Origin: a bacterium MS4
Lineage (GTDB): Bacteria; Bacillota; Clostridia; Oscillospirales; Acutalibacteraceae
Length of the DNA stretch: 40,899 bases
Direction: 5' to 3'
Assembly (NCBI GenBank): GCA_000752215.1
Contig: CCFG01000007.1
Span: 32,783-73,681, forward strand
This document shows positions 1 through 40,899 of this stretch, in pieces. Positions within the stretch are counted from its first letter, which is position 1, and each line of letters starts with the position of its first letter. The notes under the pieces were generated by a model. The model ran no database searches and had not been told where the DNA came from. It worked only from the letters and a program-made list of their open reading frames with translations. The translations under genes and the position numbers were made by a program.

Positions 1-962
1 GCCTTGACCAGATAGACCGCGTCCACCTTGTCGAGCTTTACATAATAAGAGGAATCTTTTTTCGCGCCGACCAGAAGCCGATAGCTTTCCTTGTTTACCG
101 TAAAATCGGCAATTGCGAAGGGTGCGTCAAGCCCGTAGTTTTTCAGCGCCGCGGCGTCGGGATTCACGGCCTCGACGGAGTCCGCAGTCAGGTCCGTCAG
201 CGCCGACTCGACCGCGCTGAGCTTCTCGGCATCCGTGGGTGCGCTGACCGGGGAGGTAATCACGCTCTCAGTCCCGCTTTTTTCCACGGTGACGGGCTGC
301 GAAAAATTCGTGCCGCTCAGTGTTATTTTTGTAAAGTCGTTGACGCCGCTGCTGCTGGTAACCGCCATCACGGTCTTACTGACGAAATAGGTCTTGCTTT
401 CCAGAATCCCGCCGTCAATACTGACGATATAAACATTGTCGGAATTTTCGCCGCACATATAGTACGCGCTGCTGTCCGTGGCGGAGGGATTTCCAATTTT
501 ATAATTATAGGCGCTTCCATCCTTGAAAGTGACTTCCACGGTGGCCTGCGGGTCCTTTAGCCCGAATTCGCTCAGGTTGCTGACAATTCCCAGATTTTTG
601 GTGGCGACAAGGCTGAATCCGTTCTGAACAACCTGAGAGGCGGCGGTGTTGTTGATCGGCACGCCGCCGAGCTCTTTGACCAGATAGGTAATCTCCGCCA
701 CGGTGCCGGAGGCGGCGGAAGATGCGGAGGAACCGGTATCTGATTTTTCAACCGGGACGAGCGTATAGCCGCCTTTTTTATTTTTCACGGACATAGAGAC
801 GATGTCCTGGCTCGTTTTGGAGACAAGCTCAATGGTCGAAGCGGAAGTTTCGGAAGAAGCGGTCTCCTGTTTATCTCCCGTCGTCAGCAGGACGGCGGCC
901 ACTCCGCCGAGTACCACGATACAGCCGGCGACAATTGCCAGATTTCTTGTGCTGGTTTTCAT
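1..962 (-). CDS. DUF4340 domain protein, C-terminus cut by window edge
   Basis: The reading frame is open from an ATG at 962 to the left edge, so at least 320 residues are present and the C-terminus is missing. It starts with a short N-terminal membrane segment (about residues 7-25) followed by a Ser/Thr-rich linker. Two related modules then follow, each with an LxDPxAxxxV-like stretch, an FxDG/FTVN segment and a short Gly-containing strand, which is the pattern of DUF4340. The start lies one base after the stop of the upstream GldG-like gene and has an AGGAGG ribosome site, so it is the last visible gene of a four-gene transcription unit. In this family the protein is probably an extracytoplasmic partner of the Gld-like ABC exporter. 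Its biochemical role is unknown. The domain call is confident, the function is not. Confidence 0.8.
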   Translation of the reverse strand, partial: MKTSTRNLAIVAGCIVVLGGVAAVLLTTGDKQETASSETSASTIELVSKTSQDIVSMSVKNKKGGYTLVPVEKSDTGSSASSAASGTVAEITYLVKELGGVPINNTAASQVVQNGFSLVATKNLGIVSNLSEFGLKDPQATVEVTFKDGSAYNYKIGNPSATDSSAYYMCGENSDNVYIVSIDGGILESKTYFVSKTVMAVTSSSGVNDFTKITLSGTNFSQPVTVEKSGTESVITSPVSAPTDAEKLSAVESALTDLTADSVEAVNPDAAALKNYGLDAPFAIADFTVNKESYRLLVGAKKDSSYYVKLDKVDAVYLVK

Positions 963-963
963 C

Positions 964-2664
964 TTACAGGCGCCTCCTCTTGCGGTACACACAAACGCCG
1001 GCAACCACTACGAGCAATGGGATCAGCAGGGTAAACACGCCGATGCCGAGCAGAACGCTCATTTCGGCGCTCAGGGTAATATCGGAAACATTGGTCTGTA
1101 CGGAGGTCTCCGTAATGGCGGTGGCGGAATTGGTGGTACCGGTCGCGTAGCGGGAAAGGTCAACCACGTATTTCGCGTTGCCAAAGGTGCTTGCGCCCAG
1201 AATCTCCCCGGCAAACATGGTGGTGCTGCCCAGCGCGATCACATTCGCCTTGTATTCCTTCGTTCCGGACTGCACTTTATCCTGTGAAAGCACCGCCGTA
1301 TTATATGCGGCTTTCTGCGGCGTATCGTCCGCCTTGGTGCTGTTGTCCACCAGATAGCAGGAATCGTTGGACTTCGCCAGCGAGTAAGTCGTTTTGGTTC
1401 CTCTGGTTTCAAACAGAAGGTTGATCGGGTTGGACTGCGGAGTGGTAAAGTAACCGTAATCCGACTGTCCGCCCAGGCTCAGCCCCGTCTGCACGGTGGA
1501 AAGAATATAGCTTGGGTCGTCGGTGTAATATTTGCTCTGGTCGCTTTCCACAACCACGGCCTGCGGTACCTCGATGCCCCATTCCTTCAGGAAAGCGGAG
1601 AGCTTCGGCATGGCCTGCTGGCTGGGATGGAAGGTAATCAGCAGGGAACGGTCGCCCTCAATTGCGGAGCTGCTCAGGAAGGTATCCAGCTTTTTCAGCT
1701 CCGCGTCGGTATAGTCGGTGGTGGGGCAGCCCAGAACCACCAGACGGGTATTGTCGGGAATCGCGTCCGTCAGCAGGTTGAAATCCTTTGTTTCAAAGCT
1801 GTTGTTTGCCAGCAGCTTTTGATAGGTGGTCGTTTCCAGCTGCTCGCTGTGGCCCGTGTCGAACGCGGCGATCGCGACGGTGTCCGCGATCACGGAGTTG
1901 AGGGCAGAAGCAAGCGCGCTGTCCACCATGGAATAGGTTTCCGTCGACACGCCGTCTGAGCCGTACTGCACGTTGAACAGGTCGGTGTAGGCGAGCACGC
2001 GGTAGCGTTTGTCCGTCTTGACCAGCACGTCGCCCGCGACCAGATTATCGTTTTTATAGGTGCTTGCGAAAGTCGGATTCTTATCAAGGTCCATATACTC
2101 CACCTTGATATTGGTGTTTTTTTCGGCGATTTTCTCGGCGAGCTCTCCGACCTGGCTGTATTTGATGCCGTATTCCGACAGAAGCTGGTCGCCCTTTGTC
2201 TGTGCTTCCGTCGCCATAATATAGATGGTGGCCGGCACGTTCACTTTGGAGACGATTTCCGCCGCCTGAGTGGAGAGGGTATTCACTTTATTTTTTGTCA
2301 GATCCAGATTCATGGACGGATACCGCTGCGCCAGCACGCTCACGATCACATTGATGAGAATGACGACGATCAGAAACCCGGCGGTAAACGCGGTGGAAAT
2401 TCCACCGCGGCGGAATTTTGTGCTTTTCGTGTACGCACCGACCTTTTCGGCCAATTTGCCTTTTTTCTTCTTTTCTTCCGGCTCATTGGCGCCGCCGGCC
2501 TCTTCTGTTTCGGAGTCTGTGTTCTCTTCCGAAAAACTTCCGGTGCTTTCCTTTTCGGCGGGTTCTTCCCCGGCAGCAGACTTCGTCTGTTCCGCCGCAG
2601 TCTCTTCGGCGGCTTCGGTTTCCGGAGTGGCCTTTTCTATTTCATGATTGTTATCCCTGTTCAT
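964..2664 (-). CDS. GldG-like extracytoplasmic component of ABC transporter
   Basis: This is a protein of about 566 residues. The first 80 are a very acidic Glu/Ala/Thr-rich cytoplasmic tail ending in a Lys-rich patch. A membrane helix follows (about 95-115), then a large extracytoplasmic region beginning with the RYPSMNLDLTKNKVNTLS segment typical of the GldG/ABC-type uncharacterised transport family, and a C-terminal membrane helix near 535-560 with a basic tail. Two ATGs are possible. The one at 2670 is only one base from the AAGGGGG ribosome site, while the one at 2664 has a spacing of about 7, so 2664 is preferred. It lies downstream of the ATPase and permease genes and upstream of the DUF4340 gene. 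Gld-type systems are named after Bacteroidetes gliding, but in Firmicutes the substrate is unknown. Confidence 0.82.
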   Translation of the reverse strand: MNRDNNHEIEKATPETEAAEETAAEQTKSAAGEEPAEKESTGSFSEENTDSETEEAGGANEPEEKKKKGKLAEKVGAYTKSTKFRRGGISTAFTAGFLIVVILINVIVSVLAQRYPSMNLDLTKNKVNTLSTQAAEIVSKVNVPATIYIMATEAQTKGDQLLSEYGIKYSQVGELAEKIAEKNTNIKVEYMDLDKNPTFASTYKNDNLVAGDVLVKTDKRYRVLAYTDLFNVQYGSDGVSTETYSMVDSALASALNSVIADTVAIAAFDTGHSEQLETTTYQKLLANNSFETKDFNLLTDAIPDNTRLVVLGCPTTDYTDAELKKLDTFLSSSAIEGDRSLLITFHPSQQAMPKLSAFLKEWGIEVPQAVVVESDQSKYYTDDPSYILSTVQTGLSLGGQSDYGYFTTPQSNPINLLFETRGTKTTYSLAKSNDSCYLVDNSTKADDTPQKAAYNTAVLSQDKVQSGTKEYKANVIALGSTTMFAGEILGASTFGNAKYVVDLSRYATGTTNSATAITETSVQTNVSDITLSAEMSVLLGIGVFTLLIPLLVVVAGVCVYRKRRRL

Positions 2665-2676
2665 TTTCATACCCCC

Positions 2677-3381
2677 TTAGCTCCATCTTCTGCTTTCAAG
2701 CTTGCGGGCGGTCAGGAAAATAAAGACCGCGATCACGCTGAGAAAAAAGACAATGCTTGAAAGATCAAAAATTCCTTTAGTAAACGGCTGGTACCGTGTG
2801 TTGAAGGACAGCCAGCCAATCAGCTTGACCGCGACTGTGTTGCTGACAAGACTGGTAAGCTGATCCACGACCAGAAGAAGGATGGAAATGCCGAACGTGC
2901 CGATGGCGGCGACGATCTGGCTTTGCGTCAGCGAGGAAATAAAGATGCCGATGGAGATCATGGCCGCGCCGTACAGCAGGGAACCGAAAAAGTTCCCGAA
3001 AACCAGCGCCCATTCCGGCGCGGAAAACAGACCGATCACGGCCACGGGAATCAGGGTGCCGATCATGGCAATGGCATACACTGCCAGCGCGGCCAGAAAT
3101 TTGCCCGCCACAATGGAGGTGACGCCCACCGGCGCGGTCAAAAGCGCCTGATCGGTGCGGTTGCGCATTTCCTCACTGAAGCTGCGCATGGTGATGATCG
3201 GGATAATCATCATGCTCCAGATAAACATGGTGGCGTATACGCTGGAAATATAGGAGGAGGAACGCAGCATCAGCACCTGGAAGAAATAATATCCGTAGAG
3301 CGCCAGAATCATAGCGACGCAGACATAGCCGATGGGGGAGGTGAAATACGATTTCAGCTCCCGTTTGGTAATCGCTCTCAT
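2677..3381 (-). CDS. ABC-2 type transporter permease (GldF-like)
   Basis: This 234-residue protein has six predicted hydrophobic segments. The N-terminus MRAITKRELKSYFTSPIGYV is typical of ABC-2 permeases of the GldF/NatB type. The SEEMRNRTDQALLTAPV stretch after the second helix matches the conserved EEKRxGTxExLLxxPV motif of this class. The start ATG overlaps the TGA of the ATPase gene in an ATGA arrangement, which implies translational coupling, and a GGAGAGG site lies within the end of that gene. It would form the membrane pore for the ATPase encoded upstream and work with the GldG-like and DUF4340 proteins. The substrate cannot be inferred. Confidence 0.88.
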   Translation of the reverse strand: MRAITKRELKSYFTSPIGYVCVAMILALYGYYFFQVLMLRSSSYISSVYATMFIWSMMIIPIITMRSFSEEMRNRTDQALLTAPVGVTSIVAGKFLAALAVYAIAMIGTLIPVAVIGLFSAPEWALVFGNFFGSLLYGAAMISIGIFISSLTQSQIVAAIGTFGISILLLVVDQLTSLVSNTVAVKLIGWLSFNTRYQPFTKGIFDLSSIVFFLSVIAVFIFLTARKLESRRWS

Positions 3382-4361
3382 TCTTCTTCCTCTCCTTCCG
3401 TTATCGTTTCAGCAGCGGCGTCCTTTGTATAGGCCGCGCTGGTCAGGCGCAGGAACACGTCCTCCAGAGAAAGCCCGGTGTTGGACATGGACAGAATGGG
3501 ATAATTTTTCGCCGAGGCCGCCCGGAAAAGCTCCCGGCGGACATCGCGGCCGTCGCGGGCCTCTACCTCGTACTCGAAAACGCCCGGCTCTTTTTCGCCG
3601 CAGCTCTGCACGGTTTCCACAAACTTGACGGATTTCAGGGCGTTTCTGACGTCGGTCTCGTTTCCTTCTATCCGGACGATCAGCTTATGGTCGGCGCTCA
3701 GGCTCTGGGAAAGGCTTTCCGGCGTGCCGTCCGCGACCAGCGTTCCCTTATTGACAATGATGATGCGCTCACAGACCGCCTGGATTTCCGGCAGGATGTG
3801 GGAGCTTAAAATAATCGTATGTTTTTTGCCCAAGTTGTGAATCAGGTTGCGGATTTCGATAATCTGCTTAGGGTCAAGCCCGACGGTAGGCTCGTCTAAG
3901 ATCAGAACAGGGGGATTGCCCAAAAGCGCCTGCGCAAAACCGACGCGCTGTTTGTAGCCCTTGCTCAGGTTATTGATGAGGCGGTGATACACGTCGTTGA
4001 TTTTCACCAGCGTACAGATTTCCCTGATATGCTTTTCGCGCGGGAGTGTAACTTTTTTCAGGTCAAAGAGGAAGTCCAGATATTCCTTCACCGTCATATC
4101 CGGGTAAAGCGGCGGCATTTCGGGCATATAACCGATCAGCTTTTTCACTTCGTTGGGATTGTCAAGCGTGTTGTACCCGCCGACTGTGACCGAGCCGGAG
4201 CTGGCCGACAGATAGCCGGTAATGATATTCATGGTGGTTGACTTCCCCGCGCCGTTCGGCCCCAAAAAACCGACGACGGTTCCTTCCTCAACCGAGAAGC
4301 TGATGTTGTTCAAAGCGACGTTTTGACCGTAGCGCTTTGAGAGGTTTTTCACCTCAATCAT
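3378..4361 (-). CDS. ABC transporter ATP-binding protein (GldA/CcmA-like)
   Basis: The protein has about 327 residues. It shows Walker A (GPNGAGKST, about 38-46), the signature stretch LSKGYKQRVG, Walker B (VLILDEPTVGLD) and the switch histidine in ILSSH. A C-terminal domain of about 100 residues follows, as in ABC-2 drug/lipid exporters. The start at 4361 is chosen because AGGAGGG lies six bases upstream; an in-frame ATG at 4385 would add eight residues with no family support. It is the first gene of the ATPase-permease-GldG-DUF4340 unit. It energises export by ATP hydrolysis on the cytoplasmic face; the substrate is unknown. Confidence 0.92.
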   Translation of the reverse strand: MIEVKNLSKRYGQNVALNNISFSVEEGTVVGFLGPNGAGKSTTMNIITGYLSASSGSVTVGGYNTLDNPNEVKKLIGYMPEMPPLYPDMTVKEYLDFLFDLKKVTLPREKHIREICTLVKINDVYHRLINNLSKGYKQRVGFAQALLGNPPVLILDEPTVGLDPKQIIEIRNLIHNLGKKHTIILSSHILPEIQAVCERIIIVNKGTLVADGTPESLSQSLSADHKLIVRIEGNETDVRNALKSVKFVETVQSCGEKEPGVFEYEVEARDGRDVRRELFRAASAKNYPILSMSNTGLSLEDVFLRLTSAAYTKDAAAETITEGEEEE

Positions 4362-4604
4362 GCAGATCCCTCCTGATGTTTCCATTATTTTCGTGACCGA
4401 TGCAAAAGCGGGTTTCTATCCGACCCTCTCAAAAAGGGAGCCGGAAAAGGAAGGCGCGATTTTGTCGACAGCCTAAGGCGGACAAAGCCCGCTGTAACGC
4501 CATTTTATTGTAGCAATTCGGCGCGGTCGGAATGTAAACTTTTTTTGAATGTTTCCATTCTATTTTATAAACTTTATGTGATGGCTATGTGAAAAGAGTC
4601 GGGA

Positions 4605-4649
4605 AATAAAAGAAAAGAGCCGCCTCGGGGACCGCAGTACCCGGACGGC
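4605..4649 (-). terminator. Intrinsic terminator after the NUDIX/small membrane protein pair
   Basis: Read on the minus strand, a GC-rich imperfect hairpin (GCCGTCCGGG paired with CCCGAGGCGGC, one bulge) spans about 4619-4649. It is followed by a T-rich run (TCTTTTCTTTTATTT). It begins only four bases after the end of the small membrane protein gene. The stretch from here to the ABC gene start (4362-4604) is AT-rich near 4500-4570 and holds no gene I can support. It presumably contains the ABC operon promoter, but no convincing -35/-10 pair was found. Confidence 0.75.
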
Positions 4650-4652
4650 AAT

Positions 4653-4907
4653 TCATTTTTCCTGTTTTTCCTCGCTTTTTGTCCCGTCCGGCTTTGCGGC
4701 GTCGGCTTCCGTACCGCTTTTCCTGCCCTTCAGCCAGCGCAGGGCCTCGGGCGCATACGCTACGATCAGCCCAATTCCAAGGCCGATGGGCAGCCAGCTT
4801 CCCTGTGGGTTTCCGATGGCGAAAAACAGGGAGGCGGCCCAAAGGCCCAGATACATCATAAGACGTTTTTTCGGCTCGCTCAGCTCAGTGGGCTTTTTCT
4901 TTTTCAT
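4653..4907 (-). CDS. Small two-helix membrane protein of unknown function
   Basis: This 84-residue protein has a lysine-rich N-terminus and two closely spaced hydrophobic segments (about residues 17-32 and 37-52). The C-terminal third is charged and hydrophilic, rich in Lys, Glu and Asp, ending EEKQEK. The ATG at 4907 has a GAGGGG ribosome site and lies 10 bases after the NUDIX hydrolase stop, so the two genes are probably co-transcribed. A terminator follows immediately. I do not recognise a family; it resembles many small uncharacterised Firmicute membrane proteins. The coding call rests on the ribosome site, operon spacing and sensible topology. Confidence 0.7.
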   Translation of the reverse strand: MKKKKPTELSEPKKRLMMYLGLWAASLFFAIGNPQGSWLPIGLGIGLIVAYAPEALRWLKGRKSGTEADAAKPDGTKSEEKQEK

Positions 4908-4917
4908 AGCGCACCCC

Positions 4918-5463
4918 TCAGATTTTTCCGTCCTTTAAAAGCCGCGCGGTTTTTAAAACCAGCACCTGTGTTTTAGAGTCAGGGATTTCCCCGTCCATCA
5001 CCATGCGCACCGCTTCGTCCACCGGGATTTTTTCCGTTTCCAGAAACTCATCCTCGTCAAACTGCGTCTTGCCGGAGGTTTCCAGACGGCAGGCGTACAG
5101 ATAGATGATTTCATCGGAGTAACCGGGGGAAGGATAAAGCTTTCCCATATCGATATAGCGGGAGCCGGTGGTACCGGTTTCCTCAAGCTGCTCGCGCTTC
5201 ATCGCTTCAAACGGATCCTCGCCGGGTTCCAGCTTACCCGCCGGCGTTTCCAGAACGACTTCTTTATAAGGATACCGAAACTGGCGGACAAACAGAATTT
5301 CATTCTTTTCCGTCAGCACAGCGACGCTGACCCCGCCCGGGTGGTCGACGCACTCCCGGGTGGAGGTTTTTCCGTTGATCAGCTCCACCTTGTCCACGTG
5401 AAATTTGAGGATTCTTCCTTCATAAATATCGTTTCTGCTCAGGGTCTTTTCGTTTAATTCCAT
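4918..5463 (-). CDS. NUDIX hydrolase, probable ADP-ribose pyrophosphatase
   Basis: This protein of 181 residues is of the NudF/ADP-ribose pyrophosphatase type, which cleaves ADP-ribose to AMP and ribose-5-phosphate. The Nudix box is visible at residues 76-97: Gly76, Glu82, Arg90-Glu91 and Glu94-Glu95-x-Gly97. It is preceded by the ETPAG segment typical of this subfamily, and Pro80 after it fits ADP-ribose pyrophosphatases. The ATG at 5463 is chosen because AGGAAG lies about six bases upstream; an in-frame TTG at 5481 would add six residues but lacks a site. The gene leads a two-gene unit with the small membrane protein. Exact substrate specificity is inferred, not shown. Confidence 0.88.
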   Translation of the reverse strand: MELNEKTLSRNDIYEGRILKFHVDKVELINGKTSTRECVDHPGGVSVAVLTEKNEILFVRQFRYPYKEVVLETPAGKLEPGEDPFEAMKREQLEETGTTGSRYIDMGKLYPSPGYSDEIIYLYACRLETSGKTQFDEDEFLETEKIPVDEAVRMVMDGEIPDSKTQVLVLKTARLLKDGKI

Positions 5464-5590
5464 CTTTTTCTTCCTATTCAAATAATTGTTTTTAAGAAGG
5501 CGTCTGCGCTTTTTTCCTCATAGAGAAAAAACACAGTATCCATTTCAAAACTTAAAGTATAAAACACAATAAATATAACGAAAAGTATTT

Positions 5591-5602
5591 GGTTATATAA
5601 CC
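5591..5602. promoter_or_regulatory. 12-bp perfect palindrome upstream of the NUDIX gene
   Basis: GGTTATATAACC is a perfect 12-bp palindrome in the AT-rich stretch 5520-5610, which must hold the promoter for the minus-strand NUDIX gene. It could be a protein-binding site. No good -35/-10 pair could be fixed, and a palindrome of this length in AT-rich DNA can arise by chance. Confidence 0.25.
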
Positions 5603-5661
5603 GTTTCTTCCTCAGTCAGGCTGCGCCTGCCAACTCCCTCAAAGAGGATACCTTAAAAGAA

Positions 5662-6144
5662 CCCCTGCCTCCCTCCGTGAGGGAGGTGTCGCGCCGGGTG
5701 CGCGGAAAGGAGCCTTCATAGGAGTGCCTTGCGGCCGATTCAACATATAACTGTCTGAGAGCGTCGCCGTAGGCGCGTGCCGACCGCATGGTCCTGCCCT
5801 CAGGCCGGGCGGGCCCCTACTTTCGGTTCTTGTACGAAAGTAGGCAAAGTACGCGCAGGGGGATTTTTAATTCCCGGCGGGAGGGTTCCATAAAATCCCC
5901 CTGCACCCCCAAGTATCCCCAAGGTGTCTTTAGGAGATAGGATACCGCTGTGGTTTTCATTGACGGGGGTACGGAAACTGGGATTAAACCCCTTCGGGGA
6001 AGGGGCCGAATCCCCTGCCTCCCTCCGTGAGGGAGGTGTCGCGCCCGGCGCGACGGAAGGAGCCTTCATAGGAGTGCCTTGCGGCCGATTCAACATATAA
6101 CTGTCTGAGAGCGTCGCCGTAGGCGCGTGCCGACCGCATGGTCC
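5662..6144 (+). repeat. Composite repeat element copy 1: 133-bp direct repeats around a 217-bp core
   Basis: Two nearly identical 133-bp segments, 5662-5794 and 6012-6144, lie exactly 350 bp apart. They differ mainly in the short GC-rich stretch after GAGGGAGGTGTCGCG. Each starts with an inverted CCTCC/GGAGG-type hairpin and ends with GACCGCATGGTC, which is itself palindromic. The 217-bp core carries a 10-bp perfect stem (5816-5825 with 5835-5844) and a longer stem in which GCAGGGGGATTTT pairs with AAAATCCCCCTGC about 25 bases later. No convincing reading frame fills the unit; the open minus-strand frame across it is low-complexity and has no start signal. The same core recurs at about 26.98-27.3 kb. 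The rest of the gap (5464-5661) holds an extra repeat fragment (about 5612-5652) and AT-rich DNA. Confidence 0.85.
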
Positions 6145-6166
6145 GCGACGGAAGGAGTTGTCCCCC

Positions 6167-6802
6167 TTACTTGAACGCGTAGGTGTAATTTTGATCGAAA
6201 GAGTAAAGCTGACGGTAAATCTGCGCTGCGCGGCTGCGGTAATAATCCATGGTCGCGCTCGCGGCGTTGACCTGGGCCATGGTTCCACCCGCGGCGTATG
6301 CGTCGTCACTGATTTTTTTCAGCGCTTCGGTCTTGCCGTTCACCCAGGCGGTCTGCTCCGCTTTGATCTTGGAAAGAGCGTCGCCAGTGGCCAGTTTGGT
6401 GACCTTGCCGTAAGCGGAGGTGACTTCTTTTTCCCAGATTCCGGCGTACTTATTGGAAAGGTCGACCATCTCCACATTGGAGAAGGCTTTGTTGGACTCC
6501 GCGATATATTGCTTGTCAATCGGATTTTTCTTAAACAGCGCGTTAAACTCCGGGCTGTCGGTCTCTATATCGATGACCGGGCCGGGCTGGGACTCGGACG
6601 GTTCGTTCGGCGTTACCACAGGAACGCTGCTGATCAGTTCGCTCTGCGCGCTGCTGGCAGGCTGGGACTCCGCCTGAGAGGACTCGCCGAGCCCGCTTGC
6701 CGGGACGGAGCTTTGCCCGCCCTTCACCGACCCGCAGCCCGCGAACGCCGCGATCGTCACGGCAGCCGCCAGGGGAATGCAAAGCTTTTTCCAGTGATTC
6801 AT
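6167..6802 (-). CDS. Secreted lipoprotein with LprI/DUF1311-like domain
   Basis: This protein of 211 residues has a basic N-terminus, a hydrophobic h-region and a lipobox ending AFAGC (Cys about residue 23), so it should be a membrane-anchored lipoprotein. A Ser/Gln/Pro-rich linker (about 25-75) precedes the folded part. The C-terminal segment (about 130-205) has the spacing of Gln-x-x-Trp, a Gly-Gly-Thr turn and a Tyr-Arg-x-Arg helix. This resembles the lysozyme-inhibitor LprI-like (DUF1311) domain, but the paired cysteines of classical members are absent. The ATG at 6802 is preferred to an in-frame GTG at 6811 on ribosome-site spacing. It lies 15 bases after gyrA on the same strand and could be read through from it. 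The family call is tentative. Confidence 0.68.
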   Translation of the reverse strand: MNHWKKLCIPLAAAVTIAAFAGCGSVKGGQSSVPASGLGESSQAESQPASSAQSELISSVPVVTPNEPSESQPGPVIDIETDSPEFNALFKKNPIDKQYIAESNKAFSNVEMVDLSNKYAGIWEKEVTSAYGKVTKLATGDALSKIKAEQTAWVNGKTEALKKISDDAYAAGGTMAQVNAASATMDYYRSRAAQIYRQLYSFDQNYTYAFK

Positions 6803-6817
6803 TGACTGCACCCTTTC

Positions 6818-9364
6818 TTATTCCTCGGTGTTTTCCTGTTCCGTATCCGTTGAAAGATTCTCTTCCATGTCCTCCGATTCGTCTTCGCAGCCGGCGTCGG
6901 CGTCGCCCTCGTCCACGGGCAGTGCATCCACCGCGTCCTCTTCGTGCGCCGTGCGGGCCAGCGTGACAACCTCGCTGTTTTCGTTCAGGCGCATGACGCG
7001 CACGCCCTTAGCGGGCCTTGCGCATTCGCGGATGGAGTTGGCCGGGATGCGGATAATGATACCGTCGGAGGAAATCAGAATCACGTCGTCGTCCAGATCG
7101 ACCACCTTGATGGCGGCGACCTCTCCGTATTTCTGAATATGATAGTTGGTAAGGCCCTTACCGCCCCTCGACTGGATGCGGTAATCGTTAATGCTGGAAA
7201 GGCGCCCGTAGCCGGTTGCGGAAACGGTCAGCACAAGGCCGTCCGCGCGCAGCGAGCTCATTCCCACGACATAGTCGCTGTCCTTCAGGGTAATCGCTTT
7301 GACTCCGCGGGCGGTTCTGCCCATGGGGCGGACGTCCCTTTCGTCAAAACGGATGGCCATGCCCAGGCGGGTCGCAACCAGAAGCTGCGTATCACCGGAG
7401 GTCAGGCGCACCCAGGAAAGCTCGTCGCCGTCGTCCAGATCGATCGCGATCACGCCGCCCTTGCGCGCGGTGTCGTAAGCCGAAAGGCTGGTGCGCTTGA
7501 TGATGCCGTTGCGCGTCACCATGCACAGATAGCTTTCGTCGTCGAATTCCGGCACGCGGATCATGGAGGTAACCTTCTCATCCTGCGCAATCGGCAGCAG
7601 GTTCGCAATATTCATCCCCTTGCTCGTGCGGGAGCCCTCCGGGATTTCATAGCATTTCAGCCGGTACACGCGGCCCAGGTTGGTAAAGAACATGACATAG
7701 TCGTGGCTGTTGATGACAAACATGTCGCTCGCGACATCCTCTTCACGCCTTGTCATGCCGCTGACTCCGCGGCCGCCCCTGCGCTGAATATGGTAAGTAT
7801 CGGTTTTCTGACGCTTGACGTAACCGAAGTTGGTCAGGGTCAGCACACATTCCTCCTGCGGAATCAGGTCTTCAATATCGACCTCGCCGCTGACGGTCGC
7901 AATCTCCGTACGGCGTTCGTCGCTGAATTTATTCTTTACCGCGAGAGCCTCGTCCTTGACGATGCCGAGCAAACGCGTTTCGTTGCTTAAAATATCTTTG
8001 TAATCTTCGATTTTCGCTTCCAGAGCGGCGATTTCGTCCAGCAGCTTTTGGCGCTCCAGACCGGTGAGCGCACCGAGCGGCATCTGTACGATCGCCTGTG
8101 TCTGCGGGTCGTCCAGCCCGAAGCGTTCCGTCAGGCGGGCTCTTGCCGTCGCCCTGTCCTTGGAACCGCGGATAATGGAAATCACTTCGTCGATGTTGTC
8201 GACAGCGATTTTCAGGCCTTCCAGAAGATGCGCGCGCTCTTCAGCCTTTTTGAGGTCGTACAAGGTGCGGCGCCTTACGACGCTTTCCTGGAATTGAATG
8301 TATTCCTGCAGCATTTCCTTAAGCGTCAGAGTTTTGGGTTCGCCGTTGACAATGGCGATCATGATGACGCCGAACGTCGTCTGCATCTGGGTATAGGAAT
8401 AAAGCTGATTCAGAACGATCTGCGGGGAAGCGTCGCGCTTCACGCTGACGAGCAGGTGCATGCCCTCGCGGTCGGAGTGGTCCTCCACGTTGGAAATTCC
8501 CTCAATACGCTTGTCCTTGACCAGCTCGGCGATGCTTTCAACCAGCCTTGCCTTATTGACCTGATAGGGCAGCTCCGTAACGACGATATTGAAACGGCCG
8601 TTTTTCTCTTCCTCGATCTCCGCGCGGGCGCGCACCGTGATGCGGCCGCGGCCGGTGGCGTAGGCGGCTCGGATGCCCGCCCGGCCCATGATGATGCCGC
8701 CGGTGGGGAAGTCCGGCCCTTTGATGCTCTGCATCAGATCGTCCAGCGAAGCTTCGGGGTCGTCGATCAGCGTGCACATGCCGTCGATGACCTCTCCCAT
8801 ATTGTGCGGGGGAATATTCGTGGCCATGCCGACCGCGATACCGGTCGAGCCGTTGACCAGAAGATTCGGAAAATGGCTGGGCAGAACGATGGGTTCCTTC
8901 AGACGGTCGTCGTAGTTCGGCTGGAAATCGACGGTATCCTTGTCGATATCCTCCAGCATTTCCACGGCGATTTTACTCATGCGGGCCTCGGTATAACGAT
9001 AGGCGGCCGGGGGGTCGCCGTCCACGGAACCGAAGTTGCCGTGTCCGTCCACCAGCATATAGCGCATGGAGAAATCCTGCGCCAGACGCACCAGCGCGTC
9101 GTAGACCGAAGCGTCGCCGTGCGGATGGTAGCGGCCCAGCACGGAACCAACGGTGTCCGCGCATTTGCGGTAAGCCTTTTCCGGGGACAGGCCGTTTTCA
9201 AACATGGTATACAGAATCCTTCTGTGAACCGGTTTTAACCCGTCGCGCACGTCCGGCAGCGCGCGGGACACAATGACCGACATGGAATAGGCGAGAAACG
9301 ACTGTTTCATTTCCTTCTCAAGGTCGACATTGATGATTTTTTGATTTTCCTGAAATTCGTCCAT
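6818..9364 (-). CDS. gyrA: DNA gyrase subunit A
   Basis: GyrA (848 residues) cuts and rejoins DNA in the A2B2 gyrase, which introduces negative supercoils. The N-terminal breakage-reunion domain has the catalytic tyrosine at Tyr124 in the AYRYTEAR context. The quinolone-determining region reads PHGDASVYD (81-89), so the serine equivalent to E. coli Ser83 is Ala85, followed by Ser86, and Asp89 takes the place of Asp87. The GyrA box QRRGGRG (about 530) is present, followed by the six-bladed C-terminal domain and a very acidic 40-residue tail. The start ATG overlaps the TAA of the upstream YcxB-like gene by one base (TAATG), suggesting coupled translation. The Ala85/Ser86 arrangement matches that of mycobacterial GyrA. 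Confidence 0.97.
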
Positions 9365-9915
9365 TAACGGGCACCTTCCTGCTGATATTTTTCCTGAAGC
9401 TTTGTCTCAAGAATATTGTGAATTCTGGTACATTCGCTTTCGTTCATCGCCCTTTTGGGGATAAACTTCATCTCATTGATTCCTGTGTATATAATAAAAA
9501 CCCTCGCGTCCTCATACGCTTTATACAGCATCTCATAGGGAAGGACAGCCGTATACCGTTCGGTTTGAAAGGTTATGGTTTCCTCTGAAAATTCCGTGGT
9601 CTGCGCGATAAATCTTTCACTGTTCGCCGTAAAGTAGCTCAGGGCGTGCCGCCGCACGGCGTACAGCACAATCGTATCATAAAAGCATCCGATGATCACG
9701 CCGACCGCGGCCATGGCCGCGTAAATAAAATCCTGATAGAAATTCCCGTAAACAAAGGCCTTTAAAAGAAACGCGGCCAGAATCAGGACGGTTCCCGTAA
9801 CCTTGAGAATGATTTTTTCGCTTTTCCTTACGGCGGCTTTCGCCGCTGCGGCCTTGAAGTCGGCATAATCAAATTTTGTGGTAAGGCAGCTTACCGAAAT
9901 TGGGCTTTCAGGCAA
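9364..9915 (-). CDS. YcxB-like membrane protein 1 (TTG start)
   Basis: This 183-residue protein has two central membrane helices (about 38-55 and 62-80). A C-terminal cytoplasmic segment reads [25 protein letters not shown] and then a beta-rich stretch ending in a helix. This is the layout of YcxB-like proteins, in which two helices precede a PH-like domain with an x-Y-x-x-(I/L)-x-K strand. There is no suitable ATG. A TTG at 9915 is preceded by AAGGAGGG at ideal spacing and is taken as the start. It is the third of three tandem paralogues between gyrB and gyrA and overlaps gyrA by one base. Function is unknown. Confidence 0.78.
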
Positions 9916-9927
9916 ATAAATCCCTCC

Positions 9928-10494
9928 TTAACGCCCGCTTTTTAGATAGCGCGAAGCAAACGCGCCGGCAAGGTGTGCGGATATTTTTTCAATCTGTTCG
10001 TTCGTAAGTCCCTGTTTTTTGATGATCAGCAAGTCCCGTTCCCGCCCGCCGGTCACGACAAAGGCGGATGGGGTCTCTATACACTTGCTGAAATCGGTCC
10101 AGTACTCCAGCATTTTTTCGCAGCTGCTTTGAATCACCACGCTGTCCCGGAAAATTTCGATTTTCTGCGGCAGGGCCAGCAGCCGGTTGGAACGGTACAG
10201 CTCCGCCGCCCATTTCCGGATATCGTTCGGCTGGATAAAAAAGAACAGAAAGGCAAGCGCAAGTGCCAGGACAATTCCGCACGCGGGCCCCCAGCAGGTG
10301 AAAAATCTTGCGCGGTAAAACGGAATAAAGGAAGCGATGACGATGGCCGCAGAAAGACAGATCCCCGCCCGCACCCATTTTGTGTGGATGGGCGAAACAG
10401 CGCTCTGCGCGGTATAGTACGCCGCGGCGTATTCGTCGGGGCCAACCGTCTGTTCCACCGTATCGACCGGCCCTCCCTCGTAAAACGTCGGCAT
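9928..10494 (-). CDS. YcxB-like membrane protein 2
   Basis: This 188-residue protein has two hydrophobic helices (about 43-60 and 68-88) followed by a helix-rich basic stretch. A beta-rich C-terminal domain contains IEIFRDSVVIQSS, EYWTDFSKCIETPSAFVV and a terminal helix. The order matches the YcxB-like fold and is the same as in the flanking genes, although identity between them is low. The ATG at 10494 has an AAAGGAGA ribosome site with seven-base spacing. It lies 12 bases upstream of YcxB 1 and 21 bases downstream of YcxB 3, so the three form an operon leading into gyrA. Function is unknown. Confidence 0.78.
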   Translation of the reverse strand: MPTFYEGGPVDTVEQTVGPDEYAAAYYTAQSAVSPIHTKWVRAGICLSAAIVIASFIPFYRARFFTCWGPACGIVLALALAFLFFFIQPNDIRKWAAELYRSNRLLALPQKIEIFRDSVVIQSSCEKMLEYWTDFSKCIETPSAFVVTGGRERDLLIIKKQGLTNEQIEKISAHLAGAFASRYLKSGR

Positions 10495-10515
10495 CTTTTC
10501 GTCTCCTTTCCTTTT

Positions 10516-11175
10516 TCAGCTTTTGGGGTGCGTCCCCGCCAGAAGCATTGCCTGAACCTCCGGCAAAACGGCCGGTTCCACACAGCGCAGCGGAAGAATC
10601 ACCATATTTCGGTCGTCTATGTACAGCACGATCAGATTTTCGATCTGAACACATTCGCTGGCCCCGTCGAGCGGAATTTCCCATCTTTTGCCGGGCAGCC
10701 CCATTTCGATATGGTCGGGGTAAATCTTCATGCGGATCTCCCTGCCGTCGGCGATTTTTGACGAATGCGCCCGGATGACGGCTGTCGGGAAAATCGCGAC
10801 CACCAGAACCAGCAGAATGCACACCACCGCCAAAGACACGTAACGGCTGTCGCCCGTTGAACGGAACTGCATCAGAAAGACGACCGCCATCGCGGCGCTC
10901 AGCACGACCGCAACGGCCGAAAGCCCTATTCTCGTACCGGTGTACTGGCTTTTCCAGAGAACCTTGAAGATTTCTCCGGAGGTCAGCGTGTAGGTCAGCT
11001 TGATTCCCGTATTCTGTTCCTCAAACGCCAGCGCCGTTTCATCGGCGACCAGCTCCGCTTCGGAACCGTCCCATTCCACTTTGTCTTCCTCAGGTTGGTC
11101 CTCGTCGGGGGTCTGTTCCCCCCGGGGTTCAGGAGGTTTTGAGGCAGTTTCCTGTTCCTTCACAAATTGTTTCAT
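10516..11175 (-). CDS. YcxB-like membrane protein 3 with acidic N-terminal extension
   Basis: The first about 55 of 219 residues are hydrophilic and acidic (KPPEPRGEQTPDEDQPEED and further). A beta-rich segment follows (TGIKLTYTLTSGEIFKVLW), then two membrane helices (about 88-106 and 114-135). The C-terminal domain reads MKIYPDHIEMGLPGKRWEIP and then IENLIVLYIDDRNMVILPLR. This is the YcxB-like order with an added disordered tail. The start at 11175 is supported by AAGGAGA seven bases upstream; a longer in-frame start at 11205 lacks one. It is the first gene after gyrB, separated by 133 bp that are AT-rich (11206-11290) and may hold a promoter. Function is unknown. Confidence 0.76.
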   Translation of the reverse strand: MKQFVKEQETASKPPEPRGEQTPDEDQPEEDKVEWDGSEAELVADETALAFEEQNTGIKLTYTLTSGEIFKVLWKSQYTGTRIGLSAVAVVLSAAMAVVFLMQFRSTGDSRYVSLAVVCILLVLVVAIFPTAVIRAHSSKIADGREIRMKIYPDHIEMGLPGKRWEIPLDGASECVQIENLIVLYIDDRNMVILPLRCVEPAVLPEVQAMLLAGTHPKS

Positions 11176-11308
11176 GAGAAATTCTCCTTTTCGCTTATGT
11201 AGCAAAAACTGTATTTTTCATACTAAAATATACGAATTGTAAAATATTTTTCTGATTTTACCTGCATTTATGGAAAAATATCTGCGCAAAGTACGAAAAG
11301 CCGCAGCC

Positions 11309-13288
<1,980 letters not shown>

Positions 13289-13307
13289 TTAAACCGAAAC
13301 GTTCTGT

Positions 13308-13706
13308 TCAGAATCTTCTGTCTCTTCTATCGTAAATTTTCTGTGTCTGCTTCTGGGGGGACGGCTGCTGCGGCCGGCCGGCGGGGGACTGTTTTCTGTG
13401 GACTGCCGGTTTTCTCAGCCTGACCAGGAAAAAGCAGAGCAAATAAAATACAAAATACGGCAGCATAATGAAAAAAATGGAAGCAAGACTCAGCATTTTT
13501 ACGGAAATCATCCAAACAAGGTAAATCAGCCCGCTGAGTACGATTGCGCCGATAGCAAAAAAGTGAACGGCGGGGTCGAGCTCAATATTGGAGTAGCCGC
13601 CGCACTTGGGGCATTTGTACTCGCCCTGTGTCTTGATCGACCAGGTGCGCAGCAGCGTCAGTTTATTTCCGCAGTGCGGACATCGTGCTTTTCTGAATTT
13701 TTTCAT
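13308..13706 (-). CDS. Zinc-ribbon membrane protein of unknown function
   Basis: This 132-residue protein begins with a zinc ribbon, CPHCG (about 9-13) and CPKCG (about 33-37). Two or three hydrophobic segments follow (about 49-68 and 72-96), then a basic, Gln/Pro-rich tail ending RRDRRF. The ribbon is cytoplasmic by the positive-inside rule. The ATG at 13706 has an AAGGTG site. It lies 9 bases after remB and 58 bases before gyrB, all on the minus strand. This gene is not part of the Bacillus dnaA-gyrA cluster and looks like a lineage-specific addition. No family function is known to me. Confidence 0.75.
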   Translation of the reverse strand: MKKFRKARCPHCGNKLTLLRTWSIKTQGEYKCPKCGGYSNIELDPAVHFFAIGAIVLSGLIYLVWMISVKMLSLASIFFIMLPYFVFYLLCFFLVRLRKPAVHRKQSPAGRPQQPSPQKQTQKIYDRRDRRF

Positions 13707-13715
13707 TTTTTCACC

Positions 13716-13988
13716 TTAAACATTTGATATCTCGTCAATAAACCCTGTCCTTTTCAGAAGGGTGGAAGAGGAGATTTGCGTGATATAAACGATGATCCGG
13801 CTGTTTTTATCACAGCAAAGCACAAAGGATTTCGGCATTTCCATGGAAACGTTGACGACCCGGCCCTCTTTCTGGGCCGCAGAAAGATAGTTTCTGGTCG
13901 ATTTGGATATGGTAGAGGTTTCCATATCGAATATGCCCACAATATCACTGACTTTAATCACCGTGTCCTGCCCGAGATGAAGATACAT
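13716..13988 (-). CDS. remB: RemB/YaaB-like DUF370 protein
   Basis: The first residues of this 90-residue protein, MYLHLGQDTVIKVSDIVGIFD, and the C-terminal ISSSTLLKRTGFIDEI match the extracellular matrix regulator RemA/RemB family (DUF370). In Bacillus subtilis the equivalent gene, yaaB, lies at the same place between recF and gyrB. RemA of the same family is a DNA-binding regulator of matrix genes; RemB has a weaker, less understood role. Gene order makes RemB more likely than RemA. It is 15 bases downstream of recF and 9 bases upstream of the zinc-ribbon gene. Confidence 0.9.
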   Translation of the reverse strand: MYLHLGQDTVIKVSDIVGIFDMETSTISKSTRNYLSAAQKEGRVVNVSMEMPKSFVLCCDKNSRIIVYITQISSSTLLKRTGFIDEISNV

Positions 13989-14003
13989 AAAATAAAACCT
14001 TTC

Positions 14004-15071
14004 TCATTTTTTTATCAGGGTGCCGCCGTCCATTTCAAACAGGGCGCCCTCCCGGAGCTGCTGAATTGCGCCGGGTTCACAGCAGGTTATAAAAACCTGA
14101 CAGCGATCCAAATGATTGAGTAAATAATCCTGCCTGCCGGAGTCCAGCTCGCTCATTACGTCGTCGAGCAGAACAACGGGTCTTTCTCCGGTCTGGCTGT
14201 AAAGCATCTCGGCCTCCGCAAGCTTCAGGGCAAGGACGGCGGAACGTTTCTGGCCCTGTGAGCCGAACGTCCGCGCGGAGCGGAGGTCTATGGCAATATC
14301 AATATCGTCGCGGTGCGGGCCGACGCTGGTATGGCCCAGCGCCACATCCTCCCGGCGGGCCGCTTTCAGCGCCTTTTTCAGGTCTTCGGCGCTTTTTTGA
14401 TAGGTTAAATCAATGATTTCGGTATGTTGGGAAATGCCGGCGTAAATCTCTTTGACCGGTTCCTTGATTTTACGGATATAATCCATCCTGCCGAGGACGA
14501 TCGCTTCGCCGTAGGAAGCAAGCTTTTCATCCCAGATTTCAAGCGTATCCATCAGCTCGGCATGGCGGGGGATATCTTTTAAAAGGGTATTGCGCTGGAT
14601 CAGCGTGTGGTGATACCGCGAAAGAAGCGCTGCATACCCGGGTTTGATCTGGCAGAGGGCGGCGTCCATAAAGTCGCGGCGCTGGGAGGGGCCTTCGCGC
14701 ACAAGCGCGATATGCTCCGGGGAAAAAATCACGGAAAAAAACTTTCCGACCAGCCCGGAAGCGTTTTTTTGGGGAATCCCGTTCAAAACGGCGTTTCTGC
14801 GCCCGTTTTCAATCGTGATTTCCGCCGTCTGTTCGCGCTCCCCGCTGAAAAATTCCAGACTGAGCTTTGCGCCGGCTTCTCCCTGCAGAATCAGGTCGGC
14901 GTCCTTCGTTCCCCGAAAGGAACGGCCGCCGGTAAAAAGCCAGACCGCTTCCAGCAAATTGGTCTTTCCCTGTGCATTTTTCCCATATATTATATTGATC
15001 CCATTCTGCGGAATTATCACGCAGCGCCGGATATTTCTGTAATTTTCAGCCTCCAGGTGCTGGATAATCAC
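14004..15071 (-). CDS. recF: DNA replication and repair protein RecF (GTG start)
   Basis: RecF (355 residues) is an SMC-like ATPase that helps load RecA at gaps with RecO and RecR. Walker A (GKNAQGKTN) lies near 34-42, the signature GSQGQKRSAVLALKLAE near 274-290, and Walker B VVLLDDVMSELD near 304-315. The N-terminal ENYRNI segment is typical. The start is a GTG at 15071 whose last two bases overlap the yaaA stop (GTGA), with GAGGTG upstream, so it is translationally coupled to yaaA. It sits in the standard dnaA-dnaN-yaaA-recF order. Confidence 0.96.
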   Translation of the reverse strand: MIIQHLEAENYRNIRRCVIIPQNGINIIYGKNAQGKTNLLEAVWLFTGGRSFRGTKDADLILQGEAGAKLSLEFFSGEREQTAEITIENGRRNAVLNGIPQKNASGLVGKFFSVIFSPEHIALVREGPSQRRDFMDAALCQIKPGYAALLSRYHHTLIQRNTLLKDIPRHAELMDTLEIWDEKLASYGEAIVLGRMDYIRKIKEPVKEIYAGISQHTEIIDLTYQKSAEDLKKALKAARREDVALGHTSVGPHRDDIDIAIDLRSARTFGSQGQKRSAVLALKLAEAEMLYSQTGERPVVLLDDVMSELDSGRQDYLLNHLDRCQVFITCCEPGAIQQLREGALFEMDGGTLIKK

Positions 15072-15286
15072 CCGTTACACACCTCATATGTCACATCGTT
15101 GTATTCGGCCTTGTCGCCGTTTCTCATTTTTTTGCCGCGCATGGTGCAGATTTCTCCGTTGACCTTCACTTCGCCGGACTGCACGACAAATTTTGCCCGG
15201 CCGCCGGTGTCCACCGCGCCGCCAAGCTTCAAAAGGGCGTCCAGCCGGATAAATTCGGTATCAATGACGATTTTTTCCGTCTTCAT
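15068..15286 (-). CDS. yaaA: S4-domain RNA-binding protein YaaA
   Basis: This 72-residue protein is a single S4 domain. It contains IRLDALLKLGGAVDTGG, followed by KFVVQSGEVKVNGE and RGKKMRNGD, as in YaaA (also called RlbA) of Firmicutes. It starts two bases after the dnaN stop with GAGG in the end of dnaN, and overlaps recF by four bases. S4 domains bind structured RNA; in Bacillus YaaA is implicated in 50S ribosome maturation. Confidence 0.93.
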   Translation of the reverse strand: MKTEKIVIDTEFIRLDALLKLGGAVDTGGRAKFVVQSGEVKVNGEICTMRGKKMRNGDKAEYNDVTYEVCNG

Positions 15287-15288
15287 TT

Positions 15289-16395
15289 TTATGCCTCGCT
15301 CTTCAAACGGACCGGCAGCACCAGGAAAAGGAAGGAATCCCCTTCGCGCGGAAGAATTTTCATCGGGCTCAAAGCGCCGTTAAGCTGTATTTTCACTTCG
15401 TCGCCCTCGGTGTTTCGAAGGGCGTCGAGCAGATAGCGGTTGTTGAAGCCCATTTCCACGCCCGCGCCGTTGATTTTCGCGGAAAGCTGGTCGTTGGCGT
15501 GACCGATGGAGGTCGAGCAGGAAACCTTGATCTCCCCGTCCTCAAACACGCAGCGCACCGGGCTTTTCAGCCTGTCGGTAATCAGAAGGGAAACGCGCTC
15601 CACGCTGTCGATAAACGAACGGGTGGGAACGATGATTTCCGTTGAGCTGGCGCCGGGGATGGCGGCCTTATAGTCGAGAAATTCCCCTTCGAGAAGGCGG
15701 GAAATCACGCAGTAGTTTCCGATCTGGAATAAAATATGGCGCCGGCCGATCTGGACTTCAAGCTCGGTGTCGTCGTCGCTCAAAAGCTTGAGCACTTCGC
15801 CGAGCGTTTTGCCCGGGACGACAAAGCTGGTTTCTTCGCCGCAGGCGGTGGTTTCTTCTCTTAAAGCAAGACGGTAGCCGTCCACGGAGATCAGGCGGAT
15901 TTTATTTTTGCTCAGTTCGAACAGGGTACCGGTGTGGATCGGCTTTGCGTCGCTTTCCGCGACGGCGAAAATCGTCTGCCGGATCATGCTTTTCAGGATG
16001 CAGTTTGCGATCCGGATCGAGGTTTCCCCGGTAATGGCCGGAAGTTCGGGGTATTCCTCCGCGGGGATTCCCACAATGGAGAAATCCGCCGGTCCGCTCT
16101 TGATGGAAGTGATTTTTTTCTCGTCGGTGGCAAGGTATACGGTATCCGCCGGCAGACGGCGGACAATGTCGCCGAAAAGTCGTGCGCTCAGGACAATGCT
16201 TCCCGGTTCTTCCACCTGGGCCTCTATTTTTGTGGTCATTCCCAGTTCAAGGTCGTATCCGCACAGTGTAATTTCATTCTCGCCTGTTTTGAGCAGGATG
16301 CCTTCCAGAGCGGGAACGGATGATTTTGTGGACACGGCACGCTGAACATTCAACACAGCTTCGTTCAGCTGCTGCCGCTGGCAGGTTATTTTCAT
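15289..16395 (-). CDS. dnaN: DNA polymerase III beta subunit (sliding clamp)
   Basis: This 368-residue protein is of normal length for the dimeric ring that tethers DNA polymerase III to DNA. The N-terminus MKITCQRQQLNEAVLNVQRAV, the VVPGKTLGEVLKLL segment of domain 2 and the C-terminal PMKILPREGDSFLFLVLPVRL are characteristic. The last of these forms part of the hydrophobic partner-binding cleft. The ATG at 16395 has GAGGGTGAG upstream. It follows dnaA across a 306-bp spacer and leads into yaaA two bases later. Confidence 0.97.
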   Translation of the reverse strand: MKITCQRQQLNEAVLNVQRAVSTKSSVPALEGILLKTGENEITLCGYDLELGMTTKIEAQVEEPGSIVLSARLFGDIVRRLPADTVYLATDEKKITSIKSGPADFSIVGIPAEEYPELPAITGETSIRIANCILKSMIRQTIFAVAESDAKPIHTGTLFELSKNKIRLISVDGYRLALREETTACGEETSFVVPGKTLGEVLKLLSDDDTELEVQIGRRHILFQIGNYCVISRLLEGEFLDYKAAIPGASSTEIIVPTRSFIDSVERVSLLITDRLKSPVRCVFEDGEIKVSCSTSIGHANDQLSAKINGAGVEMGFNNRYLLDALRNTEGDEVKIQLNGALSPMKILPREGDSFLFLVLPVRLKSEA

Positions 16396-16701
16396 AAACT
16401 CACCCTCTGCTTCCTTTTTATAATAGATAGTATAGATTTAATTTAGTAAGAGTAGTAGGCGGCGCGGAAAAGTTGAAAGATTTTGGAAATACAGGCGCGG
16501 CTTGGATTTTTCACTGTTTGCCGTGCGCAATTTCTATGTTAAGGTTTTGTTAACTTTTCGTATAAAATCAAAGTATTTAACCGAATGTTGAAAACTCTGT
16601 GGGGAATGTTGAAAACAAGTTAAATAATCCGGGAGGTCTGAAAACCTGTTAAAAACGCAGATTAACAGAAATTGTTGAAATGTCAACTTTTTTTCCACTT
16701 T
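16396..16701. other. Candidate oriC region between dnaA and dnaN
   Basis: This AT-rich spacer has no gene. On the minus strand TTTTCAACA occurs at 16607-16615 and again at 16586-16594, with TTCCCCACA (16598-16606) directly abutting the first. The 13-mer GAATGTTGAAAAC (plus strand) is repeated with a 21-bp period, two helical turns. Further degenerate copies (TTTTTAACA, ATTTCAACA) lie at about 16645-16680, and TTTTCCACT is on the plus strand near 16692. Each differs from the DnaA box TTATCCACA by about two bases. An AT-rich tract at 16540-16580 could be the unwinding element. Location beside dnaA and the strand switch of genes support an origin; box function is inferred. Confidence 0.55.
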
Positions 16702-18015
16702 TCAGCGGTCGCGGATATTCTTAATGATATCTTCGACGGTTGCCTTGGTTTTCGGGTCGCGTTTGATTCCCTTTTCTACCTGTTGGATGGCGTAGACGAT
16801 GGTGGAGTGGTCGCGCCCGCCGAATTCCTCGCCGATGGAGGTCATCGGGAGCTGGGTAATTTCCCTCACCACATAAATCGCCATCTGCCGCGCGCTCGAA
16901 ATGTTTGCGGAACGCTTGGAGGAACGGATATCCTCGCCGGTCGTACCGAACGTGCGCGCAACCTCGTCGATAATTTTTTCTACGGTAAAGGGGGTGGGCT
17001 GGTCGTTGTTGATGATATCGCTGATCGCCGCCTGCGCTGTGGTAATGCTGGGGTCCTCTCCGGCAAGCAGGTAGTAGGCTTTCATTTTTTTCACCGCGCC
17101 CTCCAGCTGGCGGATGTTGTTTTTCAGCCGGTTGGCTATGTATTCCGCGACGTTGTCGGGCAGGTCGATTTCCAGAAGCTCCGCTTTTCTTTTAATAATG
17201 GCGATGCGCGTTTCAAAATCCGGCGGCTGGATATCCGCGGTCAGCCCCCACTCAAATCGGGTGAGCAGCCGCTCCTCCAGAGTGGCGATATCCTTCGGCG
17301 GCCGGTCGGAAGTCAGCACGATCTGTTTTTTTGCCTCATATAACGTGTTGAAGGTATGGAAAAATTCCTCCTGGGTGGAATCTTTTCCGGCGATAAACTG
17401 AATATCGTCCACCAGGAACACGTCCGATTTCCGGTAACGGCTGTGAAATTCCGCGGTGGTTCCGCGGCGGATCGCTTCGATCAGCTCGTTGGTAAATTCG
17501 TCGCCTTTTATGTAAATGATGTTCATTTCGGGATGGGTCCGGCTGATCTCGTTGCAGATCGCGTATAGAAGATGGGTTTTTCCCAATCCTGAATTTCCGT
17601 AAATGAACAGGGGATTATAAAGGGTTGCGGGCTTGTTCGCCACCGCCATGGAGGCGGCGTGCGCAAATTTGTTGGAAGAACCGACAATGTAGGTGTCAAA
17701 GGTGAATTCGTAGTCGTCGTTGATGGCGGGCGTTTCGTCGTTCTGTTTTTCGACCCCCGCTTCTTCCGGGGTACAGACGCGAATCTGGATTTTTTGACCG
17801 AAAATCTGTGTGAATGCTTCATCAAGCATATCCATATAATAATGTTTGATCGTCTGCCGGTGAAGTTCGTTCGGGACTTTAATGACCGCAACTCCCTGCG
17901 CAAAGTCAAGATTGACCGGTTCTATGCGCTTGATCCATGTGGAATAGGCGATATCGGTGATCTTGCTTTTGCAATAATCGCAGACCAGATTCCAGACCTC
18001 GGTGAAGGATTCCAT
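16702..18015 (-). CDS. dnaA: Chromosomal replication initiator DnaA
   Basis: DnaA (437 residues) is an AAA+ ATPase that binds DnaA boxes and melts oriC. Domain I (about 1-80) has the usual W-x-x-x-x-x-x-x SYSTW-like segment (AYSTWIKRI). Domain II is a short acidic linker (about 85-105). Domain III has Walker A GNSGLGKTH (140-148), Walker B LVDDIQF (201-207) and the sensor/arginine-finger LLTRFEWGL. Domain IV ends with the DNA-binding signature FGGRDHSTIVYAIQQVE. The ATG at 18015 has a GAGG site with eight-base spacing. It starts the dnaA-dnaN unit running leftwards. Confidence 0.98.
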   Translation of the reverse strand: MESFTEVWNLVCDYCKSKITDIAYSTWIKRIEPVNLDFAQGVAVIKVPNELHRQTIKHYYMDMLDEAFTQIFGQKIQIRVCTPEEAGVEKQNDETPAINDDYEFTFDTYIVGSSNKFAHAASMAVANKPATLYNPLFIYGNSGLGKTHLLYAICNEISRTHPEMNIIYIKGDEFTNELIEAIRRGTTAEFHSRYRKSDVFLVDDIQFIAGKDSTQEEFFHTFNTLYEAKKQIVLTSDRPPKDIATLEERLLTRFEWGLTADIQPPDFETRIAIIKRKAELLEIDLPDNVAEYIANRLKNNIRQLEGAVKKMKAYYLLAGEDPSITTAQAAISDIINNDQPTPFTVEKIIDEVARTFGTTGEDIRSSKRSANISSARQMAIYVVREITQLPMTSIGEEFGGRDHSTIVYAIQQVEKGIKRDPKTKATVEDIIKNIRDR

Positions 18016-18299
18016 TCTTTAAACCTCATTCTAACAATTATTTATACTCTTAGGCATAACATAAATTATATTACCACAAAATACAATTTATTTCAAATTT
18101 CAATTGTCTGAGAAAATACAGTATATTGTATTGCGCGCGTGTAAAACACATAGATAATAAAATTTTTTTAAATGACGCGCTTTCACTTTTCTTTTACGGG
18201 GAAGTGTGGTATATTGATTTATATAACTTGACGAATTCAGTAATCAGCCTGTACGCCCGTAATTTCCAATATTTTTCGGTACGGGGGACAAAATTTAGG
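18016..18299. other. AT-rich divergent dnaA/rpmH intergenic region
   Basis: The space between the divergent dnaA and rpmH genes is strongly AT-rich and contains no reading frame I can support. It presumably holds the dnaA promoter and may hold origin elements, as in Bacillus where boxes flank dnaA. I found no consensus DnaA box and no convincing minus-strand -35/-10 pair. A TATAAT on the minus strand (18070 to 18065) lacks a partner at the right distance. Confidence 0.5.
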
Positions 18300-18329
18300 T
18301 TGACAGGCTGCGCATATTTAATATATAAT
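18300..18329 (+). promoter_or_regulatory. Consensus sigma-A promoter for rpmH-rnpA
   Basis: TTGACA (18300-18305) and TATAAT (18324-18329) are separated by 18 bp, 41 bases before the rpmH start. Both hexamers are perfect consensus, so strong constitutive transcription is expected. Confidence 0.9.
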
Positions 18330-18369
18330 GCTATATTGCAAGGTTTGTACCCCGAAAGGAGGTTTTTTC

Positions 18370-18504
18370 ATGCTGAGAACTTATCAACCAAAGAAGCTCC
18401 ACAGAAAAAAGGAGCACGGTTTCAGAAAAAGAATGTCCACAAGCAACGGCCGTAAGGTTTTGGCCCGCCGCAGAGCAAAGGGCAGAGCACGTTTGAGCTA
18501 CTAA
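18370..18504 (+). CDS. rpmH: 50S ribosomal protein L34
   Basis: This 44-residue highly basic protein begins [20 protein letters not shown] and has the [13 protein letters not shown] core of L34. The first residues differ slightly from the common MKRTYQPSKRKR form but keep TYQP. The ATG at 18370 follows GAAAGGAGG. It lies under a consensus promoter and is divergent from dnaA, the standard arrangement at Firmicute origins. Confidence 0.97.
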
Positions 18505-18511
18505 GCAAAAG

Positions 18512-18537
18512 GGCCACGGTGAGTGGCCTTTCTTTTT
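18512..18537 (+). terminator. Attenuator-type terminator between rpmH and rnpA
   Basis: GGCCAC (18512-18517) pairs with GTGGCC (18523-18528) around a five-base loop, followed by TTTCTTTTT. It starts seven bases after the rpmH stop. Partial termination here would keep L34 transcript in excess over RNase P protein. Confidence 0.85.
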
Positions 18538-18586
18538 AGCTTCGCTGCTTCACGGAACAAATCAGAATTGTGGTGCGATTTTAAGT

Positions 18587-18922
18587 ATGGATTTATTGAT
18601 TCCCATAACAGAAAACAAGGATTTCCGCAGGATTTATGCAAGGGGAAAATCGTATGTCAGCCCTGTGGTCATTACCTATGTTACGAAAAATCGCAGCAAA
18701 AACGTCCGGGTAGGGATCACCACCAGCAAGAAAATCGGCAACGCTGTGAAACGAAACCGTTCCCGCAGGGTGATCCGCGAGGCCTTCCGGGCTCTGGCGC
18801 CTGAAATTGCTCCGGGGCATGATTTTGTTTTTGTAGCCAGGGGCAAAACACCTTTTGTGAAAAGCACGGAAGTTCGCCGTGCAATGCTGCAGCAGCTGAA
18901 AAACGCGGGGGTCCTGAAATGA
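18587..18922 (+). CDS. rnpA: Ribonuclease P protein component
   Basis: This 111-residue protein has the RNR signature region [17 protein letters not shown] (about 51-67), preceded by [12 protein letters not shown]. It binds RNase P RNA and helps recognise pre-tRNA leaders. The ATG at 18587 lacks a good Shine-Dalgarno sequence (only GTGGTGCGA upstream), so translation is probably weak. Its stop overlaps the yidD start (ATGA). Confidence 0.96.
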
Positions 18923-19146
18923 AGCGCCCGCTTATTTTGCTTATCAGGTTTTACCAGAAAGCCATTTCCCCCTACAAAAAACCCTGCTGCAAATACTATC
19001 CCACCTGTTCGAATTACGCGATCGAAGCGATTGAGCGCTTTGGCGCGTTTAAGGGATTCTGGCTTGCATTCTTTCGGATACTGCGCTGTAACCCGTTCAG
19101 CCGCGGAGGATACGATCCCGTGCCGCAAAAACGGGACAAGCGATAA
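18919..19146 (+). CDS. yidD: Membrane protein insertion efficiency factor YidD
   Basis: This 75-residue protein has the full family signature: [20 protein letters not shown], then [37 protein letters not shown]. The conserved cysteines and the amphipathic N-terminus are present. It overlaps rnpA by four bases and precedes yidC by 24, the normal order. It supports YidC-mediated insertion at the inner face of the membrane. Confidence 0.96.
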
Positions 19147-19170
19147 CCACTATAGAGGAGTATTGCCCAT

Positions 19171-20238
19171 ATGACGGAGATTTTTAATTTTTTCGGAAAC
19201 ATTCTCGGCTATTTGCTTTGGTTTTTTTATACGCTGATTCAGAATTACGGCGTGGCAATTATTTTGTTTACACTCGTATTGAAAATAGTTATGTTCCCGT
19301 TTTCTATCAATCAGCAAAAATCGATGGCCGCGAACAGCAAAATGGCCGTCAAACAAAAAGAACTGCAGAAAAAATACGGGAATGATAAGGTAAAGCTTCA
19401 GGAAGAGACACAGAAGCTTTATGACAAAGAGGGAATCAATCCGGCGAGCGGATGCCTGACCACCTTTATCCCTTTCCCGATCATGATTGGACTGTTTTAT
19501 ACCGTACAGAACCCGCTTGCGAACGCCCTTCACCTTTCTGCCGAAGGAATCGCGAAGGCTGTTGAAATGCTCAAGCAGATTCCCGGTCTGGGTGCAAGCT
19601 TTTCTGCCCAGTACGCACAGATTGAAATCGTCAAGCATTTTACGCAGCTGAAACCCCAGCTGACCATGTTCAGCGCGGCGGAGCTTGCGAAAATAGAATC
19701 CTTCAGCCACGGCTTCCAGTTTATGGGGCTGAATCTTTTGGACACGCCGAGCGACGGCGCGAATATATTCGGTACCCTGTTCCGTTCCAACCTGTGGATT
19801 ATTCCCGCACTGTGCCTGGTATCTTCTTTGGTTACCCAGTATTTTACGATGAAAATGCAGCCGGGAATGCAGCAGCAGCAGGGATGCATGAAGGGAATGC
19901 TCTATCTGATGCCGCTGTTCAGCGCATGGCTTGCCTGCACAATGCCTGCGGCGGTTGGTTTTTATTGGATTATTTCGACGATATTCGGTTTCTTGCAAAC
20001 CATTATTCTGAATATCTGGTACAGCCCGGCGGACCTGAACGCGAAAGCGGAAGCGCAGAGGGTTGCCCTTCTGGAAGAAAACGAGTCAAAGATGAAGCCT
20101 GTTGCCGGCGCTTTCTACAGAAATCAGGAAATTAACCCGCAGCCGCAGCAGAGGACGACAGCAAAATCGGGAGCTTCAAAAACGAAAACAAAAGGCGGAA
20201 AAACAAATTCGGATGACTATCTAGGAATGAAAAAATAA
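19171..20238 (+). CDS. yidC: Membrane protein insertase YidC/OxaA/SpoIIIJ
   Basis: This 355-residue insertase has five hydrophobic segments. It begins with an N-terminal helix near 10-38, the conserved SINQQKSMAANSKM coiled region (45-58), PCxT-like GCLTTFIPFPIMIGLFYT, and C-terminal helices ending in a soluble Lys/Gln-rich tail from about 310. There is no lipobox signal peptide, unlike Bacillus SpoIIIJ. The groove arginine of the usual VRxxLxP motif appears as Lys38 (LKIVMFPF). The ATG at 19171 has GAGGAG upstream. It inserts membrane proteins alone or with SecYEG; in spore formers one paralogue also acts in sporulation. Confidence 0.95.
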   Translation: MTEIFNFFGNILGYLLWFFYTLIQNYGVAIILFTLVLKIVMFPFSINQQKSMAANSKMAVKQKELQKKYGNDKVKLQEETQKLYDKEGINPASGCLTTFIPFPIMIGLFYTVQNPLANALHLSAEGIAKAVEMLKQIPGLGASFSAQYAQIEIVKHFTQLKPQLTMFSAAELAKIESFSHGFQFMGLNLLDTPSDGANIFGTLFRSNLWIIPALCLVSSLVTQYFTMKMQPGMQQQQGCMKGMLYLMPLFSAWLACTMPAAVGFYWIISTIFGFLQTIILNIWYSPADLNAKAEAQRVALLEENESKMKPVAGAFYRNQEINPQPQQRTTAKSGASKTKTKGGKTNSDDYLGMKK

Positions 20239-20260
20239 GACGAACCGGGGAGGGAATACC

Positions 20261-21115
20261 GTGATAAAAGAAGCGATTGCAACCGGTGAAACCGTTGAGC
20301 TGGCAAAAGAAGCCGCATGCAGGGAGCTCGGCGTTGAATCCTATGAAGCGGAATTTGAAATTTTGGAAATGCCGACGAAAAAGACCTTCGGCCTTTTCGG
20401 CGGAAACCCTGCGAAGGTAAGAGTCTTTATCAAAAACGATCCGGCGGAGGCCGCTGCGAAGTATCTGAAAGGGATCCTTGATAAAATGGGTCTTTCTGCG
20501 GTGGATATTCAGATCAAAGAGGAAGAGAACGGCGCGCAGCTCTCCCTTTCCGGCGATGATATCGGCTTTATCATCGGTCACCGCGGGGAAACGCTGGACG
20601 CGCTTCAGTACTTGACCGGCCTTGTCGCTAACCACATTGACAATTCCTATTACAGAATTACCATCGATATTGGAAATTATCGCGAGAAACGCAAGGAAAC
20701 GCTGGAAATCCTCGGAAAGAAGATTGCCGCGAAAGCGATCAAGACCGGACGTAATTCTTCCCTGGAGCCTATGAATCCATATGAACGCAGAATCATCCAT
20801 ACCGCTGTCCAGACAGTGGAGGGCGCAAAATCCTGGTCCGAGGGCGAAGATTTGTCCCGCCATGTCGTGATTGGGCCGGAAGCCGGCGAACGTCCGGCTC
20901 CCCGCAGAAACAATTACGGCAAAGGACAGGGACGCCGTCCGTACAATGACAAACCGCGCAGCGGCGGATACAACAACAGACAGCCGAGATCCGCGCCGAA
21001 TGTCGGCCCCGTACCGAGCGCCGGTTCCGTACCTGCCCGCCAGCCGGTGCAGAAGGCAGCGCCGAAGAATGAAGGCAAGGCTCCGCTTTATGGCCGCGTT
21101 GACGTCAAGAAATAA
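20261..21115 (+). CDS. jag: RNA-binding protein Jag/KhpB (GTG start)
   Basis: The Jag_N domain (about 1-50) of this 284-residue protein has the KKTFGLFGG motif near 46-54. A KH-like segment DDIGFIIGHRGETLDALQYL lies near 103-122. The R3H domain contains LEPMNPYERRIIHTAV. The last about 75 residues are a disordered Arg/Gly/Asn/Pro-rich tail not found in short homologues. The GTG at 20261 follows GGGGAGGG at good spacing. It follows yidC by 22 bases and ends in a terminator. With KhpA it binds RNA and affects cell division and envelope growth in Gram-positives. Confidence 0.94.
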   Translation: MIKEAIATGETVELAKEAACRELGVESYEAEFEILEMPTKKTFGLFGGNPAKVRVFIKNDPAEAAAKYLKGILDKMGLSAVDIQIKEEENGAQLSLSGDDIGFIIGHRGETLDALQYLTGLVANHIDNSYYRITIDIGNYREKRKETLEILGKKIAAKAIKTGRNSSLEPMNPYERRIIHTAVQTVEGAKSWSEGEDLSRHVVIGPEAGERPAPRRNNYGKGQGRRPYNDKPRSGGYNNRQPRSAPNVGPVPSAGSVPARQPVQKAAPKNEGKAPLYGRVDVKK

Positions 21116-21130
21116 TCTTATAACGAAGCA

Positions 21131-21164
21131 CAAAGGGCGGTTCATTTGAATCGCCCTTTGTTTT
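21131..21164 (+). terminator. Intrinsic terminator after jag
   Basis: A 13-bp stem (CAAAGGGCGGTTC with GAATCGCCCTTTG, one G-U pair) with a four-base loop is followed by TTTT. It ends the rpmH-jag transcription unit and directly abuts the first, truncated CRISPR-like repeat. Confidence 0.9.
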
Positions 21165-21495
21165 ATATGGAGCGCGGATTGAAATTGATAGTTGTAATTC
21201 CGCATGGAAAACAGGTATTCGTCGTTCCCCACATGGGGCGTGGATTGAAATGGCGTTGAGACAGTTCAGTTTCAGTATTACTTTCGTCGTTCCCACACGG
21301 GAACGCGGATTGAAACACCAGCTATGAAATGTGTGACAATAACGGCATTCGCCGTTCCCCGCCGGGGGTGTGGATTGAAACAGTGAAATTCAGAACGAGC
21401 CGATCGGGCCGGTCGCTCCTATACGGGAGCGTGGATTGAAACGATGAATGGCATGACGGGCGGATCAACCGGAACCTATTGGTCCCGTGTGAAAC
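21165..21495 (+). CRISPR. Short degenerate CRISPR-like array, type I-C-like repeats
   Basis: Four 31-base repeats lie at 21221-21251, 21286-21316, 21351-21381 and 21412-21442. All begin G(T/C)CG and end G(T/C/)GGATTGAAA(C/T), with a hairpin in between. A truncated repeat (3' half only) lies at about 21165-21185 and a possible 3' remnant at 21482-21495. Spacers are 35, 34, 34 and 30 bases with no similarity to one another. Repeats differ only in the stem-loop: the third can form CGTTCCC/GGGAACG and the fifth CGCTCC/GGAGCG, a compensatory change. The 3' GTGGATTGAAAC handle is that of type I-C arrays. No cas gene or leader is in the window. It occupies the jag-mnmE gap; 21496-21559 holds nothing else. 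Confidence 0.75.
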
Positions 21496-21559
21496 TCAAA
21501 AACTGGTAAAAATAAGCGATAGGGAAAACAAAGACGATTGATCTTATGAGGGAACAAGA

Positions 21560-22951
21560 ATGAAAAACGAAAACGGATATGCTCCGTCAGCAAAAACGAT
21601 CGCGGCGATTTCCACGCCGCAGGCGCCGGGGGGAATCGGCATTGTGCGCCTTTCCGGACCGCGGGCAAAAGAGATTGCCGGAAAGGTGTTCACCTCCCGG
21701 CACGGTAAAACACTGGAGGACGTGAAAGGGTACACCGCCCTTTACGGCAGGGTACATGACGGCGAAACGGATATCGACGAGGCAATTGCCCTGAATTTTA
21801 CCGCGCCCGCCAGCTTTACCGGCGAAGACGTGGTGGAGATTTCCTGTCACGGGGGGCTGTATATCATGCGCCGCGTTCTGAAAGCGGTATTTGCCGCGGG
21901 TGCGGTTCCGGCCGGGCCGGGGGAATTTACGCGCCGGGCGTTCCTGAACGGAAAAATCGGGCTGACCGAAGCGGAGTCCGTTATGCAGATCATTTCCGCG
22001 CAGGGGGAACAGGCCGCGAAGGCCGCGCTTGCCGGTCATGACGGTGCGCTGGAAAAGAAAATTATCAAGATACGCGGGATGCTGATTGAGGCTGCCGCGC
22101 ATTTATCCGCTTGGGCGGATTATCCGGAGGATGATATCCCGCAGGTAAACCCGGAGAAGCTGCAGACCACCCTGCTGACCGTAAAATCCGAAATCGAGCA
22201 CCTACTGCGCCAGTTCGACGCGGGGCGGGCCATCCGCGAGGGGGTCGCGACGGTGATCGCCGGACGCCCGAATGTGGGAAAATCCACCCTGATGAATCTG
22301 CTGGCCGGGTGCGAGCGCAGCATCGTCACCGAATACGCCGGAACGACCCGAGATATCGTCGAGGATACGGTGATTCTCGGCGACGTTCCGCTCCGCCTGT
22401 CCGACACCGCCGGAATCCGCCTGACCGACGATCCGGTGGAAAAAATCGGCGTGGACCGCGCGCGCGGCAAGCTGAGGGAAGCGCAGCTGGTTCTGGCGGT
22501 TTTCGACTCCTCTCAGGAGCTGAACGGCGAGGACCGGGAGCTGGTTTCCGCAATCCGGGAATCCGCCGCGATTGCGGTGATCAATAAAAGCGATTTGCCT
22601 GCAAAAATAGACGTACAGTATATCAATAAATATTTTCAACAAATAGTATATATTTCTGCGCTTTCAGGCGAAGGCTTGCAGGAGCTGAAGGACGCGGTGG
22701 CGGAAGTGCTGCGTACTTCGGAGCTGAACCCCGCGGACGGGATTCTGTTTACGGAACGCCAGCGCGACGCCGCCCGGCAGGCCGGGGACTGTGTAACGGA
22801 AGCGCTGACGGCGGTGGAAAGCGGAATGACCCTGGACGCTGTGACGGTATCGATCGAAGGGGCAGTCTCCGCGCTTTTGGAGCTGACCGGCGAACGCGCG
22901 ACGGAAGCGGTCGTGGATTCCGTGTTCTCGCATTTTTGTGTAGGAAAGTAA
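21560..22951 (+). CDS. mnmE: tRNA modification GTPase MnmE
   Basis: MnmE (463 residues) works with MnmG to add the (carboxymethyl)aminomethyl group to U34 of certain tRNAs. The N-terminal tetrahydrofolate-binding domain contains APGGIGIVRLSG and the GEFTRRAFLNGKIGL segment. The GTPase domain has G1 GRPNVGKST (235-243), G2 GTTRD, G3 DTAGIR and G4 NKSD. The C-terminus ends FCVGK, with the catalytic Cys of the CxGK motif at 460. The ATG at 21560 has GAGGGAA upstream. mnmG follows 24 bases later. Confidence 0.97.
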   Translation: MKNENGYAPSAKTIAAISTPQAPGGIGIVRLSGPRAKEIAGKVFTSRHGKTLEDVKGYTALYGRVHDGETDIDEAIALNFTAPASFTGEDVVEISCHGGLYIMRRVLKAVFAAGAVPAGPGEFTRRAFLNGKIGLTEAESVMQIISAQGEQAAKAALAGHDGALEKKIIKIRGMLIEAAAHLSAWADYPEDDIPQVNPEKLQTTLLTVKSEIEHLLRQFDAGRAIREGVATVIAGRPNVGKSTLMNLLAGCERSIVTEYAGTTRDIVEDTVILGDVPLRLSDTAGIRLTDDPVEKIGVDRARGKLREAQLVLAVFDSSQELNGEDRELVSAIRESAAIAVINKSDLPAKIDVQYINKYFQQIVYISALSGEGLQELKDAVAEVLRTSELNPADGILFTERQRDAARQAGDCVTEALTAVESGMTLDAVTVSIEGAVSALLELTGERATEAVVDSVFSHFCVGK

Positions 22952-22975
22952 ACGAATCATATTGGAGGAATACCT

Positions 22976-24850
22976 TTGAAATACGATGCCGGTAATTATG
23001 ATGTTGTGGTGATCGGCGCCGGACATGCCGGAATCGAGGCCGCGCTCGCATCCGCGCGCCTCGGCTGCAGCACCTGCGTTTTCACAATCAATATGGACGC
23101 CGTGGGAAACTGTCCCTGCAATCCGTCCATCGGCGGAACGGCAAAGGGCCATCTGGTCCGGGAAATCGACGCGCTGGGCGGAGAAATGGGAAAAACCGCG
23201 GACGAAGCTATGCTGCAGAGCAGAATGCTCAATCTGGGTAAAGGCCCCGCCGTCCATTCTCTGCGCGCGCAGATCGACCGCCGGGAATACGGCAAGATCA
23301 TGAAGCGAAAGCTGGAAACACAGCCGAACCTGCAGCTGAAGCAGGCGGAAATCGTGGACCTGGAGCAGGGGCCGGACGGCCTCTGGCTGGTCACGACCCG
23401 GATGGAAGCGGTCTATCGTGCGAAAGCGGTGGTAATCGCCACCGGCACTTATCTTGGCGGAAAAATTTATGTCGGCGACGTTTCCTATGAAGGTGGGCCG
23501 GACGGAATGTTCCCTTCGGCGTTCCTCGGTGCGGCGCTGAAAAAAATCGGTCTGCGCCTCCGCCGCTTCAAAACCGGTACCCCCGCGCGCGTGCTGAAAT
23601 CCAGTATTGACTTTACCGGTCTTGAGGTACAGGAAGGCGACGAACCCGTCGTTCCGTTTTCCTATGATACCCTGACTCCGCTGAAAAACCGTGCGGTTTG
23701 CCATATTTCCTGGACAAACGACGGCACCAAGCAAGTGATCTTGGAAAATATTGGGCGCTCCCCCATGTACAGCGGTAAAATCGAGGGGGTGGGCCCCCGT
23801 TACTGCCCGAGCTTTGAGGATAAAATCATGCGCTTCCCGGATAAGAAACGGCATCAGCTTTTTATTGAACCCTGTGGGATGGATACCGAGGAAATGTATT
23901 TGCAGGGGATGAGCTCTTCCCTTCCGGAAGAAGTGCAGATCGCTTTTTACCGCACGATCAAGGGATTGGAGCATGTGGAAATCATGCGCTGTGCCTACGC
24001 GATTGAATACGACTGCGTCGACCCGCTTCAAATGGAGGCGACGCTGGAATTTCAGGAATTCCCCGGGCTTTATGGCGCGGGGCAGTTCAACGGCAGCTCC
24101 GGTTACGAGGAGGCCGCCGCACAGGGGCTGGTTGCCGGAATCAACGCCGCTTTGAAAGTAACGGGAAGGGAGCCGATGGTCCTTGACCGCGCTGGGTCCT
24201 ATATCGGAACCTTGGTGGATGACCTGATTACCAAAGGAGTCAGCGACCCCTACCGGATGATGACGTCGCGGAGCGAATACCGGCTGGTGCTTCGTCAGGA
24301 CAACGCCGACGAACGCATGACCCCGACCGGCAGAAAAATCGGGCTGATCTCCGATGATCGTTGGGAACGGTTCCAGCAGAAGCAAAAGCAGAAGGAGCAG
24401 GAGCTTCTGCGCGCGGAAAAGACCGTTCTGCCGCCGTCCGAGGCCCTGAATCAGCTGCTTGTTTCACATGAAACATCACCGGTAATCACCGGCGTGCGCC
24501 TTGCGGAGCTGATTCGCCGCCCACAGCTGAATTATGAGATTTTAAAGGAAGTCGACAGCGACCGGCCAGACCTGCCCGCCGCGGTTTTTGAAAACGTGGA
24601 AATTGAAATCAAATACGAGGGCTATATCAAGCGGCAGAAAGCGGATATTGCGGAAATGCGCCGTCTGGAAGAACGCCGTTTGCCCGCTAAGATCAATTAT
24701 AAGGAAATTGTCGGCCTGAGAACCGAAGCGCAGGAAAAGCTGCAGAAGGTGATGCCTGCAAGCGTCGGACAGGCTTCCCGTATTTCTGGCGTCAGTCCCG
24801 CGGATATTTCTGTGCTGCTGATCTGGCTTGCGCGCGGCAGGGGGGAATAA
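22976..24850 (+). CDS. mnmG: tRNA uridine modification FAD enzyme MnmG (TTG start)
   Basis: MnmG (624 residues) is the FAD-dependent partner of MnmE. The dinucleotide-binding motif VVIGAGHAGIEAA lies near 11-23, the family signature CNPSIGGTAKGHLVREIDALGG near 46-67, and SSGYEEAAAQGLVAGINA near 375. The C-terminal helical domain ends ISGVSPADISVLLIWL. The start is a TTG at 22976, six bases after GGAGGA; no upstream or nearby in-frame ATG fits. A parS site is embedded in the coding sequence at 24460-24475. Confidence 0.96.
   Translation: MKYDAGNYDVVVIGAGHAGIEAALASARLGCSTCVFTINMDAVGNCPCNPSIGGTAKGHLVREIDALGGEMGKTADEAMLQSRMLNLGKGPAVHSLRAQIDRREYGKIMKRKLETQPNLQLKQAEIVDLEQGPDGLWLVTTRMEAVYRAKAVVIATGTYLGGKIYVGDVSYEGGPDGMFPSAFLGAALKKIGLRLRRFKTGTPARVLKSSIDFTGLEVQEGDEPVVPFSYDTLTPLKNRAVCHISWTNDGTKQVILENIGRSPMYSGKIEGVGPRYCPSFEDKIMRFPDKKRHQLFIEPCGMDTEEMYLQGMSSSLPEEVQIAFYRTIKGLEHVEIMRCAYAIEYDCVDPLQMEATLEFQEFPGLYGAGQFNGSSGYEEAAAQGLVAGINAALKVTGREPMVLDRAGSYIGTLVDDLITKGVSDPYRMMTSRSEYRLVLRQDNADERMTPTGRKIGLISDDRWERFQQKQKQKEQELLRAEKTVLPPSEALNQLLVSHETSPVITGVRLAELIRRPQLNYEILKEVDSDRPDLPAAVFENVEIEIKYEGYIKRQKADIAEMRRLEERRLPAKINYKEIVGLRTEAQEKLQKVMPASVGQASRISGVSPADISVLLIWLARGRGE
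24460..24475. promoter_or_regulatory. parS site 1 (inside mnmG)
   Basis: TGTTTCACATGAAACA matches the ParB binding site TGTTTCACGTGAAACA at 15 of 16 positions. The identical sequence recurs at 27418-27433. Being within coding DNA, it reads as Leu-Val-Ser-His-Glu-Thr in MnmG. Confidence 0.9.
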
Positions 24851-24851
24851 G

Positions 24852-25565
24852 ATGGAGGATATTCGCGAACGGCTGGTTTCTTCCGCACAGGATGCGGGAA
24901 TCGTGCTGAGCGGGGAACAGACGGAAAGTTTTCAACAATATATGGAGCTTCTGCTGAATTGGAATGAGAAAATCAATCTGACCGCCATTAAAGAGCCCGA
25001 AGAAATTGCGTACAAGCATTTTCTGGACAGCATCCTCATTTTGAAGTATCTGAACCTGCCGGAGGGCACGAAGCTGATCGATGTCGGCACCGGCGCGGGA
25101 TTTCCCGGCGTACCGCTTAAGCTGATGCGCCCCGGGCTGAACCTGACTCTGCTGGACGGGCTCAATAAACGGCTGGTCTTTTTGCAGGATCTGGCGGAAA
25201 AGTTACATTTCAGTGCTGAATTTGTGCATGCGCGCGCGGAGGAAGCCGGAAGGCAGGCCGCATACCGGGGAAAATTCGATTTTGCCACGGCGAGAGCTGT
25301 TGCGCCGCTGAACCTGCTTTGCGAATACTGCCTGCCGTTTTTGAAAATCGGCGGGGTATTTATCGCGATGAAGGGGCCAGAACCGGAGGAGGAAGTCTGC
25401 GCGGCGAAAAACGCTGTTGCTCTCCTGGGTTGTACGCTGGACGGAATCGAAAAGTTTGAACTGCCGAACGGGGACAGCCGGAGCCTGATACTGATTAGGC
25501 GGACGGGACCCATTCCCGCGGCTTATCCGCGGCACGGGGCAAAGATTGCGAAAAGTCCGCTTTAA
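24852..25565 (+). CDS. rsmG: 16S rRNA (guanine527-N7)-methyltransferase RsmG
   Basis: This 237-residue SAM methyltransferase has the motif LIDVGTGAGFPGVPLK near 74-89 and the LTAIKEPEEIAYKHFLDSI segment before it. The later motif FDFATARAVAPLNLLCEY is also typical of RsmG/GidB. The ATG at 24852 is chosen because GGGGGG lies five to six bases upstream; a longer frame would overlap mnmG. It begins one base after the mnmG stop, and the three tRNA/rRNA modification genes form a unit. Confidence 0.95.
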   Translation: MEDIRERLVSSAQDAGIVLSGEQTESFQQYMELLLNWNEKINLTAIKEPEEIAYKHFLDSILILKYLNLPEGTKLIDVGTGAGFPGVPLKLMRPGLNLTLLDGLNKRLVFLQDLAEKLHFSAEFVHARAEEAGRQAAYRGKFDFATARAVAPLNLLCEYCLPFLKIGGVFIAMKGPEPEEEVCAAKNAVALLGCTLDGIEKFELPNGDSRSLILIRRTGPIPAAYPRHGAKIAKSPL

Positions 25566-25702
25566 GCCTTCCTTCCTATGCATCGACGATCGTTTTTAGA
25601 ACCGTGATGCCGCTTCGAATAAACAGGAATCGTGTGGAAGGAACCCGAAAGCACACAAACTGCCAAAAAATAACAAATAAAAAAATTTATAATTACCATA
25701 AT

Positions 25703-25732
25703 TTTACAAAAAATCGCCGCGCTCCATGTTAT
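25703..25732 (+). promoter_or_regulatory. Possible promoter for noc
   Basis: TTTACA (25703-25708) and TGTTAT (25727-25732) are 18 bp apart, 37 bases before the noc start, in an AT-rich stretch. The -10 matches only four of six consensus positions. The remainder of 25566-25702 has no gene. Confidence 0.35.
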
Positions 25733-25768
25733 CCTTAACAAAAAGGGACAAGCAAGGAGGCGGCGAAT

Positions 25769-26581
25769 TTGCATATTATGGGTGAAAAGCGCAAAGTGGT
25801 TCAGATCAATATCGATTCAATCCATCCAAATCCGGCGCAGCCGCGGCGTTCATTCAGCGAGCAGGAATTGCTGGAGCTGTCGAGAAGCATCCGGACAAAC
25901 GGATTGCTTCAGCCGATTTCCGTCCGCCGAGTCAAAGGCGGCTACGAGCTGATCGCCGGGGAGCGGAGGCTGCGCGCCTGCAGAATGGCCGGCCTTCCCA
26001 CCGTCGCCTGTATTATCAGCGATTGTTCCGCGGAAACCAGCGCCGTCCTTGCCATGACCGAAAACCTGCAGCGGCAGGATTTACAGATCTTTGAGGAAGC
26101 AGAAGGAATCCGCCGCCTGATCGAGCAGTGGGATGTTACACAGGAGGAAGCTGCACTCCGGCTGGGAAAAAGCCAGTCCACGCTTGCAAACAAGCTTCGT
26201 CTGCTCAAACTTTCCGAAGAAGAGCGGGAAAAAATCACTGCCTGCGGGCTGACCGAACGGCATGCCCGTGCACTGCTGCGCATTAAAGAGGAAAAAGTCC
26301 GCGAGAAGGTGCTTGGACAGATTATTGGGAAGCATCTGAACGTGCAGCAGACGGACGATCTTGTAGATAAGCTTCTGGAAGAAAACCAAAAACCGAAAAG
26401 CAAACGCACTTTTATAATTAAGGATGTGCGTGTCTTTCTAAATACAATCAATCATGCGATTGAGACGATGAAACAAAGCGGCATCAATGCGCAGACGCTG
26501 AAAAGCGAAACGGACGAATATATTGAATGTCTGGTCCGTATTCCCAAGACGCAGGCAACGGGTGGAAAAAAGCCTGCTTAA
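25769..26581 (+). CDS. noc: Noc-like ParB-family nucleoid occlusion protein (TTG start)
   Basis: This 270-residue ParB-family protein has the CTP-binding motif GERRLR (64-69), ENLQRQD (98-104) and a helix-turn-helix around 123-147. In the latter the segment GKSQSTLANKLRLL has Gln and Lys where the second ParB has Arg and Ala (GKSRPTVANALRLL). In the ParB/Noc family those positions help separate Noc from ParB specificity. Gene order (rsmG, then this, then parA-parB) is also that of Bacillus noc. The TTG at 25769 is favoured by AAGGAGG eight bases upstream; the ATG at 25778 would be too far. It lacks the clear N-terminal amphipathic helix of Bacillus Noc. No exact Noc-binding site was found. 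Confidence 0.8.
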   Translation: MHIMGEKRKVVQINIDSIHPNPAQPRRSFSEQELLELSRSIRTNGLLQPISVRRVKGGYELIAGERRLRACRMAGLPTVACIISDCSAETSAVLAMTENLQRQDLQIFEEAEGIRRLIEQWDVTQEEAALRLGKSQSTLANKLRLLKLSEEEREKITACGLTERHARALLRIKEEKVREKVLGQIIGKHLNVQQTDDLVDKLLEENQKPKSKRTFIIKDVRVFLNTINHAIETMKQSGINAQTLKSETDEYIECLVRIPKTQATGGKKPA

Positions 26582-26659
26582 TATTGAGTATAAGAGTTTA
26601 CTCCTATTTCCCTATATCATTTCCCACAAGGCAGGCCGAACGTTATGTTCGGCCTGTTT

Positions 26660-26675
26660 TGTTTCATGTGAAACA
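26660..26675. promoter_or_regulatory. parS site 2 (between noc and parA)
   Basis: TGTTTCATGTGAAACA matches the parS consensus at 15 of 16 positions, differing at a central base. It follows a short GGCCGAAC/GTTCGGCC inverted repeat (26636-26654) that may terminate noc. Confidence 0.88.
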
Positions 26676-26699
26676 TCGGGGGGAAGGGGGGCGAACTCC

Positions 26700-27410
26700 C
26701 TCAGTCAGGCTGCTCCTATCAGCTCCCTCAAAGAGGGAGCCTTAGTAAGCGATCCCTTGCCTTCCTCTATGAGGGAGGTGGCGCGCTCGGCGCGACGGAA
26801 GGAGTTTCAGAGCATCAGACTTCGATTTAAGGTAAGGCGATTGGAAGCATCGCCGTAGGCGCTTCGCCGACCGCGTGGTCCGCGCTCGGCGCGTCGGAAC
26901 GGTATCGCCGCAATTAAACGGATAGCTGTCTGAGAGCATCGCCGTAGGCGCCTGCCGACCTCATGGTCTGCCCTCAGGCCGGGCGGGCCCCTACTTTTGC
27001 TCTTGTACGAAAGTAGGCAAAGAACGCGCAGGGGGATTTTGGACCTGCCGGTCCGGGATGCGCCTACGGCGGACTCGACTGCAGGTCAAAAGATGAATGG
27101 GTCGCTAATTCCGTCGTTCTAAGTAATGGCGAGAGGGTTCCATAAAATCCCCCTGCACCCCCCAGGTATCCTCAAAGGGTCTTTGTGAGATACGACACTC
27201 CTGTGATTTTCATTGACGGGGGAACGGAAACGGGATTAAACTTCCTCGGGGAAGAGGACCGAATCCCCTGCCTCCCTCTTTGAGGGAGGTGTCGCGCCTG
27301 GCGCGGCAGAGGGAGTTTCGGAGGAATTAGACTTCGATTCGATGTAGGCCGACTGGAAGCGTGGCCGTAGGCGCGTGCCGACCGGCAGGTCCGCTTCCCC
27401 GATCGGCAGG
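26700..27410 (+). repeat. Composite repeat element copy 2 (between two parS sites)
   Basis: This is the same dispersed family as at 5.66-6.14 kb, in the same orientation. The left part has CAGTCAGGCTG..., a CTCCCTCAAAGAGGGAG hairpin and several GCATCGCCGTAGGCG blocks. The shared core runs from about 26970: GGCCGGGCGGGCCCCTAC, the CCTACTTTTG/CGAAAGTAGG stem, and GCAGGGGGATTTT ... AAAATCCCCCTGC. Here the latter stem has about 80 bases more in its loop than copy 1. The right part repeats CCTGCCTCCCTC and GCGTGCCGACC. No coding frame with a start signal is seen. The element sits between parS 2 and parS 3. Confidence 0.8.
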
Positions 27411-27417
27411 TCTGCAT

Positions 27418-27433
27418 TGTTTCACATGAAACA
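27418..27433. promoter_or_regulatory. parS site 3 (upstream of parA)
   Basis: TGTTTCACATGAAACA is identical to the site inside mnmG. It lies 143 bases before parA. A TATAAT at 27480-27485 could be the parA -10, but no good -35 is at the right distance. Confidence 0.9.
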
Positions 27434-27575
27434 TACGCAAAAAAGGGAGAAAAATCTTTATCTTCCGGGGAAAGAGTGCTATAATAAAACTATTATTCCG
27501 TTTATACCCGAAATTGGGACAACTTTATGGAAAACTGTGTTTCTGTGGGAACAAACCCGCAGCCGGAGGGAAAGA

Positions 27576-28343
27576 ATGGGAAAAATTATAGCAATTGCGA
27601 ACCAGAAGGGCGGCGTTGGCAAAACGACGACTTCCGTCAACCTTTCCGCCGCGATGGGCACGAAGGGAAAGAAAACGCTTCTGGTAGATATTGACCCGCA
27701 GGGGAATTCCTCAAGCGGGGTGGGTGTTGACCGCCGGGCGGTGAAAAGCACCGTTTATGAAGTGCTGATCGGCGAGGCAAAGGCGCCGGAGGTGATTATC
27801 CACACGGAGTTTGACAATCTGGACATTATTCCGTCCAGCATGGACCTGGCGGCAGCGGAAATTGAGCTGGTCACACTGGACCACCGCGAATCCATCCTGA
27901 AAAACGCGCTGGTGCCGTTAAGAGAGCATTATGATTATATTTTTATCGACTGTCCGCCCTCGCTTGGAATTATTACGACCAACGCGCTCTGTGTGGCGGA
28001 CACGCTGCTGGTTCCGATCCAGTGCGAATATTACGCGCTGGAGGGCCTGTCCCAGCTGATGAACACCGTACGGCGCGTCAAACGCCAGTACAACGGGCAG
28101 TTGGAGATCGAGGGCGTGCTGCTTACCATGTACGACGGGCGGCTGAACCTGACCCAGCAGGTGGTGCAGGAGGTCAAGAAATATTTCCCGCGGAAGGTGT
28201 TTGCAACGGCGATTCCCCGGGCGGTGCGCCTTTCCGAAGCGCCGAGCTTTGGCAGGCCGATCCAGTATTTTGACAAGAGCTCGAGAGGGGCCCTTGCCTA
28301 CGATACGCTGGCGGATGAAATTATTCGGACCAATCGAGAATAG
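27576..28343 (+). CDS. parA: Chromosome partitioning ATPase ParA/Soj
   Basis: This 255-residue protein starts MGKIIAIANQKGGVGKTTTS, with the deviant Walker A KGGVGKTT at 11-18. Also present are the YIFIDCPPSLGIIT Walker B region near 117-130 and the LVPIQCEYYALEGLSQL segment. The ATG at 27576 has GGAGGG five bases upstream; the frame is open further up but lacks support. It is the chromosomal Soj type, which regulates DnaA and drives ParB-parS segregation. parB follows 11 bases later. Confidence 0.96.
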   Translation: MGKIIAIANQKGGVGKTTTSVNLSAAMGTKGKKTLLVDIDPQGNSSSGVGVDRRAVKSTVYEVLIGEAKAPEVIIHTEFDNLDIIPSSMDLAAAEIELVTLDHRESILKNALVPLREHYDYIFIDCPPSLGIITTNALCVADTLLVPIQCEYYALEGLSQLMNTVRRVKRQYNGQLEIEGVLLTMYDGRLNLTQQVVQEVKKYFPRKVFATAIPRAVRLSEAPSFGRPIQYFDKSSRGALAYDTLADEIIRTNRE

Positions 28344-28354
28344 GGGGGAGAGCG

Positions 28355-29209
28355 ATGGCAGTAAAAAAGGGCGGACTTGGAAAAGGGTTGGACGCGATCT
28401 TCGCGGAAAACGATACCGAGGACCGCAACGCGGCGGTTGCGCTAAAAATCAGTGAAATAGAACCGAACCGCGCACAGCCCAGAAAAGACTTTAACGATGA
28501 GGCGCTGGCCGAGCTCGCCGATTCCATTTCCCGGCACGGGGTGCTGCAGCCCCTGCTGGTACGGCCGATTTTCGGCGGAGGATATCAGATCGTAGCGGGC
28601 GAACGGCGGTGGCGCGCGGCGCGGATGGCGGGAATCACCGAAGTACCCGCGGTCATCCGCGATATGAGCGACAGCGAGGTAATGGAGCTGGCGCTGATCG
28701 AGAACCTTCAGCGCGAAGACCTGAATCCGCTGGAAGAAGCGCAGGGGTACCAGTCGCTGATGGAAACCTACGGAATGACGCAGGAAGAAGTTTCAAAGAC
28801 GGTCGGAAAGTCCCGGCCCACCGTGGCAAACGCGCTCCGGCTGCTGAACCTGCCGCAGAAGGTTCTTGATCTGGTACAGTCCGGCTCGCTTTCCGCGGGA
28901 CATGCCCGGACTCTTTTAAGCTTCCAGAATCCGGAAGAAATGCTGAAAGCTGCAAAAATGGCGGTGGAACAGGGTATTTCCGTAAGAGAACTGGAAAAAA
29001 TGTCTAAAAAGGCAAACGGACAGCCCGCTGCAAAACAGCAGAAGGAAAAGAAGCGTATTCCTTATTTCAGCGAAGTGGAGCTGGCGCTGAACGAACATCT
29101 GGGCCGGAAGGTACAGGTGACCGGGACGAAAAAGCGCGGAGTTCTGCAGATAGAGTTTTACGGCGAACAGGATTTGAGTAACCTAGCCGAACTTTTCAAC
29201 AAAGAATAG
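28355..29209 (+). CDS. parB: Chromosome partitioning protein ParB/Spo0J
   Basis: ParB (284 residues) binds parS and spreads as a CTP-gated clamp. It has the N-terminal Soj-interacting stretch KKGGLGKGLDAIF (4-16), the CTP-binding GERRWR (82-87), ENLQRED (116-122) and the helix-turn-helix TQEEVSKTVGKSRPTVANAL. A C-terminal dimerisation domain ends in an Asn-Leu-Ala-Glu-Leu-Phe helix. The ATG has GGGGGGAG upstream. It is coupled to parA and has three parS sites within 4 kb upstream. Confidence 0.96.
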   Translation: MAVKKGGLGKGLDAIFAENDTEDRNAAVALKISEIEPNRAQPRKDFNDEALAELADSISRHGVLQPLLVRPIFGGGYQIVAGERRWRAARMAGITEVPAVIRDMSDSEVMELALIENLQREDLNPLEEAQGYQSLMETYGMTQEEVSKTVGKSRPTVANALRLLNLPQKVLDLVQSGSLSAGHARTLLSFQNPEEMLKAAKMAVEQGISVRELEKMSKKANGQPAAKQQKEKKRIPYFSEVELALNEHLGRKVQVTGTKKRGVLQIEFYGEQDLSNLAELFNKE

Positions 29210-29268
29210 CAAAACGGTGGAAAAATAAAGAAATACAGAAATCAGAGGAATATAAAGGAGAACAGAAC

Positions 29269-30546
29269 ATGCTGGATATTAAATTGATTCGCAGCAATCC
29301 GGAGAAAGTAAAAGCAGGAGCGAAAAAACGCTGTATCGACGTAGACGCACTGGTGGACGACATCCTCAAAATCGACGAGGAACGCCGCGAAGTAACCGGA
29401 AAAGTGGAATCCATGAAGGCGGAACAGAACGCCGCTACAAAGAAAATTCCCGTAATGAAAAAAGCGGGTGAAGATACCGCTTCTCTCATGGCGGAATTAA
29501 AGACGCTTTCCGAAAAAATCAAGGAGAGTGACGCGCAGCTCGGGGAACTGGAAGAGAAACAGAAAACCCTGCTGCTCTCCCTGCCGAATATGCCGGACGA
29601 GGACCTTTCGGCGGGCGGGAAAGAGAACAACCAGCCCATCCGTTTTTACAAGGAAAAGCCTTCCTTTGATTTTGAGCCGAAAAACCATGTGGAGCTGTGT
29701 GAAAGCCTTGGCATGATCGACTATCAGCGCGGCGCAAAGCTTGCCGGGGCCGGTTCCTGGGTCTACCGCGGGATGGGCGCCAGAATGGAATGGGCGCTTC
29801 TCAACTTTTTTGTGAGTGAGCATCTGAACGACGGCTATGAGCTGGTGCTGCCCCCGCACATGCTCAACTATGAATGCGGCTATGTGGCCGGACAGTTCCC
29901 TAAATTCACCGACGAGGTATACTGGATTCAGAATCCGACCAGCACCGATAAGAAATTTATGCTGCCTACGGCGGAAACCGCGCTGGTGAACCTGCACCGC
30001 GACGAGGTCCTCACAGCGGAGGAGCTGCCGCGCAGATATATTGCCTATACCCCGTGCTACCGCAGGGAGGCGGGCAGCTACCGCTCCGAGGAGCGCGGGA
30101 TGATCCGAGGGCATCAGTTCAACAAGGTGGAAATGGTGCAGTACACTACGCCGGAACAGTCGGACGACGCGTTCGCCGAGCTGGTGGGCAAGGCCGAGAA
30201 GCTGGTGCAGAAGCTTGGGCTGCATTACCGCCTGAGCAAGCTCGCCGCGGGCGACTGTTCCTTCTCCATGGCGCGCACCTACGACATCGAGGTCTGGATT
30301 CCCAGCATGGAGATCTATAAAGAAGTCAGTTCTGCTTCCAATGCGCGGGACTATCAGGCCAGAAGGGGCAACGTGAAATTCAGGGGAGAGGACAAAAAGC
30401 TTCAGTTTGTCCATACGCTGAACGCTTCCGGCCTTGCGACCAGCCGCGTGATCCCCGCGATTGTGGAGCAGTACCAGAACGCCGACGGCAGCGTGACCGT
30501 GCCGGAGGTATTGCGTCCGTTTATAGGATGCGAGGTCATTCGATAA
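29269..30546 (+). CDS. serS: Seryl-tRNA synthetase
   Basis: SerS (425 residues) charges tRNA-Ser. The N-terminal long coiled coil (about 30-105) is the arm that binds the tRNA variable loop. Class II motifs are visible as GMIRGHQFNKVEMV with the preceding CYRREAGSY (motif 2) and LNASGLATSRVIPAIVEQYQN (motif 3). The ATG at 29269 has AAAGGAG upstream. Only 59 bp separate it from parB, too little for a T-box leader, and none is seen. Confidence 0.97.
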   Translation: MLDIKLIRSNPEKVKAGAKKRCIDVDALVDDILKIDEERREVTGKVESMKAEQNAATKKIPVMKKAGEDTASLMAELKTLSEKIKESDAQLGELEEKQKTLLLSLPNMPDEDLSAGGKENNQPIRFYKEKPSFDFEPKNHVELCESLGMIDYQRGAKLAGAGSWVYRGMGARMEWALLNFFVSEHLNDGYELVLPPHMLNYECGYVAGQFPKFTDEVYWIQNPTSTDKKFMLPTAETALVNLHRDEVLTAEELPRRYIAYTPCYRREAGSYRSEERGMIRGHQFNKVEMVQYTTPEQSDDAFAELVGKAEKLVQKLGLHYRLSKLAAGDCSFSMARTYDIEVWIPSMEIYKEVSSASNARDYQARRGNVKFRGEDKKLQFVHTLNASGLATSRVIPAIVEQYQNADGSVTVPEVLRPFIGCEVIR

Positions 30547-30560
30547 AATCAGAACGAATT

Positions 30561-30598
30561 CCCCCTGAGGGCTCCTGAAAAGGAAACGCCGCAGGGGG
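30561..30598 (+). other. Stem-loop after serS
   Basis: CCCCCTG (30561-30567) pairs with CAGGGGG (30592-30598), enclosing a second small hairpin (TCCT/AGGA). No T-run follows, so it may be an mRNA-stabilising structure rather than a terminator; the next gene starts 34 bases later. Confidence 0.5.
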
Positions 30599-30632
30599 CG
30601 TTCCCTACTTATACAGATACAGAAGGTGTAAC

Positions 30633-31385
30633 ATGAATCAGAAGGAACTTATTAACGAATATTGCCGCGAGGTGCGGGTTGCCAGCTACGAGGTCGGCGC
30701 GCAGCGCCTTTTGAAGCTGAGCGTGCTGATGCGCATGTGCCAGGAAACAAGCGAGCAGCATGTCGATCTTGTGGGGCTGAGCTATGAAAAAATGTATGAG
30801 GACGGGATTGTATTCCTCCTGATTACCAACCGTGCCAGAATCAGGCGGATGCCGGTACATAATGAGAAAGTAACAATCAAAACGCATCCGCGCGGGGTCA
30901 ACGGGGCGCAGTTTTACCGCGATTTTCTGTTTTACAGCGGGGAAGAAAAGATCATTGACGTCATGCAGACCTCCGTCATTGCCGACCCGGTGACGCATAA
31001 GGTGATGCGGCCGAAAAAATTTCTGGATTACGGTATTTTTTCCGGAGAAAAAGTCGGGCCGGAGGACCGCGTCGGCAAGATTACGGTGCCGGAGGACCTT
31101 CCGCTGGTGGGGGAAAGGCCGATCCGCTATTCCGATCTGGATTACAACCGCCATCTGAACAACACCATTTACGGCGATATTTTGACCGACTTTCTGCCGG
31201 GCGGTGCACAGGGAAACAAGTACGCGGAAGTACAGATCAATTATGTAAACGAAAGCGCACAGGGCGACGTTTTGAAAATCTACGCCGCGAAGGAAAACGG
31301 CCGGGTGCTGATGCAGGGCGTCCACGCAAGAGGGTGCGGTTTCACCGCCGCGGCGACCCTTTTGCCGGTCGGCGAAAAAGCGTAA
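30633..31385 (+). CDS. Acyl-ACP thioesterase
   Basis: This 250-residue protein has the double hot-dog layout of the bacterial acyl-ACP thioesterase (FatA/FatB-like) family. The first half has the ETSEQHVDLVGLSYEKM helix, and the second half SDLDYNRHLNNTIYGD (about 166-181), with the Asn-x-His active-site motif seen in plant FatA/FatB. It hydrolyses acyl-ACP to free fatty acid. The ATG at 30633 is preceded by a weak GAAGGTG site. It stands between serS and guaB with no lipid gene nearby; substrate chain length cannot be read from the sequence. Confidence 0.87.
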   Translation: MNQKELINEYCREVRVASYEVGAQRLLKLSVLMRMCQETSEQHVDLVGLSYEKMYEDGIVFLLITNRARIRRMPVHNEKVTIKTHPRGVNGAQFYRDFLFYSGEEKIIDVMQTSVIADPVTHKVMRPKKFLDYGIFSGEKVGPEDRVGKITVPEDLPLVGERPIRYSDLDYNRHLNNTIYGDILTDFLPGGAQGNKYAEVQINYVNESAQGDVLKIYAAKENGRVLMQGVHARGCGFTAAATLLPVGEKA

Positions 31386-31450
31386 ACCGGTACGCTTTCC
31401 GGGGGCCTGGTTTCCGCTTTATGGAAAGGTGAAAATCTGATGCTTTTTGA

Positions 31451-31479
31451 TTGAATATTCGCGGTTCAGATGTTATAAT
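31451..31479 (+). promoter_or_regulatory. Sigma-A promoter for guaB
   Basis: TTGAAT (31451-31456) and TATAAT (31474-31479) are exactly 17 bp apart, 86 bases before guaB. The leader between them and the ATG shows no recognisable riboswitch. Confidence 0.8.
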
Positions 31480-31552
31480 AACAAAATATATAAAAAATGA
31501 ATGAAGAGAGAAAGCGGCTGGAAATGACAGTTTTGCAGCGGCGCGAATGTGA

Positions 31553-33043
<1,491 letters not shown>

Positions 33044-33065
33044 TTTTGATCGGAATCGGGGGATA

Positions 33066-33233
33066 CTGATTCTTGAGGAAATAAAAGGCGGGCTGGCGGT
33101 TCCCTGTCAGGCGGCGGCCAAAGCCGCCGTTGCCGCGGGGGCCTGCTCCGCCATGGTCGGCGGTGCGGTCATCCGTCCGCAAGGGATTCCTGCTCGGCTC
33201 ACAAGGGAGAATCAGAGTGAAAAACGCGCTTAA
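33066..33233 (+). pseudogene. nanE: Internally deleted nanE remnant (ManNAc-6-P 2-epimerase)
   Basis: A 55-codon frame encodes an N-terminal stretch (LILEEIKGGLAVPCQA) that resembles the KGGLIVSCQA start of NanE. It is joined directly to a C-terminal stretch (AKAAVAAGACSAMVGGAVIR, then PQGIPARLT) that resembles the (V)GGAITRPQEITxRF end of NanE. A full NanE has about 220-230 residues, so roughly 170 seem to be missing in frame. There is no clear ATG; a CTG or ATT follows GGGGG. The junction coincides with a GC-rich inverted repeat (GGCGGC/GCCGCC). It is unlikely to be an active enzyme. The match is from memory of the family and needs a search. Confidence 0.6.
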
Positions 33234-33265
33234 AATGGTTTTTTTAAAATTATTGAGAGAATGTG

Positions 33266-33295
33266 TTGACAAACACAAGAAATTCGGGTTATAAT
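33266..33295 (+). promoter_or_regulatory. Consensus promoter for the tRNA cluster
   Basis: TTGACA (33266-33271) and TATAAT (33290-33295) are perfect consensus hexamers 18 bp apart, 34 bases before tRNA-Met. Confidence 0.9.
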
Positions 33296-33329
33296 ATAAA
33301 ACGCTCCGTTTCAATACAGAGCGGAATAT

Positions 33330-33406
33330 GGCGGCATAGCTCAGTTGGCTAGAGCATTCGGTTCATACCCGAAGTGTCATTGGTTCAAATCCAATTGCCG
33401 CTACCA
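33330..33406 (+). tRNA. tRNA-Met (CAT)
   Basis: The 77-base cloverleaf has acceptor stem GGCGGCA pairing with TGCCGCT (one G-U). The anticodon loop is TTCATAC, the T-arm is GGTTCAAATCC and CCA is encoded. The 5' pairing and D-arm indicate elongator tRNA-Met rather than initiator (no three-GC anticodon stem). Confidence 0.95.
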
Positions 33407-33412
33407 TGATAT

Positions 33413-33487
33413 GGCCCGGTGGTCAAGCGGTTAAGACACCGCCCTTTCACGGCGGTTTCACGAGTTCGAATCTCGTCCGGGTCACCA
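33413..33487 (+). tRNA. tRNA-Glu (TTC)
   Basis: The 75-base cloverleaf has acceptor GGCCCGG with CCGGGTC and an anticodon stem CCGCC/GGCGG with loop CTTTCAC. The T-arm is GAGTTCGAATCTC and CCA is encoded. It begins six bases after tRNA-Met. Confidence 0.95.
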
Positions 33488-33512
33488 TATTTATTCTGTA
33501 CACGCGGACTAT

Positions 33513-33589
33513 GGACGCATAGCTCAGCTGGTTAGAGCGCTCGCCTCACACGCGAGAGGTCATGGGTTCGAGTCCCCTTGTGTCCACCA
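33513..33589 (+). tRNA. tRNA-Val (CAC)
   Basis: The 77-base cloverleaf has acceptor GGACGCA with TGTGTCC, anticodon stem CTCGC/GCGAG with loop CTCACAC (anticodon CAC), T-arm GGGTTCGAGTCCC and encoded CCA. Its last 21 bases are the start of the tandem array that follows. Confidence 0.94.
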
Positions 33590-34136
33590 AATAAGAAATG
33601 CACCCGAAAGGGTGCTTTTTTATTCCCCGCTTGGGGACTCGAACCCCGGCGCAAGTCGGGAGAAATGCCCGGCCTTCCGTATTTTTTAGCTAGGGGAGGG
33701 ACTCGCGGAACGCGGGCCGTTGTACGACCACCCGAGTCCCCTTGTGTCCACCAAATAGAAATGCACCCGGAAGGGTGCTTTTTTATTCCCCGCCTGGGGA
33801 CTCGAACCCCGGCGCAAGTTGGGAGAAATGCCTGACTTTCCGTATTTTTAGCCTGGGGAGGGACTCGCGGAACGCGGGCCGTTGTACGACCGCCCGAGTC
33901 CCCTTGTGTCCACCAAATAGAAATGCACCCGGAAGGGTGCTTTTTTATTCTCCGCTTGGGGACTCGAACCCCGGCGCAAGTTGGGAGAAATGCCTGACTT
34001 TCCGTATTTTTAGCCTGGGGAGGGACTCGCGGAACGCGGGCCGTTGTACGACCGCCCGAGTCCCCTTGTGTCCACCAAATAGAAATGCACCCGGAAGGGT
34101 GCTTTTTTATTCTCCGCTTGGGGACTCGAACCCCGG
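33569..34136 (+). repeat. Tandem array of tRNA-Val 3'-end plus terminator units
   Basis: Units begin at 33569, 33733, 33895 and 34057 (periods 164, 162, 162; the fourth is partial). Each starts with the last 21 bases of tRNA-Val (from CGAGTCCCC to CCA). An AAATA spacer and a perfect terminator follow (GCACCC, tetraloop GAAA or GGAA, GGGTGC, TTTTTT). Next comes a reverse-complement copy of the T-arm (GGGGACTCGAACCCC), then a GC-rich stretch ending GGGACTCGCGGAACGCGGGC. The units are over 90 percent identical by eye. Each unit can fold on itself through CGAGTCCCC/GGGGACTCG. Read on the minus strand the 162-bp period leaves frames open, but no protein is likely. Confidence 0.9.
33600..33621 (+). 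terminator. Terminator of the tRNA cluster (first of five copies)
   Basis: GCACCC-GAAA-GGGTGC followed by TTTTTT begins 11 bases after tRNA-Val. Further copies are at 33763-33784, 33925-33946, 34087-34108 and 34392-34413; the fifth lies beyond the regular array. Confidence 0.92.
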
Positions 34137-34413
34137 GCGGCGAGTCGCCGCGGACAATTCGCGTACGGAGTTTTTCCTTTCGGGTACCGTATTGCTCGCG
34201 CTTGAAGAATAATCGGTTTTGGATTGGGTCCGCCGAAGGCGCGAAAGACGCTGTGTGTCCGCCCAAGTCGCTTGTGCCCACCAGACTGAGTCTGGACGCA
34301 ATTCGCGTCCGGGCTCTTTTTCATTTCCGGGCTTGTGTGCACGCGTATGAATCCTGCATCTAAATTGAGCAAATGGCATAAATTAAAAAATGCACCCGAA
34401 AGGGTGCTTTTTT
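34137..34413 (+). repeat. Diverged remains of array units
   Basis: After the fourth unit the sequence diverges. Related pieces remain: a CCAAGTCGCTTGTGCCCACC stretch (about 34262-34281) resembling the tRNA-end motif, two GGACnnAATTCGCGT hairpin blocks (about 34147 and 34294-34310), and a last GCACCC/GGGTGC terminator at 34392-34413. No gene is seen. It looks like an older, decayed part of the same array. Confidence 0.55.
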
Positions 34414-34500
34414 ATTTGGCTCCCTCTTTGAGGGAGCTGTCAGGCAAAGCCTGACTGAAGGAGTTTCTCAGAAATTTAGCTGAGGACTCCCTCGGCGCGC
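34414..34500 (+). repeat. Partial copy of the dispersed GAGGGAG repeat
   Basis: Two adjacent hairpins, GCTCCCTC/GAGGGAGC (34419-34437) and GTCAGGC/GCCTGAC (34439-34455), are followed by GGAGTTTCTCAG and a GGCGCGCCCGGCGCGC block. This matches the left end of copy 2 of the composite element in inverted order. Confidence 0.65.
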
Positions 34501-34515
34501 CCGGCGCGCTCCTCA

Positions 34516-34704
34516 TTACGATTCTTGTTTCTCACTGTCCTGAACCAAGTGATCTAACGCATAGCGGCAGCATTGCAATACCAACATATTAAATGAAATA
34601 TCGTTCTCTTCTGCTGTTTTGTTTAATTCTTCGAAAAGTTTCTCCGTGAAACGGATTGTTCTCGAAATATTAGCATTTGAGAATGGTTTAATAATATTAA
34701 ACAT
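34516..34704 (-). CDS. Small ribbon-helix-helix-like protein
   Basis: This protein of 62 residues contains SRTIRFTEKLFEELNKTAEE, then NDISFNMLVLQCCRYALDHL. That is the strand-helix-helix order of Arc/CopG-type DNA-binding proteins. The ATG at 34704 is preferred, with AAAGG about ten bases upstream; the frame extends further without support. It is on the minus strand, opposite to its surroundings, between the repeat array and a DUF1697 gene. No toxin partner is evident, though this fold is common in antitoxins and plasmid regulators. Function is unknown. Confidence 0.65.
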   Translation of the reverse strand: MFNIIKPFSNANISRTIRFTEKLFEELNKTAEENDISFNMLVLQCCRYALDHLVQDSEKQES

Positions 34705-34775
34705 AAAAACACAACCTTTCCCGGTATTGATATTGTAACCAATATAGAACAAAAACGGATAGAGCAAACTCTTTC

Positions 34776-35354
34776 CTATAAATCAACCATCATGTCATAC
34801 AGCTTATTGACGGTTTTCCAGTTCCGTACGGTAGCCGAATCAAAAGCCTTTGAAGCGCGTGCGGCAAGCTGCGACTTACGGATGCTTTGGTGGCAAAGCA
34901 GATACAGTTCTCTTTTTCCCATCCGCAGGGTATCTGGGCCGATATACTCTCTGCAGATGGTATCAATCTGCACCTGCTCCGGCGGGGCGCCTAAAAAATA
35001 GACGTAAAGATGCTCGACCTGTGGGTCAGCGACCTGTGCCCCTGCTATTTCCGCCGCCGTGATCGGAAGCTGCTCGATTAAAACCCGGATTTCGTCCATG
35101 CTCCGTATCAGGACGTTGCTTTCAAAACCGAAACGGTCAAGAAAACCGGCTTTTATTTTATCAAGTAAATCCGCTTCCGCAAGAGCCGTCTCAAAAACAG
35201 CATTGCCGCTCTGGATGTACGTTCTTACTTTGCTTAATCCTGAATGAAAAAGCAGCTGCTCCAAATCCGCCATCTTTACGACGTTTTTCCCGCCGACGTT
35301 GATCCCCCTGAAAAGTGCGGCATATTTCAATGTTTTCACTTTCTCCCATCTCAT
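34776..35354 (-). CDS. DUF1697 family protein
   Basis: This protein of about 192 residues has the family's N-terminus YAALFRGINVGGKNVVKMADL and the SKVRTYIQSGNAVFE segment. The C-terminal LYLLCHQSIRKSQL and ATVRNWKTVNKLYDM close it, as in many DUF1697 proteins. The biochemical role is not known. The ATG at 35354 lacks a good ribosome site; a GTG or TTG a few codons later, after GGGAG, is also possible. It has a minus-strand orientation and no linked operon except the small ribbon-helix-helix gene 71 bases downstream. Confidence 0.85.
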   Translation of the reverse strand: MRWEKVKTLKYAALFRGINVGGKNVVKMADLEQLLFHSGLSKVRTYIQSGNAVFETALAEADLLDKIKAGFLDRFGFESNVLIRSMDEIRVLIEQLPITAAEIAGAQVADPQVEHLYVYFLGAPPEQVQIDTICREYIGPDTLRMGKRELYLLCHQSIRKSQLAARASKAFDSATVRNWKTVNKLYDMMVDL

Positions 35355-35512
35355 TTTTGTATCGTCTTGAGCTTTTATTGATCGGTCGCACAAAGCTCCG
35401 AATTGCTTAAATCTGTTTATCGATATCATATCACTGTCCGTTTTAAAATGCGAATGTTTCCTGCCGGGCGCACTTCCTACAGCATTTCCAGTTGATTCTG
35501 CAACAAGGTTGC

Positions 35513-35543
35513 GTTCCTCCCCCGCCGAAGGCGGGGGAGGAAC
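35513..35543. other. 14-bp perfect GC-rich hairpin
   Basis: GTTCCTCCCCCGCC pairs perfectly with GGCGGGGGAGGAAC around a three-base GAA loop. No T-run follows on either strand, so it is not a typical terminator. It resembles the arms of the dispersed repeat family. The remainder of 35355-35783 holds no gene I can support; a promoter for the downstream binding protein must lie here but is not convincing. Confidence 0.7.
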
Positions 35544-35783
35544 ATGTTTTGTCCCGCAAACGTAACTGGTTGCTATCAATAGAAGAGCGGAAAGAAAATC
35601 TTTTCATTGCGGCTGATTTGAATCACAAAAATAAAATAATTCATTTTTACTGTAAATATCCATATAAAATTGAAAATTTGTAAATCAAATGCAGGATGAT
35701 AGCGGATGCTATTTAAAATCGCTTGTCTTTGTCCCTTTCCTGTGGTAGGATAATAAAAAAGCACAGTGATGAATGGAAGGGGT

Positions 35784-37382
35784 ATGAATACAGTGAGAAT
35801 GAAGAAATTGGCGGCACTGGTGCTGACGGCAGCGGTTGTGCTGTCCGCTATGGCCGGCTGCGGAGGAAAACAGGGTACACAAAACGCCGGCGGGACGGCC
35901 TCCTCTCAGGGAGCGAAAAGCGGAAGCAGCGACACGATTGTATACGGTTCTGCGGCGGACGCGCGCGGCCTGGACCCCGCTTTGGTGGACGACATTGAAT
36001 CGGTCAAGATCATGAGCAATATTTACGAGGGCCTGCTGAAATATAAAAAGGATTCCACAGAGGTGGAGCCCAGCCTTGCCGAAAGCTGGAACATCAGCGA
36101 CGACGGGCTCACCTATGAGTTCCACCTGCGCAAAGGGGTGAAATTTCAGGACGGTACCGACTTTAACGCGGAAGCGGTAAAATTTAATATCGACAGGCAG
36201 CTTCCCCCCAAGGTCACGGAGGACATGAGCTACGCCTCCTTCGTATACGGCTCGGTAAAGGACGTACAGGCGGTGGACGAGTACACCGTAAAGATCAACA
36301 TGAAGGAACCCTGTACGCCGTTCCTGAGCAACCTGGCCATGAACCTGGGCGCGCTGATCGTCAGCCCCAAGGCGCTGCAGGAGAACAACAACAATGTCAA
36401 TGAGCATCCCGTGGGCACCGGACCCTATCAATTCGTCAGCTGGCAGAAGGACCAGAACACGGTTTTGGTCCGCAACGACGACTACTGGGGAACCAAGGCG
36501 CTTACGAAGAATGTTGTGTTCCGCACCATTAAGGACAATTCCGCCCGCGTGGTCGCGCTGAATAACGGAGAGGCCGATATCATCGACGGAATCGACTACA
36601 CCGTGGTCGATCAGATTTCTTCGGCGGGAAATAAGACCGTCAAATCCCCGGGGATGAACATCAACTATCTGGCGTACAATTGCAGCCGCGCCCCGTTCAA
36701 CGACGCGAAAACACGCGCCGCGCTGTCCGCCGCGATCAACGTGCCCGAATTGGCGGAAACGCTCTACAAAGGCTATTCGGAGACAGCGACCACCATTTTG
36801 CCCACGTTTATGCCGGGGTACGACAAAACGGTCCAACAGACGGTCTATGACCCGGAAGCCGCCAAGGCGGCCCTGAAAGCGGCGGGGGTTTCCAGCGTCC
36901 ATATCATTACCTATACCAGCGCGCGGATGTACAATCCGGCGAACGGCCAGACCCTTGCCGAGGCGGTGCAGGGATATCTTTCCAAGGTGGGCGTCACCTG
37001 TACGATCGACGCGTACGACTGGACCACCTATAAGACGAAGCAGCAGCAGGGCGATTTTGACATCTGCTTTGCCGGATGGATCGGCGACAACGGCGACGCC
37101 GACAATTTTCTGAGCCTGCTGGCGTCGGACGATCCCGGCATGAACTACGCCCGCTTCAATAATCAGGAGTATAAGGACCTGATCGCGAAGGCGGTAAAGA
37201 TGCCGATGGGCGAGGAGCGGAACGCCGTTTACGGCGAAGCGGAGAAGCTTGCCGCGAAGGAATCTCCGTGGCTTCCCATTTCGCACTCCACAAACCTGAT
37301 CGCGACGTCGCCCAAGGTCCAGAACTTCCTGTATCACGTGACCGGGATGCTTCCGCTTTCCGGCGTTTCCAAAAACGGTTGA
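35784..37382 (+). CDS. Oligopeptide/nickel-type ABC transporter substrate-binding lipoprotein
   Basis: This protein of about 532 residues belongs to solute-binding family 5 (DppA/OppA-like). The signal peptide ends in a lipobox (LSAMAGC). The mature part begins SDTIVYGSAADARGLDPALVDD, has LAESWNISDDGLTYEFHLRK, and VGTGPYQFVSWQKDQ, all family landmarks. Candidate starts are close together: GTG 35766, ATG 35769, ATG 35784, GTG 35793 and ATG 35799. The GGAAGGGG site best serves GTG 35793, so the exact start is uncertain. No permease or ATPase gene is nearby, so its transporter is elsewhere. A terminator follows. Confidence 0.9.
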   Translation: MNTVRMKKLAALVLTAAVVLSAMAGCGGKQGTQNAGGTASSQGAKSGSSDTIVYGSAADARGLDPALVDDIESVKIMSNIYEGLLKYKKDSTEVEPSLAESWNISDDGLTYEFHLRKGVKFQDGTDFNAEAVKFNIDRQLPPKVTEDMSYASFVYGSVKDVQAVDEYTVKINMKEPCTPFLSNLAMNLGALIVSPKALQENNNNVNEHPVGTGPYQFVSWQKDQNTVLVRNDDYWGTKALTKNVVFRTIKDNSARVVALNNGEADIIDGIDYTVVDQISSAGNKTVKSPGMNINYLAYNCSRAPFNDAKTRAALSAAINVPELAETLYKGYSETATTILPTFMPGYDKTVQQTVYDPEAAKAALKAAGVSSVHIITYTSARMYNPANGQTLAEAVQGYLSKVGVTCTIDAYDWTTYKTKQQQGDFDICFAGWIGDNGDADNFLSLLASDDPGMNYARFNNQEYKDLIAKAVKMPMGEERNAVYGEAEKLAAKESPWLPISHSTNLIATSPKVQNFLYHVTGMLPLSGVSKNG

Positions 37383-37400
37383 TCCGTTTTCCGGTTTTTT

Positions 37401-37432
37401 CCCTGCTTCCTACGGGAGGCAGGGATTTTTTT
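37401..37432 (+). terminator. Terminator after the substrate-binding protein
   Basis: CCCTGC-T-TCC with GGA-G-GCAGGG forms a stem (37401-37424) followed by ATTTTTTTC. It starts 19 bases after the stop codon. Confidence 0.88.
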
Positions 37433-37467
37433 CTTTTGGCCGCCTTTCCGCGGGAGTGAAATGAGGG

Positions 37468-37496
37468 TTGACAAATCATCGTAAAAATCAGATAAT
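37468..37496 (+). promoter_or_regulatory. Sigma-A promoter upstream of small lipoprotein gene
   Basis: TTGACA (37468-37473) and GATAAT (37491-37496) are 17 bp apart. The nearest gene starts at 37690, leaving an untranslated leader of about 187 bases (37503-37689) with no recognised riboswitch and no supported reading frame. Confidence 0.75.
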
Positions 37497-37689
37497 TACC
37501 TAGACGGCGTTTCCTTTTCGGCTGAAATCCCGCGTATGAGATGCGGCTTTTATGGTGGGAGCTGTATACAATTGAAAAAGCGAAATCATTTTGGGCAAGC
37601 TATTTTGTGATTCCCTGCAAAAGGACTGTGCCTGCGCCAGGGCCGTCACAGCAAAGAATTCAAGTTTTTTGTTTAAGAGAGGATCTATC

Positions 37690-38211
37690 ATGAATATGAA
37701 GAAAATTTTAATCCTTGCATTGGCGGTTGTTATGGCCGGTTCCCTTGCGGCCTGCGGAATGGGCGATGTGGGCGGTACCCAGTCGGCGCCAAGCGCTTCC
37801 TCCCAGGCGGCGGTTTCCTCCGCGGTCGGTTCGGACAATATGGAGGACAGCCTTGCCGGTCTCGAAAAATACCTTTCGTCGAATTCCTTGATTTCCGGAA
37901 CCCCGGCAGAAATGAAAGCGGATTTTATCGGCGCGAAAAAGGGCGCGAAATATCACTTTGGCTTTAACGGAAAAGACAATGTTACTGTCGAGCTTTATGA
38001 ATTTGATACCGGCAGTCTTTCCAGCGAGGCTTCCGCCGTTCTGGACGAGGTAAAGGCGAAAAATCAGTTCACCATTATGAACCAGACCGTTCCGGCGGTG
38101 ATTTCCGACAGCGGGAAATATATTATGATTTATAAGGATACCTCCGGTTCCGATGAAAACAAACAGCATCAGGAAGACGTGACCAAGCTGTTTAAAGCGT
38201 TCAAAAAATAG
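37690..38211 (+). CDS. Small lipoprotein of unknown function
   Basis: This 173-residue protein begins MNMKKILILALAVVMAGSLA followed by AC, a signal peptide with lipobox. A Ser/Ala-rich linker leads to a folded region (about 55-170) with mixed beta strands: KYHFGFNGKDNVTVELYEFD and SDSGKYIMIYKDTS. The ATG at 37690 follows AGAGGA with six-base spacing; the frame is open upstream but there is no other site. It has its own promoter and terminator. I do not recognise a family; it is similar in layout to other small clostridial lipoproteins. Confidence 0.82.
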   Translation: MNMKKILILALAVVMAGSLAACGMGDVGGTQSAPSASSQAAVSSAVGSDNMEDSLAGLEKYLSSNSLISGTPAEMKADFIGAKKGAKYHFGFNGKDNVTVELYEFDTGSLSSEASAVLDEVKAKNQFTIMNQTVPAVISDSGKYIMIYKDTSGSDENKQHQEDVTKLFKAFKK

Positions 38212-38224
38212 ATTTTCAGCGAAC

Positions 38225-38259
38225 GGGCTTTCCGGCAACTGCCGGGAGGCTCTTTTTTT
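38225..38259 (+). terminator. Terminator after small lipoprotein
   Basis: A 12-bp stem (38225-38236 with 38241-38252, three G-U or A-U wobble pairs) with an AACT loop is followed by TTTTTTT. It starts 13 bases after the stop codon. Confidence 0.88.
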
Positions 38260-38285
38260 ATGCTTTCTAAATCACGGCTCCGTTC

Positions 38286-38315
38286 TTGACAGAGGGGAAG
38301 GGACAGGAATATAAT
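38286..38315 (+). promoter_or_regulatory. Promoter for the GH25 lysozyme gene
   Basis: TTGACA (38286-38291) and TATAAT (38310-38315) are perfect consensus, 18 bp apart. The gene starts at 38430, leaving a leader of about 108 bases. Confidence 0.85.
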
Positions 38316-38429
38316 AAGAATTCAGAAATACCATATTTTGGCAGGATCCCGGCAAAACGATAAATCTTCTGCATCATGATCTTTTACCTGAATACGGGAA
38401 AATTTTTATGAAACGATGGAGGAACTGAA

Positions 38430-39620
38430 ATGAAGAAAAAATGGATGGCCTTGCTTTTAGTATTGGCAATGGCCGTATCGCTCAGTACAACTGCTTTTGC
38501 CGCGGATACCGGCGTTTCCGCGACCTTTACGCTCAGTAACGGCAGTCTTTATCTGAAAGCGGGGGAGACCGCCGTGCTGACCGTCAGCGACAGCAGCGTG
38601 TCCTCGCTTCAATGGGCGTCGAGCAATCCCGCCGTTGCCTCGGTGACAAACGGGACCGTTACCGCCTCCGCGCTCGGCAGGACCACGGTTACCGTCACCG
38701 CGCCGGACGGACGCAGCGCCGTCTGCGACGTGCATGTCGTGCTGAAGGGGATTGATGTGTCCGAGCATCAGGGAGCCGTGGACTGGGCCAACGTGAAGCT
38801 CGCCGGGGTGGATTTTGCGATTCTGCGCACCGGCTACGGGAACGAACTGCCGGAAACACAGACGGACGATTATTTTGCGGCGAATTATGATGGGGCGGTT
38901 GCGAACGGAATCAAGGTCGGCGCCTATCACGTCTGCTATGCGACGACTCCGGAAATTGCCGTACAGGAAGCGCAGATGTGCCTCAGCATCCTGAACGGAC
39001 GCCGTCTGGATTACCCGGTATTTTACGATGTGGAGCAAAACGCGGTAAACAGCGCCATGACGGGGGATCAGCTCTCGGCGATCGTCACCGCCTTCTGCAG
39101 CACCATGGCCAACGCGGGATATAAGACCGGAATTTACAGCAACGCGAACCTGTTCAATTCCAACCTGAGCAGCACTGCGCTGAGCGCTTATGATAAATGG
39201 GTGGCGCATTATAATGTACCTTCTCCCAATTACAGCGGCGCCTATACGATGTGGCAGTACAGCGACGCCGGCCTGATCGGCGGAGTCAATACTTCTGTCG
39301 ATCTGGACTACTGCTATGTGGATTACCTTTCCGCGACCCCGGCACAGGCTCCTGTGGACAACACCATTCTGTCCGATACCGGCTCGTCCCTGTCCCTAAA
39401 GCCGGGCCAGAGCTACCAGTTTAAGTTTACGCCGAACGGAATCAGCGCGAAGCCCTCCTTTACCACCGGAAATTCCGGCGTGGCGAAAATCGTTTATCAG
39501 AAGCTGCTGAACGGCAGCTATTATGTAAAGATCACGGGGGTCGCCGCAGGGACTACCTCCATCTATTCCGTACTGCCGAATCAGACTCCGGTGCGCCGCT
39601 GCGTCGTCACTGTGGCATAA
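38430..39620 (+). CDS. Secreted GH25 lysozyme with bacterial Ig-like domain
   Basis: This 396-residue protein has a signal peptide cleaved after AFA (about residue 24). A Big_2-type Ig-like domain (about 30-103) follows, with LQWASSNPAVASVTNGTVTA. The glycoside hydrolase 25 domain (about 105-300) starts GIDVSEHQGAVDW and has the catalytic Asp-x-Glu in YPVFYDVE (about 199-204). It ends with MWQYSDAG and SVDLDYCYVDYL. A C-terminal beta-rich region (about 315-396) looks like a second Ig-like domain. It cleaves peptidoglycan; a role in remodelling or competitor lysis is equally possible. The ATG has GGAGGA upstream. Confidence 0.93.
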   Translation: MKKKWMALLLVLAMAVSLSTTAFAADTGVSATFTLSNGSLYLKAGETAVLTVSDSSVSSLQWASSNPAVASVTNGTVTASALGRTTVTVTAPDGRSAVCDVHVVLKGIDVSEHQGAVDWANVKLAGVDFAILRTGYGNELPETQTDDYFAANYDGAVANGIKVGAYHVCYATTPEIAVQEAQMCLSILNGRRLDYPVFYDVEQNAVNSAMTGDQLSAIVTAFCSTMANAGYKTGIYSNANLFNSNLSSTALSAYDKWVAHYNVPSPNYSGAYTMWQYSDAGLIGGVNTSVDLDYCYVDYLSATPAQAPVDNTILSDTGSSLSLKPGQSYQFKFTPNGISAKPSFTTGNSGVAKIVYQKLLNGSYYVKITGVAAGTTSIYSVLPNQTPVRRCVVTVA

Positions 39621-39670
39621 GGCGGCAGTTCGCTTATCCGGCAATTTCCATCCATAATAATATAAAATAT

Positions 39671-39703
39671 TTGGCGCAGGACAATCAATTTGTTCTGCGC
39701 CAA
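39671..39703 (-). terminator. Convergent terminator between GH25 and SleB genes
   Basis: A 14-bp stem (39671-39684 with 39690-39703, one G-U) has a five-base loop. On the minus strand it is followed by an AT-rich ATATTTTATATT stretch; on the plus strand by TGTTATC, so it acts more clearly for the minus-strand sleB-like gene. Confidence 0.7.
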
Positions 39704-39724
39704 TGTTATCATATAAGAACCGGG

Positions 39725-40405
39725 TTAACTGCAAAAACGGTGGTCGCCGATAACCGTAATCACGGGGCGCGAAAAAATCCAGCTGCTGGTGGCCTTTGCG
39801 GGATTATAATAATAGATCGCTCCGCCGGAAGGGTCCCAGCCGTTGATCGCGTCACGCGCGGCCTTGTAAGCCGAGTCGGAAATAGGGGCGTTGATGCCGC
39901 CGTCATTCAGACAGCTGAACGCGCCGGGCTGATAGATAACGCCTGCCAGCGTATTGGGGAACGACGGATGTTCGATCCGGTTCAGGATTACGGCGGCGAC
40001 CGCAACCTGTCCGGTATAGGGTTCTCCTCGCGACTCGGCGGACGTAACTCGGGCAAGCAGGGTGACGTCGTTACTGCTGAAGCCTCCCTGTGCGCCGGCA
40101 GAACCGCCCACTCCCAGTGCCGCCAGCGTTTTGGGTCCCGCGATCCCGTCGGCTGTCAGGCCCTTCGCCTTTTGAAAGCTGACAACGGCGCTTTTGGTCT
40201 GGCTGCCGAAGATTCCGTCGATCTTTCCTTTATAATAACCCTGATTGCTCAGCTTTGTCTGGATGCTTTTCACTTCTTCGCCCTGGGACCCCACCTTGGA
40301 AAGGGTCAGAACCGAGCCGCCCAGATTGGTGACAATTGAGATGACAAGAATGTTTACCAGCACCACAACGATCATCGCCCAGACATATTTCAATTTATTT
40401 TCCAT
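39725..40405 (-). CDS. sleB: SleB-type spore cortex-lytic / cell wall hydrolase
   Basis: This protein of 226 residues has an N-terminal membrane helix (about 8-28). A peptidoglycan-binding domain (about 37-97) contains VKSIQTKLSNQGYYKGKIDG and GIAGPKTLAAL. The Hydrolase_2 (SleB) domain (about 113-226) has the catalytic Glu in SAESRGEPYTGQVAVAAVIL and ends HRFCS. The ATG at 40405 is chosen because GAGGTG lies six bases upstream. SleB proteins are lytic transglycosylases of the spore cortex, so the organism probably sporulates; some relatives act in vegetative walls. Orientation is opposite to replication. Confidence 0.9.
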   Translation of the reverse strand: MENKLKYVWAMIVVVLVNILVISIVTNLGGSVLTLSKVGSQGEEVKSIQTKLSNQGYYKGKIDGIFGSQTKSAVVSFQKAKGLTADGIAGPKTLAALGVGGSAGAQGGFSSNDVTLLARVTSAESRGEPYTGQVAVAAVILNRIEHPSFPNTLAGVIYQPGAFSCLNDGGINAPISDSAYKAARDAINGWDPSGGAIYYYNPAKATSSWIFSRPVITVIGDHRFCS

Positions 40406-40581
40406 GTTGAACACCTCTGTACAAATTTTTCCCTCACGTTGCTGTTTTATCCCGAGCAGACCGAAATATTGAAAGATTTACAAAAACGGCCCGGAAAACG
40501 CGCAAAAACAGGGGATTATTTTCCATATTGTCAGAAAAAAGGCAAATGTTAAAAAAAAGTTAAAAAACTTCAGAAAAAGGG

Positions 40582-40610
40582 TTGACTTACGGGGATGTAT
40601 TTGGTATTAT
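40582..40610 (+). promoter_or_regulatory. rRNA operon promoter
   Basis: TTGACT (40582-40587) and TATTAT (40605-40610) are 17 bp apart, followed by AGTCAAGCG. It lies about 275 bases before the 16S start. Confidence 0.8.
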
Positions 40611-40613
40611 AGT

Positions 40614-40887
40614 CAAGCGCCTTACGAAAGACGCAAAAAACGAAAACGAAACCGAGGCGGCAAAAACACAGAGCGGAAGCGGAGTTTTCGACCAGGACCT
40701 TGAAAATTAAACAACGATAGAATTAAGGAACCCGTAATGAACTTGAGAGTATATAAAAGTACTTTCGGACAAAGTTGGTTGTCACTTTAAAAGACAACGA
40801 AAATACACGTTAGTGTATCGTATTTAGAGCTCTTCAAAAACTCTGAGTATTTTGATATAAACGCCTCCGGGCGATTATATACAATAT
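40614..40887 (+). other. rRNA operon leader
   Basis: No reading frame is seen. GACCTTGAAAATTAAACAACG near 40700 is the type of sequence found upstream of rRNA genes in clostridia. GCTCTTCAAAAACT (about 40830) resembles an antitermination boxA, by inference only. The leader continues to the 16S start at the window end. The stretch 40406-40581 upstream is AT-rich and empty. Confidence 0.55.
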
Positions 40888-40899
40888 TTTAGAGAGTTT
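40888..40899 (+). rRNA. Start of 16S rRNA (cut by window edge)
   Basis: The last bases read TTTAGAGAGTTT, which matches the 5' end of bacterial 16S rRNA just before GATCCTGGCTCAG. Only about 12 bases are in the window, but the upstream promoter and leader agree. Confidence 0.75.

Follow-up and report, generated by a model that had tools for sequence, protein, structure and literature searches.

A probable relict type I-C CRISPR array, lacking cas genes, between jag and mnmE in two sister species of Clostridia

Results

A degenerate repeat-spacer array lies between jag and mnmE

The window, by which we mean the whole analysed stretch of 40,899 nucleotides from bacterium MS4 (Acutalibacteraceae), contains a run of housekeeping genes, yidC, jag/eloR, mnmE, mnmG and rsmG, of which an earlier note on this DNA had recognized jag and mnmE. 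The jag/eloR gene (20261–21115) was identified with NCBIfam model NF041568 Jag_EloR (219.7 bits against a cut-off of 145), and mnmE (21560–22951) with TIGR00450 (340.7 bits against 252.6). Both genes and all the features described between them are on the forward strand. Immediately downstream of jag is an intrinsic terminator (21130–21161) with a 14-pair stem and a T tail. The segment enclosing it (21125–21172) has a predicted folding energy of −22.8 kcal/mol (z −5.7), and a similar hairpin is present 3′ of jag in three genomes that have no array at this place (G003, G009 and G005).

The array spans positions 21169 to 21495 and consists of four full 31-base repeats, two truncated repeats and five unique spacers, which agrees with the repeat count given in the earlier note. 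Repeat 0 (21169–21185) is truncated at its 5′ side. Its 17 bases are the end of a repeat, comprising the second half of the hairpin and the handle, and they start 7 bases past the stem of the jag terminator, which the earlier note had described as adjoining the first repeat. Then follow spacer w0 (21186–21220, 35 nt), repeat 1 (21221–21251), spacer w1 (21252–21285, 34 nt), repeat 2 (21286–21316), spacer w2 (21317–21350, 34 nt), repeat 3 (21351–21381), spacer w3 (21382–21411, 30 nt), repeat 4 (21412–21442), spacer w4 (21443–21480, about 38 nt) and a degenerate terminal repeat (about 21481–21495). The spacer length of 30 to 35 bases stated before holds for the first four spacers and fails for the last. 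The four full repeats all differ from one another instead of being nearly identical.

These repeats are confined to the locus. The 3.74-Mb genome contains the exact handle 12-mer GTGGATTGAAAC at two places, each within the array, and does not contain its reversed control. When the active repeat of a sister species (G002, with MnmE 97% identical) was used as a doubled query against the window genome, E values below 0.01 were obtained at the jag–mnmE array only; elsewhere there was one 20-base match (E 0.72). We detected no leader at the truncated first repeat and no promoter-like site, and a strong terminator lies upstream of the array. A cmscan search of the window at gathering scores recovered three tRNAs and no other known RNA family.

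Two other repeated structures were observed in the window. Positions 33569–34136 contain 3.5 tandem copies of a 162-base unit with 96% matches, each copy beginning with the 3′ end of the tRNA at 33513–33586 and a terminator-like stretch; by their layout, these copies resemble repeated att-type duplications of a tRNA end. A dispersed repeat family, 72–96% alike, occupies 5607–6147 and 26694–27394, with pieces at 34418–34476, and the alignment between the window and G002 breaks at or near these stretches.

The repeats are of type I-C, and the window genome lacks a type I-C system

The sister species G002 has a complete type I-C system (cas3-cas5c-cas8c-cas7c-cas4-cas1-cas2), and the main array beside it contains 46 repeat copies as counted by a handle search. 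The repeat of this array is a clean version of those in the window, which bears out the earlier assignment of a type I-C-like handle. Seven full repeats, four from the window and three from the corresponding site of G002, differ from the main-array repeat by 1 to 6 substitutions. The main-array repeat has a 31-base and a 32-base form, and each copy was compared with the one closer to it. Judged by its repeats, the window array is type I-C by descent.

Also in line with the earlier note, which saw no cas genes or leader, Cas1, Cas7 and Csd1/Cas8c were all absent from the window genome (98.6% complete, 17 contigs). Cas7 and Csd1 were present in 4 of the 11 genomes of the genus, and Cas1 in 8 of the 15 genomes chosen for its search, the window genome being in neither group. 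A model of the Cas3-like C-terminal region gave two matches below its cut-off in the window genome, and this model also responded in all 14 control genomes.

We then compared the window genome with an 18-kb query containing the cas locus of G002. The right flank of the locus matched at 94% identity, from a point shortly ahead of the truncated repeat that closes the G002 main array; apart from this flank, the query matched only a 38-base stretch and the jag array. A truncated trailer repeat lies in the window genome at C17:687103 (L145, about 1501–1530), at the site of the CRISPR-Cas locus of the sister. The left breakpoint of the lost cas locus was not found, with only one further match (381 bases at 85.6%) before the G002 locus. 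As read from these alignments, the window genome has lost its I-C system, and a trailer relic remains at the site that the system occupies in G002.

The sister species has an array at the same site with other spacers

G002 also has a degenerate array between jag and mnmE, with the same truncated ends. The flanks of the two genomes align at 94.6% up to position 21185, where the first truncated repeat ends, and the alignment resumes inside the last repeat, at position 21483, with 93.6% identity. Between these junctions, no spacer is common to the five of the window and the four of G002.

Handle-like copies were present in the jag–mnmE gap in 2 of the 11 genus loci. In the nine array-free loci, no handle-like match with 2 or fewer mismatches was seen, and the gap, measured from the last Jag match to the start of MnmE, is 100–291 bases long, versus 447 in the window and 386 in G002. 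Among wider relatives, 80 loci were fetched; of the 56 that had both genes, not one showed two or more handle-like copies in the gap, and a pair of such copies within 80 bases was absent from all 80. The simplest reading of this comparison is that the array arrived before the window species and G002 separated, with both ends already truncated, and that its contents changed later.

Spacers match Mu-like transposable phages

A blastn comparison of the window stretch with phage records gave 17 matching records, all weak (best E 0.3). The best match was w1 in the terminase gene, encoding the large subunit, of Faecalibacterium phage FP_Mushu (E 0.009 as a single query), with mismatches at 6 of 34 positions and TTC directly upstream. 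According to PMC5883640, Mushu belongs to the Mu-like transposable phages, and TTC is reported as functional for one I-C system (PMC8406640). With the G002 stretch, four phage records were matched, and its spacer g0 was placed in the transposase gene of FP_Mushu and near copies (best E 0.08), again with TTC directly upstream of the protospacer.

Matches were then counted in 85 phage loci (1.09 Mb) that were collected as relatives of the Mushu terminase, a set which contains the first matches and is not independent of them. Spacer w1 gave 42 matches with at most 8 mismatches, 34 of which had TTC, and g0 gave 9 matches, 8 of them with TTC. Spacer w3 gave 40 matches with at most 7 mismatches, in the same terminase gene as w1. 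Five shuffled controls of each spacer gave none. TTC was directly adjacent in none of the 40 w3 matches. Among 121 matches at a looser cut-off, the bases adjacent to w3 were mostly AAC, preceded by TTT (27) or TTC (21), and the commonest six bases upstream were TTTAAC and TTCAAC. Presumably the 3 nt AAC was lost at the 5′ repeat-spacer edge of w3, in which case the spacer would fit the TTC motif. Spacer w2 matched the set once (shuffled controls 0), in a single unannotated faecal phage contig, MT839438.1, with 6 of 34 mismatches, TTC upstream and a blast E of 4; we assign it to this target tentatively.

For the other five of the nine spacers (w0, w4, g1, g2 and g3), no match was found in the 85 loci. 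No match came from scans of viral_contigs with exact 20-mers of w4, w3 and g0, and none from codon-degenerate scans with w4, w2, w0 and g1. A plasmid search returned weak matches only (best E 0.02), and the sole match of the spacers to the window genome itself was a 20-base stretch within w3 (E 0.58). A repeat element with fixed spacers and no counterpart in mobile DNA, the outcome against which the earlier note had weighed its array, is not what was found; the spacers differ in the sister species and three of the five in the window match phage DNA.

The mismatches between w1 and FP_Mushu fall at third codon positions, except at the last base of w1. Translated, w1 gives the 11 residues GVETVQFQYYF, the version most often seen in the phages (20 of 36 distinct). 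In the main array of G002, 11 of 42 distinct spacers matched the 85-locus set, versus 1 of 42 when shuffled. Nine of them are consecutive (spacers 4–12 of 45), and the other two (38 and 43) are weak matches. Spacers 4–12 are in the main I-C array at L139, about 12639–15629 (contig C1 of G002). This run looks like the product of repeated (primed) acquisition from one phage group. The best match had TTC for 3 of the 11, and the motif rule is not clean in this array. None of the 33 spacers of the main array of G003 matched the phage set.

At E ≤ 1e-30, neither the window genome nor G002 gave a match to a Mushu-like terminase. G005, a member of the genus without Cas1, Cas7 and Csd1, encodes a terminase with 56% identity to the Mushu protein (L239, C1:1660091–1661647), perhaps from a related prophage.

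Repeats and spacers have changed at about the neutral rate

The neighbouring genes provided a measure of neutral change. At 4-fold sites of yidC, jag, mnmE, mnmG and rsmG, the window and G002 differ at 140 of 969 positions (0.144), corresponding after correction to 0.080 for each lineage after the split. In the seven full repeats, 22 of 211 sites (10.4%) are changed relative to the active repeat (Poisson P 0.13 versus 8%); this count omits the final base of every repeat as well as the four truncated copies at the ends, and takes as baseline the present-day G002 repeat, not an ancestor. In spacers w1, w3 and g0, 3 of 56 columns (5.4%) that are at least 90% conserved among phage homologues were changed. 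This figure is from a homology-filtered set; a loose cut-off (0 of 27 columns) was dropped, as it let in unrelated w3 matches. By this comparison, the repeats and spacers have changed about as inert DNA would under neutral drift from roughly the time of the species split.

Divergence between the window and G002 in 1-kb bins was 2.8–10.3% overall, with 3.1–5.1% in the three bins before the array and 5.7–7.2% in the five bins from the array on. At 4-fold sites (window 18016–26250), yidC and jag are at 0.078–0.095, below mnmE, mnmG and rsmG at 0.156–0.193, and the array lies between the two groups. Import of one flank by recombination, a possible cause of the different spacers, was not supported by the bin and 4-fold divergences.

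Hairpin pairing does not establish a conserved RNA

Besides decay, the earlier note had proposed that the covarying repeats might be distinct structured RNAs. We scored the stem in the seven copies of the two species, counting one deletion as a broken pair, and 46 of 49 pairs were standard. This value was reached by 27.6% of all arm permutations (p 0.28), which is not significant, and by 2.4–4.7% of neutral simulations (p 0.02–0.05). Predicted folds retain the canonical stem in two of the four window copies (z −2.4 and −2.8) and lack it in the other two (z −0.2 and −0.8). In repeat 1, the stem is weakened and one base has been lost; repeat 4, with 2 substitutions, keeps it. Strict two-sided compensation (C-G to T-A) occurs in a single window copy, repeat 2 at 21286, where the compensated pair keeps the canonical 7-bp stem, and compensated pairs are also present in one G002 copy. 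In repeat 3 at 21351, the most diverged with 6 substitutions, the pairs are kept on paper only, through G-U wobbles, and the predicted fold departs from the canonical stem. The compensatory change proposed for two copies thus stands for the one at 21286 and not for that at 21351. Covariation was rejected as a sign of a conserved RNA on the permutation result, and with half of the window copies devoid of the canonical stem we do not retain the structured RNA proposal.

The handle carried substitutions at 4 of 77 sites and the hairpin at 18 of 134 (Fisher p 0.065, or 0.044 when the two truncated copies are added). The lower change in the handle and the pairing above neutral simulation hint at room for weak selection.

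Discussion

We regard the array with good confidence as a relict, an orphan type I-C array without cas genes or leader that is decaying and is ancestral to the window species and G002. The other half of what the earlier note proposed, decay with partly kept structure, is upheld by the I-C descent, the lack of cas genes and leader and the about neutral change; its observation as a whole keeps a real array and a weak case for covariation.

On this relict reading, the common ancestor of the two species would have had an array between the jag terminator and mnmE that worked in trans with a chromosomal I-C system and carried spacers directed at Mushu-group phages, which are Mu-like and transposable. 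The leader may have been lost or never present, and both ends would have been reduced to truncated repeats before the species split, and therefore acquisition of spacers by the normal leader route was probably impossible. The two species may then have kept different remnants, most simply by recombination between the once-identical repeats of a longer array. The absence of shared spacers (5 versus 4) needs such a long ancestral array or late turnover. Drift of repeats and spacers at a nearly neutral rate would have followed the split. The window genome has also lost its I-C cas genes, and without Cas7 and Cas8c the array there is probably inert as a source of I-C immunity. Some copies of the G002 array might still be processed by the Cas5c resident in that genome.

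A maintained, trans-acting array would account for the same site differently. Strains of the G002 type would transcribe it by read-through from jag, the resident Cas5c would cut the transcript, and Mushu-like phages would be targeted; selection would keep handle and hairpin, and the drift of the repeats would protect the array from recombination. The handle is indeed less changed than the hairpin (p 0.04–0.07), compensated pairs occur in one copy of each species, and the main array of the complete I-C system in G002 has spacers that match these phages too. Degenerate repeats of CreTA are also reported to be recombination-resistant (PMC9458426). A strong terminator upstream with no promoter-like site, change of both repeats and spacers at about neutral rates, the absence of Cas1, Cas7 and Cas8c from the window genome and a permutation test that is not significant all argue against such maintenance, which we consider unlikely. 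A similarly small chance is given to a leaderless secondary I-C array that has stayed at a fixed site in the two sisters, its repeats drifting through the species split, and that is maybe still cut and used in trans where Cas proteins were kept. If true, this would be a frozen, recombination-resistant memory against Mushu-like phages whose contents were fully replaced between leaderless sisters.

Birth of the array in place is very improbable. An array born by off-target spacer integration is a neo-CRISPR, and here I-C Cas1-Cas2 would have integrated spacers by the jag terminator, independently of the main array. An array without cas genes or leader, beside a hairpin, at a site that is array-free in 9 of 11 genus genomes would suit this origin. 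Off-target integration should duplicate the local target, however, and the full repeats are all full-length I-C repeats close to that of the main array, with no handle-like match at 2 or fewer mismatches at any of the nine array-free sites. Barely credible, in our view, is a regulatory role of the CreTA or scout-RNA kind, in which ectopic repeats would guide Cascade to host promoters and not to phages. In CreTA, a crRNA-like antitoxin represses a toxin RNA. CreTA does have degenerate CRISPR repeats outside the main array, according to PMC9458426, and the window repeats share this feature. The window array differs in having not one or two repeats but five spacers. Three of these spacers match phage DNA (two well supported), none is shared with the sister species, and the only match elsewhere in the window genome is the 20-base one within w3. 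Linkage to a CRISPR-Cas locus, whose effector CreTA needs, is likewise absent, the window genome being without cas genes near the array and without Cas1, Cas7 or Cas8c anywhere.

Several known systems come close to the window array. Like type I-C arrays, the window array has repeats of 31–32 bases with a hairpin and a GTGGATTGAAA(C/T) handle, spacers of about 34 nt and TTC next to the protospacers of w1, w2 and g0, though not directly next to those of w3; unlike them, it is leaderless in a genome without Cas1, Cas7 and Cas8c, its repeats are all unlike and both end repeats are truncated. The orphan CRISPR2 of Enterococcus faecalis is reported to be cas-less, ubiquitous in the species and variable in spacers between strains (PMC4580645). 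Spacer content is variable in the window array as well, but none of its full repeats is unaltered, and only two sister species were found to have it. Listeria RliB is described as a cas-less CRISPR that is expressed, processed by PNPase and able to interfere with Cas proteins supplied in trans (PMC3886909). It resembles the window array, as far as that account goes, in occupying one genomic locus across genomes and in its phage-directed spacers; in contrast to RliB, the window array is in advanced decay.

Orphan arrays without cas genes and with variable spacers are thus already known, and what is unusual here is that sister species hold different phage memories at the same spot. The locus would offer a dated case of CRISPR decay, in which the array, a lost cas locus and a living sister system are found in one genus and the neighbouring genes serve as a neutral clock. 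It also suggests that these Clostridia have long used I-C immunity against Mu-like phages of the Mushu group.
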